64,000 nt of DNA from Clytia hemisphaerica (Eukaryota; Cnidaria; Hydrozoa; Leptothecata; Clytiidae): positions 372,001 to 436,000 of the forward strand of contig CACVBU010000819.1 of NCBI GenBank assembly GCA_902728285.1. Direction: 5' to 3'. The notes beneath the pieces were generated by a model. That model was not told the DNA's origin and made no database searches. It worked only from the letters and a program-made list of their open reading frames with translations. Of this stretch, positions 1-64,000 are shown piece after piece. The first letter of the stretch is position 1. The number at the start of each line of letters is the position of its first letter. Both the position numbers and the translations under genes were made by a program.

Positions 1-230
1 TTGAAATTCTTATAAGTTGTTGTATTTGAAAGTGCTTTTCTCCACCTTTCTAACCTTACGCCTGCTGTAAAAGTGAAGTTTTTTTTACCTGTATTTTTTT
101 TTACAGTATGAAAAAATACAAAAACTTTTGGTTTTTTAAACTGTTCTAATAAAACAGCCACAAAAAGCATCTTTCAAGGGTCAATTTAAATTTGCCAACC
201 AGAGGCTTAAAACCTTTGTAACATTGAGTT

Positions 231-507
231 AGCCCGAAGAGCTAGAGTAAAATCTCTAACCTTTCGAATATGCAAGAAAAAGTGAAGCCACTTATTTCCC
301 ATCCAAAACGCGCCTTGGACGCGCCGTAATCATGACGACGGATTGTATCTAGCGACTCCTTTGTTTTTGAGGACTGCATTTTTTGAAATCTAGAGATAGA
401 TTTTAGTTTAAATCCGGTGTTTGTGTAAAAACCACGCGCGGACGTTCTGGATGGAAATAGGTAATTTCTTTTCCCATCCAGGAGTCTCAAGTCTAGCCGT
501 TCGGGCT
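231..507. mobile_element. MITE family A, copy 1
   Basis: This 277-bp element has imperfect inverted ends: AGCCCGAAGAGCTAGAGT on the left, and on the right the reverse complement of AGCCCGAACGGCTAGACT. It contains no coding sequence. A second copy, interrupted by another insertion, lies at 6678-7344, and the two can be aligned along their whole length (shared blocks such as CGGATTGTATCTAGCG and GACGTTCTGGATGG/GGCGTTCTGGATGG). The superfamily was not recognised. An open frame on the minus strand here is part of the repeat and is not called as a gene. Confidence 0.75.
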
Positions 508-1000
508 TAGAAGTCAATGCTTTGTATGAAGGGTCATGCCAATCATTATGTTTCCATTGTAATAGATAACATAGCGTATGAAGCGTCCCAAACGAATACG
601 ATATCAAATTTATTTTTAGGAGTCATTTTGAAAGGAACCTTTACACATAAATGGTGCGACGGTTACAGAAAAATAGCTTTAATTCGAATTTATTAGAAGG
701 ATCTAGCCTAGAAATCTAAGCCAGATTGGTTCAGTCACTTGGTAAAATCTGATGGTAAGGTGTGACTGAATATCTGTTTTTCAAGGCAAACTTAAAATTC
801 CATACATCATAAAAATCATTCAGGTGCCGATAACGCTATATTGTCATCAGCCGTATCTTGGCCTTGTAAAAGCTGGCTTGGTTAACCAGGCTAAGAAGGA
901 TTCACCTTTTCCATAGAAAATGAAATGGCTAATAAGATATAAATAGGTTTTGGCTAAGGGAAGATAACATTTGTGTTTCTTATTAACTGAATCCACCAAA
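508..1000. other. spacer, nothing recognised
   Basis: AT-rich sequence between two repeats. No exon with matching splice sites and no inverted repeat was seen. If the gene starting at 1364 runs leftwards, this stretch would be intron. Confidence 0.5.
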
Positions 1001-1252
1001 ACCAGGGGTACTAGGTCTCCCGGATGACGAACAGGTGAGGCCTCAATTCTGAAAATTGGAAAATTTCAGGTAAAAAATGGAGGATAAAAACTTTGAGCCC
1101 TTACCGGGAATCTCCCCAAAATTAATCCTTTTCAAAGAAAAAAAGTACGTTACCCTCAACCCTAGCAGAATTTTTGGAGGTCCAAAAGAGCACCCTGTCG
1201 GGCTGCACATACCCGTACCTTCCATTTGCCCCTTTAACCCCACCCGGCATTT
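1001..1252. mobile_element. GC-rich MITE family Y, copy 1
   Basis: The left end reads AGGGGTACTAGG. The right end contains GCACATACCCGTACC followed by CCATTTGCCC and CCACCCGG. The same layout (GGGGTACTA end, short CCCTTACCGGG-type units inside, GCACATACCCGT near the other end) recurs at 4385-4580, 5395-5628, 51825-52135 and 59662-59966. The short open frames on both strands here are by-products of the repeat. Confidence 0.55.
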
Positions 1253-1310
1253 CTTGAATAAATTTTGGTTGAAATCAACGGAAGCAGAAACAAAATAATA
1301 TCAAACTTAC

Positions 1311-1364
1311 TTTTCCATTCTTAACAAGTGGGTTTTTCTCATAATCTTCTTTCTCATCCGCCAT
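1311..1364 (-). CDS. first coding exon of an unidentified gene (partial)
   Basis: On the minus strand an ATG at 1364 in good context (AAGATGGCG) opens an 18-codon frame that begins MADEKEDYEKNP and ends exactly at a strong donor, AAA|GTAAGT, at 1311/1310. Upstream, TTTTCAG|AAAACAAC at about 1394 looks like a 3' splice site for a 5'UTR exon. The peptide is acidic and hydrophilic, so it is not a signal peptide. I do not recognise the protein. The remaining exons would lie at lower coordinates, in or beyond 1-1300, and none could be identified there. The support is the combination of start context, donor and acceptor only, so this could be chance. Confidence 0.4.
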
Positions 1365-1506
1365 CTTGATATATGATAGATTTTTGTTGTTTTCTGAAAA
1401 TGAAAGAAATAATAATTATAAGATGAGTTGCACATGGTTTTAAGTATGGATGACAAAAAAAATAGGTGTGTCTAAAGAAAAAAAAAAAGAAAACTAGCCT
1501 TAGTTA

Positions 1507-1966
1507 CTAGCCCTTTAACTACCGTTCGTATTTTTTAAGGTTCTACCTATTTGCAACGGAAAAAAAAAGGTTCGACCTATTTGCCATGGGAAAAAAAGAA
1601 GGTTCGACCTATTTGCCAGATGTCGGCATTTGCCGACATGGTCAAAAGGTAGCGATTTTGACTTCATTTTCTGAATAATATATGAAGTATCAGCCAAGGA
1701 CTATAATTTTGAGTTGAACATTGTTGAATAGTTATTTTTCAACATAGAAAAGCTTTTAACTATCATCTTTTTCATTTCAAACCATCTAATACAAAATCTT
1801 TGTAGAAGTGTTAAATTTTATGGCAAAGGAATGGAAAGTGCGCATGTCGGCAAATCCCGACATCGGTAAAGAAATGGAAAGTGCAAATGTCGGCAAATCC
1901 CGACATCGGCAAAGAAATCGAAAATACTCATGTCGGCATATGCCGACATTGGCAGTTAAAGGGCTA
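1507..1966. mobile_element. MITE with four TGTCGGCA hairpins
   Basis: The termini are inverted: CTAGCCCTTTAACTACC on the left and the reverse complement of CTAGCCCTTTAACTGCC on the right. Inside are four short palindromes built on TGTCGGCA-NN-TGCCGACA: two nearly perfect (about 1620-1640 and 1930-1949) and two with a TCCCGACA arm (about 1845-1862 and 1889-1906). There are also three copies of AGGTTCNACCTATTTGCCA on the left side. No coding sequence. Confidence 0.7.
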
Positions 1967-4384
1967 GGTAAGGTAACCTCATAATTATCAGGTCATTTTT
2001 TCAAAATATAGGTTTAAACTTTCTTACCATAATTATGATTGGCAAAATTTCAATGAAATCAATCAATAAATCAACGTTCTAAAAATTCACTGAACTGTTT
2101 GACAAAAACATGTCTTTTTAGTAATAAGTTGGAGATTTGATATTTCACAGAAAAGTGCTACCAAGGGGTATTTCGGATCCCATATCTTCCAAAGGACTTT
2201 TTTGTTTGCCTTGAAATTTAAAAACTTCTTAACCTAAGGTTGAACTACCACTGGTGCAAAAATGAACGTTATAGCATAAGTAGAAAAAAAGCTCAATTTT
2301 ACAATCGCAAATTTAACCGCTAAAAATCGCGAATTTTTTAACCAAAAATACATTCAAATATAGCGCTTTTGATTCTCTAAAACAAGCAAAAAAAATTTCC
2401 ATTATTATATTTGACTATCAAAAGTTACAGGCATTCTTGTTTCCACTGCCAATTATATCTGGACAGACTTTAATGTTCTTTTTTTTTTAAAGACAACTTT
2501 TTAGTTTGTTGTTTAAGTGGTAGGTAATCAAAAGAATCACCATTTTCCTAATCTCATAACAGATTATCCATTCTGCACATACCACACTCTGCTCTAAAGG
2601 TATATGGCGAATGAATGAATGTGACGATCCGATCTCTTATTCAGCCAACAACTTGCTTGAAAGTGAAAGCGAAAGCGAAAGGGGCTGGGTTCTAATTTTT
2701 TGTTTACGATTGGCTTTTAATTTTGTTTTGCTTTAGACAATCATCGCGCTCAAAAGTAGTCTGAATCGCAGACCTCAATAGATATACTTCCTATATAAGA
2801 AACTTTTTTCGCTAGAGGATGAGCAGAAGTCTAGCTCAAAAGCTCATTTAATATTCATTCCAAAACTGGATGAAAAAAGGTTGGTGTGCCAACATGGAGT
2901 GAATACCGTCGTTTTGTATGTGATTCCCAATTTCGAACTTAAGCATACACGAGTCTGACCAAGGGACAGACACTTGCTTATAAAAAAATGTAATATTCAA
3001 AACACCTTTCTCAAAAACAACAGGAAAGAACGAAGATTTAAACAGTTGCGTAAATTTGAGGGTGAGTGTGAATAGATATTTATAACGAGTAAAATTTTCC
3101 TACGCGTCCAAACTAGGGTGCTGTACCTTCCTGTAAACACAAATGTTCAAGCACGCGATGATGAGGGTGATATAAAATGTGTCCCAAAAAAGGACAAGAA
3201 TTCATATAAAGAAAAATCCTTAAAATTCATATGACCTATTAGACTATGCTATAGTCTAAGACGAGTTTCATCTAAGAGGAACAAACGTGAAGACGGGAAT
3301 TTTTTACGGGGATGGCTGTTGTCTTAACACAGACTCTATCCGCCGCGAAACATATTACGTTTTATATAATATACGAACTATGTTATATCATAATAACATA
3401 TTATACGGACGATAGCATCGTCTAATGACCTATTGATAACGTATGTTATTCCTTTCTTTTGGAATAAAAAGAACTAAATTGCCTTTAGGAGTTGGATGTC
3501 TTTTGAATGATTAAACAATGTCCATACTGTACTGCAGTAATTCAGTAAAGTCAAACGACGTTTTTGAGGATTTTATTTTATGTGAATTTTTGCCCGTTTT
3601 TTTTACGGACACACTGTTAAGTTGTTAAAGAACACTCAATTAATGTTAAAGGCGCTTTTCAAAAAAAGCTTAAAGGATCAATGTAGAAAAACAAGCTTTG
3701 TTTCGATAAGTTTTCCTTAACTTTAGCGTTAGTCTGGTAATTTATTAAAAACATCTCTAAATCAAAAGAAGATTGTAAGATTGCACTTTTACGGACGGAG
3801 GAGTGATTGAAGTGATTTGGAATAACCCGCAGTTCTGACCCGCAAAATCGAGGACAGTAAAAGTGCTAAGTTAAAACGCCGTCCTCAGTCAATCTGGAAA
3901 TCAGGATCTAGACAAATTAGAAGCTAACCGTCTACATCGCAGAAAAATAAATGCTGCGTTGCTCTGCCACCCAAATTTCCTGAGTGGTATTCAGAAGTTG
4001 AACAGAAATTCTTATTTCTTCACACATACATAAACTGGCCTATACAGAAAAGGAATCGAAGCAAAATATTTACAGGAAAGAATTCCTCAGACCAAAAGGA
4101 AAACGATACCTAATAAAAATCCCACTCCCTCCTTCACACAGTAGAAAAAAATAGCACTGTTAAAAGAAAATTGTTTAATTTATCAAATTTCACAGTACAA
4201 ACTTTTCACAAATCAAATGATAGGTAGAGCTGAATGAAGAAAATAATCCACGCAGGATAGTTAAAAAGAAGAACAAAACAACTTCCCTTGATAAACAAAA
4301 ACATAGCTGTTTAAATTTTACTTTTAATACGTTAAAGGGAATCCTTCAATGTAATATACACTTTTTTTATAAGAATACAATTTA
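1967..4384. other. long AT-rich spacer
   Basis: About 2.4 kb with no open frame of convincing length, no paired splice sites around coding sequence and no clear terminal inverted repeat. A short GAAAGTGAAAGCGAAAGCGAAAG purine run at about 2660 and an AT-rich partial palindrome near 3360-3420 are the only local structures noted. Confidence 0.45.
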
Positions 4385-4580
4385 TAAGTCGGGGGGTGCC
4401 GCCCGACTTTCGAACTTTGGACCCTTACCGGGACTAAAAAGGAGAAAACAAAGGAAGATTTTGTGAATTTTACGACCCTTAGCGGGACAAATTTGACCAA
4501 TTTTGACCAAATTTCGATCTTTCAGGGGGTAACCCTTAGTGGGACTAAAATTAGATTTTCTGATTTTTCCGACCCTTAAA
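4385..4580. repeat. family Y fragment with CCCTTANNGGGAC units
   Basis: The stretch contains several units of the form GACCCTTACCGGGACTAAAA and CCCTTAGCGGGACAAATT, separated by about 55-60 bp. The same units occur inside the family Y elements at 1001 and 59662. Only one clear end (GGGGGGTGCCGCCCGAC) is visible, so this is probably a truncated copy. Confidence 0.45.
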
Positions 4581-5394
4581 TAAGTTGCTTCAAAGCAAGT
4601 TTGTCTTTAGTCCGTCCGCGGCTATATCTCAATTATCGTCAACGATACCTAGACATAGTAAAAAGTATCCTGAAACGTCTGAGAGCGCCTTTAAAAAATT
4701 AAATCTAACTGATTTCTTCTTTCACGCCCTGGTTTCACGCCCACCGCCTTCAACATCTAAAACTCTCAATAAAGCGCTGCTCAAACCTAACGTTGCCACC
4801 ACCAAAAAAATCCCTCACAGGTTGAATCGCGCATAATTTCTGTTGAACTTGAATACGTTTTTGAAAATTCGCGGAAAAAATTCCCTTTTACTCTTCAATT
4901 TTGCATGTAACTTCATTGTTTTTTAACATAAGAGTATTTACCAGCCCTTTGTCTCTCTCAGATAAAAATTCATTCTTCTTTTATATCATATTATTATAAA
5001 GGAAAACTTAGCAGTCGAGAAGTAAGTGATAAAGCGATTCCTACCTTGCATCGAATAGAGAGTAAGGTAAAGATATCTTAGAGATTCAGTAGAGATATCT
5101 CATTCGAACTTCAAACGTATCTCCAAATTTTCACACGTTGCCACATCAACATACTCATCTTACATTTATTTATCAAGCAACGTAATTATAATAATTAGTC
5201 CGTCCCATCAATTTATCTTACAGCTTGAGACTTAATTTCGAAATAGAGATAAGAGTAATTGATTTCATTAAAAGCAAAACTAATAATCCTAATGTCAAGC
5301 CGATCTTTTAGCAACTATGGTAACTACCTAGACTATAAATAAATCCGTCTAAGTATTGTGATTCCATAAAGTCAACAAATATTATTGGCTATTT

Positions 5395-5628
5395 GTCGTG
5401 GCAAAATGGATGTCGGGTATGTGTGAGCCATAAGGGTCCCATTTTACACCCTCGAAAGTTTCACTAAGGGTTACAGAAACTAATTCACTCTCTGAAAGGG
5501 TCCAAAATCCACGAAAATCGAAATTTCTCCCTCTCAAAGGGTCACGATTTTTAAAAGAATTGGACCAAAATTTAGTGAAAATCGGCAAAAGTTTTGGAGA
5601 AAAATCTCTAGTACCCCCACCCCGAATA
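5395..5628. mobile_element. GC-rich MITE family Y, copy in reverse orientation
   Basis: Read on the minus strand it begins GGGGTGGGGGTACTAGAG and ends near GCTCACACATACCCGACATCC, matching the order of landmarks in the other family Y copies. Internal units such as CCCTCTCAAAGGGTCACG carry the same inverted CCCT...AGGG pattern. Confidence 0.5.
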
Positions 5629-6677
5629 TCAGTACACTCTACCAGTGATCACGAGTATTGTTTTAACTAGCTATTGCGTACAAAACTGACAATATCAATG
5701 GCAAATAAACTCCAGTGCTAAAAAAACAGACAGACAGACAGACAGACTGTATTTAGTTCACGACACCTGAGATCATAGTCCGTATATAAAACCCCGGTCT
5801 GGAAGCCTTTTCTTTCTTTCCATTGTTTCTTACTTGAACTTGCGTTGAGAAATTAGTTTGTTTTGCTCACTTTGTGATCATGTGATTAAATCTTAAACCA
5901 ATCCCAAGAGGAGTACTTGGTAACGTGATCAAAAACTGAGCAAATAAATTTTCATCTTTTGATAAATTGACGAAATGATTGACAAAGGAAAAAGCTAAAA
6001 AAAACTTAAAACAACAAGCTTCCAGACCAAATATACGTTCATTTTTCCCTTTATATGCAAGAACAAAAGAAACCAAGGTAAAACGAAATTAAAACAAAGT
6101 TGACGAGACTGGTTCCAAAAAACACCTAGAGTAGACCTCCAAAAAAAAGATAGTGGTCTAAATGTTGGTGTCATTATCAGGATTTATGATTTCCTAGACC
6201 TGAGATCGAAACTACAAGGTCTCACACAAAATCGAAGTTTGTATAAAAAATTCACATCACATAAGGGTTGCAAGATTTGATTTATCATCTTGTAATGAAA
6301 TTTGATATCCAATAAACCACATTTTCACAGTCAGATCTACCTTGTTTCTTGATACACTTAAACAAAGATTTATCAAAAATTATTCCAATCTCAAATTTCT
6401 AAATCCAAAAACCGCAAGCGTATAAAAAAGATACTCTATGGCAACTCCTCGTTGAACCCTAATTTAGAATATTTATAAATAACACTGACAAAAAAACATA
6501 AAATACTTGGTACGTCTCAAAATGGTGGCAAAGTTGTGAATGCTTTGAAATGTTTGCTGCCTCACTGATTAAACGTTTTTTTTATTAGAATGACTCTACA
6601 AGAATATTCTTGATTATTCTGAATTGCAGACCTTTACAGAACAACAGGTAATATAGGGTGTATACCATTGAGTTTAA
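5629..6677. other. spacer with a (GACA)n microsatellite
   Basis: A (CAGA/GACA)n run of about 22 bases is present at about 5727-5748. Otherwise the sequence is AT-rich and has no supported gene; the short minus-strand open frame at 5867-6076 has no splice or motif support. Confidence 0.5.
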
Positions 6678-7344
6678 AGCCCGAAGGGGGCCGTCCAGAT
6701 AGTACGCACGCACTAAGGGGGGAGGAGGGGGCCTTCTCAAAAGCGTATGCTTGCGTACAGGGGGAGGGGGTGGGTCAAAGGAAAATATACGCACACAGAG
6801 AAAATGTTTTCATAGCCCTTTTTTGCTTGTTTTTCTTTCGACTTTTACGCTTCTTATACGCATCGAGGAAAAGAAAAAGTTTCATTTTATTTCATGTATG
6901 AAATAAAGGTCCGAACCAAACGATTTGAATTCGAAATTTTCTTCAACAGAGGGGGGGGGGGTAAAAAAGTACGTACTTACCAGGGGGTATAGCCATTTTC
7001 GCACGCTTGCGTACAGGGGGAGGGGGTACTCGATTTTCGACATTTTAGTGCGTACGTACAATATGAACGGCCCCAAGGACTAGAGTCGAATCTCTAACCT
7101 TTCCCAGACAAGAGAAAGTGAGGCCACATTATTTCCCATCCAAAACGCGACTAGAACGCGCCTTAATCATGACGCCGGATTGTATCTAGCGGTTCCTTTG
7201 TTTTTGAGGACTGCATCTTTTGAAATTTAGGGATAGCTTTTAGTTTCAATCCGGCGTTTGTGTGAAAACAAGCGCGGGCGTTCTGGATGGGACCTAAGCG
7301 GTTTCATTTCCCATCCAGAAGTCTCGAGTCTAGCCCTTCGGGCT
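6678..7344. mobile_element. MITE family A, copy 2, interrupted
   Basis: The left tip AGCCCGAAGG (6678-6687) is separated from the rest, which resumes as AAGGACTAGAGTCG at 7075, by the 388-bp element at 6687-7074. The right tip ends TAGCCCTTCGGGCT at 7344. If the insert is removed, the left terminus becomes AGCCCGAAGGACTAGAGTCG, matching the inverse of the right terminus and copy 1 at 231-507. Confidence 0.75.
6687..7074. mobile_element. GGGGCC-ended MITE B inside family A
   Basis: The inverted ends are GGGGCCGTCCAGATAGTACG on the left and, on the right, the reverse complement of GGGGCCGTTCATATTGTACG, each followed by a TACGCACGCACTAA-type block. The element is flanked by AAG on both sides (6684-6686 and 7075-7077), a 3-bp TSD. 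The inside carries repeated TGCGTACAGGGGGAGGGGGT blocks. A 3-bp TSD with GGGG tips resembles PIF/Harbinger-type insertions, which normally prefer TWA targets, so the assignment is tentative. Confidence 0.7.
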
Positions 7345-7947
7345 AGAATCCGTTGGTGGATGCCAGCAGCCTAATTAATGATGAAATTGCTAAAAAATTA
7401 AGAATATGCTGAGAACATCACAATCATGGGATGTGGCCACTGAAGCTACCCTGTTACTCAAATCAAGGACAAAACTAAGTACACTATGGACAACCAGGGT
7501 GTACTTGATCATCCCTAAATTTTCAAGAGTAATGAAAAAGAAATTAGGTATAAACTATGGACAATCTGGAGCAGCCCAGTCTTGTAAAATCTAAGCTAAG
7601 TACAATCAAGGACAACTTTGGATCCCAACTTTTGCTTCCAAAAGTTAAGAAAGACTAGCCATGATGAAATAGAAAAGGGCAGCCGAATATTTCACCGGCG
7701 GAATTTTCCCCGACCGAAGCCTTTGTAAACATCCCACAAAGTCCATCAAAGATTTGCCAAAAACAGAAAGGTTCACACTGTTACTTCAATGCCTTTCAGC
7801 TAAAGATATTAAAAAAAAATTCATGAGAACGGGAAATGGGGATGTCTCATCGATTTTGAGAAATTTCGTGACAATGTCAAAATAATGTTAATTTAATTTA
7901 CAGAATCTAGAATGGGCAAAACAATAACATTTTTTGTTACTGAGGCC
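7345..7947. other. spacer, nothing recognised
   Basis: No coding potential with supporting splice sites and no terminal repeats were found. The 62-codon open frame at 7406-7594 has no recognisable motif. Confidence 0.45.
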
Positions 7948-8228
7948 TGGAAAACCCGAGTTATGAAAATCTGAGTTATGAAATACCAGATTTATTATGT
8001 CAAGTTTAATAACTCAGTTTTTTTTAGAAGTACCTTAACTTTTCGAATTAAATAACTCGGCGGTTTTAGGTGCAGCTCAAATTCTCAAGTTAAATAACTC
8101 GGTAATTTTTAGAAAGCGACCGAGTTAATTTTAGCTCAAAAAATTAAGATGAACCTTAAAAATCCAAGTTAAGGCGTCATAACTCGGGGGCGTCATAACT
8201 CGGGTTTTTCATAACTCGGGTTTTCTAG
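7948..8228. mobile_element. MITE C with CCCGAGTTATGA subterminal repeats
   Basis: The termini are inverted: CTGGAAAACCCGAGTTATGA and the reverse complement of CTAGAAAACCCGAGTTATGA. The motif CCCGAGTTATGA, or its reverse TCATAACTCGGG, is repeated at both ends, and TAACTCGG recurs through the middle. Such subterminal repeats are typical transposase-binding arrays. No coding sequence. Confidence 0.75.
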
Positions 8229-9060
8229 CTCTCTGTAATTTGATAAGATTGTATCGTCTATTTAGCCCCCCTGGCCTAACCCTCACCCTAAATTGACAGT
8301 TTTTTTTTCTTCGAACAAAATGTTTTTCTTTAAAACTTAAAGGGAATAGCGCTATACTTATAGTAGGGGTCGGAGTTACTGGTAGTTCCATGGTATACTT
8401 TGAAATACATGCTGATGTCAGCTCGAAAGCTGATTGGCTTAACCGCCTGTTATACGCGGTTCGAGAGTATAGCTTAAATTTTGTAAACAAATTAAAAAAA
8501 TATAGCGAAAACGAAAGTAGATAGGTGAAGTGAATGCTGCTGATCTGTGGAAAAGGAACGACTACAACTTATCTTGACCCTGTATTATGTATGCTTGTGG
8601 TTTTATATGGAAATAATACACAGAAATGATTAATCTGTACTATGGAAAAAGGTTGTTTTGCAATAGCTCCTGGAAAGTTTGATAAAGAAAGTCATTTTTC
8701 AGACCAAAATTATGTCGACCCCCCTCCCCTTCTTGCCTTTTCTTTTTGACTGATCCTCCTTTTCTCTTCTTGCTATCCCCCCCCCTTCCTCTGGAAAATT
8801 TGCAATCCCCCCTTCTTGGATTTTCTGAAAGTTGTCATCTCCCCTTAAATAAAAAGGGAGGTTCGAACTATGCCAGATCAAATATAAAACTGAATCTTTA
8901 AGATCTCAAAACTTTTGAACATGAATCTAAATTGAACAAAATGTAAAAGTAGTTATAAATATTCTTCAAAAGAATCAAAAAGTTTTGTTTCATTCTATGA
9001 GCCAAGTTAATTTCTTTCTTTTATAAATTTGATTTTTTTTTCTTCCAAGTAACTAGCTAA
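8229..9060. other. spacer upstream of the 9061 exon
   Basis: It contains a C-rich stretch at 8715-8850 with repeated CCCCCCTTCCT-type tracts, similar to low-complexity segments elsewhere in the window. A possible 3' splice site (TTTCTTCCAAG) lies just before 9061. No other feature was identified. Confidence 0.4.
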
Positions 9061-9288
9061 ATGGCTGAAAAACAAGTAAAAAAAAATAAAAAAAATGTTA
9101 GGATCTTCGTTGGTGAAGACGAGGCTGCTGAAAAAGTCAGAAATGAATTTCACTTTTATAAAAAAGAATTTGGTTTTATTTCAAACTCTGAATTCCTTGA
9201 ATTCCTTATCAAGAAAACAAAAGAAGTTCATTCATCATTAGCCACCACAATTTGTGATCCAAACTTTGCCAAAGATGATGCCCTTAAG
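9061..9288 (+). CDS. coding exon of an unidentified gene (+ strand)
   Basis: An ATG at 9061 opens a 76-codon frame ending at a donor, CTTAAG|GTAATA, at 9288/9289. Without splicing the frame runs on to a stop at 9375 (104 codons). The encoded stretch is lysine-rich at the start (MAEKQVKKNKKNVRIFVGED) and contains FHFYKKEFGFISNSEFLEFL, a pattern of aromatic and charged residues that looks like real protein rather than chance. The 3' splice site TTCTTCCAAG at 9050 may end a 5'UTR intron. I do not recognise the family. The gene would run into, or across, the oppositely oriented CXC gene that starts 129 bp further on. A possible later exon is listed at 10599-10668. Confidence 0.45.
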
Positions 9289-9416
9289 GTAATAATTTCA
9301 TGTAAAAAATATTTGTGGAATCATAAGCTGAAAGTCGCTACAAACCAGCTCATGCACTTAAAAATTGCAATTTAGGCTCAATATCTTCAAAATAGAAAAA
9401 TAGACAGAAAATTTAA

Positions 9417-11032
9417 TTAAGAACGGTCTGGTAGAAGTATTACCATAACAACATTGCCTCCTTTGTTTCTGCATTTTCCAGCCTTGCATTTACAGCCGCT
9501 AGGATCGCATTCTAGGCCATTCCGTTTGCAAGGACATCTTTCACATTTGCCCTTACACCCACAAAACGGTCTTGATTCTTCTTCTTCGTCATCTTCTTCG
9601 TCTGCTGCATCATGTTCATCCTGTAAAGACAAGTGTATTTATTTTATTCTGATTTTATTGGTTGTGAAAAACAGTGAGACTTGCATCTTGAATGTTGAAT
9701 AAAATTTATTTCATTAATTTCAATGGCATGGTATTAAATGGTATTAAAATTGTCTTTTCATTATTCATTTTCTTTTATCTGAAAACAATGTTCGAGATGG
9801 CATGATAAAACCTGTTAGAAAGATACTTCTCACTCATCAAATGTTTATTGCCTGAAATTGCATGTTATGAAAAATATGGGGAACTTTATTTCACATTTTT
9901 TAGCTTGAATTTAATTTAATATTTGCCAAATTTGTAAAGATCTGTTAAACTTAAAAAGTTAACTTTTCAGTAAAATAATGATGAAATTTATATTTTTAAT
10001 ACTGTATGTATAAACCTCAGAGCTTGATTCGTTTTCTACACTGTTAATGCCAAGGCTAGATATGTCAACAGCCACCTAGAAAAAATGATAAAGGAAAAGT
10101 TTACTTCTGTGACAATATAACATTCAACAAAATCAAATTCAAATTTACTTCAAAACCAAAAACAAAGCAAGCTGACTACCTCTTCCATTTTGTTTTTACA
10201 TTTAGTCTTACTGCAACCACATGAGTCACGACATTTAAGCATATTTTTTTTACACGGGCAGCGGCGAATACACTGTGCCTTGCAAGAACAAGTTGTGGCC
10301 AATTCTTGCCCAAGAGCGCTGGCAATTTCGTTTGTAGTTTCTCCTTCCATGTAAAGGCTTAAGCTTGTGTTAAGCATTTCACCAATTCTGTAGAAAAATA
10401 ATTTTGTGAATGCTATGAATATCGACAATATAATGCAAATGTGTTAAATTTATTTCACAAGCTGAAGCAAAATGGGATAGAACCAATCAAGGCTGAAATT
10501 TTATCTATTACTCGTACCATAAACCTGAGATAGTATATAGCATCACAAATTTATTACAGGTCATCGTCAAAGATTTAATTTCTGCATTTATCTTTTAGGT
10601 CTACAGCAATAGAGTTTGAGGAGAAGAATCAAAGTGATGGAAGTGAAAGTGAAAATGAAGAGATTTAAGAATTTAAGAGGACACTGGACGTTCTATTTGA
10701 CGATCACGTCCAGTCGAGTCAACTAGATCAGCTTTTTGCTTGATTGTTCAAATTATGCGACAGGAGAGTGCTAAAATCCAGTAAAATGACTTTTTAATAA
10801 TTCAGTAAAATTTAGCGATTCAAGAATAATTTTAATTCATTTTTGCACATTTGTTTTGATCTAGTTGACTACTGGGCTGACGTTGATCAGTACTTATGTA
10901 CCTGTTGTTGTTAACATCGTTATTATTGGTCCTATTATGTTGCCACTGTTGAAAGACCTGTCCAACAGCATATTGTGGAATATCATCATTATCATACAAA
11001 TCACCAATATTTATTGTGGAAAAATTGCTCAT
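9417..11032 (-). CDS. twin-CXC cysteine-rich protein (KIF4-tail-like), four exons
   Basis: Exons on the minus strand are 11032-10902, 10387-10180, 10075-10016 and 9620-9417. All introns are GT-AG and all phases join (131+208+60+204 nt), giving 200 residues and a TAA stop. Two cysteine modules follow the spacing CxCx3Cx3CxCx6Cx3-4CxCx4C ending in Asn-Lys. CXC1 is at residues 77-108 (CSCKAQC...CKNK) and CXC2 at 153-184 (CGCKGKC...CRNK). Between them lies a Ser/Glu/Asp-rich acidic segment (about 126-149). In established families this spacing is closest to the C-terminal cysteine-rich domain of chromokinesin KIF4, which is reported to bind DNA and an iron-sulphur cluster; tesmin/MSL2-type CXC domains are more distant alternatives. 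No kinesin motor or coiled coil is visible upstream. An upstream 3' splice site (TTATACAG) precedes the ATG, so the protein could be longer at its N-terminus. A nuclear DNA- or metal-binding role is inferred. Confidence 0.75.
10599..10668 (+). CDS. possible terminal exon on the + strand
   Basis: A 3' splice site (TTATCTTTTAG) at 10598 is followed by a frame rich in Glu and Ser (EFEEKNQSDGSESENEEI) that ends in TAA. It could be the last exon of the gene beginning at 9061, but its phase does not match that exon directly, so at least one more exon would be required. It lies inside the first intron of the minus-strand CXC gene. Confidence 0.25.
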
Positions 11033-11144
11033 TTTTAACCTGTATAAACTTTTAAGTGTATATAATGTAGTATTGTATATTGAAAATTAAATGAAGTCAC
11101 ACTAACTTCTAATAAGATATAGTGATTTTTTGCACATTGCATAT

Positions 11145-11220
11145 GCTCTGTCTAGGGATCGAACCTAGATTTCCTCCATAATGGAAGATATGGAATTGTC
11201 TTACTTTAGACGAACAGAGC
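11145..11220 (-). tRNA. tRNA-like sequence or tRNA pseudogene
   Basis: On the minus strand a 76-nt stretch has a perfect 7-bp acceptor stem (GCTCTGT/ACAGAGC) and a perfect 5-bp T arm with a canonical loop and B box (CTAGGTTCGATCCCTAG). A four-pair D stem can be drawn (GTCT/AGAC), but its six-base loop lacks the conserved GG, and the anticodon arm does not form a standard 5-bp stem with a U33-containing seven-base loop. No T-run terminator follows. It is therefore best read as a tRNA pseudogene or tRNA-derived relic. No amino acid is assigned. Confidence 0.4.
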
Positions 11221-12429
11221 GTTTGGGAATCAATATATGTTTTGGTACAGTGCAGAAAAAATTTAAGGAAAATTGTAACACACCGTCACATTCAAGAATG
11301 AGAAAAGAACTTTTCCTTTTTCCTTTCCTGTTTTTTTTTTTTTTTGAATGAAAACGATCATATCAGGGTTCTATGAAGTAAAACTCTTTATGACTGGCTT
11401 GACATAACATAAAAATCTGGAAAATAAGCTCCATAGCTCTAAACTATTCTGAAACAATTCCATGTTTTGCTATGAGATGATGGTGCTGAATGAAAACTGC
11501 CACTGCTTTACTTTATACCAGTCGTCCACTATCCAAAATCAAACTTTGACCCTTGTAGAATTTTAATTTTCATAACAAAAATATTTCGAATATTACAGAC
11601 CCGAATAGAAAACCGAACAAGGGCTAACTTGCCGAATGTCGCTTTGGTCATTAAAATTAATCTCTTCAAAACACGTTGAATTCCGGTCAGTACATTAAAC
11701 ATGATTCTCGTTTTGTTTTCTCGGAATTTTCTATGGGAATGAATATCTCCTAAGCATTCGCTAAATCTCCTTTGGTTTTTGTTTTGATTTCGCGCAGCGT
11801 CAGCATAACTTAAATATCCCAATCGCCTTTCCCTTTAAACGGTTGAACCAAATTTAATGTGGTAATAGGTCACAATTTAAATTAATAACCTTTCCTATTG
11901 TCAATACAAGAAAGTTTAGATTGGTAACATAATAGCAGGGACCAACGTAGCATCATCATGCATGTGATTGGTTCGGAAGCAGATAGGACTTAAACTTTTT
12001 TGACAGGGGACCCGCGAATTAAGTCTGGCAAAAACTTTTATTGCCAAAAAACTGACGTTGTAGGCAAATCTCATAACCCTAAAAAATAGGCATAAAATTG
12101 ATGATTTTTCGAAATTGAAATTGACGAAATCAACAAAATAATGAAATTATCGGAGTTACAAGAGTCCTATATACTCTTCTACTATTTACTAGTTTAGTCA
12201 AAAAATTGTGTACACCTTTTTTGGAAAAACCTGATACGTACGTAGATGAGTGCTCCGTGGAGATGGAAAACAGCATCATTTGAATGACTATATCTTTATA
12301 TTTCAAGTTTGAGAAAGAAAATGTTCAGTATGTACAAAGACATCTAGACAAAAATATAGAGCAGTAAACACAAGCTACCAGCGCTAAATAGTTCTAAAAT
12401 ATTTTTTGCATATCGGCTTATAATATATA
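11221..12429. other. spacer between the CXC gene and the precursor gene
   Basis: No supported gene was found. The 97-codon minus-strand open frame at 11529-11822 has no recognisable motif and no clear splice sites; its ATG (MGYLSYADAARNQNKNQRR) is noted only because the first 30 residues look moderately protein-like. A 12-base T run lies at about 11332-11343. Confidence 0.35.
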
Positions 12430-12624
12430 CAGTGGAGTCTCCATAAATCGAACACGCATAAAAGAAGACATAAATTTGTTTGAGAAATTTCGAAATATGG
12501 AGCAAGGTTTATAAGGCATTTTTAACTTGTTCGAGTTAAGAAGACGTTCAATAAACGTTAAGAAGACGTTCAATAAACGTTAAGAAGACGTTCAATAAAC
12601 GTTTGAGTTAAAGAGACTCCACTG
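12430..12624. mobile_element. pogo/Tc1-mariner-type MITE with tandem core
   Basis: The ends CAGTGGAGTCTCCATAA and AGAGACTCCACTG are inverted and flanked by TA on each side. This tip, with 'TCGAA' just inside, is typical of pogo/Tigger-like elements. The core contains three tandem copies of a 22-bp unit (TTAAGAAGACGTTCAATAAA plus CG) at about 12536-12603. A relative is at 43860-44081, and a lone left end (CAGTGGAATCTTTATAA) is at 42443. Confidence 0.8.
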
Positions 12625-12786
12625 TAACATGGATTGAAAAGGGCCGTTTTTGTCTTTATATAGAATGTACAATATATAGTGTTGGCCATAAGCTAGAATG
12701 ATGTGTTTTTTTTAGAGATCTCAGAGAGTCTAAATCAGTAGTTCAGTGCAAAGCTTTGATGAAATTCGAACTAAGAAAATGAGTCT

Positions 12787-13479
12787 TTAGCGACCCCAGA
12801 TACCATCTTGCTCAGCTACTCCATTATTATCAGCCGGCGCTTGTCTTGGTTCATTTTTGTTCTTATTTAACTTACTCAATGATTTCAAATAATTTCGCAA
12901 AAGTTGACGTAAACGATGCGAACTGTAAGTATAGGTACGAATAGCTCTCTTGTCCGCCTCATCCATGTTTACGCCCGCCACCCTTGATTCACGTTCTTCA
13001 ATTATCTTGCGCAAGATATCGACTTTCTGTTGGTTTTCATGTTGCCCAGATCTTCTTTCTTGGTTGGTGTTTACCGAAACGGATTCGCCGATATTGTCCG
13101 ACTCTTGATTATTGCCAAAATCGGATTCATCGTCAATATATAACGGGATTCGTCGTTCATCCCTCTCGTCCATGGCGCTTTTTGTTTTTTGAAGGAAATG
13201 AAAAAAGGGCGGGATTGAATCTTTGAAGAACAAATTGTTAGGCTTAGTAGAGTCGTCACCAACCCTCCAATAGACGGTTGGTATATCTTTACTCTTGGCA
13301 GCGCCATTCCCGCGAACTTTGGTCAATCCAACATGCGTCATCCATAATGGCTGCACACTACCATACCGATATCCAATACCAGGTTGTTGTTCAAGAGAAG
13401 GCCATACATTGGATGAAGGTACAAGGGATTTGGCATTTGTGGTTGCTAGGCAACAAGTAGCAAAGATGACGAAAAGCAT
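12787..13479 (-). CDS. secreted prepropeptide with C-terminal Trp-amide signal
   Basis: The gene has one coding exon of 230 residues. The N-terminus MLFVIFATCCLATTNAKS is a short signal peptide with a likely cleavage after Ala16. A 3' splice site (TTTTATAG) about 25 bases upstream of the ATG suggests a 5'UTR intron. There is no disulphide pattern after the signal peptide. A Lys-Arg site at 177-178 precedes a basic, helix-prone segment (AIRTYTYSSHRLRQLLRNYL, then KSLSKLNKNK). The protein ends exactly in QDGIWGR followed by the stop, and W-G-R is the classic signal for C-terminal amidation after removal of Arg. The predicted product is therefore a 50-residue peptide ending in Trp-amide, or shorter forms if monobasic sites are used. 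Residues 179-201 show an ungapped resemblance to vertebrate PACAP positions 4-26 (I, T, Y, S, R, Y and L in register). This may be homology or chance. Cnidarian Trp-amide peptides (GLWamides) are known but normally occur as many short copies. Function is inferred, not shown. Confidence 0.65.
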   Translation of the reverse strand: MLFVIFATCCLATTNAKSLVPSSNVWPSLEQQPGIGYRYGSVQPLWMTHVGLTKVRGNGAAKSKDIPTVYWRVGDDSTKPNNLFFKDSIPPFFHFLQKTKSAMDERDERRIPLYIDDESDFGNNQESDNIGESVSVNTNQERRSGQHENQQKVDILRKIIEERESRVAGVNMDEADKRAIRTYTYSSHRLRQLLRNYLKSLSKLNKNKNEPRQAPADNNGVAEQDGIWGR

Positions 13480-13896
13480 GATTATATTTTCTATCGGTAC
13501 CAGCCCTATAAAATCAAATTTAAAACAAATTTAAGATTTTGATTTTGTACCATACAGGGGCTACAAATATTACGAAGCAACATTTCATTAAATTAAAGTG
13601 TGTAAAAAATAATATTTGACCTCTTCAAAGATATTTTTTAAATGCACTTATAGATTTTCGCAAATTTTCAGACTTTTCACAAAATGCGCTTGTACTCTGT
13701 AACAACCAGTACAGTGCCTTGTTTGAACAAAGAATGGATACTCTTAAAAGAATTTTCGTTTTTTGGAATTTTATTTGGAATTCTTTTTGAAGATTTTTCT
13801 TAAGAATTTTTTTGGAATTTTCTGAAACACTACATTTTCGCGGTGAAAGGGCGGGTACAAAACATGACAATTTTGAAAACTTCTAAAACAAACACC

Positions 13897-13962
13897 CTAC
13901 AGTGATTTTTGGTAAAATTTCAAAAAGAACTACAGTGATTTTTGGTAAAATTTCAAAAAGAA
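13897..13962. repeat. 33-bp tandem duplication
   Basis: The unit CTACAGTGATTTTTGGTAAA followed by ATTTCAAAAAGAA occurs twice head to tail, apparently identical. No coding role is seen. Confidence 0.85.
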
Positions 13963-15165
13963 TATATTACCGGGAGAGTAAACCTTTCTTAATATGATGT
14001 AGAATTTACAATTGACAGACGGTATGTTTTTTAAATATCTCAAATACCTTTTTAAGTTTCGCCGCAAGGGTTTTTTTCCAAATAATAATAATAAAAGATT
14101 CGTTTAAAGGGAATCATCTTTGAAATGAAAATCCAATGAAAAATAAATATTACCTGAAAAATTTGGTTAATTGTTTTTCTTCCTTCCGTCTTTACTAGAT
14201 GAGTTTGGTTTGAAAATGAGTATAATTTATATGTTGAATCAAATTTATAGGACTAAACGCAATATAGCTTTAATAAGGTTTACGCAATGTTCAAAGAGAA
14301 ATCTTTTCCCAAAGCATCAACACCTCTGAAATGGACGTTATTTGGGCATAAAAAAGACGTATCATTTAATAACTTTGGTTACACGTGATAAATGAAAAAT
14401 TAGAAAATAGAAAATAATGAAAAAAAAGAAGAAAATAAAAGTTTTGCATTATATAAAAAGAAATCCTAGTGCTAAAATCGTCGGTCAAAAATATCTATCG
14501 CAAATCTCTATTTAATATTATATCCTTTGGTTTTTTGTAACTGTATTATAGAGATAAATAGGTGTCAAAAGGAAGAGGGGCGTTTTTAGCGCATAGTGTT
14601 TTGTTCGCTGGTTTATCGCCTAGTTTCTGAACTTTCTTTTTTTTGAAGGGTTAAAAGCAGCAAGGAGAGATTCCTATCAAGTTGCATAAATTTAAGCGAG
14701 GGAAGACTTGTTATGCCTTGTTCAGTTTTAAATATTTGTTAGGCCCCGTTAAATACACTCTTTTTATTTTATAAAAATAACTAATCTCAAGAATTTAAGA
14801 ACAATGATGAGCCTGAAATTAATTTCAAGCAATTTAGGGGTCAAAAGTAGTAAAAATTGGGTTAAAACTTCAAATATTTTTATAAATAGTTATAATAACT
14901 TAATTTCTTATAAAAAATATACCTAAAAAATATTACCCTTCATTGGTAATACCTATTTTTGGTATGTTTCAAAATCTTTTTTTGCGCTTTTTGTTATTGC
15001 ATTGACTTGCATTGCATCGCTATAATTGTAACGCATTCATCAAAGGTATGACGTCATGAAAACTCAAATTTATTTAGAGTTACAAAATGTTTCAGATTTT
15101 GCAATTTCTGGCAAACGAAAAAGGTTATTGCGAAATTTAAGGATAAGAACTGCACGGAAATCATT
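13963..15165. other. AT-rich spacer
   Basis: No gene and no well-formed inverted repeat were found. Homopolymer-rich AAAATAGAAAATAATG tracts lie at about 14400-14440. Confidence 0.45.
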
Positions 15166-15594
15166 TAAGCCAATCATTTTATATACCTCAATAAGTCATT
15201 ACCATAATACCGGTTAGTTTTTTTCGAACTGTACAATGAGAAACTTAGCCGCAAAGTTAGGAATCAATTTTACGGGTTGAGCTTCGAGAAATAGTTTAGG
15301 AAAATTAACGTTGATTTCGTCCCCACTCGAAATTCCATTTTTTTTAAATTGCACTCCAAAATCATCCCAGCAGGGTTTTTTAACCTTGGAACAATAGAAT
15401 TTATATCCCCACTGAGGGAAAAAGTTCCACCGGGGCTGTGAGACAGGGGTGTAACAAGCCAATCATTTTATATACCTCAATAAGTCATTACCACAGTACC
15501 GGTTAGTTTTTTCAAACTGTACAATGAGAAACTCAGCCGCAAAGCTAGGAATTAATTTCACGGTTTGAGCTTCGAGAAATAGTTTAGGAAAATT
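15166..15594. repeat. direct repeat pair of about 140 bp
   Basis: The blocks 15166-15306 and 15455-15594 both start AAGCCAATCATTTTATATAC and end GAAATAGTTTAGGAAAATT, with only scattered differences. They are separated by about 148 bp. Segmental tandem duplication of a longer unit (about 289 bp) with the second copy truncated is the simplest reading. Confidence 0.8.
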
Positions 15595-15922
15595 TCCTTC
15601 CTACGATTAAGTCATAAAATTGGCATAAATTGAAAGCATTTTTTACTCTATATTGATATAAATTCTGTGTACAGTTATAACCCAGAATTTTAATTCAAAT
15701 CAAACAGTGGGCAATAAATATTTTACATGGAACACCCAAGGTTGTGGGTGAAAACGGGAGGAGCTTCGACGTTTGACTGTTCTTCTTATAATTTTGCAAT
15801 GTAGGGAAAATGAACCTTTTTCAATAGAGAATGTATATCACCAAAATTTGTCAATCGCAAATATCATTTCCATCAGTTTCCATGAAAATTATAAGAGGGA
15901 TGTCATTCTAGCCCTAACTTTC

Positions 15923-16167
15923 ATACACGTTTTTTATTATTAGAACATCTAAAATTTTTGAAGCTTTCAGATGTTCTTAACTTTTTCAGTTTCAAGCCTG
16001 AAAATGTTCTTAACATATTCTTATTCTCACCATTTTTTGAAATATTTTTGTCCATTTTCCTAAGAAATTGGCAGTTTTAGAGTCCGCAAAGCCTTAAAAT
16101 GTTCTTAATATTTTGGCCATCGAAGCCTAATGTTCTTATATAGTTTGTCCTTATAAAAAACGTGTAT
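15923..16167. mobile_element. MITE D, copy 1 (TACACGTTTTTTAT ends)
   Basis: The inverted ends are TACACGTTTTTTAT and ATAAAAAACGTGTA. The inside has repeated ATGTTCTTAAC blocks. Related copies are at 25171-25345 (same direction) and 60314-60522 (opposite direction), with the shared inner phrase TTCTTATTCTCACCA/TGGCGAAAATAAGAAC. Confidence 0.7.
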
Positions 16168-16288
16168 AAAGCTAAGTTTGTTTTCGTTTCGGTTGATAAA
16201 TTTGCTGTGAAAAATGGAAAGCAAACATTTCTCAAAAAGAAATGAAAAATCAGACAATATTATTGAGAAATATCAGGGGAAAAAGAAT

Positions 16289-16566
16289 GGGCCATTCCAT
16301 TTTAAGGACGAACGTTTCCAGAGGGTAATCCGAAAAAAATTTCCAGGGGGGTGTTCCTTCATTTTTCCAAGGGGGTAGAAAGTTATTCTAAAATTTCTGA
16401 TTTTAGTTAGTCAAGCCTCACTATTTTATTAAGGTATGAAAAGATTTTCCAAGGGTATTTTTGCTATTTTGCTATTTTCCAGGGGGTATCCACATATTTT
16501 TAATAACTTTTTTTGACTTGAAAAGGTTCGTCCACCCCCATGTATGGTTTTTTAATGGAAAAGCCC
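16289..16566. mobile_element. MITE V with TTTCCAGGGGGTA units
   Basis: The ends GGGCCATTCCATTTTAAGG and the reverse complement of GGGCTTTTCCATTAAAAAAC are inverted. Four or five copies of a TTTCCARGGGGGT motif lie inside. No coding sequence. Confidence 0.6.
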
Positions 16567-16999
16567 AATTAGGGCAAAAAAGAAACATTCTGACTCAAGA
16601 GGAGAGGATAATTCGCATTTTTACCTTTTAAGCTATTAAGATTTAAATAAGAATACTATACTCGAGCCTGAAATTAAATGAGAATTTTAAGACATAACAA
16701 GTAGAATTTGTGTAAAAATAAAATAAATAATTTTTCTTTTGTTTCGACCAGACACAAAATAATAACAATAATAATTTATAGAACTTTCCCGAAAATAATA
16801 AAATATACAGGATTAAAAAAATATTCAAACTCGGTTGGCAAAAAAACTATATATCCATATAATAAAAATCAGTATAATCATTTGAGTATTTACATTAAAT
16901 AATTCAAGCCGGTTAGCAGGATAAGAACAAGGAGAATGTGATTTTGGTCCCTAGAGGAAACCAAATTTAGCATATTCGGTACATTTTGCCGGGATTTAC

Positions 17000-17263
17000 C
17001 AAAAGGCCCCCAGCGGTAATTTACGATATCACGCATTTTTGTGTCTTCAATCACGATCACGAAGATCAGAAAAAGATTTGGATAGCCACGCATCCCTTTG
17101 AAAAAGTCCAAATCACACATCACGGCTCAAAAATCTTTCAAATCACGATCACGTTTTGACCTCTCATCACGCAATCACGAGAAAAAAAATTCCAACTCAC
17201 GTAATCACGCTAGAAAAAGTCCCTATTATCACGCCATCACGAAACCCGCTTAGGGGCCTCTAC
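17000..17263. mobile_element. MITE E with ATCACG array
   Basis: The inverted ends are AAAGGCCCCCAGCGG and AGAGGCCCCTAAGCGGG. The interior is dominated by the motif ATCACG or AATCACG, about a dozen times, spaced irregularly. This looks like an array of protein-binding or slippage-derived motifs. Confidence 0.6.
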
Positions 17264-17300
17264 CAAAGTGCGGAAGGATTTAAAAACTTATCCCGAATAC

Positions 17301-17324
17301 CAGAGAGAGAGAGAGAGAGAGAGA
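17301..17324. repeat. (GA)n microsatellite
   Basis: A run of about 11 GA dinucleotides. Confidence 0.95.
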
Positions 17325-17481
17325 CAAATAATGTCATATATAGACTATGTTACCCTGGTCATTGAAAGAGAAAAAAATTAGAGTAGGATTTAAGGCTAGA
17401 GGAGACCAGGGGGCAATAAAGAATTTGGACCATAGTACAGTGACGACTTTTAGACTTAAACATGCACGGAAATCACTCATA

Positions 17482-17743
17482 CAGTGCGTCCTATAAAAAA
17501 AGCGGACAATTTTTATATAAAGTAAATTCGTCAAAAGTCATCATCTAAACTTGGCCTAGAATAATTTTGAAAAAAGATTACAATTCTCTGTCCAATCAAT
17601 AGATAGCCAACTCTAAAGATGATTGAATATGTGGTTTGTGAGATTGAAATATTTAAGTATATACCTAGTTAGTCATAAAATTTGGCATAAATTATGAGAA
17701 TTTTACTTTATATAAAAATTTATCCGCTCTTTGGGACACGCTG
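17482..17743. mobile_element. Tc1/mariner-type MITE F
   Basis: The inverted ends are CAGTGCGTCC...AAGCGGACAATTTTTATA and the reverse complement of CAGCGTGTCCCAAAGAGCGG. TA flanks each side. The right-hand subterminal block (GTCATAAAATTTGGCATAAATT) also occurs alone at about 15608-15630, which is probably the remnant of another copy. Confidence 0.75.
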
Positions 17744-18155
17744 TATTGTAGAGAAATGCACTATTTTTTATGAAGGTAATCATTCAATATTCAAGATATT
17801 GATAAATTGGATCAAGTTCATTGTTTGAATCATTTTACCTTCAACGTACATTAAAAAGGCGTTTTGCCAGGTTAGCAATTGCCAACATTGAATTTCTAGA
17901 GTACGTGAACACCTTCTAGATCCGTCGATGCTAAAATGCAATGAATTGTATCACCTGATTCCAAAACAATGAACATTTCCTTTTCTCTTTGACAACATCT
18001 GATTATTTTATCATCATTATGTTACCTCTCTGCAGCATCATCTTTTTCGTGAGCTTTTCTTCTAAATATGGAGAGAGAAATTGGGGAGGATATAATATAC
18101 CTATACCATGAGCTATAATTAGCAAATTTTACTATATGAGTCACTTAAGTATTTT

Positions 18156-18309
18156 CAGATGAGATGGAGTTTTTATAAGATACTTTAATAATTAGTCATT
18201 TGAAGTAATAATAATGACGCGTTCTTTAGAAATAGTAACAAAATTGTTTTATTTCTGGTTAACGACCAACCAAATCAAATAAGAGCTTGTAAAAACTCCA
18301 TCTCGTCCC
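18156..18309. mobile_element. 154-bp MITE with TSD of at least 8 bp
   Basis: The ends CAGATGAGATGGAGTTTTTA and the reverse complement of GGGACGAGATGGAGTTTTTA are inverted. The sequence AGTATTTT (followed by CA on both sides) is duplicated at 18148-18155 and 18310-18317. An 8-bp TSD and a CAG-like tip fit the hAT superfamily; if the shared CA counts as TSD it is 10 bp, which would suit a Mutator-like element. Confidence 0.8.
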
Positions 18310-18467
18310 AGTATTTTCACCTTGATAAAACTCAAATTTATGTTGAAAATCCCAATCAACCGTCGAATTGTAGCAGATTTTAAAGCATTTTGGAATGGTT
18401 TAGGCGAAAGTAACCCATTGAGAGTAAAAGTGTTGAAAACATTTTTGATTTAAATTAAAAGACTTTC

Positions 18468-21400
18468 TCAAGCTGCAGGATCACACCTTCCATTGTTTAA
18501 AACAAAATAAATAACTGAGCCGTTCAGCTGCTTCCAGTTTGGTTCTTGTTCTAGTTTGGCCTCTTTAACCCCGTTTTCAAGCATGCCGAAGGCACCCCTT
18601 TCCTAAACTGATTTTTACAAGAAAAAATACGACAAAAAACTTACCCTTGATAATTCAACTGGGTTCATGAAACCAACTTTGGGCGAATTACTGAAGACTT
18701 TGTTGAAATTCTCTTCACGGTTGACCAGCTCTAACTTATAATATTTCTTTTCGTCGTTTAGTTTTTGGCAAATAAGTTCTTGTTTTGTCAATTTCTCTTG
18801 CAGTTGATTGATATATAAAACGTCCTCATCTCTTGAAGGGCGTTGTCTGTACTTCTCCTCAGTCTCCTTTAAGAAAAAAAAAGAAGATGCTGAATGGACC
18901 TACCTGATGATGAAAGTTACATAGCAATGCGAGGAGAAAAATGAAAAAATATCAGTCAGAAAATATAGCATTTAGCGAAAATGCATAACGCAATAAATTC
19001 ATCATTGATTGTTGATGGGGGACAGGGAAAGATTGTATGGAAAAAATAAATAGAAAGTTCTGGTCGCAAAAATCAGTTTTATTGACAATTGAATCATGCT
19101 TGATGGTGAGCATTGTTATCAATAATGTTTTTGTGTAAAAAACATAGAAATGAATATAAGGAAAAAATCCAATGAAAATCTGCAAACACGGCGATTTCCG
19201 GCATTTTCAACCGGAAAAAGTTTTTTCTCAAAAATCGAACTCGGCCATGTTTTGGGCATTGTTAATACGCATCTTTGAGCAAAAAATCAGAAAAAAACCA
19301 ATGATAAAATCTTGAGAAAATGCCAAAAAAACAGTTTTCCGGCATATTTCCGGTATTTTCGGCCGGAAAAAATTGTTTTTTGAAAATCGGGCTTCGTCAC
19401 ATTTTAGGTATTGTCATTTTGCATCATTGTGCAAAAAATCAGAAAGAAACTATGAGTCAACATTGAGAAAAGCTATATTTTCTTATTTGGTTAAAGGGAA
19501 TTTCCCCAAAATACGAAAATCCGTCTTTTAAGGCGAATAAAAATTTTCCGGGAAAAACCACTTCAGTCATTCTTTAGAGAATTTTGCCCTCCATCTTTGT
19601 ACAAAAAATCAGAAAAAAGTAATGACAGGATTTTGCACAAAGTCCAAAAAAACCTATTTTAAGGCAGTTTTTGGCCCAAATTTGCCCAAATATATTTTTT
19701 TTCGAAAATCGGGCTCCGTCACATTTTGGGCATTGCCATTTTGCATCATTGTGCCAAAAATCAGAAAAAACTAATGAGCCAATCCTGAGAAAAGCTGGTA
19801 ACAGACGGACGAACGGACGAACGGACGGACAGACGGACGGACGGACATCGGTTAATTTATAGGACCTCTACCCCACCGGGGTAGGTCCAAAAAGAAGATA
19901 ATTAACTTCAAATTTTTAGCCTTTACTTTGAAAGTATGTATCAAAGTATCGTTTTTTTTTTTGTTCCTACCTTCTGGCGGTATAATCTAGGGTTTTTAGT
20001 GGGAGGCTAAGGAACCTTTATTGCTTATATATTTGTTCCGTTTAAAAAATATTAAAAAATAAGGTATTGCAAGGATTCGCTTATTTTTCTAAAGAAATTT
20101 CCATTTGCGAACACAATAAAAATTGCTTCTTTTTACCGTGAATTTACCGAAAAATAACAGACACAAAGAAAACATTACAAACCTTCAACATAAAGGACAA
20201 CGCATCAACTTCTTCTTGTAATTTACACTTTTCTTGCGTCCAATCATTGTTTTGATGACGTAATTCGTTCACATGATTATGACGTAATGTTTGTACAGTT
20301 TTCTGGTGGTCCTCGGTTAATTCTTCTTCGCGACACCTGAAGCGATAAAATATAATACGCAAAGGTGATGAGTTTCAATTTAGTAGTCACCCCTACCTGA
20401 AGATTGTAGTTTCAATAATCTATTGAGGGATGAAATATCCCCGAACAGCTGGCATGGAAGTTTACTCACAAGCACAAGTAAATACCTTGATTTTTACATA
20501 TTTCTTACATATGCATTTAGGACGGGATATTCTATTCCAAAATTTGCTTAAATTACAAAGAGCTTGTAAAGATAACCACTAGAGAGTTTGGGCAATACTG
20601 TGGCTTTAACTTTAGATATGAGGCATATGGTATAACTGTAGGTTACGCATAGCCAAAACTACTTTGTACAGCTAAACAATTACAGTAATTAGATCTATTA
20701 GATCTACTATAATATTGATGCTAATTAGGAACTGAAGTTGAAAAGGTGCGTGGACAAAACATTTCAAATCTAATTAGCTTAAACAAATTAGATGATCCAT
20801 TATTAGATCAATTATGACTGATGCCTTGTAGTTAGGTTCGCAGGCTGAAGGTTGAAGAAAGAGCTATACGAGTGCAGATGTACAGATTATAAGGAAATGC
20901 TTCTTAGTTGGATTTTTAGTATCTATGAAGCTTTCTTTTACATAATGTCGAGTTTTCAAGTTAAATAAGAGATTTATTTGAGTTTATTGGTAGATTCGAC
21001 CGTTGAGAAACAATATGGGTGGAAGGTATATTATAGATCAAACTGGGTATAAATCTTAATTTTAAACTAATTAAAAATAGCTTGATGACTTTATCAACAC
21101 AAGAGAGGTATATCGGAAAAAGCAGTATTCTACATCCCCCTATGCCCTATACCACAAAAACTTTCAAGGAGAAACGGGGGAACAGCGAACATGACTATTT
21201 TATCAAACATTTCAACTCTTTTTGATTTAAATGCATTTGGCGAAGGAAATGGGATTGCATCAAAATCTGTAATCTGATTCAACCTTCTAATTTTCTCCTC
21301 TGTGCAACTGAAAAGACCTGCATGCTAAATACAGGACGTAAAGTTATGATATAATTTTACTTTTTAAGTTTAAATAAAGATTGATGATATTCATGACGTA

Positions 21401-24400
21401 ATGTTGTCTATGGAAAGACCCCGGTTTTTGCCAGTAGTAGCAAATTTTATACAACATTTGTCTAGTTTAAATTTGCCACAAATTTGGTAAAAACCGGGGT
21501 CTTTCCGTAGAAAACATTACGTCATGAATATCATGAATTGGGAAAAAATTATGGGCGTAAAACAAACCTCATTCTGGAGTTACATTCACGCCTGATGCTT
21601 AATATTTCTTCCACTTTTGATTCCAGTTCTTTTCGTATAGCAGTCACTTCACTTTCTTTGTTCGACAGGGAATTCTGTAATTGCTGTGATTGAATTTCTA
21701 GCTCACTCATCTGTTGTGTTAGTTCACTTATCTTCTTTGCATGGACATCGAACTAAAAGGTCAAAATTATAAGAAAAAAACCTGGGGGTGTGGAGAGCTT
21801 GATTCAAAAACGACGCACGGCCTCAAATTAGGCCTTTGAAATCGGACCCTTACAGTGCAGAGAAAACTTAGTAGTTGGTATTAGAGAGCTATTGCATTAT
21901 AAATTAATATATACGCTTTTTATAAGAATATTCATGAGTGATTGAGAGCATTTTTAACTGTAAATTTCCCATAATCCTCAAGTAAGGCTTGAAACTTTCA
22001 TAAAAATGCCATTTTTTATTTCAGGAATGTATTACGCGTTAAATTTAGGTTGAATTTGGGTCCTAACTTAAGAATAGCGCAAGAATAATTTAGGATGATT
22101 TTCCATCAAAAGTCAAGACTATCCATGATGTAATGGAAAAACATCATTTTTATTAAAAAACACGAGAACAAAATAGAACTCAATTCTAAAATTTCAGAAA
22201 ATTTTAAGCCAATAAAATTTTTGTTGACAGAACAGTATGGTAGCTCTTGTGCGCCGGCATATGCCGAATATACGCGGTTCCTTTGCTCTGACGGAATAAT
22301 CACGTCTCTAAAAGATTAGATTAATTTTCTTTATTTTTTTAACACACAACAATCAATGAGTTAATAACACTTTCCAATGAAGACGGGAAAAAATCTTCAA
22401 TAAAGCAAAGGTGTGAATAAAATCGAAACAAAACCTCTTTTCCTATCTGAAAGTAACCCTTACAGTTCGATGAACGATTTTAAAACAATGTAAAAGCTAA
22501 AAATAAATAGGTTTTCAACAAAATAAAAATAACGGTGGGTGGAAGAAAGTTTCCGCCACAAAAATCCCAAATCGATATTTCGTTAGAGAATAGAATACCG
22601 CTCGAGTGGGCGAATCCTTTTGGTAAAAAGAAAACAAAATCATAATTAAAATTAAATTGATGACTTTAAACCACTCTCTTTAAATCATTCTGTTTTGATT
22701 CGTGCATTCATTTTCTCTCAAAGGGAATATCTAAGTGTTCAGTGTTGTTTTTAGCCTTGGCTTCAAGCATAGTCCCGACACATTGGAGAGATAGCACCCT
22801 TCACTTTTGAGCAAAGCACATTTTATTTCAAAATTTCCTATAGTCTAAAAAAACTAGCCTTTAAAATTTTGACTTAACTTTGGCCAAAACGTAAAATTTT
22901 TGTTGACAGAAAAATGGAAAAAATGAACTGAAGAATGGAAAGAAAACATACCTCTTTCTGACGAAGGTCTTTACTGGTTGAGAGTTCATCTTTCTGAGTT
23001 GTAATCTCTTTCTCGAAGTCTTTCATAATTTGCTTCAATCGCTCTTCGTGCTGAATTTGTAACACATTTTGCAGTTTTTCTGAAATAGTAACATTCAACA
23101 AGAATGGAATATAATCCGTGTGTGAACAGATCCTCAGTACAAAATAAAGATTTTATTAAAACGCACCCTTTTTTCACAAAAGGAGCATAGCGATGCAGGT
23201 AAAGAAAGATCATACCGCGAAAATTAAAACTCGTGAAAATTCCAGAATGAAAAAAACCACGAAAATAAAAACCCGTGAAATGCAATTTTTCGGATATTTT
23301 TTCGACCGCGAAAATTAGTTTCCCCGAAAATTAGTTCCAATAAGGAAATGATTTTAAATTTCAACTTAGTAGCAGTTGGTTCATCCTTTAACCAGAATTT
23401 ATTCTACCGTGTCTTTAACTTTGAGGGTGACATTTTCATATTATTTAGAGTTTTCAAAAAATAAATTAATCTTAAATAATCTTTAGAACTGTGACTTGCT
23501 AGAGAAAAGACGACAGTTCGGGTGTAGAAAATATTTTAGGCGTACAAACTTTCGCGACCATTAACTTGTAGGGAAATCACGAAATTACAACATAGACTTT
23601 CGCGAGTTCTTTCACCAAAACTTTCATCAAACATTGTGAAGAGTTAAAAATTCCAATTCAATTAAAAAGGTTTCCTTTGAATTTAAAAAGATTAAAAGCA
23701 TACGATCAAATTGACTGAAGTTTCAACTAGGAGTGCAATGATTTTCAGCTTTTTAAAGTAATCTTTTTAACGCGAATCGTTATTTCAAAAACATGCACTT
23801 TAATGAAAAAGGCTAAAAATCGCGAAAATAGCTAAGGTAAGGTTTGCGTTTACGAAATATTTTGTACGTCTAAAGTAACTTTTACCTTTTTCAATTGCAA
23901 AATTCCTTTTTAGCTCTTCACTCTCTGCTTTCTGTTCAGCAACCAATTGACTTTTTAGCGACGTCAGCAATAATTGATTTGATTTGTGTAGTTCTTCAAG
24001 TTCACGCTGATGATCTGCTGAAATGGTCGACATTTCTTGCTGTGTAATAGAATTAAAAGCAATATGTAAACATATGGCTATGGAACGTTCTTAGGCCATA
24101 GTAACACTTTTTTCATTACTGGGCTAAAGGTTTTCCTTTTAAGAATTATTGCCAAAGAAAATGTGACTTTATGATGAATGACTATCCCATCCCAAAAGAG
24201 TGGTAAATACGGGAACCAAATTTTCAAGTCTTTTTCAACACCTGCTCAGTTGAGCGGAATATGAAATTTCAAACAAAAATCTTCGTCCTAACTTCATCTT
24301 GACTTTGTGTTTATTCATTCTGTTTTAAAGTTTCAAAGTCGAACCTTCATCATCTCGTGCCATCCGTCCTCTTTTCTGGTCATTTCTTCGACAGAAGTGT

Positions 24401-27400
24401 CCTTGAGTGTACTCAATTGTCGCTCAAAATCATTTAACATCTCCTCTTTTTGTTGTTCAAAGGCCTTCTTAAGATCTGTAATTTCTTGTTGGTGTGTCAG
24501 GTGCTGGCTTGATAAGCTTTCACGATTTCTATCTTGTTTTTCGGATAACATTTTGAGCTGTTGAAAGAACAAAATAATTCGATGGAAAATGTATTTTTGT
24601 CACATTCTTCATATTACGAAATTATATAAGAATTCTGAAGAATTGAAAAAGAGATGACAATTGGTCGACTAATCTGTGTCACTGACATTATTTCAGAAAT
24701 CTTTAATTCTTATAGGGCCACTGAAAGATGGTAATATCTGATAAATTCCCGAGTCTACAGCATATTGACACTAGATCAAGAAAAAAGTCAACGTCACCTT
24801 TTCGACTGTAGCCGCGAATTACCGCGCAGGCATTTTTTTGTCCGCTTTATCCCACTAAAACCGTCCCAGTCCATTTTTCGCACTTATAGACAATAGAAAA
24901 ATGTGTCAAAAAAGGATTGAATCGAGTTTAAGGATAATCAAATAATTAAGTGGCACGCGCCTGACCACGCGACTACGGTCGAAAAGGTGTATTGATTTAA
25001 CATTACGTCATTTTGTAAAAGCAGTATCTCGTTTTCTTTATGTTGTCTCGTTTGTTCTGACTCTAGTCTCATCTTTTCTATGATAAGGTTGTGCTGGGTG
25101 ATTTTCTCGCTTAACTCTTTCTGGTGAGCTTCAGTCAAATTCCTAAAAGTAAATGTCATAAAAAAATTCATACACGTTTTGAATGAAGCCTTCGGATGAT
25201 GTTCTTAACTTAAGTTTATAGCCTAAAAGAATTGTTAACATGTTCTTATTTTCACCACTTTCACAAAGAAATTGGTTGCTTTGGAGTACGCGAAGCATGT
25301 TCTTAACTTATTCTTAATAGTTTGGCTCTTGTTCTTATATATTATAATTTGGAAAAAATTACCATGAGTGAAACTTGAATAAAAGTTGTTAAGGGCAAAA
25401 TTTGTTAGTATTAGCAAGAAAAGAACAGTTAACACCATTTTGCAAGGGAATTCATTAGTGATTCTGAACAAACCTGATATTTTCGGAAGATTCTTTTTGC
25501 ATTAGTTCTTTGATTCTTTCTATTCGTTGTTGAAATTCTTGTTCTTTGTGTTTTTGTTCCATAAGAAATTGTTCTTTCTCGTTTGAAGCACCAGACTATA
25601 AGGAAGTTTAACTTTTAAAAAATACAACTCGATTTGTTTGTAGTGTTTGTAGATTGTTGATTTCTATAAATGGAGATGGATAAAAGAAAACCTAGTATAT
25701 ATGTATTTTCGAACTACACTCGAATCTGTCGTTGAGTCACCAGAGTCACAACAAAACATCTAGAAATCCATTTTGTGCCTTGGCAAAGCATGAAATAGAC
25801 TCTCGTATGGTTTTTAATGGTCAATTTTACTGGTCAAATTATATCCTGTTTAAATCGAGACATTTCCCAAAGATGTTCTTCCTAAGATCCTTAGAATATA
25901 CGAAAACCCAAAAGACCAAATGCTAAAAAATTACCTGGGTATCAGCTAGAAGCTTCTTATAATCATTGTTTTTCTCCATAGCACTGCCCAGCATACTCTT
26001 CTGGTCTTTATACTGTTTTTGAAGCTCGACTAATTGACGATTCGAATCGTGTAGCTTACTGTTGACAGTGGATAATGTCTTGTTTTGGTGGTCAACCTCC
26101 TTTGCCTTGGATGAAAGATTTTCTTCCAAAACCTTTAGCTGTGAGTTAAGATCATTGATTTTAGTATCAAACTCTAGTTTGATTGCTTGTTTATCTTTTT
26201 CGAACTGTTCCAAAAGCAAGCTTTGTGTTTCTTTCAGGATTCTTTCGGATTCCTCTTTAAAACGTGAGATGTCTTGTGTATGTTTCTTCTGTTCTTTAGC
26301 TTGCTCACTGGTTTGCTTTTGTTGTAAAGTTTTCAAGTCTGTTTGACTCTTATCTTCAAGAATTTTAATTTTTGATTGAAGTTTTTGGATTTCCAGTTGA
26401 AGATTGTTAACGGTATTGAATTGGTTCTAAAAGAAAAAGGATAGAAGGAATTTTCAGAACGGCAATCCCAGAATTGATGAGGTCTATTTTGGGACAGGTG
26501 ACCCCCTGGATATTTTGTTATCCAGACCACCCTGGACGAAACACCTTCCAAACATACGGGGGAGGGGGTACAGACTATTTCTTAAAAATGGCCCAAGCAA
26601 ATCAGATCTGGATTCTACATTATTTTTAGAGCTTGTTTGTAAGTGAACGACGAGGCTAAGGGAAGTATTCAAACAACTTTAGTCTGAGCGACCTGAAGGC
26701 CCCTCTTTCAAACTAGATTCAATTTAGCCTTAAAATCCTTCTTTTTAACTGCTGAGTGTTAAGCAGTAAGGCATCATTTACTATGTTTTAGTCTTTGGTA
26801 TGGCCCGGCAGCCTGGGTTTGACACCAACAAACACTCTAGCCGAGTGCTCTACTTTTATAATATGGTCACTAATAACAATAATGTACTTCTTTATCAAAA
26901 AAAAGTGAATGGGAAAACCTTTGCATGAAAATTGGTAAAGATTATCAAACCTGAATTTCATTCTGATTTATTTGATATCGATTGTGTTCACTGTCAAATT
27001 TGTCTTTCCATGTCACCACTTCCTTTTCTAACAATGAGCATTGTTTTTCAAGTTCCTTTTTATGGATTTTTGTTTCGTTCAACTCGTTTGCTTGAGAATC
27101 CAATTTGCTTTTCAATTTGACAAGAGAAGCTAAAAAAAAATGAAAAAATTATCATGTTTTTAATTTTTTAAAGAATAATAAATTTTGAATTTAGCTCTAC
27201 CTTGGACCTTGGTATAGATCAATTTTTCACCACAAGTTACTAATGTTGTTAAAAAATTATCAATTATTTTAAGTACTTTTACAAGAAAAAGGTACTATAA
27301 GGACATAGAGCTGAGCCAAAGATTTAAGAAAATGCAGGCTTCACATACTGTAGAAATTTCACGTTTTCACTTCACGTTTCTGCCAAAATTCCACAAAAAC

Positions 27401-28681
27401 ATTCAAAAAGTGCTGAAATAAGAACTCATTATACACTTGATGTTTGATGATGACTACATTTAGTTTGACAGATGGTGTTTAACTGGTGTTTAGTTTCATA
27501 TTATAGCTTGAGTTATAAATTGAACAAAAAAGTGTCTCAAAGTTTAATACAATTTCAAAGGAAAAATTTTATATTTTCATTGAGACTAAATTATGTTTCA
27601 ATTCAAAAGTGTAGTGAAATTTTAAACATAGAAATCAACACGCACCTTCTTGTTGTGTCTTCATTTGATCAAGATTGGAAATCTGTTTTGAAAAATCGTC
27701 AGTGTTTCGTCTCCTTTCTGATTCTATACGTTCCAAATGGACAATTTTCTCTTTGAGTTCCGAATTGACAGAAGCAAGTGTCTTTTCAAAATGATTAACT
27801 TGTGTTTGTAAATTTGTGTTACTTGCTTTCATCTCTTCGTTTTCTTCTTCATTTTGACTGAGAGATTTCTCTAAGAATCGAATCCTATTAATAAATTCTG
27901 TTTTTCTCAACTCGAAATCTTTGATTAATTTTTGTTTTTCATTTTCAAGTTTTTCAAACTCATTTGTCTTGATTTGGCCTCCTAGAGAGGCTAATTCCCT
28001 TGCATGCAACTGCTTCAATTTCAAAATTTTGTCTTCATTTTCGATTAGGATTTGATCCTTTTCACCAAACCAATTTTTACGATCAATTTCATATTCTGCT
28101 CGAATAGATTCGATGGTGTCCCTCAATTCATTTTGCTTCTCTTTATTTCTTAAAACTTCCTTTTCGAATTTCTCTTTCATAACAGCTATCTGCTCATGTT
28201 GATTATTGACTTCACTTATTTTCCCACGTTTAGAAGCATCTAGATCTTTCTGAAAAGATGAAAACCTATCCAAAAGTTCACCATATTCTCGTTTCCTCTC
28301 CAACAACTTATTCTGTAAATCCAATAATTTATTCTCATAATCAGTTCTCAAACTATTCTCATTCAATTTTGACCTCTCAACAGTTTCTTCCAAAATTTTC
28401 TGTAATCTTAAATTTTGTTCTTCAGTCTCTTTCAAAACATCAGTTGATTTTTTTAATTGTTTTTCAAAATTTTCATACTCTTGGTACTTGGCTTTGCATG
28501 AAAAGATTTGGTTCTTGCTTTCCTCCATTATTCTTGTAATATTAGCTTTGTATTCCTTTTTCATGTTTGCAATTATAGTGTCACTTTCTTCAGCTCTTGA
28601 ATTTAAATTGTAAATTACTTTTGTCAATTGTGCAATTTTTTTACACATTTTTATGTGCATATCATCTGTGTAGTCCGCCAT
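18468..28681 (-). CDS. FAM184A: FAM184 family coiled-coil protein, 12 coding exons, complete
   Basis: Exons (minus strand): 28681-27646, 27129-26951, 26426-25935, 25595-25474, 25142-25007, 24557-24345, 24039-23886, 23079-22952, 21752-21568, 20336-20183, 18866-18645 and 18602-18468. Every junction is GT-AG and every phase closes, giving 1051 residues and a TGA stop. Two blocks identify the family. The first is near the N-terminus (residues 8-27, containing KKIAQLTKVIYNLN), and the second is near the C-terminus (about 940-1000, containing RPSRDEDV, KKYYKLELVNREENFNKVF and SPKVGFMNP). Both closely match vertebrate FAM184A as I know it; its human length is about 1140. Between them is almost continuous coiled coil rich in Glu, Lys, Gln and Leu. 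No signal peptide or membrane segment is seen. FAM184 proteins are poorly characterised and are thought to be cytoplasmic or cytoskeletal. FAM184A and FAM184B cannot be told apart here; a pre-duplication single gene is expected outside vertebrates. Introns carry several MITEs (19190, 21384, 25171). Confidence 0.92.
19190..19889. mobile_element. repeat H, copy 1, with (GGAC)n run, intronic
   Basis: Units of about 150-170 bp containing AAAATCGGGCTCCGTCACAT and TTTTGCATCATTGTGC are repeated about four times and diverge from each other. They are followed by a run of ACGGACGAACGGACGG units (19803-19850) and an end reading GGACCTCTACCCCACCGGGGTAGGTCCA. A copy in the opposite direction lies at 50352-50950. 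This copy sits in an intron of the FAM184 gene. The 63-codon open frame crossing it only translates the repeat. Confidence 0.7.
21384..21533. mobile_element. foldback MITE G, copy 1, intronic
   Basis: The whole element is a hairpin. TGATATTCATGACGTAATGT and GGAAAGACCCCGGTTTTTGC on the left pair with AAAACCGGGGTCTTTCCGTA and ACATTACGTCATGAATATCA on the right. A second copy is at 58951-59098 with the same tips and loop (TTGTCTAGTTTAAATTTGCC). Confidence 0.85.
25171..25345. mobile_element. MITE D, copy 2, intronic, decayed
   Basis: It starts TACACGTTTTGAATG and shares ATGTTCTTAAC, CATGTTCTTATTTTCACCA and the TGCTTTGGAGTACGCGAAGC segment (TTTTAGAGTCCGCAAAGC in copy 1) with the copy at 15923. The right terminal repeat is not clear. 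Confidence 0.6.
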
Positions 28682-28984
28682 TTTTGAGGTTTTTTTCTAA
28701 AAAGATGTGAAATCGATTAAAGCACCAAGTGGTCAATCAAAACACATAAGATTTCATTACTGTATAAGGAATGACCAACTTAACTTAAGTCAATTCGCTT
28801 CAAGTGTCCTGATTTGCCTGCTATTTTTCAACCAATGCTCCAATTCAAACAAATCATACATACCGTTACAAAGATAATTTAGAGTACTATAACTTTTAAG
28901 AGTCTTTGAAAATGAAGATTGGAAAAAATGAACTTTTTAGCCTTGATACTAGTAACGTTATTTTTTGGTGTAGAGATACTTTGT

Positions 28985-29235
28985 CCTGTTTACATGTGCG
29001 GAATTATTTATACTCTCACGTGTAATCAAGGCCTAAAAATTGAAGTGCTATCAGAGGAAATAAATATCAGAATTTGGTTGGCTGATTAGCCTGGCTGCTG
29101 CACGTTAGCAATTGGTCATTTGTTTCATTTAAGTTTTCAAGTTTTATTTAATTGTCTTGGGATCTTGAACTTGATTCAGGTAACTCTCATCCTTGTTAAA
29201 ATTGCAAATACATCCTGTCTGTAGATGACTGACAG
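28985..29235. repeat. element J, diverged fragment upstream of FAM184
   Basis: It aligns with 36740-36970 and 38360-38585 over about 240 bp: shared TTTACATGTGCGGAATT, TTGGCTGCTGCACGTT-like and TTGATTCAGGTAACTCTCAT blocks. It has no termini of its own. It lies 300-550 bp upstream of the FAM184 start codon, so it may overlap the promoter region. Confidence 0.65.
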
Positions 29236-29621
29236 TCTGAGAAATCCTCCTACAGAATTGCGCACTTGACTCCCAAGGCTGGAAGCCCACAATTACACAG
29301 TTAAGATTTATGCCCGTGTGCACGTGTGCAATTGCACGCTTATGATCCCGTCCCGGTTGAGATTACTTGAGCAGATTAGAGGGTTCAAATTTTTCTAAAT
29401 CGGGTGAATACATGGTCAAACGGGCAAAAGTTTTTAACACGATCGTTTTCTACAATAAATTTTGAGTACAGTAAGATTAGAATAGGCTTTCTAATTTCAA
29501 CGAAACAATAGGAAATGTGCTCTCAAAAGTTTATGAAAGATTAATACATGATCAAATCTCAGATTTCTATGAGGACATATTATATGTACAGCGAAAAACA
29601 ATGTGCATGTAAGAAAGGTTT

Positions 29622-30135
29622 AGGTACCATGGCTCCGCCCCCCCACTTATTTGGGGGTTGTAAATCTAAAATCGGCCTAAAAGTAGGTGAGAGCTGTCTC
29701 ATTTTTTAAACTCAGGGGGGGCCTAAAAAAGTCGGGGGACCTGAAGGGCTGCACTAAAGTTCTGGGGGCTAATTACAATAATTAAGAAATTGTAAAAATT
29801 TTTTTTTGTTTGGTTTTAATAATCTGTTTTTAAATATTCTACCGTTTTATTTTTATCTGCGTGCGAGAGGGGGTGGTACACACACCACAAAAAGAAGACG
29901 TTCCATTGTTGCGAAACGATTCAAATGTTTTGCTTTGAACCTTGAAAGTACTTTTTGCAGGGACCTGAACCTTTAGATTTCAGCTGGAACCTGAACCTTA
30001 CTGAAAAGTGGGGGGACCTAAAACTTAGGGGGGACCTAAAACTTAGGGGGGACCTAAAACTTAGGGGGGACCTAAAACTTAGGGGGGACCTAAATTTGTT
30101 GGGGGGACCTAGAACCCCGTTCGGAGCCATGGTAC
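29622..30135. mobile_element. MITE T with 20-bp tandem repeat
   Basis: The inverted ends are GGTACCATGGCTCCGCCCC and the reverse complement of GCGTACCATGGCTCCGAACG. Inside, five tandem copies of a 20-bp unit (GACCTAAAACTTAGGGGG) occupy about 30009-30108. The regular open frames on both strands (reading SFRSPL or GDLKLR repeatedly) come from this tandem array and are not genes. A related element is at 44150-45045. Confidence 0.7.
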
Positions 30136-30137
30136 GC

Positions 30138-31760
30138 AAGCACTGCTACTAATGCTAACTGAAATCTGGAAAAAAGCCATTGATGATGACAGAAATTCGG
30201 AGCATTACGTTTATAGACTTTTCTAAAGCATTTGATTGCATTTCTCACCATCTTTTACTCGCAAAGATGGAAGCCTATGGCTTCAGCACGAATGCTATTA
30301 TATTGATTGGAAATTACCTTACCAATAGAAAACAAAGGACTAGAATAGGAGACAGCTATAGTACTTGGCATTAACATTTCAGTAGGGTTTCCACAAGGAT
30401 CCATCCTTGGGCCATTACTTTTCAACATTATACCTAAGAGATCTTTTCTATTTTCTAAATGATACAATTCTAAATTATGCTGATGATACAACACCATTTT
30501 CAGTAGCAGACTCATGGGACGAAGTTGAGGAAGAACTAAATACATCTGCCTCCATTATATTTGAATGGTTATCACATAATCAAATGAAAGGAAATGCCGA
30601 GAAAACCGAATTCATTGCTAACAACATGTCGATAACGAATTAAGTAGAGCAATACAAGATCAGTTCAAAAAAAATAGTAGTCTTGTTTCCGGAAATCGGC
30701 CGGGTGAACTTTTTTTTGGAAAAAAATATATCTCACCCGGCCGCAAATAGAAAAAAACTTTTTTTTTTGTGCAATCTACTTTCCTGTTTTATGTTGTTGT
30801 GAATAGAATTACCTTAGAGTACAGCTTCTTCTTAAAATTTCGTTTTTTCAAGTAAAGAGACATCGAACCTGGATTATTTTTTCGTACACGTCAATTAGAG
30901 TTTTTCTAGGAAAATTGATAAAAAAAAATATTTTCCGGCCGCCCGGGTGAGATTTTTTTTCGTCACCCGCATTTCCGGAAACAAAACTACTTTTTTTTTG
31001 GCCTCAGCAGGTTTCAAATAGCAACACATATCTAAGATATTAGGAATGACTTTTGACAACCATCTCACATTCGAAAATTACATCAAACAACGCTGTAAAA
31101 AGGCAAGTCAAAAGATAAGTGCTCTAGCGAGAATAGACCCTTATATGAATCAAGCTAAACGACAAAACTAATGAATGCATTTTTCAAAAGTCAGTTTAAC
31201 TATTGTCCATTAGTTTGGATGTTTCATAGCTACCGCCTAGAAAATATAAACCATTTACATGAACAATGCTTAAGACTAGTCTTCCCTGAAGAAAATTTGA
31301 GTTTTGAAGAACTTCTAGAGAAAGACAATTCAGTAACTTTCGACCATTGTAATATTCAGCTTCTGGCAACAGAGCTATTCAAATGCAAATCAAACATTTC
31401 AAAGCTAAATGATGGAATATTTGTTCATAATGAAAGTCTACAAACACACAACATCAAATGTTTTTCAAACCTAGAAACATCAGAGCAGTGTTCCATGGTG
31501 AGGAGTCTCTATCCTATCAAGGCCCAAAAATATGGGAATTAGTTCCCCAAGAACTTCGACATCTTAATGACCTTAAGGACTTTAAAGACAAAATTAAGCA
31601 TTGGAAACCAACGTTATGTCCGTGTAGAATATGTAAAGTGTACATTGATGGTGTCGGCTTCATTTAAGAACTGTATAAGTTGTAAATAGGTTGACTTGTA
31701 TTAGCCTAGTAGCTATTTGTTTTTATGTCAACAATAAATAACAATTACAAACAAACAAAC
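30138..31760 (+). pseudogene. decayed LINE reverse transcriptase, 5'-truncated
   Basis: Broken pieces of a non-LTR reverse transcriptase are readable in order. They are LLLMLTEIWKKAIDDD, then IDFSKAFDCISHHLL (frame change), then PQGSILGPLLFN (another frame change), then the catalytic YADD with following WLSHNQMKGNAEKTEF. After an inserted MITE come ILGMTFDNHLTFENYI and, at 31171-31667, the C-terminal block FNYCPLVWMFHSYRLENIN. The 3' end is a tail containing AATAAATAACAATTACAAAC and ACAAACAAAC. There are at least three frameshifts and one insertion, so it is dead. The arrangement fits the jockey/CR1 group; the exact clade was not resolved. Confidence 0.85.
30666..31000. mobile_element. MITE inserted in the LINE
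   Basis: The inverted ends are TAGTAGTCTTGTTTCCGGAA and the reverse complement of GTAGTTTTGTTTCCGGAAAT, each preceded by an A run. Both ends carry CACCCG-type blocks (CTCACCCGGCCGC, TCACCCGCA). The insert interrupts the reverse transcriptase remnant between its catalytic and C-terminal parts. Confidence 0.75.
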
Positions 31761-32454
31761 CCAATCTCACGATAGGGGGAGACAGAAGTAAAGTGAAGTA
31801 AAAATAGGGGGATAACAACTTTTGTTCAAAATATCTATCATATTTTATATTGATTGATTTATATATTTGGTGTGGGACAACTAAAAAACAAGTGTAGATA
31901 GCTAAATTTTCACCTGCAGCACCATGTTAAACTCTTTTTTCATATAATTTTTACTACAAATTTCAATTTTTTTAGTTTTGAATGACTGGTCGACCGCTGC
32001 TGTAAATAGTGCGGGTTTGAAAATTATTAAAAATAGGGGGTATACCTGGGTATACACATAGGGGGGGATGAAATAAAAATGGCGGGGTTCAGACCCCTCT
32101 GCACACTTATGTATGCTTTTTGCGCCAATTTCCGAAGTATAGGTGCACCTTGTCCGGACCAAAATTTATCAGCTGTGTGCTCCTTTCACAGTGCGGAACT
32201 TGGTATTTCCAAATTTTTCCTCGAGTGCACAGTTAGTGGAAGTACCTTGATTTTAAGCATTTTCAAAGCTCACAATAACAACTTTCTTTTTTATTACGGA
32301 AACCAAACGAGTGAGAACAAGTCATAAAACTAAAAGTCAGCGCTCCATGGTTAAGGTGCTGTATTTGACAAAATTATTAAGATAAAATGACATACTTTTT
32401 AACAACTTTTTTAACAAGTCACTTTTTTGAAGCCTCTTCGTAGGAGAATGTGTT
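31761..32454. other. spacer, nothing recognised
   Basis: It starts directly after the LINE tail with CCCAATCTCACGATAG, which resembles the tip of the hairpin at 35936-36161 (CCCAATCTCACGGTA). The LINE may therefore have inserted into or beside such an element. No supported gene. Confidence 0.35.
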
Positions 32455-32665
32455 ATTCTATAAGGAATTTTATAACACTTCATGGCAGATTAAAAAGACG
32501 ATCAGAAAACGAAAGCTTCTTTGTTTTTCATTTTCGCATTTATGGAAAAGAGTGAAATTTTCAGTAGATGCTCTATTTGATATGAGGATTCATGGTTGCG
32601 AAATGGTGGCTATGGGTAATTCCTTTGTTCTTTTACTATTTTTTTTTGTTCTAAAGTGACGTAAA
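32455..32665. repeat. repeat N, copy without insertion
   Basis: The reverse complement of this stretch matches 38905-39027 plus 39598-39710: shared GGAATTACCCATAGCCACCA, AATCCTCATATC and AAAATGAAAAACAAAGAA blocks. It therefore represents the empty site of the element at 39028-39594. Confidence 0.8.
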
Positions 32666-33053
32666 GACAGTTAGGGGAACAACCCAGGATGCTGCCATTC
32701 TATAAGCCAGCAAAATCTAAATGACATAATTTGTAAACTTAAGTTTTTTACCATTTCCCATCGAAAACAACCAAAAACATTGCTACTTCCCAAGCCGGCG
32801 ACCAAAACAAATTGACCTGAGTATGGTCCTAAATCCGACAGCCCTGCCTAAAACCGATGGGGTCTTTCAAAGATACAAACTAAAATAAAAACAAACCTTT
32901 CACTGTGATGCAACGTAGATACCAAAGTGTCAACTAAACTGAGAAATTTGATACACTGCACCAAATAACAATAATCAGTTGGGTGTTTAAGAAAATTTTT
33001 TCAACAATGAAATGTCGCGTCAGCAAAATATGTTGTCCTTATAAGGGCAAAGA
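32666..33053. other. short spacer
   Basis: No gene or repeat structure was recognised. Confidence 0.4.
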
Positions 33054-33460
33054 CAGTCACAGAAATCCTTGCATTTGCACGGGGTGTGCATTTGCAACGG
33101 TTTCAACGATTTTTTCCGACCCTGTGCAATTATGAGCTAGAACGTGTAAGGCAAAATGCGCGAAAATTAACAAATCTCAACTTTAAAATGAAAAAAAAAA
33201 AATATAACGAAAAACGAATGGCATTTTCATTTTCTCTTTAGAAGATTCTTTAGCCTTTTTAGAAAATTTTTGTCTACAGGTTAAAATTTTGATCTGTGCA
33301 TTTTTTTATAATCAAGTGTAACATTTTTCCACTCTGTGTAAATGCAACGGGTCGCAGTGATCGAGTGTATTTGCATGGGGTTTTTTCGTCACTTTCGTTT
33401 TCGACCCGTTGCATTTGCTGCATGTTGAACCCTGTGCAAATGCAAGGATTTCCGTGACTG
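33054..33460. mobile_element. MITE I, CAGTCAC ends, 5-bp TSD
   Basis: The inverted ends are CAGTCACAGAAATCCTTGCA and CAGTCACGGAAATCCTTGCA (reverse of the right end), extending through TTTGCAC. AAAGA is duplicated at 33049-33053 and 33461-33465. Both arms carry further CATTTGCAACGG blocks. No coding sequence. Confidence 0.85.
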
Positions 33461-34116
33461 AAAGATGTCAAAGGTGTTTGAAAATTGTGAAATTGCATCA
33501 AGGAAAAGATTTTTCGGACTTTTAAATAATTGCCGTTTTTAACTTAAACACTCAACTGATAATTATTGCTTTTATACAAAACATAATTTTTTATTACAAA
33601 ATTGTCCGAATCGTTAACGTTAAACGCGAGCAACGGATTCAGAATACAGAATAGAGGTAATTATTTTTACAACTCACACGTTTTTGATCACGTTAATTAA
33701 CATCTTGACATTATAGTCATATTGTTAAGATGTTTTGTTTCAAGATTTCTTGCAACAGTTTATTGTTCAATTTGGAAGGGAATGTTTGTAAACATAGAAA
33801 TTTTTTTCATAACAGTTATTTGGGGGGTGGATTTAGGACCACTCACATTATCTTCCAAGATTATGGCGCCTTTCTCGATCTATTACAATCTATTATATCA
33901 AGGCCATCTAAAAAGGTGGAAAGAGTTGCGGAAAGACAGAGGCGCCCGCTACCGCGAGGGTGGTAACCCCAAAACGCCCAATATGATCTTCCAACAGAAG
34001 GCGAGTTTTAGTTGCCGCGCGAGCTACGTCATGCGCTCCACCGCAGCACACAACGTCAACGAATGGTGTTTCATCAGTGAATGAATATCAATAATAAATA
34101 TTATAAGAAGAGCTTA
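33461..34116. other. spacer with a GC-richer island
   Basis: 33850-34080 is clearly richer in GC and CpG than its surroundings and carries a 120-codon plus-strand frame (33722-34084) without recognisable motifs. Read as a gene it has neither splice sites nor a family. It could be a promoter-like or repeat-derived island. Confidence 0.3.
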
Positions 34117-34840
34117 CAGTCAGGAGTAATACCTTAAACAAGGCGTATACCTTGTTTAGGATGTACCTTAAACAAGGTACATGTATATACCTTGTTTAAG
34201 GTAGGGGTTGAGTGTTAAGGAAAAAGGGCATGTTGAATTTTAGCACAAAGGAAAGAGGAGTCCTTGATTGACCAAGTAGTGAAAAAATTATCAAAATATA
34301 CAGACGGAATCTTTTTTCATCTTTGTTTTATCTTTGGAACTAGTTGGAACCATAAATTCAGGGGAAGAAGAGGAAGCAAAGAAGAATAGTTAATAATACC
34401 TTAAACAAGGTGTATAAGTTTAGGATGTACCTTAAACAAGGTACATGCATATACCTTGTTTAAGGTAGGGGTACCTTGTTCAGGTATTTTTTAAGATTTC
34501 TTGAAAAAACGTCGGGTACCATTTTAAATTGTTTTGTATTTTTTGTGTAAAGCTCTTTCTACACCCTTTAAAAAAGCCGATTTCGTTTCATGTAGACTAG
34601 ACTTTAAGGTTGTTTTAAAATTGAAGATTGTGATCAATTCCGGCTGTGGAATTTTCTAAAAATCACCATGGGAATTCAGTTTCTCGTGCCCTTTCCAATG
34701 GTATAGACGAGAGAGTGCCCTTTTCCTAGTTTGGAAAATATTCCCACTACTTCCTAAATATAGGAAGTATCAAACAATAGAAATTTGGAATTCTTACTTG
34801 AACAAGGTATACGCCTTGTTTAAGGTATTACTCCTGACTG
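34117..34840. mobile_element. foldback element with ACCTTAAACAAGG array, 5-bp TSD
   Basis: The terminal inverted repeats are about 40 bp and apparently perfect, starting CAGTCAGGAGTAATACCTTA. GCTTA is duplicated at 34112-34116 and 34841-34845. The motif ACCTTAAACAAGG or its reverse CCTTGTTTAAGG occurs about ten times, at both ends and in two inner clusters (34161-34205 and 34396-34480), partly as paired palindromes. No coding sequence. Confidence 0.9.
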
Positions 34841-35935
34841 GCTTATGTGCTTTTAACTTTAAACCTGGAGTGCTTCAATACAATGAAGATGAAAAAGGTA
34901 AGAAGATAAAAAATGCCCTGGATAATTTTCATTGTAACAGTTTGGTCAATCATTGCTCGCTCTGTCTCTGAAAGTATGAAAAGTTTTCCAATGGAAAAAA
35001 AAATTCAGCCAATTAAAAGCACAGTGTGCTTATACTCACTTTGTTTGCTACATCATCTAGGCTAAAAGTGAGAAAAGACACAAACTTCAGAAATCGAGGT
35101 CCTTCCACTAACTATTGCAGCCTTGCCATACTCTGGAAACTGGCAAACGACTATTGCGATTCGATTGTTGAATGTAAACGAACAGCCGTCATCGATATAT
35201 TAAACAAATGAAAAAAATTACCCATTTGATCGATAAAATTCCCGAGTTCTTGTGACATACCTTTCCTGTAATACTAAATGAATGTCGCTTTTAACTATGT
35301 GGAATTACTGTCCTGCGTGTAGAAACAGATTCGATTTGTAACGTCGTAGCATAGTAGTAGTATAAGATAGAATGGGCAATATTGTAGCTTATAATGGCTA
35401 ATAATGGTCTATAATGCATAGTATTACGGATTTCAGAGTATAATCAGATTGAACCCGACTAGATAGCCGTGATTTGTTTATCTCAAGCCGCCATCTTTTG
35501 TTTTTAGGCCAGATTCCATTTTTGTACAACAAACCACGGGCTAAACCTTCGAATGCTAGCATAACAGCTAACTTTCTCTGCTCACACTGTTCAAATGGTT
35601 TTTGTTTATGGAAAGCTGTGGCAAAAATAGAGAAAAGAGTGCTAAGTAGCAGCATTGCTGAACTGCGAAATTTTTAAATTTGAGTGTAAACAAAGAAGGT
35701 CAGTCGTGGACGTTAAAAGTGCCTGCCTGCAACTCGGCTTTGAAATGACTCATCGCCTTTCAACACTTCACTCAAGAGCTAGAATTCCTGGAATTTTATA
35801 ATCAGCTACTTTACTTGACCCAATTTCTGGGGGTGTAATAGTAAGTATGGTATGTGCCTGGTACAGTGTTAAACTTTTATAAAGAAACCAGTTTATTGGT
35901 GGTATAAACCAAGTAGATAGACAGTACCTACGTCC
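34841..35935. other. spacer, weak open frames only
   Basis: A minus-strand frame at 35398-35655 begins MLLLSTLFSIFATAFHK, which could be a signal peptide, but there is no other support. A plus-strand frame at 35026-35211 is similar in quality. Neither is called as a gene. Confidence 0.35.
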
Positions 35936-36161
35936 TACCGTGAGATTGGGTAACTTGCATCAGTGGAGGCTAACATGCATAGCCCTCAAATGAAAGACCT
36001 AGCTGGTCATTAAAATACAAAGTTAAGTCAAAACAAAAATGGTAGACTAGAGCTGCGAGAGGAGCTGCGCAGTTGTATTTTAATGACCAGCCAGGTCTTT
36101 CATTTGAGGGCTATGCATACATGTTAGCCTCCACTGATTCAAGTTACCCAATCTCACGGTA
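35936..36161. mobile_element. long hairpin (arms of about 85 bp)
   Basis: The left arm (TACCGTGAGATTGGGTAACT, GTGGAGGCTAACATGCAT, CTCAAATGAAAGACC) is repeated inverted on the right with only a few differences, separated by a spacer of about 50-60 bp. TA lies at each tip. It may be a foldback MITE. If transcribed, the RNA would fold into an extended stem. Confidence 0.85.
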
Positions 36162-37400
36162 CTAAAATCGAACGTTCGATTGTGATCGAAGTAACCAATA
36201 ATGATCGATAATAATTGAAGGTGATCAGTGACCACCTATCGATAGACCTTTTTTCAAAGAGGCCACCCTGTTGAATAATAGATCTTTTTTCAAAGAGGAT
36301 GTCCTGTTGAATAATTATGTAGTCCAGCCATAAAAACAACAAACAATGATAGAGCCATGCATAATTACTGTATCATGCATATTGTAATAATTATCAGTTA
36401 GTCACACTAGCGTCCCGCCAAAATGCATATCAAAGATTAATGCTGCGAAAGCGCTATATCGTTTACTTGACTCGCAAGCAAAAAAATGCGTCGCAAAACT
36501 TCTAAAGGGATTTATGAAAAAATAGCCCGGCGCTTTTTGATGAAATTAACATTTTCAAAAACTATGAGAAATTGCCTAAAATTTGAGCCATAGATGAAAA
36601 AGTTTGAGCCAAGCCAACCTTGAAAACTAATTTGAAGATCAACTTCCCAAGAAAAAGATCTACGGGGGAGACGGGACCCACCTAGATCCGCGCACCGCCG
36701 GATAGGCTACTTCCCGGAAATTTTGCCGGACCTCAAACACTGACCCATTTACATGTGCAGATTTTTTTTACTTTAGCATATAAACAAGGCCTTAAAACTC
36801 GAAGCACTGTCTCGGGAATTGAATGACAAATTTTGGTTGGTTGATTTTGGCTGCTGCACGTTTTATTTTATTTCAAACTTTCAAGTTTTAATTAATTGTC
36901 TTGCAAACTTGATTCAGGTAACTCTCATCCTTGTTGTTGCAAATACATCCTGTAGATGACTGATGTTGTTTTTTCTGAAAGCTAGATTTCCTAGTGTGAC
37001 TAACTGATTATGCATGGTTTTATCATAGTTTTTCTTCTGGACTACATAATTATTCAACAGGGTGGCCTCTTTGAAAAAAGGTCTATTATGTAGTCCGGCA
37101 GAAAAACAATGATAAAACCATGCATAATTATTACAATATGCATGATACAGTAATTATGCATGGCTCTATCATTGCTTTTATGGCTGGACTGCATAATTAT
37201 TCAACAGGACGTCCTCTTTGAAAAAAGGTCTATTCTATATCGCTATCGGTGATCAAATACTCACTCAACTCCAAATCATGGGGCATTTTCTTCAACCGTT
37301 TTCGATTCGTTCGATCGTTTTGATTACTGTTCGATTACTTTCAAGCACTTTCGATCATATTGAATACCTTCGATTGTGTTGGATATGCTTCCTGTAGCAG
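36162..37400. repeat. nested palindromic repeat cluster K
   Basis: Sequences containing AAAGAGGNCNNCCTGTTGAATAATNA, ATGCATAATTA and GTAGTCC occur on both sides of element J1 in opposite directions (36240-36394; 37007-37240), some of them twice. J1 (36395-37006) is inserted into this cluster. The outer margins (36165-36240 and 37290-37390) are rich in TTCGAT/ATCGAA motifs like those at 38640-38870 and 46260-46806. Confidence 0.6.
36395..37006. mobile_element. MITE J, copy 1, 5-bp TSD
   Basis: The inverted ends are CAGTTAGTCACACTAG and CTAGTGTGACTAACTG. ATTAT is duplicated on both sides. The 612-bp element has no open frame of interest. Copy 2 is at 38014-38622 and a fragment is at 28985-29235. 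Confidence 0.85.
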
Positions 37401-38013
37401 AGCAACGGAAATTTGAAACAGAGTTTAAAATCTTGTCCAATAAAATATGAGACTGAGTTTATTTCATTCAATAAAAACATGCGATTTACACGCGAGAACC
37501 ACTTTTGCTTTCTCCAACCAATCAGAATGGGGGATATGGATTATTTGAGGAAACCCAGGGCGAGCACACTCAGAATGCCAGGGAAGTACTGAAGGTGATT
37601 CTTATTGCTTTATTTTGTGGTTTGGTTTTAGGTCAATGTTTTTGGTTTTTCCAAGCAGGTTTAGTCAGGCATATTTCCAGGGGTTTTCTTCTTCCGGATA
37701 ATGGTAGCAGAAACTGAATCTTTAATTGAGTTTTGCAACTCAATCTTTATTAAAAATAAAATTAGCTATGGAAAAAGGTAAATTAGTGAAAAATGTCTTC
37801 AAATATTTGATATTATGGCACTTAATTCCGCAAAAAGGCATAATTTTCTTGGGGCTTAGCCCCATAGACCACACCAGGACTGTCCTGGACTAGTTGGTTG
37901 GGCTGTTTACAAGGCCCCAGACTTCCTGTCTGTTTTTTTTTTAGCCTAAGGCACATTCTGAAACTCAATATTTTGATTAAAAACGATAGCAGCTCCAAAT
38001 CCTGGAAATTTGC
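37401..38013. other. spacer, nothing recognised
   Basis: The 70-codon frame at 37505-37717 has a hydrophobic centre but no start context, splice sites or motif to support it. Confidence 0.35.
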
Positions 38014-38622
38014 CTGTTAGTTACACTAGCGTCACGCTGAAATGCGTATCAAAGAATAATGCTGCAAAAGCGCTATATCATTTAGCTGACTCTCAAGCAA
38101 AAAATGCGCCGCAAAACTTCTAAAGGGATTCATGGAAAAATAACCCGGCGCTTTTAAATGAAATTAACGTTCTCAAAAACAATGAGGAATTACCTAAAAT
38201 TTGAGCCATAGATGAAATAATTTGAGCCAAGCCAACCTTGAGAACTAATTTCAAGATCAACTTCCCAAGAAAAAGATCTACGGAGGAGACAAAACCCACC
38301 TAGATCCGCGCACTGCCAGATAGGATATTTCCCGGAAATTTTGCGGGACCTCAAACACTGACCCATTTACGTGTGCGGAATTGTCTTTACTTTAGCGTAT
38401 AAACTAGGCCTTAAAAATCGAAGCGCTGTCTCGGGAATTGAATGACATATTTTGGTTGGTTGATTTTGGCTGCTGCACGTTCTATTTTGTTTCATACTTT
38501 CAAGTTTTGATTAATTGTCTTGCAAACTTGATTCAGGTAACTCTCATCCTTGTTGTTGCAAATACATCCTGTAGAAGACTGATGTTGTTTTTTCTAAAAT
38601 TAGCTAGATTTCCTGGTGTATC
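38014..38622. mobile_element. MITE J, copy 2
   Basis: It aligns from end to end with 36395-37006 (AAAGCGCTATATC, AAACTTCTAAAGGG, GATCTACGG, TTGATTCAGGTAACTCTCAT in the same order). The termini have decayed: CTGTTAGTTACACTAG on the left, CTGGTGTATCTATAATC on the right. Confidence 0.85.
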
Positions 38623-38890
38623 TATAATCAACTGGTTATCGAAAAAATCAATGGTTATCAAAAGTCATTGAAAGTAATCAATAACAATCAAAGTAATCGA
38701 GTCTTTGAAGTGTTGTTAAGAAAATGATCGAAGACTTACAACGTTTTTGAAATTTTGGTATATACTCGAAATTCAATTGTTAATCAATAAATGGTCGTTC
38801 GATTACTTCGATCATTATCGATTACTTCGATAATCAAATTTATCGATTACAGTAGTACTGTCTGGTATAAACAGTCAGTTAGGGTAAGTA
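38623..38890. repeat. ATCGATTACTTCGAT-rich segment
   Basis: Dense copies of ATCAA/TTGAT/TCGATTA motifs, for example CGATTACTTCGATCATTATC, end at GTACTGTCTGGT. The right edge resembles the CCAGACGGTG tip of the element at 46260, so this may be a relative with one clear end. Confidence 0.45.
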
Positions 38891-38904
38891 CATCGATTTG
38901 TGAA

Positions 38905-39710
38905 GTGTCTTTACGTCACATAGAACAATAAGAAATAGCAAAAGAACAAAGGAATTACCCATAGCCACCATTTTGCAACCATGGGGAATCGCGATTTTAC
39001 CGAAATGGGAATCCTCATATCGAATAAGGGGCCACTCATATATCGATTTTTTCCACGCTTAGCATCATTCCGACGCTATAGGGTGGGTGGGTTAGAAAAT
39101 CTATATATATACTAGAGATACCAATTTTCGAGGCCCAACAGATGTTCAAATTTCCAAAAAATTAACTTTCATACTTTTATTTTTCTGGTAGCAGCCTCTT
39201 CATTTGTCAAGATTCAACAAAACACCCTCACATAAAATTTGTCTCTTCTTCACAGCATCAAGAATAAACCCGTATAGTAAAATGCAGGAGATGCTCATTA
39301 TCTTAAAAAAGTTTGGGGCTTTTTTTCCCGCGTCATATATAACTTATGTTGGTCTGGGAACCAATCTGTGTACTGTAAAAGTCATTTACCGAAACCACTA
39401 CTCAGAAAAAAAGCGAAATGTACCAAAAGCAGAAGGGGGAAGCAACCTCTCTGGCAGTGAAACATCAATACCTGAAGTGTAAAAGGAAAAAATAGGTTTT
39501 CATCAATTTTCAGTATATTTTATAATATGACGCTAAGGGTGTACGGGGTGGGTGGGTTTTTCGATTGGGGAAAAATCGATATGTGAGTGTCCCCTAAAGC
39601 ATCTTCTAAAAATTTCATTCTTCCCCATAAATGTGAAAATGAAAAACAAAGAAACTTTTGTTTTCTAATTGTCTTTTTAATCTGCCACGAAAAGTGGCGA
39701 AAATAATAAT
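38905..39710. repeat. repeat N, copy with insertion
   Basis: It is an inverted copy of 32455-32665, split at AATCCTCATATCGAATAA by the element at 39028-39594 and resuming TAAAGCATCTTCTAAAAATT. Confidence 0.8.
39028..39594. mobile_element. PIF/Harbinger-like MITE M, TAA target
   Basis: The inverted ends are GGGGCCACTCATATATCGAT and the reverse complement of GGGGACACTCACATATCGAT. TAA is duplicated at 39025-39027 and 39595-39597, and the empty site at 32.5 kb carries one such trinucleotide (ATA). A GGG tip with a TWA target is characteristic of PIF/Harbinger. The internal frame at 39204-39482 (92 codons) shows no transposase motif. Confidence 0.85.
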
Positions 39711-39879
39711 TACTAGTCGATCACAATAATGTTGGATTTTTTCAAATTCTTATTACACTTCTCTTCTTTGGCAAAACCTTGAAAATTTTTCTGATGTCAT
39801 TTCTGCCATTTGGATGCATTTATTAATTTTGAGAGGTGTTTTAATTTCACAGTCCAGGAGAAAAAGAGTATTTCGCAGC

Positions 39880-40075
39880 GTTTTTTCAAAATTTTTTAGC
39901 TATTCTTCATCACAAACAAGAAATGAGGCGTTGTTTTAGTTATCCTTGATTATCGTTAGTTATAAATGATTTAACTGATTCAACTTGTTTTAAAGGAAAA
40001 TATAGTCAAAAGGATAACTAAAACAACGCCTCATTTCTTGTTTGTGATAAAGAATAGCTAAAATTTTCTAAAAAA
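39880..40075. mobile_element. foldback hairpin W
   Basis: TTTTAGCTATTCTTCATCAC with AAACAAGAAATGAGGCGTTG and TTTTAGTTATCCTT on the left is repeated inverted on the right with one or two changes. The arms are about 60 bp and the loop about 70 bp. Confidence 0.85.
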
Positions 40076-40790
40076 ATGCAATTTTTTCCTTTCAGTTTTT
40101 TGGAAATGCAAAATTTAAATGCCGCAAAATGTAATTTTCGGCAAAGAAATCGCAAAATTAAAATGACCGCAAATTTTCATGCCGCAAAATTTTCATGAAA
40201 TAAAGTAATTATCATCAGGAGCTTAAATTTTGCACAGGAAAACTTTTTGACACAAGGAATCCAAAAATAATACTTAGAACACCCCAAAAATAAAGTGTTT
40301 CAAAGTTTTAAACAAGTTTTTGCTTTCTCCAGCCAAGACCAGAAATCTGGCCAGAAATTGGGAGTAGCACGTCCCAAATTGAAAACATTTGCAAAAATCT
40401 ACCTAGGTTTATGCACCAGCATGCAAAAAATCATTCTGTTTTTTTCCTGAATGTTGAGCAATTGTTTGGTGAAAACCATTGAACTTTATCGCTGAAGTTT
40501 GTGGCCAATGCATTTTTTACAAGAAACTCAACCTTGGTTTATCCTTTCTTACATTCCTATTCGTAATTTGCTACTGATCGCTTTGTTTTGAAAGACTTGG
40601 ACTAGTAGACTTTTGCCTGTTTGACCATGGTGGTATTCATCCAACTTTCTTAGATAAAAAGGTCTGTAAAGTAGGTAATTTACTGCTTTTATTTATAGCA
40701 AAGAAGCAAAATAATTTGTTGGTAAAAATTATGGATGAAGACAATTCAATTGTATTTATATCAATATAATCACAAACATAGTATATAGTG
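40076..40790. other. upstream region of the MGAT2 gene
   Basis: AT-rich. No TATA box in a convincing position and no 5'UTR exon could be fixed. 40080-40200 holds repeated GCAAAATT/CGCAAAAT motifs. Confidence 0.35.
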
Positions 40791-43700
40791 ATGTGTTACC
40801 GAAGGGTGTTAAGGAAGCAAGCCTTTCTGTTCATATTCATATTGTTTGTTGCGCTATGGTTTTTTATAAAATCGAGAAATTTTGTCACAGTTGACAACGA
40901 GTCAAATATGTATTCTAATAGTATAGACGATAGCAAAGAAACTGATTTGGAATTAGCAAGACTTTCAAAAATTGAAGCTGAAAAAGAAGCAGTGAGAAAC
41001 GAACAATTAGCTGAACTTGAGCATCAAGAAATGATGCGTAAACGTGAAGAGTCACTGAAGCAACAAACTATAGAAGACGACCCTTTCCATCCAAAACATA
41101 ACATAGAAAGGGAATACACAGACTTTAGTAATTTTAAAATCAATTTCACACAAACTAACTATAAGCCTGAGGATTTGAGAGAGGCTGTTAGGAAACTGAA
41201 TGATGAACAGTTAATTTACAATAAAGAGATGTTAAAGAAACTACCAAAAGACTACATTGTTATGGTAGTGCAAGTTCATAAACGTGTAGAGTACTTTAAA
41301 GAACTTTTAGATTCGATGCAGAGAGCCAAAGATATTGGATCGACATTACTGGTTGTTAGCCATGATTACTACACAGATGAAATGAACGCACTGATAAGGA
41401 TGATCAAATTCTGTCCGGTTAGTAACTACTGTACTTTTTTTTGATCCTGTATTTTCATAATCAAGTATTTTTTATTTCATTTGGATTTTTCAATGGTTTG
41501 AGTAAGAGTGGCCATATAACATTTTCACAGTACATCTTAATTGTAACATATCACCTAGAAAAAAAAGCACACCCTCTGACATGAGAATTATAATCTCCCA
41601 GTCAAAGGATATCAATCCTTCAGGTAACAAGTTTGCCCCTCCCCCTCTGAAAAATGGGTTTTTGTTATTTTACCCTTGGACATGACATTTTTTGCTACCC
41701 TAGTCAATACAATCTTCCTCCCCATGTGTGACCATTTTCTGGAAAAGCACAAATCAGGAGACTTTCTAAAGGGTTTTTTGTTTTGTTTTATTTCACAGGT
41801 AGTTCAGATTTTCTTTCCATTTTCACTGCAATTATATCCAAATGAATTTCCTGGTCCAAGTCCAAATGATTGTCCAAGAGATATCAAAAAGCCAGAGTAA
41901 GTGTGTAATGTTTTTACTTCAAAATAAGAACAAACTATATACCTTAAAGTGGAATAAGTTTCAGTTTGAAAAATAATAATAGAATGACTACATGGCTGCA
42001 AATATCCTTCTTACTCTCAGGTGCCTAATAAACTGCCCCCCCCCCCCCCGCTTGTTAATTATTCGATTTTTATTCCAACCATTCCGTTTATTAGACACCT
42101 GAAAAGACATATACTAAAAATATTAATTATTGTCAGATTATTTACCTACAGTTAGCTACTATAAGTTTTCCCTGAGAAAATGTGACCCAACCTCTAGACA
42201 AGTTTCCCATTACTTATGCTCTTTCATAATAGATTTAAAAATCCTGTTTATTTTAAGTGCACGTGCGAAAGGTTGTATCAATGCAGAGACACCAGACATG
42301 TATGGTCATTATAGAGAAGCACCTATTGTTATGATTAAACATCATTGGTGGTGGAAGGTTTGTATTATATTGTTTAGAAAATGAAAAAGATGCCATGAGA
42401 TGAATTGGTCAAATTTTCATTAAAAGTTTAAATTAGTGATTACAGTGGAATCTTTATAAATAAGGGTCACGGACTAAAATAGAATGAACTGCGCATTTTT
42501 ATGACCTTAAAAATGGAATTTTATTTGTCTTGAGTTATAAATCATTTAGAAAAAAATGAGAATGTTTTGACCTCTAATATCAACAGTTTTATAACCCCTT
42601 ATGCATTTTTGTATGTGTATAAATTATTACCTTATCTTGCTACTTTTCAGATTAATCATGTAATGGACAATTTGGATCAAACAAAGAAGCACAATGGGCC
42701 TTTCCTTTTCATTGAAGAAGACCATTATTTAGCTCCAAGTTTCGTTCATGCTCTCAGGACGTTGGGAAATTTCAAAAAGAGGTTTGTTTTTGTGGAACTA
42801 TGAGCTTTCTCGTATATTGTGTTTTAATTTTGGTCAGGAATAATCTCGGAAATCTTGGCAAAATTCAAAATAATGCTGTTTTGCCAAATAAGCAAAATAA
42901 CAGTTTTATCATAATTTTTCAAAAATGGCCCCAAATTTTTTCTAAAAGGCTCATTCTTCAGACAAAAAATTAATTAATAACCTATCATTGGCTAAAATTA
43001 ATGATTTAATTAAAATTTAATTAAGATGGAAGCCATTAGTAAAATGTATAAAAAGGATCTTGATTAGAGTAGCATGGAAATTCTATCAACTTAATTGAAT
43101 TCTCAATATTCTTTCTTTTTTCAGTGATGCGCGGTGTGCAGGTTCTTGTGAAATCATGACCCTTGGAACGTATAACAATAAACAAAATTTCCAAACTGAA
43201 GGGAAAAGGGTAACAATATACTTATTCAAAATTACTCTCCCAATCCTTATTTTTTTCGAAATAGTGGTTTTTCTTATAGTTTGATTTAAACCAGAACAAG
43301 GGATTTTTATTAATGGATAGATATTATGAAAAGAACTCGTGAACATATCCAAAATTGTGAATATTATATCTAACTTTTTCTAGTTGGAAACTTTCCAAAA
43401 TCCGGACTGCTTGTTTCTAAATTTATCAAAACAGGGGTAGAATTCCGGCTTTTTCCGTTAGAAAAAATGACGCAATCTTAATTTATGCAAATCAAGAATC
43501 TTTTCAAATACAAGCAAGATTTAAATTCATTTTTATCTTTCATTTCAGGTGATGCGTGGTCAATGGATCTCATCACAGCACAATATGGGAATGGCCATGT
43601 ATCGTAACACTTGGAACGATCTGAAAAAATGCTCTGAGGTTTTTTATCTTTCTTTCAACTAACCCTTTATTAGTTTTTTAGCTCTAGTGTAGTGAAAATA

Positions 43701-45944
43701 TTTATCGAGAATCGTTTAATATTTAAACAGCATCTTTACTTAGGAAAAGAAAATTTCGCAGGAAGGCAATTTTTTCATCAGGCTTCAATTTGCGGGAATC
43801 ACAGTTTTGTAGGATCGGAGGTCCAAAATCGCGAAATTATTCTTAATCCCAAATAATTACAGTAGATTCTCCATAACTCGAATCTTTATTACTCGAATGT
43901 CTCCTTAATTCGAACAGATTCGTTTGTTTTTGACTTTCACTCAGTACCCTCTATAAACGAAACAGTGCATTGAATTTAATTTTTATTCATCTTATCGGCA
44001 AAAAAGAGAGAAATTTCATCAACTTATAAACCTCTCCATCTGCCCCCCCCCCTTGGCGTTAAAATCATGGAGACTCTACCGTATAAGAAAAATTAACCCT
44101 CGAGGAGGCCTAAATTAAATTCTTAAACTTTAATATCTTTAGTTAGTCATGACTGGAACCCCCCCCTGGCCTGAGGGGGGGGCTAAAAGGTCGAACAGCG
44201 ATTGGTACCTAATTTTGGCCTGTGGCTAGGGGGGACTAACCATGTTAGGGGTCACCTAAATTTTTTCAGATTGATCTGCCTGGGGGCTAGATTATATGTT
44301 TGGTGATTTTTTTCTGAACTTGCTTTTCATCATAAGCAGCCTACCAGACCATAGGTTGGCACTTTCTCATCTTATATTTTATTGGGCTGTGGACGACAAG
44401 GTTTTTGGGATTTTTTTTTCACTTCGAAATCCTGAGAAATTTGAAAAAGGTTTCGGAAAATCCAGGATTTTTCCTCATTATTTAGTCATATGTATTGGAA
44501 AATCCATAAAATTTGCTCTATTTTCTTGCCAAGTTTCGGAAAATCCAAGATTTTCCCGTAAAAAATCTTGAATGTTACGGAAATCCTGAAGTTTTTCAAA
44601 AGTAAATTGTTACGAAAAATCCATGTTGTTCACATGGGGTTAACGGACTATAACTTGAACCGCCCAATCTAAGCAATGCTCAAAAACTGAAAATTTGGTA
44701 TCTAATATATTATCTGTAAAAATTCTTTGATTATGTTGCATTACTTAGATAAAAAATCTGTCTGGCAAGGGATTTGCAGTGCACCCTGACTTACAAAACC
44801 TTGATAATCTGGCATGAACCTTCAATACTTAGCTTATTTCCTATTTCTTAGTAGGGCATTTATTCTATTTAGCAATAAGCTAAACTAACTATTGTATTTG
44901 TTTGATTGTCTGAATGAAAAGGATTTTCGAAAAAATTTGATGTGTCATTGGCTTAGGGGTCACCTAAAATATTTGGCAACCAGGGGTTACCTAAATCTTA
45001 GGGGTCACCTGAATTCTTAGGGGGCACCTAAAACCTGCTGCCAAGCCATGTTAGTAAATAATTCTTCCTTTACATAGTTTTCCTAAACTTCTTTATTTTC
45101 AATATCTTCATTCTTTCAGAAATTCTGTGCTTATGACGATTACAACTGGGATTGGACGTTGATGCATTTGAGTAAACATTGTCTTCGTAAACAATTATTC
45201 GTCTTGTTGTATGAGGTGCCAAGGATCTTCCATGTCGGAGACTGGTAAGAATAGCTCCTCGTTCGTTTTTTCTCTTATTAATTCAATGAAGTATGAAAGC
45301 GTTCAAGTCTTTATTCTTCTTTACTGTTCTCATCTCGTTCCTCTATTGGGCTCTTCCAGAAAGAAATCCGCTCATTGGGTGTGGAGGATATATTATTTTT
45401 TCAATGAATTTTTCACTCCATACCCATGGACAATCCTCAATTTAACCCCCTGAACACCAAAATTCCCCCCTGGACATTTTTCAAACCTTAATTTAGTTTT
45501 ATTTTCCTATTTAGTTTCAAAGTACTCGCTCTTCAGCAACTTCTCTAAAGATAGTACATGTTTTTTTCTATGAGCATAACGTTTACACGCATATGCAGGC
45601 TCAGGTCTTGGTGCCCAAAAACAATAAAATGCTAAGCATAATGCGAGCCTGATATAGGACTAGACACTTGTTTATTAAAAAATGTATGTATGTCATCCAT
45701 AGGAGTAATTTTCTCATTTTTTTGAAGCGGACTGCATCACAAGAAAAAATGTTCCTCAACCAAAGACACTTTGAACAAAATCAAAGGAATCCTTGAACGG
45801 AATAAAGATTACTTGTATTCCGATCGGATTGAACCGTATGACAAACATGCTACGCTAACGTTAAAACCTAACGGCGGTTGGGGAGATTCAAGAGATCACG
45901 AACTTTGTATGAGATACACTAAAGGGAATGAGCCTTTGAAATAA
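40791..45944 (+). CDS. MGAT2: alpha-1,6-mannosyl-glycoprotein 2-beta-N-acetylglucosaminyltransferase (GnT-II), complete
   Basis: Exons: 40791-41417, 41799-41896, 42258-42357, 42651-42781, 43125-43209, 43549-43638, 45120-45244 and 45728-45944. All junctions are GT-AG and phases close, giving 490 residues. The enzyme adds GlcNAc in beta-1,2 linkage to the alpha-1,6 mannose arm of N-glycans in the medial Golgi, opening the path from hybrid to complex glycans (GT16 family). The N-terminus is a short basic tail followed by a membrane anchor (residues 11-28) and a Lys/Glu-rich stem, as in a type II Golgi protein. Family blocks are VVQVHKRVEYF, FFPFSLQLYPNEFPG, GCINAETPD with GHYREAP, KHHWWWK, the metal/nucleotide EED motif in FIEEDHYLAP (297-299), HNMGMAMYRNTW, YDDYNWDWTL, RIFHVGDCGLHHKK and NGGWGDSRDHELC. 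The GTG three bases upstream is not the start; ATG at 40791 is used. It is slightly longer than the human protein (447), mostly in the stem. The coding region of human MGAT2 is intronless, so seven introns are notable. Confidence 0.95.
42018..42101. mobile_element. 84-bp MITE in an MGAT2 intron
   Basis: The ends CAGGTGCCTAATAAACTGCC and the reverse complement of CAGGTGTCTAATAAACGG are inverted around a run of C. No clear TSD. Confidence 0.6.
43860..44081. mobile_element. pogo/Tc1-mariner-type MITE in an MGAT2 intron
   Basis: The ends CAGTAGATTCTCCATAACTC and CATGGAGACTCTACCG are inverted and flanked by TA. TCGAAT repeats lie just inside the left end. It is related to 12430-12624. Confidence 0.7.
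44150..45045. mobile_element. G-rich element related to T, in an MGAT2 intron
   Basis: The ends are weakly inverted (AGTCATGACTGGAACC and the reverse complement of TAACATGGCTTGGCAGC), and units of the form TTAGGGGTCACCTAAA recur on both sides, especially at 44940-45030. The layout resembles element T at 29622. Boundaries are approximate. Confidence 0.45.
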
Positions 45945-46259
45945 CTTATTTTAGATTTTGTTGATAGTATTATTTTTTGAATTGAAAATTAGGCCGTGTG
46001 TGATCTCTAAGGTTCAGTTTTAAGTTGTAATTTTAAACTCCCTATGAATACCTTTTTTCAAAGATTCCCAAGTAAAACTTTGTGTTTTTTTTCCATAAAA
46101 AGTGACTAAAATCCCATGTTTTTGTGAAAGTTTTCTAATCACTCTATGAAGGCATTCTGCAATAGATGCAAACATTTTCATACATTTTTGTTTCTTTTTT
46201 GTTTCTGTTTAGCTATTTATTCTAATATTTTTTATTCTAAAGTTATTCTGTAGTAAAGT
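45945..46259. other. 3' flank of MGAT2
   Basis: AT-rich, presumably 3'UTR. No canonical AATAAA placed at a convincing distance was identified. Confidence 0.4.
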
Positions 46260-46806
46260 CCAGACGGTGTCAATCGAACGAATTGAACGCTGAATCAATT
46301 GAACGCAATTGAACACAGTCGAATAATTGCAATTCGATTGTCGAACGCAATCGAATCGCAATCGAATATTACCCAGGATTTGCCGTTCGATTGCTTCAAT
46401 TACGTTCGATTGTATTCGATTATGTTTGATCACATTCGATTGATTCAATTGTATTAGATTTTATTCGCTTTCGTCCGGTACTTAAGCGCTCGGCCGTCCA
46501 CGCTAAAAAGCTCTAACGGAGTGATCCAATTTAGTTTAATCGCAATCAAACTCATTGAACATAATCGTAATCGAACGAAATCGAAGATTAATCGATTGTA
46601 ATTGACAATCAATCGAACCAGTCGAACATAGTCTACTATCAATCGAACCAATCGAACCTTACTCGAACGCAATCGAATATTACCCAGGAATTGGCTGTTC
46701 GATTGAGACTCGATTACGTTCGACGATCGAATCGCAATTATTCGTTTGCGTTCGATTAGGTTCGATTGCGATTTTTGTTCGAAGTTGTTCGATTGACACC
46801 GTCTGG
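46260..46806. mobile_element. TCGAA-saturated MITE L, 6-bp TSD
   Basis: The tips are perfect inverted repeats, CCAGACGGTGTCAATCGAAC and its reverse. TAAAGT is duplicated at 46254-46259 and 46807-46812. The interior is packed with ATCGAA, TCGAAC and TTCGATTG motifs in both directions (several dozen), with two AATATTACCCAGGA blocks. The central 80 bp (around CGGTACTTAAGCGCTCGGCC) is different. The open frames on the minus strand are by-products. Confidence 0.9.
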
Positions 46807-46812
46807 TAAAGT

Positions 46813-47280
46813 ATTGACAGTTTTTCTTTTCATAAAGTTAAAGTTATTACAAAAAAAAGAGGTTGTATAAAATAATGTAATTTTTTTTCTTCAGAAAAGC
46901 CTTTAAAGGTTGATGGCATGTTCATAATTTGGCCAAAATAGATTGTAGAATTAAGGGAAATGCTATTTATTATTCCTCTTGAATTCGAAGAATCGTGTTG
47001 AACTAGGTAAAACATTTGGTTCAGTTGCGCTATATTTGTTTTGTTTTGAAGTTTATTAATTTATAAATGTTATAAAAAACAAGTTGTGATAAAGTCTTAT
47101 GGTTTTTTACTATTTCATAATATTAATTATTTGATGGACATAATATTTTGTAATTGTAGCTGTTTTTTTAGATAAATACAGGGAAAATATTCAAAGGACA
47201 GAAAGTTTTTTTCTGGTTGATCTAATCAAACAAAACATTTTAACCCTCCACCAGGGTTGAGTGAAATACTTTAATATGTA
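46813..47280. other. AT-rich spacer
   Basis: Nothing recognised; long T-rich tracts at 46845-46895. Confidence 0.4.
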
Positions 47281-49639
47281 AGGCGGGACCAATTTGATTA
47301 GTTGTTTTACGGGCCCGAAATTCCAAAAATCGAAATAAAATTATAATTGATTTTGCTATTACCTTTTATTATTATTATTATTATGATGTATACAAGCTCA
47401 CAGGCCCGAGGTGGACCTCTACGAACCGATTTCTAATTACAATATTAATATGTCAAGTATCTTAGTTGGTGTTTTTCCCACGCTTTGTTTAGGCTTTCTT
47501 ACGACGTAATTTTGGCTGCCATACTGATTGTGCATATTCCAAGTGAGGTCTGACAAAGGTGGTGTACAGAGTACAAAATGCCGAAGGACTCAAGTCGTTA
47601 AAACTTCTTTTGATGACTCCAAGGATTGAATTTGCTTTGTTAACCTGTTTGGATATATGCTCCTCGAAAGTTAGTTCGGAATCGATCAAGATGCCGAGGT
47701 CTTTTTCTTCAAAAACATGTTCAAGCTCATTACCCCCAAGCTGGTATCTGTGTGCATGCTTGATGTTGGCGAATTTACCTATTGTTAAGACATGACATTT
47801 ATCAGGATGGAACGTGAGTAACCAATCCTGAGACCACTTTTCCATTTCATCGATATCTCTTTGTACAACGATAGAGTCTTCTACCGAATCTATAGTCTTC
47901 ACTATTTTCGTGTCATCGGCGAAGAGAAATGCATCCGAAACTACTTTGTCTGGCAAATCATTAATGTAAATGACAAATAGCAGAGGTCCAAGTACACTTC
48001 CTTGAGGAATCCCACTTACGACAGGGTTAGTTGTTTGATTTGGCTGAGTTGACTTTGACCAGCTGCTTGCGATCTGACAAAAACGATGTTATCCAGTTTA
48101 GTAGACTTCCACCTACCCCGTAACATTCCAGTTTTTTCTTTAACCTCCTGTGAGGGACGGTGTCAAACGCTTTTGCAAAATCAAAATAGATGCAATCGAC
48201 AACTTTGCCTTCTGCCATCGTTTCACAACATTGGTCAATGTAGTAAAGAAGTTGAGTGACTGTTGATCGCTTACCAATAAAACCGTACTGTTTTTCAGAT
48301 AAAAGATTTTCTTCCACAAGATGATCCATAATTGCTTTTCGTAGCACTGACTCCATCATTTTGCATACTATAGATGTTAAACTGACTGGACGGTAGTTTA
48401 TGGCTAGGTTGTGAGCACCCTTGTTCTTGTAGATTGGCGTGACATGCGCCATCTTCCAGTCCTCAGGTAATACGCTCTCTTCTAATGTTTTGTTCATGAT
48501 TATCTTCAGCGGTTCTGCAACGAAGTCAACTAGTTCCTTCAGCATCAACGGATGAATCTCATCTGGTCCAAATGATTTGCTGGGGTCAAGCTGCTTGATC
48601 TGTCTTATTATTGTTTCTAGAGAAATTTCAGGGATATCGATCATCGTATCTGTTCTTTTATCAAATGTCGGTAATTGTCCGTTTGGCTCATTCGTAAATA
48701 CACCACAAAATTGCTTTTGTAGGATATTTGCCTTTTCTATGTCTGCATGCTTCAATGATTCTTTGTTGTCCTCCGACTCCAGAAGAGATGCAACTCGGCT
48801 TGTCGACTTCAATTGATTTCTTACATGCGACCAAAATCGCTTCGGGTTGTTCTTTGCCGATCTGCTAATTTCTCGTTCATGGTTTCTACGCGTGCGTCTC
48901 ATTATACTGTTGACTCGGTTTCGCGCCGAAACATATTTTGCTCTATTGAACTCCTTGTCAGCATCCGAAGAATTAATCCACTTCCTATGTAGGCGATCTT
49001 TTATCCTGATTTCATTTCGAATATCTTCCCCTATCGGTATATTTCCTTTTTTCTTCCAAAAGGAATTTCCAACTTCTTTTAGCGGGACGAATCGGCTCTT
49101 TAGATCGTTTAGATCAGTTTTGAACTGTTCCCAGAGCTCACATACTGTCTTTCCGCTTGATGTCGCGATAAAGTCTTGCGTCCAATTAGCCGCTCGAAGA
49201 AAGCGTCGCATTTCCTGGAAGTTAGCTGAATTGTAGGAATACTTTTGGCAACTTGGCTTCTGCTCAGCACAACACTTGAAGTCAAAGACAAGTACACTGT
49301 GGTCACCTTTTCCAAGTGGACTAAGATATTTGAGATTGTTGACTTGGTTATATTCACTGGTTAGAATGAGGTCTACTCTTTTAATTGGTGGTTTTTCCAA
49401 GGTTTTGAGAATTTTATGTTCAATTTTTCATTTCATCCATGAAATCGAGCTTTTTGTGTCTTTTCATTTTCTATTCCGCATTTTTGATATACTAGTACTA
49501 GTTTTTGCTGCCTCGCTGCCTTTTAGGAGATTTTATATGTGAAATTCTACTTTCATTTCTATTTTTAGCCGACCGAACGACCCTCTTTTTACCCTGGGTA
49601 ACTTGGCCCGTAAAACAACAAATTAAATTGGTCTCGTCT
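47281..49639. mobile_element. TA-flanked inverted-repeat element enclosing a LINE
   Basis: The ends AGGCGGGACCAATTTGATTA and the reverse complement of AGACGAGACCAATTTAATTT continue into TTGTTTTACGGGCC on both sides (about 35 bp) and are flanked by TA. Nearly all of the inside is the LINE at 47375-49400. The simplest reading is a small MITE that later received the LINE insertion. Confidence 0.7.
47375..49400 (-). pseudogene. LINE endonuclease-end and reverse transcriptase, frameshifted
   Basis: The minus-strand frame 49400-48027 (457 codons) starts within the end of an APE-type endonuclease (RVDLILTS, GDHSVLVFDF). It continues through the linker into the reverse transcriptase: LDPSKSFGPDEIHP, WKMAHVTPIYKNKG, NYRPVSLTSIVCKMMES, KQYGFIGKRSTVTQLL and YFDFAKAFDTVPHRRL. 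At about 48027-48045 the frame shifts by one base. The second part carries GIPQGSVLGPLLF and the catalytic FADD (DAFLFADDTKIV), then DKCHVLTIGK, LGILIDSELTF and FVRPHLEYAQSVW, and stops at 47489. The 3' end is a noncoding tail ending in an (ATA)n run at about 47370-47385. The 5' part is missing and the last C-terminal portion looks deleted. It is much better preserved than the copy at 30138. CR1/L2/jockey-like; clade not resolved. Confidence 0.9.
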
Positions 49640-50351
49640 TAGAGAAATCATCCAATGAACAAATTATTCTATCAATTATTCTGATGAAATCAGTGAAAAT
49701 TCTTTGCAGGTTTGTATCTTTTTGTCACATGATTAAGACCTTTGTGAATTCTATCTGTGTCAAACTCGTACATGGTCCTTTAATTCGTTTTTTTTTAATT
49801 CTGAAAACTTTCGCCATTATGTATCCTCGTGTTCGTCATCAGAAAATCAAGCTGTGAAAATCACTCACGTGTACGAGATTGACTAAAATCTGTCTCGATA
49901 TAATCTGCAGCGCTGAGACAGAAACGACCTTAACTTTTGATTAAATAAAGCGAAATAATATTTTGAGCTTGTTGGAAAGATATTCAATAGTGGAGTATTA
50001 CTAAATGTAAAACATCGGAAAAGCATCTTCGTGAAGAAGTTTGCTATATTAACATCTTCATAGCAGTAATTAATTTTCGAACATTATCATTGTGAAAAAA
50101 AATCATTCAAAAATATTAATTCAATTGAGAGATATGGTTCAAAGTTAATCACTGATTGGAAAGACAACAAAAAGAAGACAATTTTATACTCAACCAGAAT
50201 GAAGTTTTAATCTGTCTCTTTTGATAGAATAAATATTTTTTTCACTGATAACCCTCTACGATTGAAGATTTCTTAATATGAAATTTGATGCATGATCAAA
50301 GCAAAATCCTACAAGAAGTTTTGTTTTTTCTTCTTCATTTTCCAAACTTTT
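49640..50351. other. spacer, nothing recognised
   Basis: AT-rich; no open frame, inverted repeat or splice-supported exon was found. Confidence 0.4.
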
Positions 50352-50950
50352 TGGACCTACCTCGGAGGTCCTTTAATTTAACCTTTGTTCGTTCGTCTGT
50401 TCGTTCGTCCGTCCGTTCGTCTGTTACCTGCTTCTCGGGATTAGCCCATTAGTTTTTTTGAGTTTTTACATAGTTATGCAAACGACAGTACCCAAAAAGT
50501 GACGGAGCCCGATTTTCGAAAAAAAAAAATTTGGGGGCAAATTTGGGCCAAAAACTGCCTAAAAATGGGGTGTTTTGGACTTTGAGTGAAATTGCAGGGT
50601 CTATAATAAGTGTCTAAAGCCGTTTTTTCCGAAATTTTTTTTTTTCGCCGTAAAAATCGGATTTTCTTATTTGGGGAAATTTCCTTTTAGTTTTATCATT
50701 TTTAGGGAAAATGAGCATTTTTCGCGACTGCCTTGGTATTTTTTTTCGGATTTTTAGGACAATGGTGCGTAAAATTATAATGTTTAAAATCTGATTCCAA
50801 AAATTATTTTGGGCAAACTTGGTCCAAAAATGCCTAAAAATAATAGATTTTTTGCATGCAACCGTACATCCTGTGCCCAAATTCAGGAATTGCCATAAAG
50901 CCATTATGGTAATAATCGGGAGGACACATTGCTATACATTGTAGATTTTT
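50352..50950. mobile_element. repeat H, copy 2 (reverse direction)
   Basis: It begins TGGACCTACCTCGGAGGTCC, followed by a GTTCGTCTGTTCGTTCGTCC run and then AAGTGACGGAGCCCGATTTT units, the reverse complement order of 19190-19889. Confidence 0.7.
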
Positions 50951-51824
50951 TGCATATAAAGATAGAGGGCAAGGTTCTTTTAAAAGTGGCTGAATCAGTT
51001 TTTTTCTTTTTGGTCTCTCTCTAACATCGTTAACATGGTTAGCTTCATAGATCGAATTCTTTCAGTGTTATTCAGCTATTGAGGCATATAAGGTGTTCAC
51101 ATCGACCGTTTGCGGTTTTTCAAAATTATTTTTGATGCGAAAAAAAAGAATTTGTGATGTACAGGAAAGAGTAATGAGAAATTCCAATCGAAATATTAAG
51201 CAATAATTTTTGTCGAAGTCGTAAAGTATAATCTATGGCATCATTTAATCACTATGAAAAGGAAAACTTATTTTGATGCCAGAATTGTGTGGGTGAAGGT
51301 TAAGGGGAGGGGAGATAGAAAACCTTTTAATTATGTGTTCCTCGTAAATTTGCTGCTCTATCCCACTGTTATAATTCTCATGCTTATCCGTAAAATTCCT
51401 TTTCTTTTCTACGAGAAAAACTGTCACGATTTTTCCCTTATGCAGATGCAAGTAGTATATCCTAATGATCCAGCAAATTTATATTTGCCAACCCATTCTT
51501 CCATGCTTTTGAAAATGAGTTAAAAAAACAAGGAACTAATAATTTTGATGGAAGTTCATTCTGTACTGTTGTGTTTGATCAAGAAACAGTTCTTTTTTCT
51601 GTCTTTTCCTGGGGTGGGGCTGGGATCTGAACGAAAAGCAAGAGCTGTCAAAAAGCCTCACATGGCTTCTAATTCTAGCATGACTTTTCTTTGTCTACTA
51701 TCGAAGGTAGGTAAGATAGCTTCCACTTAGCCTTAATCTTTCTCATTGGTTGCTGATCATCAAGCAGAGAGACACCAAATACCATCTACAGATCTTTGGT
51801 ACTTCGCGACTTTCTTGGACCAAC
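50951..51824. other. spacer, nothing recognised
   Basis: Open frames of 60-90 codons on both strands (51245-51730) overlap one another and have no motif or splice support. Confidence 0.4.
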
Positions 51825-52135
51825 ATAAGCTACTGCCCGGGGGGGGGGCAGTGGGTTTACAAACTGACGGTATGTGCGGCGAAAAAATTGGCTTTTAGAA
51901 TCGCCTTTACAGTGCAGAAAAAAATCGGCGAAATTCATACCTGCATTTTTTTCAAATTTTAAACTATTTTCGAGCAAAAATTTGCAATTTTTCCTAGATT
52001 TGCTGAAATTTCCACCCATTTATCAAAAGTCCACCCTTACAGTGCATTTCTGATATTTTGAAAAACATACCCTTAACCGCCGCACATACCCGTCGGCCAA
52101 TTTGCCTGACTGCCCCCCCCCCCCCGGAGCTACTG
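51825..52135. mobile_element. GC-rich MITE family Y, copy with C/G-run tips
   Basis: The ends AGCTACTGCCCGGGGGGGGG and the reverse complement of AGTAGCTCCGGGGGGGGGGG are inverted. Near the tips are GTATGTGCGGCG and its inverse CGCCGCACATACCCG, the shared family Y landmark. Confidence 0.6.
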
Positions 52136-52492
52136 TCAAGGAGCTCATTACCCTGTTGGAAGCACATGAGAAATCGCCCAAAAGATCTTTTCCCACTGAA
52201 GCGTTTGAAAGCTATTAGAATTTGGAATCCCATACATATCAGATTTTATTTGTCAAAACAAACGACTGCAACTTTCAAATATCTCATGTAAAGACTGAAG
52301 AAAACTGCTTAGCAAGCGAAACAATATCAAACGTCAACCGTTATTAATTACCCCAAAAAGTCATTAATTTATTCAATTCAATTATCTCTTTAGGAAAAGG
52401 AAATTAAGTTCCTTTTAAGGAATGCAAAAATGACGTTTTTCAACTTCCTCATCAATTGATGAGATTTGAAAAAGGGGTGGAGTTTAGCTGAG

Positions 52493-52583
52493 TATAAAAT
52501 GCGCAGAAATTTGGAGTAAAAATCACAATTCAACAGAGAAGAAGAAGAAGAAGAAGAAGTAAAGAATCCAAGCAAAAACAAAG
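52493..52583 (+). promoter_or_regulatory. TATA box and first 5'UTR exon of the TSP1/Kazal gene
   Basis: TATAAAAT at 52493-52500 is followed about 25-30 bp later by a purine-rich leader with eight GAA/AAG units (about 52538-52560). The leader ends in a donor, ACAAAG|GTAAAT, at 52583/52584. The next exon begins after ACCAAACAG at 52818, still upstream of the start codon at 52893. The position of the TATA box relative to the spliced leader supports a focused promoter here. Confidence 0.55.
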
Positions 52584-52892
52584 GTAAATTGAAACGTTTT
52601 GTCTTTACCAAAATGTGAAGTAAGAAAGCTATATCTTCTGGTGGATATCTTTAATTTTCTTCCTGCTTCACAGATTTCAAAATGCTTGTAAATAAAGGAA
52701 GATTCTTTTGCCCTAACCTTTGGCAAACGTACGGAACTCAAGTGTGTAAACTCAAACACTTCAAAAGGCGATGAAGATTCGTCCTTCAAAATTTTCTTCC
52801 TTTTCTAAAACCAAACAGGTGGAAGCACTTCGAACAACTAATCGTAAAGATCTGCAGAATTATCCACAAGGCTATTCAGAAAAGTGAACGAA

Positions 52893-55800
52893 ATGAAGTT
52901 TCCGATCGCCATCTTTTTGATGGGCGCAACACTGGTTCAAGGTAGGTTTGATTTATAGCCGTAGCAAAAAGGTGTGGTGTAAGTTTGTGGGTTTGACTCC
53001 TAAACCGAGTCAAAGCAAAGATCTCAAAATTGTACTTGATGCTTCTCTGCTTGATAATCAGCACTAAAAGAGAATGGTCAAGGGTAAGTGGAGAAACCTA
53101 GACAAAGAAGTGGTTCCCTTCCTTACCTTCGGATAGACAGCGAAGGAAAGGGGAACTTTTGGGTCAACCTCAAATCAACCTCGCAAACTTAGTTTTACTT
53201 ATGGCCCATCCTTGTTTTTAATCACGATGTTTTCATTGTTTTTCGATGGTGAAAGGTCATTAAGTGAATTCGGTGAGAGGTTTAACCTTTAGAAGCTGGA
53301 AAATAAGAAATGCAAGCAAGCTATTTTAATGACGAAGAAAGATCCATTATCGGTCACATAACCATACATTTATCTCAATCCAGGTCTACTTCACATTTCC
53401 AAATGTAACCCACAAAGCTATGTCAAAGTTGGATGTTTCAAAGATAATATCGTTCCAAAGCGTGCACTGACAACACAACTTTTAAACAGAATGGATCCTC
53501 ACAGTAAGAAGGGTGATGGTCAATTGATCGACCTGAATAATTACGGACAATCATTGAAAGAACTCGTCTGTAGATGCAGTCAACTTGCAAAAGCAAAAGG
53601 CTTTGAATATTTTGCTATTCAATTCTATGGAGAATGTTGGGCAGGTCACCCAAAGGACGCTACGAGACATGGTATCTCCAAAGGAGGATGCGTAGATGCG
53701 AGACTGAAAGATGGAAGTTGTGGTCCAAGATCAACTGAATGCGCTGGAAAATGTGGCGAAAACTTCGTCTACAGAGTCGCTAGTAAGTATATTCCTCCAA
53801 ATGCTAATAATAGTTACTTATAATTTTCCATTCATGCGGGCGGTATTATTGTATCGTTCTTCATTTGAACTTTTCCAGAAAAAATTTGAATATTTTGAAT
53901 ATTGGGTTAATATGGTTATAATATAAACATTTTTGGAAATTTACTCCCCCCCCCTCAAACATTGTGACTTTTGGCAGGTCTGACCCCCCGGACAAGCATC
54001 AGTTGACCCAATGGACAACCAAAATTACCCTCAAACAGAGTAAAATTACCCCCAAACAGAGTAAGTTTACCCCCCGGACAAGGCAAATTTTGTAAATCTT
54101 TCACTACCCCGGACACTATATCCTCCACCTCCCAGAAAGAGCTCTATTTTTACTAAATTTGATAATGAAAATCAAAAATAAAGTTTAAACTAACTAGCCT
54201 CATCTCGGTGAAAAAACAATCAACTGTATAGCTGAAAAATTGATCTTTACGAATGATATGTGACTAGCAACTAGAAACTAGCAATTTGAGTATTAAACTT
54301 TTATCGTAATTTAATTATTCTATTTTCGTTTAACAGAGCCAGTGGACGGCGGATGGAGTTCATGGGGAAAATATGGTGCATGCGTAGGAAGATGTGGTTC
54401 AAAAGGCGTTCAACGAAGATATAGAACTTGTAGCAAACCACGCCCTGTTGACGGCGGTAAACCATGTGTTGGACCCAGGTTCTCTACCAAAACATGCCAG
54501 AAAGCTGCTTGTCCAGGGAAATGGCAAAACTGGTCCTCATGGACACAATGCGTACAAACTAGACAAAGACGCTGTACTGTTAATGGTAAACCAGCTCCCC
54601 AAAGCCAATGTGGTGGAAATCCAACAGAGAGAAGAACATGCCAGAAATGTCAAGGAAACTGGGGAGGTTGGGGTGTTTGGAGTGACTGTGGAACACCAAA
54701 TAAACCCTGTGGTACTGGGTCTAGAGTAAGACGTCGAGTCTGTTTACCTTTTCCTGGATTCCACTGCCCTGGTAAAAGCGAGGAGAGAATATCATGCCAA
54801 CATCAGTGTAAGAAAACGTGTGTTTGGGGTAGATGTAGCAAGTCTTGTGGAGGAGGAATCAGGATCAGAGCCAGGAAATGTGTAGCTGTTGGCACCAATA
54901 TTGTCGTCTCTGGTTGTCCTGGAGTATCTTCCCAACAGGGAGCATGTAATACACAAGTATGTCCAATCTGGATCTGGGGACCATGGAGTCGATGTAGTCG
55001 CACATGTGGCAGCGGTTCCCAAAACAGGGCCCAAATCTGTGTTGTACCTGGAACATCACCGCCTAAGGGAACAACTGGATGTAGTGGCAAAGGAAAAGTT
55101 GAAAGCAAATCATGTTTGATTCGAGGATGTCCTGTCTGGACCCAATGGGGTTCTTGGTCGCCCTGTCCAAAATGCCGCCCATCAGGAACACCTGCTCCAA
55201 AAAGAATCAGACAAAGACGCTGTGTTTATGAAGGATCGAACATCAATGCTGCAGGATGTCAAGGAGCTCGTATTGAGTTTCAAAACTGTATAACATTAAA
55301 CTGTAAGTATTTTTTTCTTGAATTTTTCATAAAGTCTATTTCGAACATTTCTTTTTTCGATCTACAACCGTACCATATAATACAAAGTTTGATAAGTAAA
55401 CAGGAAAACAGATATACATTACAGTTTGGTTAGTTTAAGAACTCACTTATAATGACATAAGGTTATGCGTTTTCCTTCTTAATACATTCTACTACGATTA
55501 AGTATATTGGCACGATATCACACTCTGGCTATATTATTTCCTAGGCGGTCCACTACCATGTTCTGTCAAGTGTTTACCAACAGACATTGAAGGGAAAGTT
55601 TGTGTTCGAAACAACGCCGGTAGAGAATGGACAATGGCTAACGAATGTGCATTTAAACGATTGAGATGTTCCATGCCAGGCCTTACAATGAGACATGGAA
55701 AATGCCTAAGTAAGTCAATTTTTTTTAAGAGATCGAAGATTCCCTCGTCATTATTCAATTCACTTGTTTTAAAATAAGAGTGATATCGTTTGCTTACTCG

Positions 55801-56320
55801 TCAATCCTAATTCACAAGTTTTTTACATTGGATTGACACATATGTGGAGCAAGATTGGTCATAAAGAGGAAAATAATTTTTTTTGCATATATCAGCATAA
55901 TATAACAATAGGCAGACACCGTCCTGATATGAAATATGTGTCTGATATGAAACGGGAACACTTATGTAAAAATAAAACCTTTAATTGAAAAGTCATTATT
56001 ATTTTTGGATTGAATAGAAATTCAAACCAAAAATGAAGTATGTGAAGAAAATTTATCTAACTCTTGTAATCAGACTCAAAAGGTCCTTAGTATTTATGGT
56101 ATTTGAGAAGCTAAAATAAAAATCATGCTAGGATTTTTTAAGTAGCTTTATCCTCAAATCAATTCTGAGGCCATCCAAAAATAATGAAACAAAAATAGTT
56201 TACCCATAACGACGTAAGAAAACTTACCTTAATGATGGTTTTTCTTTTACAGCACTACCAGGAGGTGGACTTGGACCAATTGGACCAGGAGGACCAATTC
56301 CGGTTGGACCAGCCCAATAG
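52893..56320 (+). CDS. secreted WSC-like, 6x TSP1, Kazal-like matricellular protein, complete
   Basis: Coding exons: 52893-52941, 53384-53782, 54337-55302, 55545-55709 and 56253-56320. All are GT-AG, phases close, and the product is 548 residues. The start MKFPIAIFLMGATLVQG is a signal peptide. Residues about 23-148 form a cysteine-rich domain with GCFKD, ALTTQLL, CRCSQLAKAKGFEYFAIQFY and GECWAG, resembling WSC-type carbohydrate-binding domains. Exon 4 encodes six thrombospondin type 1 repeats: GGWSSWGKYGAC, WSSWTQC, WGGWGVWSDC, CVWGRCSKSCGGG, WGPWSRCSRTCGSG and WGSWSPC. Exon 5 encodes a Kazal-like/follistatin-like module (CSVKCLPTD, VCVRNNAGREWTMANECAF). The last exon is a short Gly/Pro-rich tail (LPGGGLGPIGPGG) and TAG. 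No transmembrane segment. Such proteins act in extracellular matrix or at epithelial surfaces; this architecture is assigned by domains, not to a named orthologue. Introns contain C-rich low-complexity repeats (53945-54125). Confidence 0.88.
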
Positions 56321-56411
56321 ATGATCAGCAAACAAATTCAATTTTTTTAACTTAATTAACACTGAAATTGAAAGAAAATAATTTATGTTGAAATTAACAT
56401 TTTACTAGATA

Positions 56412-57419
56412 CAGTGCTGCAAATAGGGAAATTTCAGTTGGCCGGTAAATTTTCGCGTGTAACGAGCAGGGGGTCTGGCGGAACCATCATTGTAGTTTGT
56501 TATTACAGATTGACTTATTGGATTATTAGATTGGCTAAACACCTATTTTAATTTAAAAAACTGTTCCTCTTTTAATTAGAAGCGCTATTAAGTATTTTAT
56601 CTAAGCCTCTAATCTTCAAATTTTAAGAGCCATTTTTTTAAGGGTCTTCAGGGTGTGATACCTAATCCTCTTGGATTTTGATGAAATTTTGACCAAATGA
56701 TCTATCACACAAGAAAATAAGACGCAAAAACTCTGTTTCTACAAACAACTCTTGATGGAGTATGTTGCTTTTTCAACCTTTATAGTTAGAGATTGTAAGA
56801 GTCTGCGCGTAAAAGGTCGAAAAAAAGAGGGGGGTTGAACTTAAACCTGGGAAAAAGAGGGGGGTTGAATAAAAAGAGGGGGGTTGAGGAATTTTCATTT
56901 TTAAGAGGGGGGTTGAGCTAAAAGAGTGGGGGTGCCATTTTTAAGGGGGGGCTTGATACCCCTCTGCCCACTATAGGAGGTGCTAAAGATTTTCGGGGAA
57001 AATTTTGGAGACTCAATTTGATTTTTTCTGATTCCCTACAAAAAGTTCTTGAAATCCACTGTAAATCAGCTTTCTAATGTACTTAAAGAAAGGTTCATTG
57101 GCTTTCAAAATCTGCTCCTCACCAGAGTGATTTTTAGGGGTCAATTTTCCCTTAGTAGCCTATCTTTGAGACGCTATATCTGTAAAACTACTTGAGATAT
57201 CAAAGTGAAATTTTCAGAGTCTTATTTTCTTGTGTGATAGATCATTTGGTCAAAATTTCATCAAAATCTAAGAGGGTGAGGTATCACACTTTCTTTATTC
57301 TGAAGATTTTTAAAAATGGCTCTTAACAGGACAAAATGAAAAACTGAGCTTCAGAATGGCCGGTAGAAACTACGAAATAAAAGGTAATTACCGGTCACCG
57401 GCCGTTATTTGCAGCACTG
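56412..57419. mobile_element. hAT-like element Q, CAGTGCTGCAAATA ends, 5-bp TSD
   Basis: The inverted ends are CAGTGCTGCAAATAGGG and CAGTGCTGCAAATAACGG, with GGCCGGTA-type blocks just inside each. AGATA is duplicated on both sides. A second, internal inverted repeat of about 80 bp (ATTTTGATGAAATTTTGACC, AAATGATCTATCACACAAGA) lies at about 56655-56730 and 57205-57285. At 56820-56960 the motif AGAGGGGGGTTGA is repeated five or six times. No transposase frame. Confidence 0.85.
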
Positions 57420-58950
57420 AGATATTATAAGAAAATGTAATGGTAGAATTTTTAGAATTAAATAGAATATATTTAGCAATTATCACATTAAAAGCTTTCG
57501 TTAGATTTATCACTTTTCACATATACGGTCATTTTACGCTAAACTTAGGTAGACTAAGAAAGTATGGGGATTTTCCAAAAATTAAGAGTCTTTAATCTCA
57601 ATTCTTCCAACATCTTAATCTTACCTTTGTGTATATAAAAAAATTCCTACATTACATAAAAGATAAAAATATCATTTCTATAACCTATGCTAGCGACAAT
57701 ATCATATCAAGCCTCGATACATGAACATTTCCTAAGTCAGGCCAAACGATTTTGTATATATAACAAAAAGTAAAAAATGCTTGCATCAAATTCCTGTCGA
57801 AAACACATTAGCAAGTGGTATCTTTTAATCGAAACGATTTCCTCAAAGACCACTGCAAGCAGACACAGCCAAGAGCGATCTCTTGAAATTTTCTCTTGAA
57901 ATTTAAAATTTCACAACAAAAAACCTTCATAACGAAATTTAAGGGATTGCATTTGGTATTCTTTCGCTCCTAATGTAAAAATACTTTGAAACTATTAGTT
58001 ACAAAATTATCAAAGGAAAAAAATTCTTATTAAGTCGAGAAAGTACAAAACTAATTTTCTTGCACTATCAGATTCTATTGGTGTCATAACTCATCCAGTT
58101 TGAGAGAGATAATTTCCAAACCAAACCCAGTGATGATCAAGTTTAATTCATCCCTAAATAAAACAAATAAAACAAAACCTGCTCAAAAAATGTCCGATAT
58201 TTTGGAATTTTACAGTGTGTTCGAAATAAAAAGTTAGGTAAAATCCTCAAAATAAGATGCATTTTATCTGTTCAATCTAAGGATATTTATGATTAAGGTT
58301 ATTATGATTCTTGTAGTGTCATCTGCGAAATTAAGTCCCAATGTAAATTTGAAAAGGCCTTATCCGTGAAATATTTTTGAAAAAAACTCGAAGAAAATGT
58401 AAACTGAAAATGTAAAATAAATCACTTTTTAAATGTTTACTGGTATCAAAGAAGCGCTAACAATGTGCATTTCAACAACCAACATGCATGATTTGGCAGT
58501 TAAAGGCACAAAATCGTGAAAATACTCTCTCCCGATAGTGCCATCCGCGAAATTAGGTCTCCACAAAATCTTGAAATTTCGCGGATGAGCTCAACATTAA
58601 AGTATTTCAACTCTGTTCCGCTTTCTTTTGTGTATCTTGGGTTCTTGATAACTTGGTTGATATTTATTCTTCCAGCTGTGACGAAAATTCACACTCAGTG
58701 ACTTCTTACGAGAGGAGGGGTGATTAAGGTCACCCTATAACCTATCATTATCTTCTCATTAAATAGACCTTTCATAAATTACGTCAGAAGCAATTCTTAC
58801 CTTGTTTTCAAAATATTGCTATGGTAATTGATTACGAGGGAAGTTCATAAGAATTTTCCTCGGTTTTATAAAATATCGCTTTAATGACTCAAATAATTTA
58901 GTTTTCTAGGTAATCGTTTCAAAACGAAGCAGTCGTTAAAGTAATATTCA
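57420..58950. other. spacer, nothing recognised apart from a small hairpin
   Basis: About 1.5 kb of AT-rich sequence. CATCCGCGAAATTAGG and TTGAAATTTCGCGGATG at 58542-58588 form a small hairpin whose arm also occurs at about 58321-58340. The 61-codon open frame over it has no support. Confidence 0.4.
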
Positions 58951-59098
58951 TGATATTCATGACGTAATCTTTTCTACGGAAAGACCCCAGTTTTTGCAAG
59001 TATTGGCAAATTTTATACAACTTTTGTCTAGTTTAAATTTGCCACTACTAGCTAAAACCGGGGTATTTCCGTAGAAAACATTACGTCATGAATATCAT
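58951..59098. mobile_element. foldback MITE G, copy 2
   Basis: Same tips (TGATATTCATGACGTAAT and its inverse) and same interior as 21384-21533, with a handful of differences. Confidence 0.85.
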
Positions 59099-59134
59099 GA
59101 ATATGAAAGCTTATCTTAATTTTTTCATGACAAC

Positions 59135-59286
59135 TCACTCGGTCTGCCACGTTTCTAGATTGCTGACATCAGCAACATCAGTGAACAATTCTTTGACTAA
59201 TTTCAAATTTCGAGCATCCCATAACTTGATCTTTTGATCCACACTTGTTGATATCACGTCATTGCCAGCGTTCGAAAATTTCACTC
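59135..59286 (-). CDS. last exon of a WD40-repeat gene (partial)
   Basis: On the minus strand TTTTTTTAAAG at 59287 is followed by 50 codons ending in TGA at 59135. The peptide reads VKFSNAGNDVISTSVDQKIK, then LWDARNLKLVKELFTDVADV, then SNLETWQTE. 'Gx(D)VISTSVDQKIKLWD' is a clear final WD40 blade, and the tail resembles the C-terminus of WDR6-type proteins, though that assignment is weak. The exon starts with two bases of a split codon. The upstream exons should lie at higher coordinates on the minus strand; none was recognised before 64000, so the rest may lie beyond the window or across the plus-strand gene at 60672. Confidence 0.65.
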
Positions 59287-59661
59287 CTTTAAAAAAAGAA
59301 AATCTTGAAAATGTAAAATTTCAAATAGACCTTATCAGAGTTTTTGATTTTTCTAAAAAAGTGATGCATTGTGGGATTGTTTCGGAGTATTACAATAGAA
59401 TTCTCTCGAGGAATTTCTAAGAGATTTCTATTGTAATATACACTTGCATTACTGTGTAATACACAGACTCTTATACAGGCTAGAGTTTATTCATTGTTAT
59501 TATGGGAAAATTGAGTCAAAAAGCATGTAAGTTCCCACATCCCTTAAAAATGTGCTGAGCTTGCGAAAACATTACAGTGTTTTAACATAATTAAAAAATA
59601 TGGTCTACATTTTTAATGGAGTACGAAAATATTTTGCATTGCTTTTACATACTTAGCAAAC
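59287..59661. other. probable intron of the WD40 gene
   Basis: It includes a short inverted repeat, ATTACAATAGAATTCTCTCG and GATTTCTATTGTAAT, at about 59389-59437. No exon was identified. Confidence 0.35.
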
Positions 59662-59966
59662 ACCCGGGAGGGGAGGTACTACTCTTGCCGGCCGACGGGT
59701 GTGCTCCGCTGAGGTTCGAAAAATGGACCCTACGTGGGACTCGTTTTCTTAAAAATTTTGCCGAAATTTGCGAGAAAAGTGACCCTGAATGGGACTGAAA
59801 TTTTTCACCAAATTTTTCAAAAAAGGCACCCTACGTGGGACTGATTTTTCTATTTTGGTGTTTTTGCGACCCTACCTGGGACTGGTGGAGGTTAAAAAAA
59901 AGTACCCTGACCAGCGGCACATCCCCGTAATCTGTTTTGCCCTAGTACCCCCCCCCCCCCCCCAGG
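59662..59966. mobile_element. GC-rich MITE family Y, copy with ACCCTACGTGGGACT units
   Basis: The ends CACCCGGGAGGGGAGGTACTA and the inverse of CCCTGGGGG...GGTACTAGGG are inverted. The motif CCCTACNTGGGACT is repeated four times at intervals of about 55-70 bp. GCGGCACATCCCCGT near the right tip is the shared family landmark. Confidence 0.65.
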
Positions 59967-60313
59967 GAGCAAACAACTTCATAAATGGGTGAAGAAATTC
60001 AAATAAATTCAAAGAATTTCTGTCCGATTACTATCTTCTTTAAGGAGATTGAATGGCAGAGCAGGCGAATGTATTTTGTCCTTATTGAGACTGCGTATTG
60101 CACCCTGGGGCAGATTGATTTGTCCAGTATGTCACGCCACATAAAACTAATTGTGGCGCAGACTAAAAGAAAAATTAGACAGCTAGATAGATGTATAGAC
60201 TAACTTTAATACTTGGGAAACTGACTTCGATAATGAAGGCTTCGATAAAAATGATAAAAATGTTTTTGTTTAAAGTTAATTCTACACACATTAAGTAGCG
60301 TTTGATTTAATTG
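59967..60313. other. spacer with a 72-codon open frame
   Basis: The plus-strand frame at 59985-60203 starts with ATG (MGEEIQINSKNF) and is moderately protein-like, but no motif, splice site or neighbour supports it. Confidence 0.3.
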
Positions 60314-60522
60314 CTACACATGTATAAGAACATAAGGTTTCGATGTCCAAAATGATAAAGAACAAGTTAGGAACATTTTAAGGCTTTGCGGACTCTAAAA
60401 CACCTGATTTCTTAGGAAAATGAACAAAAATGTTTAAAAAATGGCGAAAATAAGAACAAAGTTAAGAAAGAACGAGTTAAGAAAGAACATTCGAAGGTAT
60501 GTTCTTATAAAAAAAACGTGTA
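60314..60522. mobile_element. MITE D, copy 3 (reverse direction)
   Basis: It ends TTATAAAAAAAACGTGTA and contains AAATGGCGAAAATAAGAACA and GCTTTGCGGACTCTAAAA, the inverse of blocks in the copy at 15923-16167. The left tip is TACACATGTATAAGAAC. Confidence 0.7.
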
Positions 60523-60671
60523 GTCTATTTAGCTGTCTAATGATAGTAATTGACTTTCATTGTATAAAAAATAATCTACTGTTTGTCCGTCCTCTAAAGG
60601 AAAGAGCAAGTTTGTTGTGACACTTTCATCATTGTCAGTTGGGACATTCATACTTTCTCGCTGTACAAAAA

Positions 60672-61880
60672 ATGGAAAATATTCAAGTAATAACCATTCC
60701 AGTATGGCTATTACTTTTAACTGCAAACAACAGATTAGTTTTTTCACAATCAATATTGTGTGTGGAGAGAAAAAATATCACCGTCATTCCTCACATTGAT
60801 ATTTACCAGCAATGGAAAGGAGTCGACTGGATAGAAGAATCTATTAAACATCAAAGCATGCAGCTAAGGTACTTAGTAAAAGCTTTACTGGAAACATCTT
60901 GTTTTGAAGTATGGTTTTATTCACCCATTCAAGACCGCTGTATTCTACAAACTGAAGACAACTATGTTCGATTTCTGGAGACAGAATGGTTGGCAATGAC
61001 AAGCACAGACGATAACGACATTTTGAATCTTCTGTCAAATATTCCTCGGAGTAACGATGAAATAGAGCAAACCTTACTGTTTTTCAGTTATTATATTTAC
61101 CCTGAGAAAGAAATAACACATAAATCGATAATCGCAGACAAACTGAAAGTGACACAAGACAAATATAATATCATTTTGTTATGCCAAAAAGGTAACTCTG
61201 TTTTCTGCACCCAAAGTGGAAACTGGTTAGCAAGACAAAAGATAATAAACATTACCTTTAACACGCTATCTTTCAATCCACATCTTCATTCTATTCTATT
61301 GGACCTCATAAACAATCCATCTTACGATTGGCTTCAGAAATATACGAGAAACCAGTACCATTGTCACGTGTCAAACTCAAAGGAGGTTAATATCTTTGTA
61401 TGGTCAATCAATTTCTTAAGACAAAACCAAACTGCTGGCCAGAAAAATGTTGATATGGCTTTTTCAATAGGAATACTACAGAAACAATTTAATTCTTCTG
61501 TCACATTCTACCGCGTATTAGTGGTTGGCGATTGGTCAAGCAAGCCATACTGGGGTCCATACAGTTTAAAATCTTTGGAAAAAGAACCAAGACTTGTACG
61601 GAAGGAAGATCAAAAATCAACAAGCGAAGTTATCAAAGCCATGGATATAAGAGGTATTAAGTTACACATAATCTTTTATAACAAAAGCGTAAAACCAGAT
61701 TTGGGCGCTCTTCCTTTTACATTGGACAATGCAATTATTATTGTTGTAGATGATCACATCGCTGAGTCTCCAGTAATAAACAAAGATGGTACTTTCGTTG
61801 TTTCGCCAGAAGATTTTATGAATCCTTTATTTATTAGAATGCTGTCCAAGAAAATGAACTCAATCATATGTGGAAAGTAA
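60672..61880 (+). CDS. secreted orphan protein, single coding exon
   Basis: ATG at 60672 (AAAAAATGG) opens 402 codons ending TAA at 61880. The N-terminus is a signal peptide (MENIQVITIPVWLLLLTANN, cleavage probably near FSQ-S). The frame is open upstream to a TTG at 60639, and TCATTGTCAG at 60638 could be a 3' splice site of a 5'UTR intron, so the ATG is preferred. The mature part is about 375 residues. It has several Asn-X-Ser/Thr sites (for example NITV, NQTA, NSSV), ten or so scattered cysteines and alternating hydrophobic strands, such as FYRVLVVGDW, IKLHIIFYN and AIIIVVDDH, which recall an alpha/beta (vWA-like) fold. There is no second membrane segment. I recognise no family. Codon use and length make it a real gene. 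It lies between the WD40 last exon (opposite strand) and the palindrome at 61901, only 20 bp after its stop. Confidence 0.75.
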   Translation: MENIQVITIPVWLLLLTANNRLVFSQSILCVERKNITVIPHIDIYQQWKGVDWIEESIKHQSMQLRYLVKALLETSCFEVWFYSPIQDRCILQTEDNYVRFLETEWLAMTSTDDNDILNLLSNIPRSNDEIEQTLLFFSYYIYPEKEITHKSIIADKLKVTQDKYNIILLCQKGNSVFCTQSGNWLARQKIINITFNTLSFNPHLHSILLDLINNPSYDWLQKYTRNQYHCHVSNSKEVNIFVWSINFLRQNQTAGQKNVDMAFSIGILQKQFNSSVTFYRVLVVGDWSSKPYWGPYSLKSLEKEPRLVRKEDQKSTSEVIKAMDIRGIKLHIIFYNKSVKPDLGALPFTLDNAIIIVVDDHIAESPVINKDGTFVVSPEDFMNPLFIRMLSKKMNSIICGK

Positions 61881-61900
61881 TTTACGATAAGGAGTGTTAA

Positions 61901-62004
61901 CCCAGCTGGCACGCAACGTTTTTTCAACGTTTATCTAATGTTCGTAACGTCCATATCCATATAACGTTAGATGAACGTTGAAACAACGTTGCGTGCCAGC
62001 TGGG
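61901..62004. mobile_element. 104-bp palindromic MITE R
   Basis: CCCAGCTGGCACGCAACGTT and TTTCAACGTTNATCTAANGTT on the left are repeated inverted on the right. AACGTT occurs seven times. The element begins 20 bp after the stop codon of the orphan gene and so probably lies in its 3'UTR. Confidence 0.85.
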
Positions 62005-62522
62005 AAAATCTTTCTCAAAAATGTGGAAACTTTTTTTTTTTGAGAATTTCTCAACATGGATATGAAGAAGAAAAATGAAGATGAAAACAATGAAGATCTT
62101 TTCTACTGTTTCAAAAATCATGACATAAAATTGTTTAGAATATTTCAACCTTGCTGATTTCAAATTTGTACTCAGATCTTTCGTACCTTTAGGTAAAAAG
62201 TTACAGCACTCTGAAGTTGGCCTTAAGGCCAAAAATGACCAAAATCAGAAAAATGACCAGCTTCAGTGTTTCAAATTCTTATCTGAGAAAGATAAAAAAA
62301 ATTGAACACTTTAAAAACCGCAAGGTTCAAATATTCTAAGCAATAACTATGTCATGATTTTTGAAACAGAAGAAAAATCTTTATTTTCATCATAAATTTT
62401 CTTCTTCAAATTTCTATTTTATGAAAATCTTCAATGACAATGTATTAAATAATTTTTTACAACTTTTTTCGGAATTATCTTTTTCTTTTTTTGTTTTATT
62501 TTTTTGCTTAGAGAGCATTAAG
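62005..62522. other. spacer, nothing recognised
   Basis: Coding-free AT-rich sequence. Two stretches (around 62092-62134 and 62338-62370) are inverted relatives: TTTCAAAAATCATGACATAA and TATGTCATGATTTTTGAAAC. This suggests another decayed foldback between 62080 and 62380. Confidence 0.45.
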
Positions 62523-63200
62523 AGAAAATTTCTACGATGGCCCCGAGGTTTCTCCACTTCTAGAAAAAGACAATTCAAGAAGAGAAGTAAAAAATGAAGA
62601 AGGGAAGTAAAAATTTTAAGAAGAGAAGTAATTTTTTTGTATTACTTCACTGAAAATTTTACTTTTCTTCTTGATTTTTTTACTTCTCTTTCAAGCTTTG
62701 AAAAATGAAGAAGAGAAGTAAAAAATGACAAAAATATCACGTGGTTTTGATTACAACCCCTGACGTAGAAAGTTTATTGTTATTACAGAGAGACCCCTTA
62801 CCAGACTCCAGAGGATGTTTGTAATGGCAATTATGTTGATTAGTGTGATTAAACGTTTAAAGCTATCCCTTAAGCAAAAGTTATAAAGCTTTTCATAAAT
62901 TATAAAAACACTTTGGGAGAGTACTTATATTTATATAATCTTTGTTGTAGGATCACGTGTTTTAGACGTTGTCTTGTGCTTTAAACAATTTAAAAAGGGT
63001 TAAAACCATTTTGGCAGCTCGCCAATGTAGAAATTTAATCACAATTTCAATACTTAAAGACATTTTACTTCCCTTTTTAAAATTTTTACTTCCCTTCTCG
63101 AAATATTTACTTCCCTTCTTTAAATTTTTACTTCTCTTCTTGAAACTTTCAGAACTTTTTTTAGAAGTGGAGAAACCTCGGGGCCATCGTAAATTTCTTA
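62523..63200. mobile_element. MITE S with AAGAGAAGTAAAAA arrays
   Basis: The inverted ends contain AAATTTCTACGATGGCCCCG and AGGTTTCTCCACTTCTA on the left and their inverse on the right (about 45 bp). Just inside the left end are four AAGAAGRGAAGTAAAAA units, and inside the right end are four or five inverted TTTTTACTTCYCTTCTT units. The element is therefore a layered foldback. The lysine- or phenylalanine-rich open frames here are by-products. Confidence 0.8.
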
Positions 63201-63289
63201 TGTCAAGTTGTTTGATGGTTGTTGATCGGAGTCTGTCATGGGGGAAGTCTTAGTCAATACAGAGCATGCATCGGGTTTTTCAATATTTT

Positions 63290-63565
63290 ACGTCTGAAAT
63301 ATCATAAGCTTAATCCCTCCTGTAGTTTTTTTATCTTACAAAATTTCCTTTTTACACTCATATTTTTATGCCTTATTTTAAATCCGGAGATATTGAGGTT
63401 AACCCTGGGCCGGAGAGGGAGACCACGCTAAGCATTTATCATTGGAATCTGAATAGCGTTTGGGTTGAAGATTCTATGGGAGATTTTATTAAGATTAAAC
63501 AACTTTCTGCATTTCTGAACATTCATAAATTCGACATTGTCTGCTTTTATATACCTGTAGGCAAA
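63290..63565 (+). pseudogene. LINE 5' coding fragment (start of APE endonuclease)
   Basis: In two neighbouring frames one can read FLCLILN and then SGDIEVNPGP, followed by SIYHWNLNSVWVEDS and LSAFLNIHKFDIVCFYIPVG. This is the conserved N-terminal part of LINE ORF2, leading into the endonuclease. It has a frameshift near 63370 and breaks off at about 63565, so it is a truncated relic. Confidence 0.75.
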
Positions 63566-63860
63566 AACAGCCATTGAATAATTCCTGATATACCATGGCT
63601 ATTATACCACGGTAGAATTTTTTTTTCAAATTTTGCATTCAAAGTTTGATTTTTTGTCGTTTTTGTTGTTATATCAAAGAAATTCATTAAAATAAATCTA
63701 TTGTCAATTTCATGAACACATTTTATGACTCAAAGTCATTAAAAAATTAAAAAATAAAACATTCGAACGTTCGATTATATGGGAGTGTTTTATGTGAAAC
63801 GCTTAACGATTGACATATATAATGTTTCGTTTTTGCCTCTAGGTATATAATAAAACATAT
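63566..63860. other. spacer, AT-rich
   Basis: It contains ATACCATGGCTATTATACCACGGTA, a small palindrome at 63590-63613, and the self-complementary TCGAACGTTCGA at about 63763-63774. No gene. Confidence 0.4.
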
Positions 63861-63991
63861 ATTCAATAGGTTTTCGTTGGTTATTGGATTTATTAACCCT
63901 CGGTGATGTATATTCAACTCGGCTTCGCCTCGTTGAATATTACATCACCTCGGGTTAATAAATCTCAATAACCAACTTTTACCCATTGAAT
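63861..63991. mobile_element. long hairpin at the window end
   Basis: ATTCAATAGG, GTTGGTTATTG, ATTTATTAACCC and GAGGTGATGTAATATTCAAC-like blocks on the left are mirrored on the right down to a tight loop, CTCGGCTTCGCCTCG. The arms are about 60 bp with few mismatches. Confidence 0.85.
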
Positions 63992-64000
63992 ATCTGCTTA

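What the first reader, a model, noticed from the sequence alone, without database searches (positions are those of the whole stretch)
12787..13479. Candidate new amidated peptide-hormone precursor, with a PACAP-like core
Seen: a signal peptide, no disulphide pattern after it, a single Lys-Arg site, a basic helix-prone segment, and a C-terminus that is exactly Gly-Ile-Trp-Gly-Arg before the stop. Known: W-G-R at a precursor end yields a C-terminal Trp-amide, and cnidarian GLWamide precursors instead carry many short copies. Inference: the gene releases one long (about 50-residue) amidated hormone. The stretch after Lys-Arg lines up without gaps with PACAP positions 4-26 at I, T, Y, S, R, Y and L, which is unexpected outside Bilateria and may be convergence.
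Basis: partly seen in the sequence, partly recalled or inferred. Interest (0 to 1): 0.72.

Follow-up and report, generated by a model that had tools for sequence, protein, structure and literature searches.

The report
Candidate jellyfish Trp-amide neuropeptide precursor
A jellyfish gene, most likely from Clytia, appears to encode a secreted precursor that releases one short tryptophan-amide neuropeptide of the familiar cnidarian GLWamide type; its likeness to the vertebrate hormone PACAP is weak and probably chance.

Summary
The open frame is real: 230 aa on the minus strand, a signal-peptide-like start, no later cysteines, and an end ...VAEQDGIWGR-stop. The genome is almost certainly Clytia hemisphaerica, because its GRFamide, pp11 and pp2 precursors match published descriptions. 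The amidation signal stands.

The PACAP part is not supported. Four other frames of the same 64 kb window match PACAP-27 as well or better. Pfam and PDB sequence searches give no secretin-family match. The literal alignment lacks PACAP residues 1-3.

A more economical reading is a cnidarian-type precursor. Cnidarians often cut before Gln next to an acidic residue, so E|QDGIW-GR gives pQDGIWamide, resembling GLWamides such as pQQPGLWamide; pQKHGIWamide (Turritopsis) and pQERIGIWamide (Anemonia) are published predictions. A 16-mer, pQAPADNNGVAEQDGIWamide, after R212 is an alternative. The 50-residue hormone is possible but less likely.

It would be a single-copy Wamide gene, distinct by its peptide from the three GLWamide genes Koch et al. 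list for Clytia. Expression, peptide and conservation are untested. Supplementary lists, including 36 new Clytia precursors of 2025, could not be read, so priority is unknown. Ordinary but useful.

The parts
12787..13479 (-). open reading frame of the putative Wamide preprohormone, 230 aa plus stop
   Evidence: only one match in the genome for the whole protein and for its tail
13432..13479 (-). putative signal peptide, residues 1-16 (cut proposed after ...TTNA)
   Evidence: highest hydropathy window of the protein at residues 2-11; cut site inferred by eye, SignalP not available
13506..13507 (-). candidate splice-acceptor AG (...gattttatAG) 26 nt upstream of the ATG: 5'-UTR intron or trans-splice site
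   Evidence: seen in sequence; a T-rich AG also lies 19 nt (pp11) and 9 nt (pp2) upstream of the ATG, less clear in gene 3; inferred, no RNA data
12946..12951 (-). Lys-Arg pair (residues 177-178)
12853..12945 (-). basic helix-prone spacer, residues 179-209 (the 'PACAP-like' stretch)
   Evidence: PACAP score matched or exceeded by four other frames of the window (shuffles); helix 174-206 only in a low-confidence model (mean pLDDT 42)
12796..12843 (-). alternative mature peptide pQAPADNNGVAEQDGIWamide (residues 213-228) after Arg212
   Evidence: sequence; inferred processing
12796..12810 (-). preferred mature peptide pQDGIWamide (residues 224-228) after Glu223
   Evidence: sequence; processing rule from published mass spectrometry and precursors
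12787..12795 (-). amidation Gly, monobasic Arg and stop codon

Best explanation
The gene encodes a secreted preprohormone of the cnidarian Trp-amide (GLWamide/IWamide) type. Shown: the ORF, the hydrophobic N-terminus, and the end E-Q-D-G-I-W-G-R-stop. Inferred: the signal peptide is removed; the terminal Arg is trimmed (carboxypeptidase), and PAM converts the Gly to an amide on Trp. The N-terminus is made either by the cnidarian-type cut before Gln224 next to Glu223, with cyclisation to pyroglutamate (pQDGIWamide), or at Arg212 (pQAPADNNGVAEQDGIWamide). The basic helix-prone stretch and the region upstream of it are spacer. The peptide is released by neurosecretory cells and acts on a receptor in neighbouring tissue.
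For: Long open frame, one match in the genome. The last residues fit pQ-x-G-[L/I]-W-GR, as in metamorphosin A pQQPGLWamide; GIWamides are predicted in Anemonia pQERIGIWamide, Turritopsis pQKHGIWamide, Euphyllia and A. alata KPKGDAIGIWamide. Mass spectrometry in Nematostella shows cuts N-terminal to Q, often with D/E one or two residues before; DQGRFGKR and EQGRFGKR occur in the Antho-RFamide precursor. Few-copy GLWamide precursors exist: Hydractinia gene 2 and Polypodium, and gene 3 of this genome has a single GLW copy; single-copy LRWamide precursors exist in Hexacorallia. pp2 of this genome contains a GIW sequence, and pp2 and pp11 carry basic or helix-prone spacers as judged by eye. Genome-wide, Q-x-G-[LIMF]-W-G-R-stop occurs 5 times (reversed control 0), and only this one ends a long frame with a signal-peptide-like start. 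E-Q-x-G-[LIMF]-W-G-x occurs once, here.
Against: Only one copy of the motif. No detectable homology of the rest of the protein to pp2 or gene 3 (shuffle p 0.46 and 0.34; pp11 0.07). The GIW of pp2 is followed by Gly-Asp, so it is not itself an amidation site. The single-copy LRWamides lie directly after the signal sequence, not at the C-terminus as here. The reversed-pattern control also found 1 match, so the motif alone, without its ORF context, is not significant in 417 Mb. Coding score is modest and frame 2 wins in 4 of 7 blocks. No transcript, expression or mass data; no cnidarian relatives could be searched, so conservation is untested. Replacing Leu by Met or Ile in GLWamide is reported to abolish contraction activity in an anthozoan, so action on a GLWamide receptor is uncertain.
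Confidence: 0.6

Rival explanations
1. One reading: cutting at Lys177-Arg178 releases one 50-residue amphipathic, C-terminally amidated hormone (Ala179 to Trp228-amide).
For: A KR pair directly precedes a basic helix-prone stretch; the low-confidence model puts a helix at 174-206; only one amidation site exists in the precursor.
Against: The cnidarian amidated peptides met in the passages read here are short. The 50-mer contains Arg212-Gln and Glu223-Gln, both plausible cut sites. A basic helix-prone stretch, judged by eye, also occurs in pp2 of the same genome. No conservation evidence either way.
Confidence: 0.15
2. Not a neuropeptide precursor: another secreted protein, or a different exon structure, in which GIWGR-stop is fortuitous or spliced out (a weak GTATCT donor, seen by eye, lies within the Gly-Ile-Trp codons).
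For: No expression data; no homologue found; modest coding score with frame 2 ahead in 4 of 7 blocks; the E-Q-x-G-[LIMF]-W-G pattern occurs no more often than its reversed control (1 each).
Against: The 247-codon frame exceeds the longest frame of all 60 random windows. It ends precisely in Gly-Arg-stop behind Trp, and the five residues before fit a known neuropeptide family. 7 of 663 frames in the window end in Gly plus basic residue(s), and of these only this one has Trp before the Gly.
Confidence: 0.22
3. A divergent PACAP/secretin-family hormone.
For: Gap-free alignment with 7 identities. Against shuffles of the same segment the ungapped score gives p 0.004 for PACAP-27 alone, and against shuffles of the whole precursor 0.003. 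Six other proteins tested (pp2, pp11, a shortened gene 3, and the FAM184-like, TSP1 and RT frames) score only 17-27 against 34 here.
Against: p 0.02 by score and 0.31 by identities once nine family members are allowed; whole-precursor shuffles give p 0.10 by identities. Three other frames of the window score higher and one ties. No Pfam match to ORF or tail and no secretin-family peptide in PDB at E up to 10, while the PACAP control finds its family. In the genome no Hormone_2 match reaches the cut-off, and this locus is not among the 7 weak ones. The literal alignment lacks PACAP residues 1-3 and has Arg for Phe6. Two papers (passages read) could not find a cnidarian PACAP gene.
Confidence: 0.02

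Closest known systems
Clytia GLWamide precursors pp11 and pp2 and the mixed GLWamide/LPMKFamide gene 3 (PMC8638164, section 8 read; located in this genome at C38, C38, C148/C430)
   Same: same genome; hydrophobic start, uninterrupted frame, G-[L/M]-W-G plus basic residue; pp2 also contains a GIW sequence
   Different: pp11 has three and pp2 two amidated Trp sites, gene 3 one plus KFamide repeats; the GIW of pp2 is followed by Gly-Asp; no detectable homology to pp2 or gene 3, borderline to pp11 (p 0.07); different contig
Few-copy GLWamide precursors of other hydrozoans: Hydractinia gene 2 (pQSPGLWamide), Turritopsis genes 2 and 3 (pQKHGIWamide, pQSTGLWamide) (PMC8638164, section 8 read)
   Same: one or two pGlu...G-[L/I]-W-amide copies per precursor
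   Different: precursor sequences lie in supplements that could not be read; orthology untested
As-IWamide pQERIGIWamide and metamorphosin A pQQPGLWamide of sea anemones (PMC7266959, passages read)
   Same: pGlu start, Gly-Ile/Leu-Trp-amide end, short
   Different: anthozoan; As-IWamide is a prediction from a multi-copy precursor; membership of GIWamides in the GLWamide family is called uncertain there because Leu to Met or Ile abolished contraction activity
PACAP / secretin family (Pfam Hormone_2)
   Same: seven scattered identities; basic helix-prone stretch
   Different: no profile match, no N-terminal His-Ser-Asp, a Trp-amide end; resemblance not above other frames of the window

Membership tests
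Cnidarian GLWamide/Wamide preprohormone | signal peptide | tested here: inconclusive
   hydrophobic N-terminal core and small residues at the proposed cut site by eye; no SignalP available
Cnidarian GLWamide/Wamide preprohormone | C-terminal Trp followed by Gly and basic residue(s) | tested here: met
   ...GIWGR-stop
Cnidarian GLWamide/Wamide preprohormone | G-L-W core | tested here: inconclusive
   G-I-W instead of G-L-W; a GIW peptide is listed under GLWamides by Koch et al. but membership is called uncertain in PMC7266959
Cnidarian GLWamide/Wamide preprohormone | N-terminal protection (pGlu, XP or XPP), often after an acidic residue | tested here: met
   Glu223-Gln224 in sequence; hallmarks; whether pGlu forms was not tested
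Cnidarian GLWamide/Wamide preprohormone | several similar copies per precursor (usual, not universal) | tested here: not met
   one copy; exceptions with one copy are published and gene 3 here has one GLW
Cnidarian GLWamide/Wamide preprohormone | expression in neurons and detected amidated peptide | not testable with these tools
   no expression or peptidomic data held
PACAP/secretin family | match to Pfam Hormone_2 | tested here: not met
   0 families for the ORF (E up to 1) and the tail (E up to 10); PACAP control 49.4 bits
PACAP/secretin family | resemblance to PACAP above background | tested here: not met
   tied 4th of 663 frames in the window; p 0.02 by score and 0.31 by identities over nine family members, though 0.004 for PACAP alone
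PACAP/secretin family | receptor-activating N-terminus (His1, Asp3, Phe6; recalled) | tested here: not met
   in the register the KR cut leaves Ala at PACAP position 4 and Arg at position 6
PACAP/secretin family | class B1 receptor in the same species | tested here: inconclusive
   5 HRM domain matches over cut-off in the genome; adhesion GPCRs also carry this domain (recalled), not resolved

The most novel reading that the evidence does not exclude
Clytia secretes a single long (50-residue) amphipathic C-terminally amidated hormone from this gene, a kind of peptide hormone not met in the cnidarian papers read here, convergent in form with secretin-type hormones though not related to them.
Probability: 0.12. 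Interest if true: 0.6.

Novelty: new member of a known kind. Interest (0 to 1): 0.27.

Why it matters
If right, a laboratory jellyfish has a further Trp-amide gene with an Ile in the GLW core and one copy. Repeat-counting screens cannot see that type: Koch et al. required three processing sites in their script and added TBLASTN to compensate. GLWamides induce larval settlement or metamorphosis in Clytia, and Leu-to-Ile is reported to kill activity in an anthozoan muscle assay. A GIWamide gene would therefore test whether cnidarians have a separate IWamide receptor. It also removes a tempting false lead about PACAP outside Bilateria, where published invertebrate PACAP cDNAs have already been questioned.

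Tried and rejected
PACAP/secretin homology: rejected as unsupported, with the contrary numbers given under the rival. One search (PACAP-38 against the genome) returned no candidates, but the tool warns that an empty answer shows nothing.

Paralogues: none for the whole protein (E up to 0.001) or for the tail (E up to 10). The whole ORF against the PDB gave one insignificant match, USE1, E 0.78.

Structure: one AlphaFold2 run without an alignment, mean pLDDT 42, too poor for a fold search.

Other places of the Q-x-G-[LIMF]-W-G-R-stop motif (4 of 5): L029 is a 12-codon frame behind a stop, L030/L031 are two places in one tandem repeat, L033 is a short frame; none looks like a precursor. In the PPG-[LIMF]-W-G search 9 places matched, reversed control 1; 3 (L036, L039, L040) are precursors, the other 6 lie in frames of 18 to 62 codons. 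Two of those six, L037 and L041, read PPG[LM]WGR and could be exon pieces; not followed up.

The two synthetic-repeat searches gave 64 and 52 matches. I printed frames for only part of their loci; besides the GRFamide precursor these were repetitive frames. The known pp11 was among the 52.

NCBIfam, Rfam and tRNA scans were empty. The bacterial promoter scan does not apply to an animal gene.

Papers: Takeda 2018 (10.1242/dev.156786) and Chari 2021 (PMC8626072) are not held, so their Che-pp lists were not seen. The full-text search for DGIW strings found 6 papers, none on neuropeptides by title. It covers only the CC0/BY/BY-SA part of PMC and no supplements, so it does not show that the peptide is unpublished. 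PMC12440616 (section 2.1 and passages read) reports 36 new Clytia precursors in a supplement that could not be opened here. PMC4346854 appeared in a listing only.

I lowered the best explanation from 0.62 to 0.60, raised 'something else' from 0.20 to 0.22, and raised the secretin rival from 0.01 to 0.02 because its nominal shuffle values had been understated.

Full report
What was checked. The minus-strand ORF 12787-13479 is as described: 230 codons, ATG to TAA, inside a 247-codon open frame. In 60 first-order Markov windows of the same composition the longest open frame was 180 codons. The codon score of frame 0 is +0.07, above -0.17 and +0.02 for the other sense frames, but frame 2 is ahead in 4 of 7 blocks and the training set was nine frames, so this is weak support. 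Hydropathy peaks at residues 2-11; cysteines are at 9 and 10 only; the sole Gly before a basic residue is in the terminal GIWGR. Dibasic pairs are RR109, RR142, RK157 and KR177, so the Lys-Arg is single but not the only dibasic site.

Which animal. The window lies in a 417 Mb, 951-contig genome. That genome has a GRFamide precursor with 17 QWLNGRFG copies and one QLVSGRFG, which are the numbers published for Clytia hemisphaerica (PMC8638164, passage seen). It also has pp11 (QPGNPPGLWGR plus two others), pp2 (QNSPGALGLWGR plus one other amidated site) and two copies of the TPPPGLW/LPMKF gene, as published for Clytia. The LPMKF copy number differs from the published four: it is seven in L039 and six in L040. 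I therefore infer C. hemisphaerica or a very close relative.

PACAP. The gap-free alignment is real: score 34 and 7 identities at offset -3. Shuffling the same 31 residues gives p 0.004 by score and 0.019 by identities for PACAP-27 alone; shuffling the whole precursor gives 0.003 and 0.10. Allowing nine secretin-family peptides gives 0.02 and 0.31. In favour of the likeness, six other proteins tested (pp2, pp11, a shortened gene 3 and three window frames with Pfam matches) scored only 17 to 27. Pfam Hormone_2 does not match the ORF or its tail, while PACAP itself scores 49.4 bits. The tail finds no secretin-family peptide in the PDB at E up to 10, while PACAP finds VIP, GLP-1 and others. In the genome, Hormone_2 has 7 sub-cut-off matches, none at this locus. 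A KR cut would start the peptide at PACAP position 4. Two papers (passages read) report that no cnidarian PACAP gene could be found; the earlier one says that this raises questions about the reported invertebrate sequences, the Hydra cDNA among them.

A better reading of the end. Cnidarian precursors use classical basic sites at the C-terminal side but often acidic residues, or a cut before Gln, at the N-terminal side (PMC9545775; PMC11087051, with mass spectrometry; passages read). Read this way, VAE|QDGIW-GR gives pQDGIWamide. That is the pQ-x-[x]-G-L-W-amide frame of metamorphosin-type peptides with Ile for Leu. GIWamides are already predicted in Anemonia, Euphyllia, A. alata and Turritopsis. 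[quoted passage not shown] A second option is cutting at Arg212 to give a 16-mer starting pQAP.

How special is the motif. Q-x-G-[LIMF]-W-G-R-stop occurs 5 times in the genome (reversed control 0), but only here at the end of a long frame with a signal-peptide-like start. E-Q-x-G-[LIMF]-W-G-x occurs once, here, with one match for the reversed control. So the motif by itself is not significant genome-wide; its position in the frame is what carries weight. In the window 7 of 663 frames end in Gly plus basic residue(s), this one included.

Relation to the known Clytia genes. Local alignments to pp2, pp11 and gene 3 give shuffle p of 0.46, 0.07 and 0.34. The best local alignments all end in the shared Trp-Gly-basic motif, and that to pp11 also spans its spacer. 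All four read as one uninterrupted frame; a T-rich AG lies 26, 19 and 9 nt upstream of the ATG in ours, pp11 and pp2, less clearly in gene 3. pp2 contains GPPGIWG, followed by Asp and so not an amidation site, and a spacer that looks basic and helix-prone by eye. Neither GIW nor such a spacer is thus foreign to Clytia Wamide precursors. Koch et al. list three GLWamide genes for Clytia; by the peptides named, this is none of them. A 2025 pipeline adds 36 new Clytia precursors, including another with 'different GLWamides and an RWamide'; its table was not readable, so this gene may be in it.

Verdict. I put 0.60 on a short GIWamide precursor, 0.15 on the 50-residue hormone, 0.22 on something else and 0.02 on a secretin relative. 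Receptor and function are open. GLWamides act in settlement or metamorphosis of Clytia planulae (PMC12225738, passages), but an anthozoan study cited in PMC7266959 found Met or Ile for Leu inactive in a contraction assay, so a separate receptor is possible. Conservation, expression and the peptide itself could not be tested with the collections on hand.

Noticed in passing
window 12428-12626: Short element with 26-nt inverted arms (TACAGTGGAGTCTC...GAGACTCCACTGTA, 85% complementary) enclosing 22-bp direct repeats, just 3' of the gene; looks like a MITE.
   Followed up: partly
L051 (G000:C829:235500-245400): Roughly 8 kb array of a 30-bp unit that reads KR-QQYFRVLY in all three frames of one strand (55, 139 and 23 units counted), with breaks; looks like a precursor repeat at first but behaves like a minisatellite.
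   Followed up: partly
L045 (G000:C38:1631000-1640500): The two known Clytia GLWamide genes pp11 and pp2 lie about 3 kb apart on the same strand, suggesting tandem duplication.
   Followed up: no
L039 and L040 (G000:C148 and C430): Two copies of the mixed GLWamide/LPMKFamide precursor with different repeat content (7 and 6 LPMKF) on two contigs: paralogues or unmerged haplotypes.
   Followed up: partly
L037 (G000:C113) and L041 (G000:C630): Short frames of 18 and 22 codons reading PPGMWGR and PPGLWGR; possibly exon pieces of further Wamide precursors, possibly chance.
   Followed up: no
window 47489-49427, minus strand: Two overlapping frames with reverse-transcriptase (RVT_1) matches, probably one frameshifted retroelement; described only.
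   Followed up: no
window 53362-55433, plus strand: Secreted-type exons with a sub-cut-off WSC match and five TSP1 stretches.
   Followed up: no
window 60621-61880, plus strand: 419-codon open frame without any Pfam match at E up to 1 that starts like a signal-peptide protein by eye; frame ends ...IICGK.
   Followed up: no
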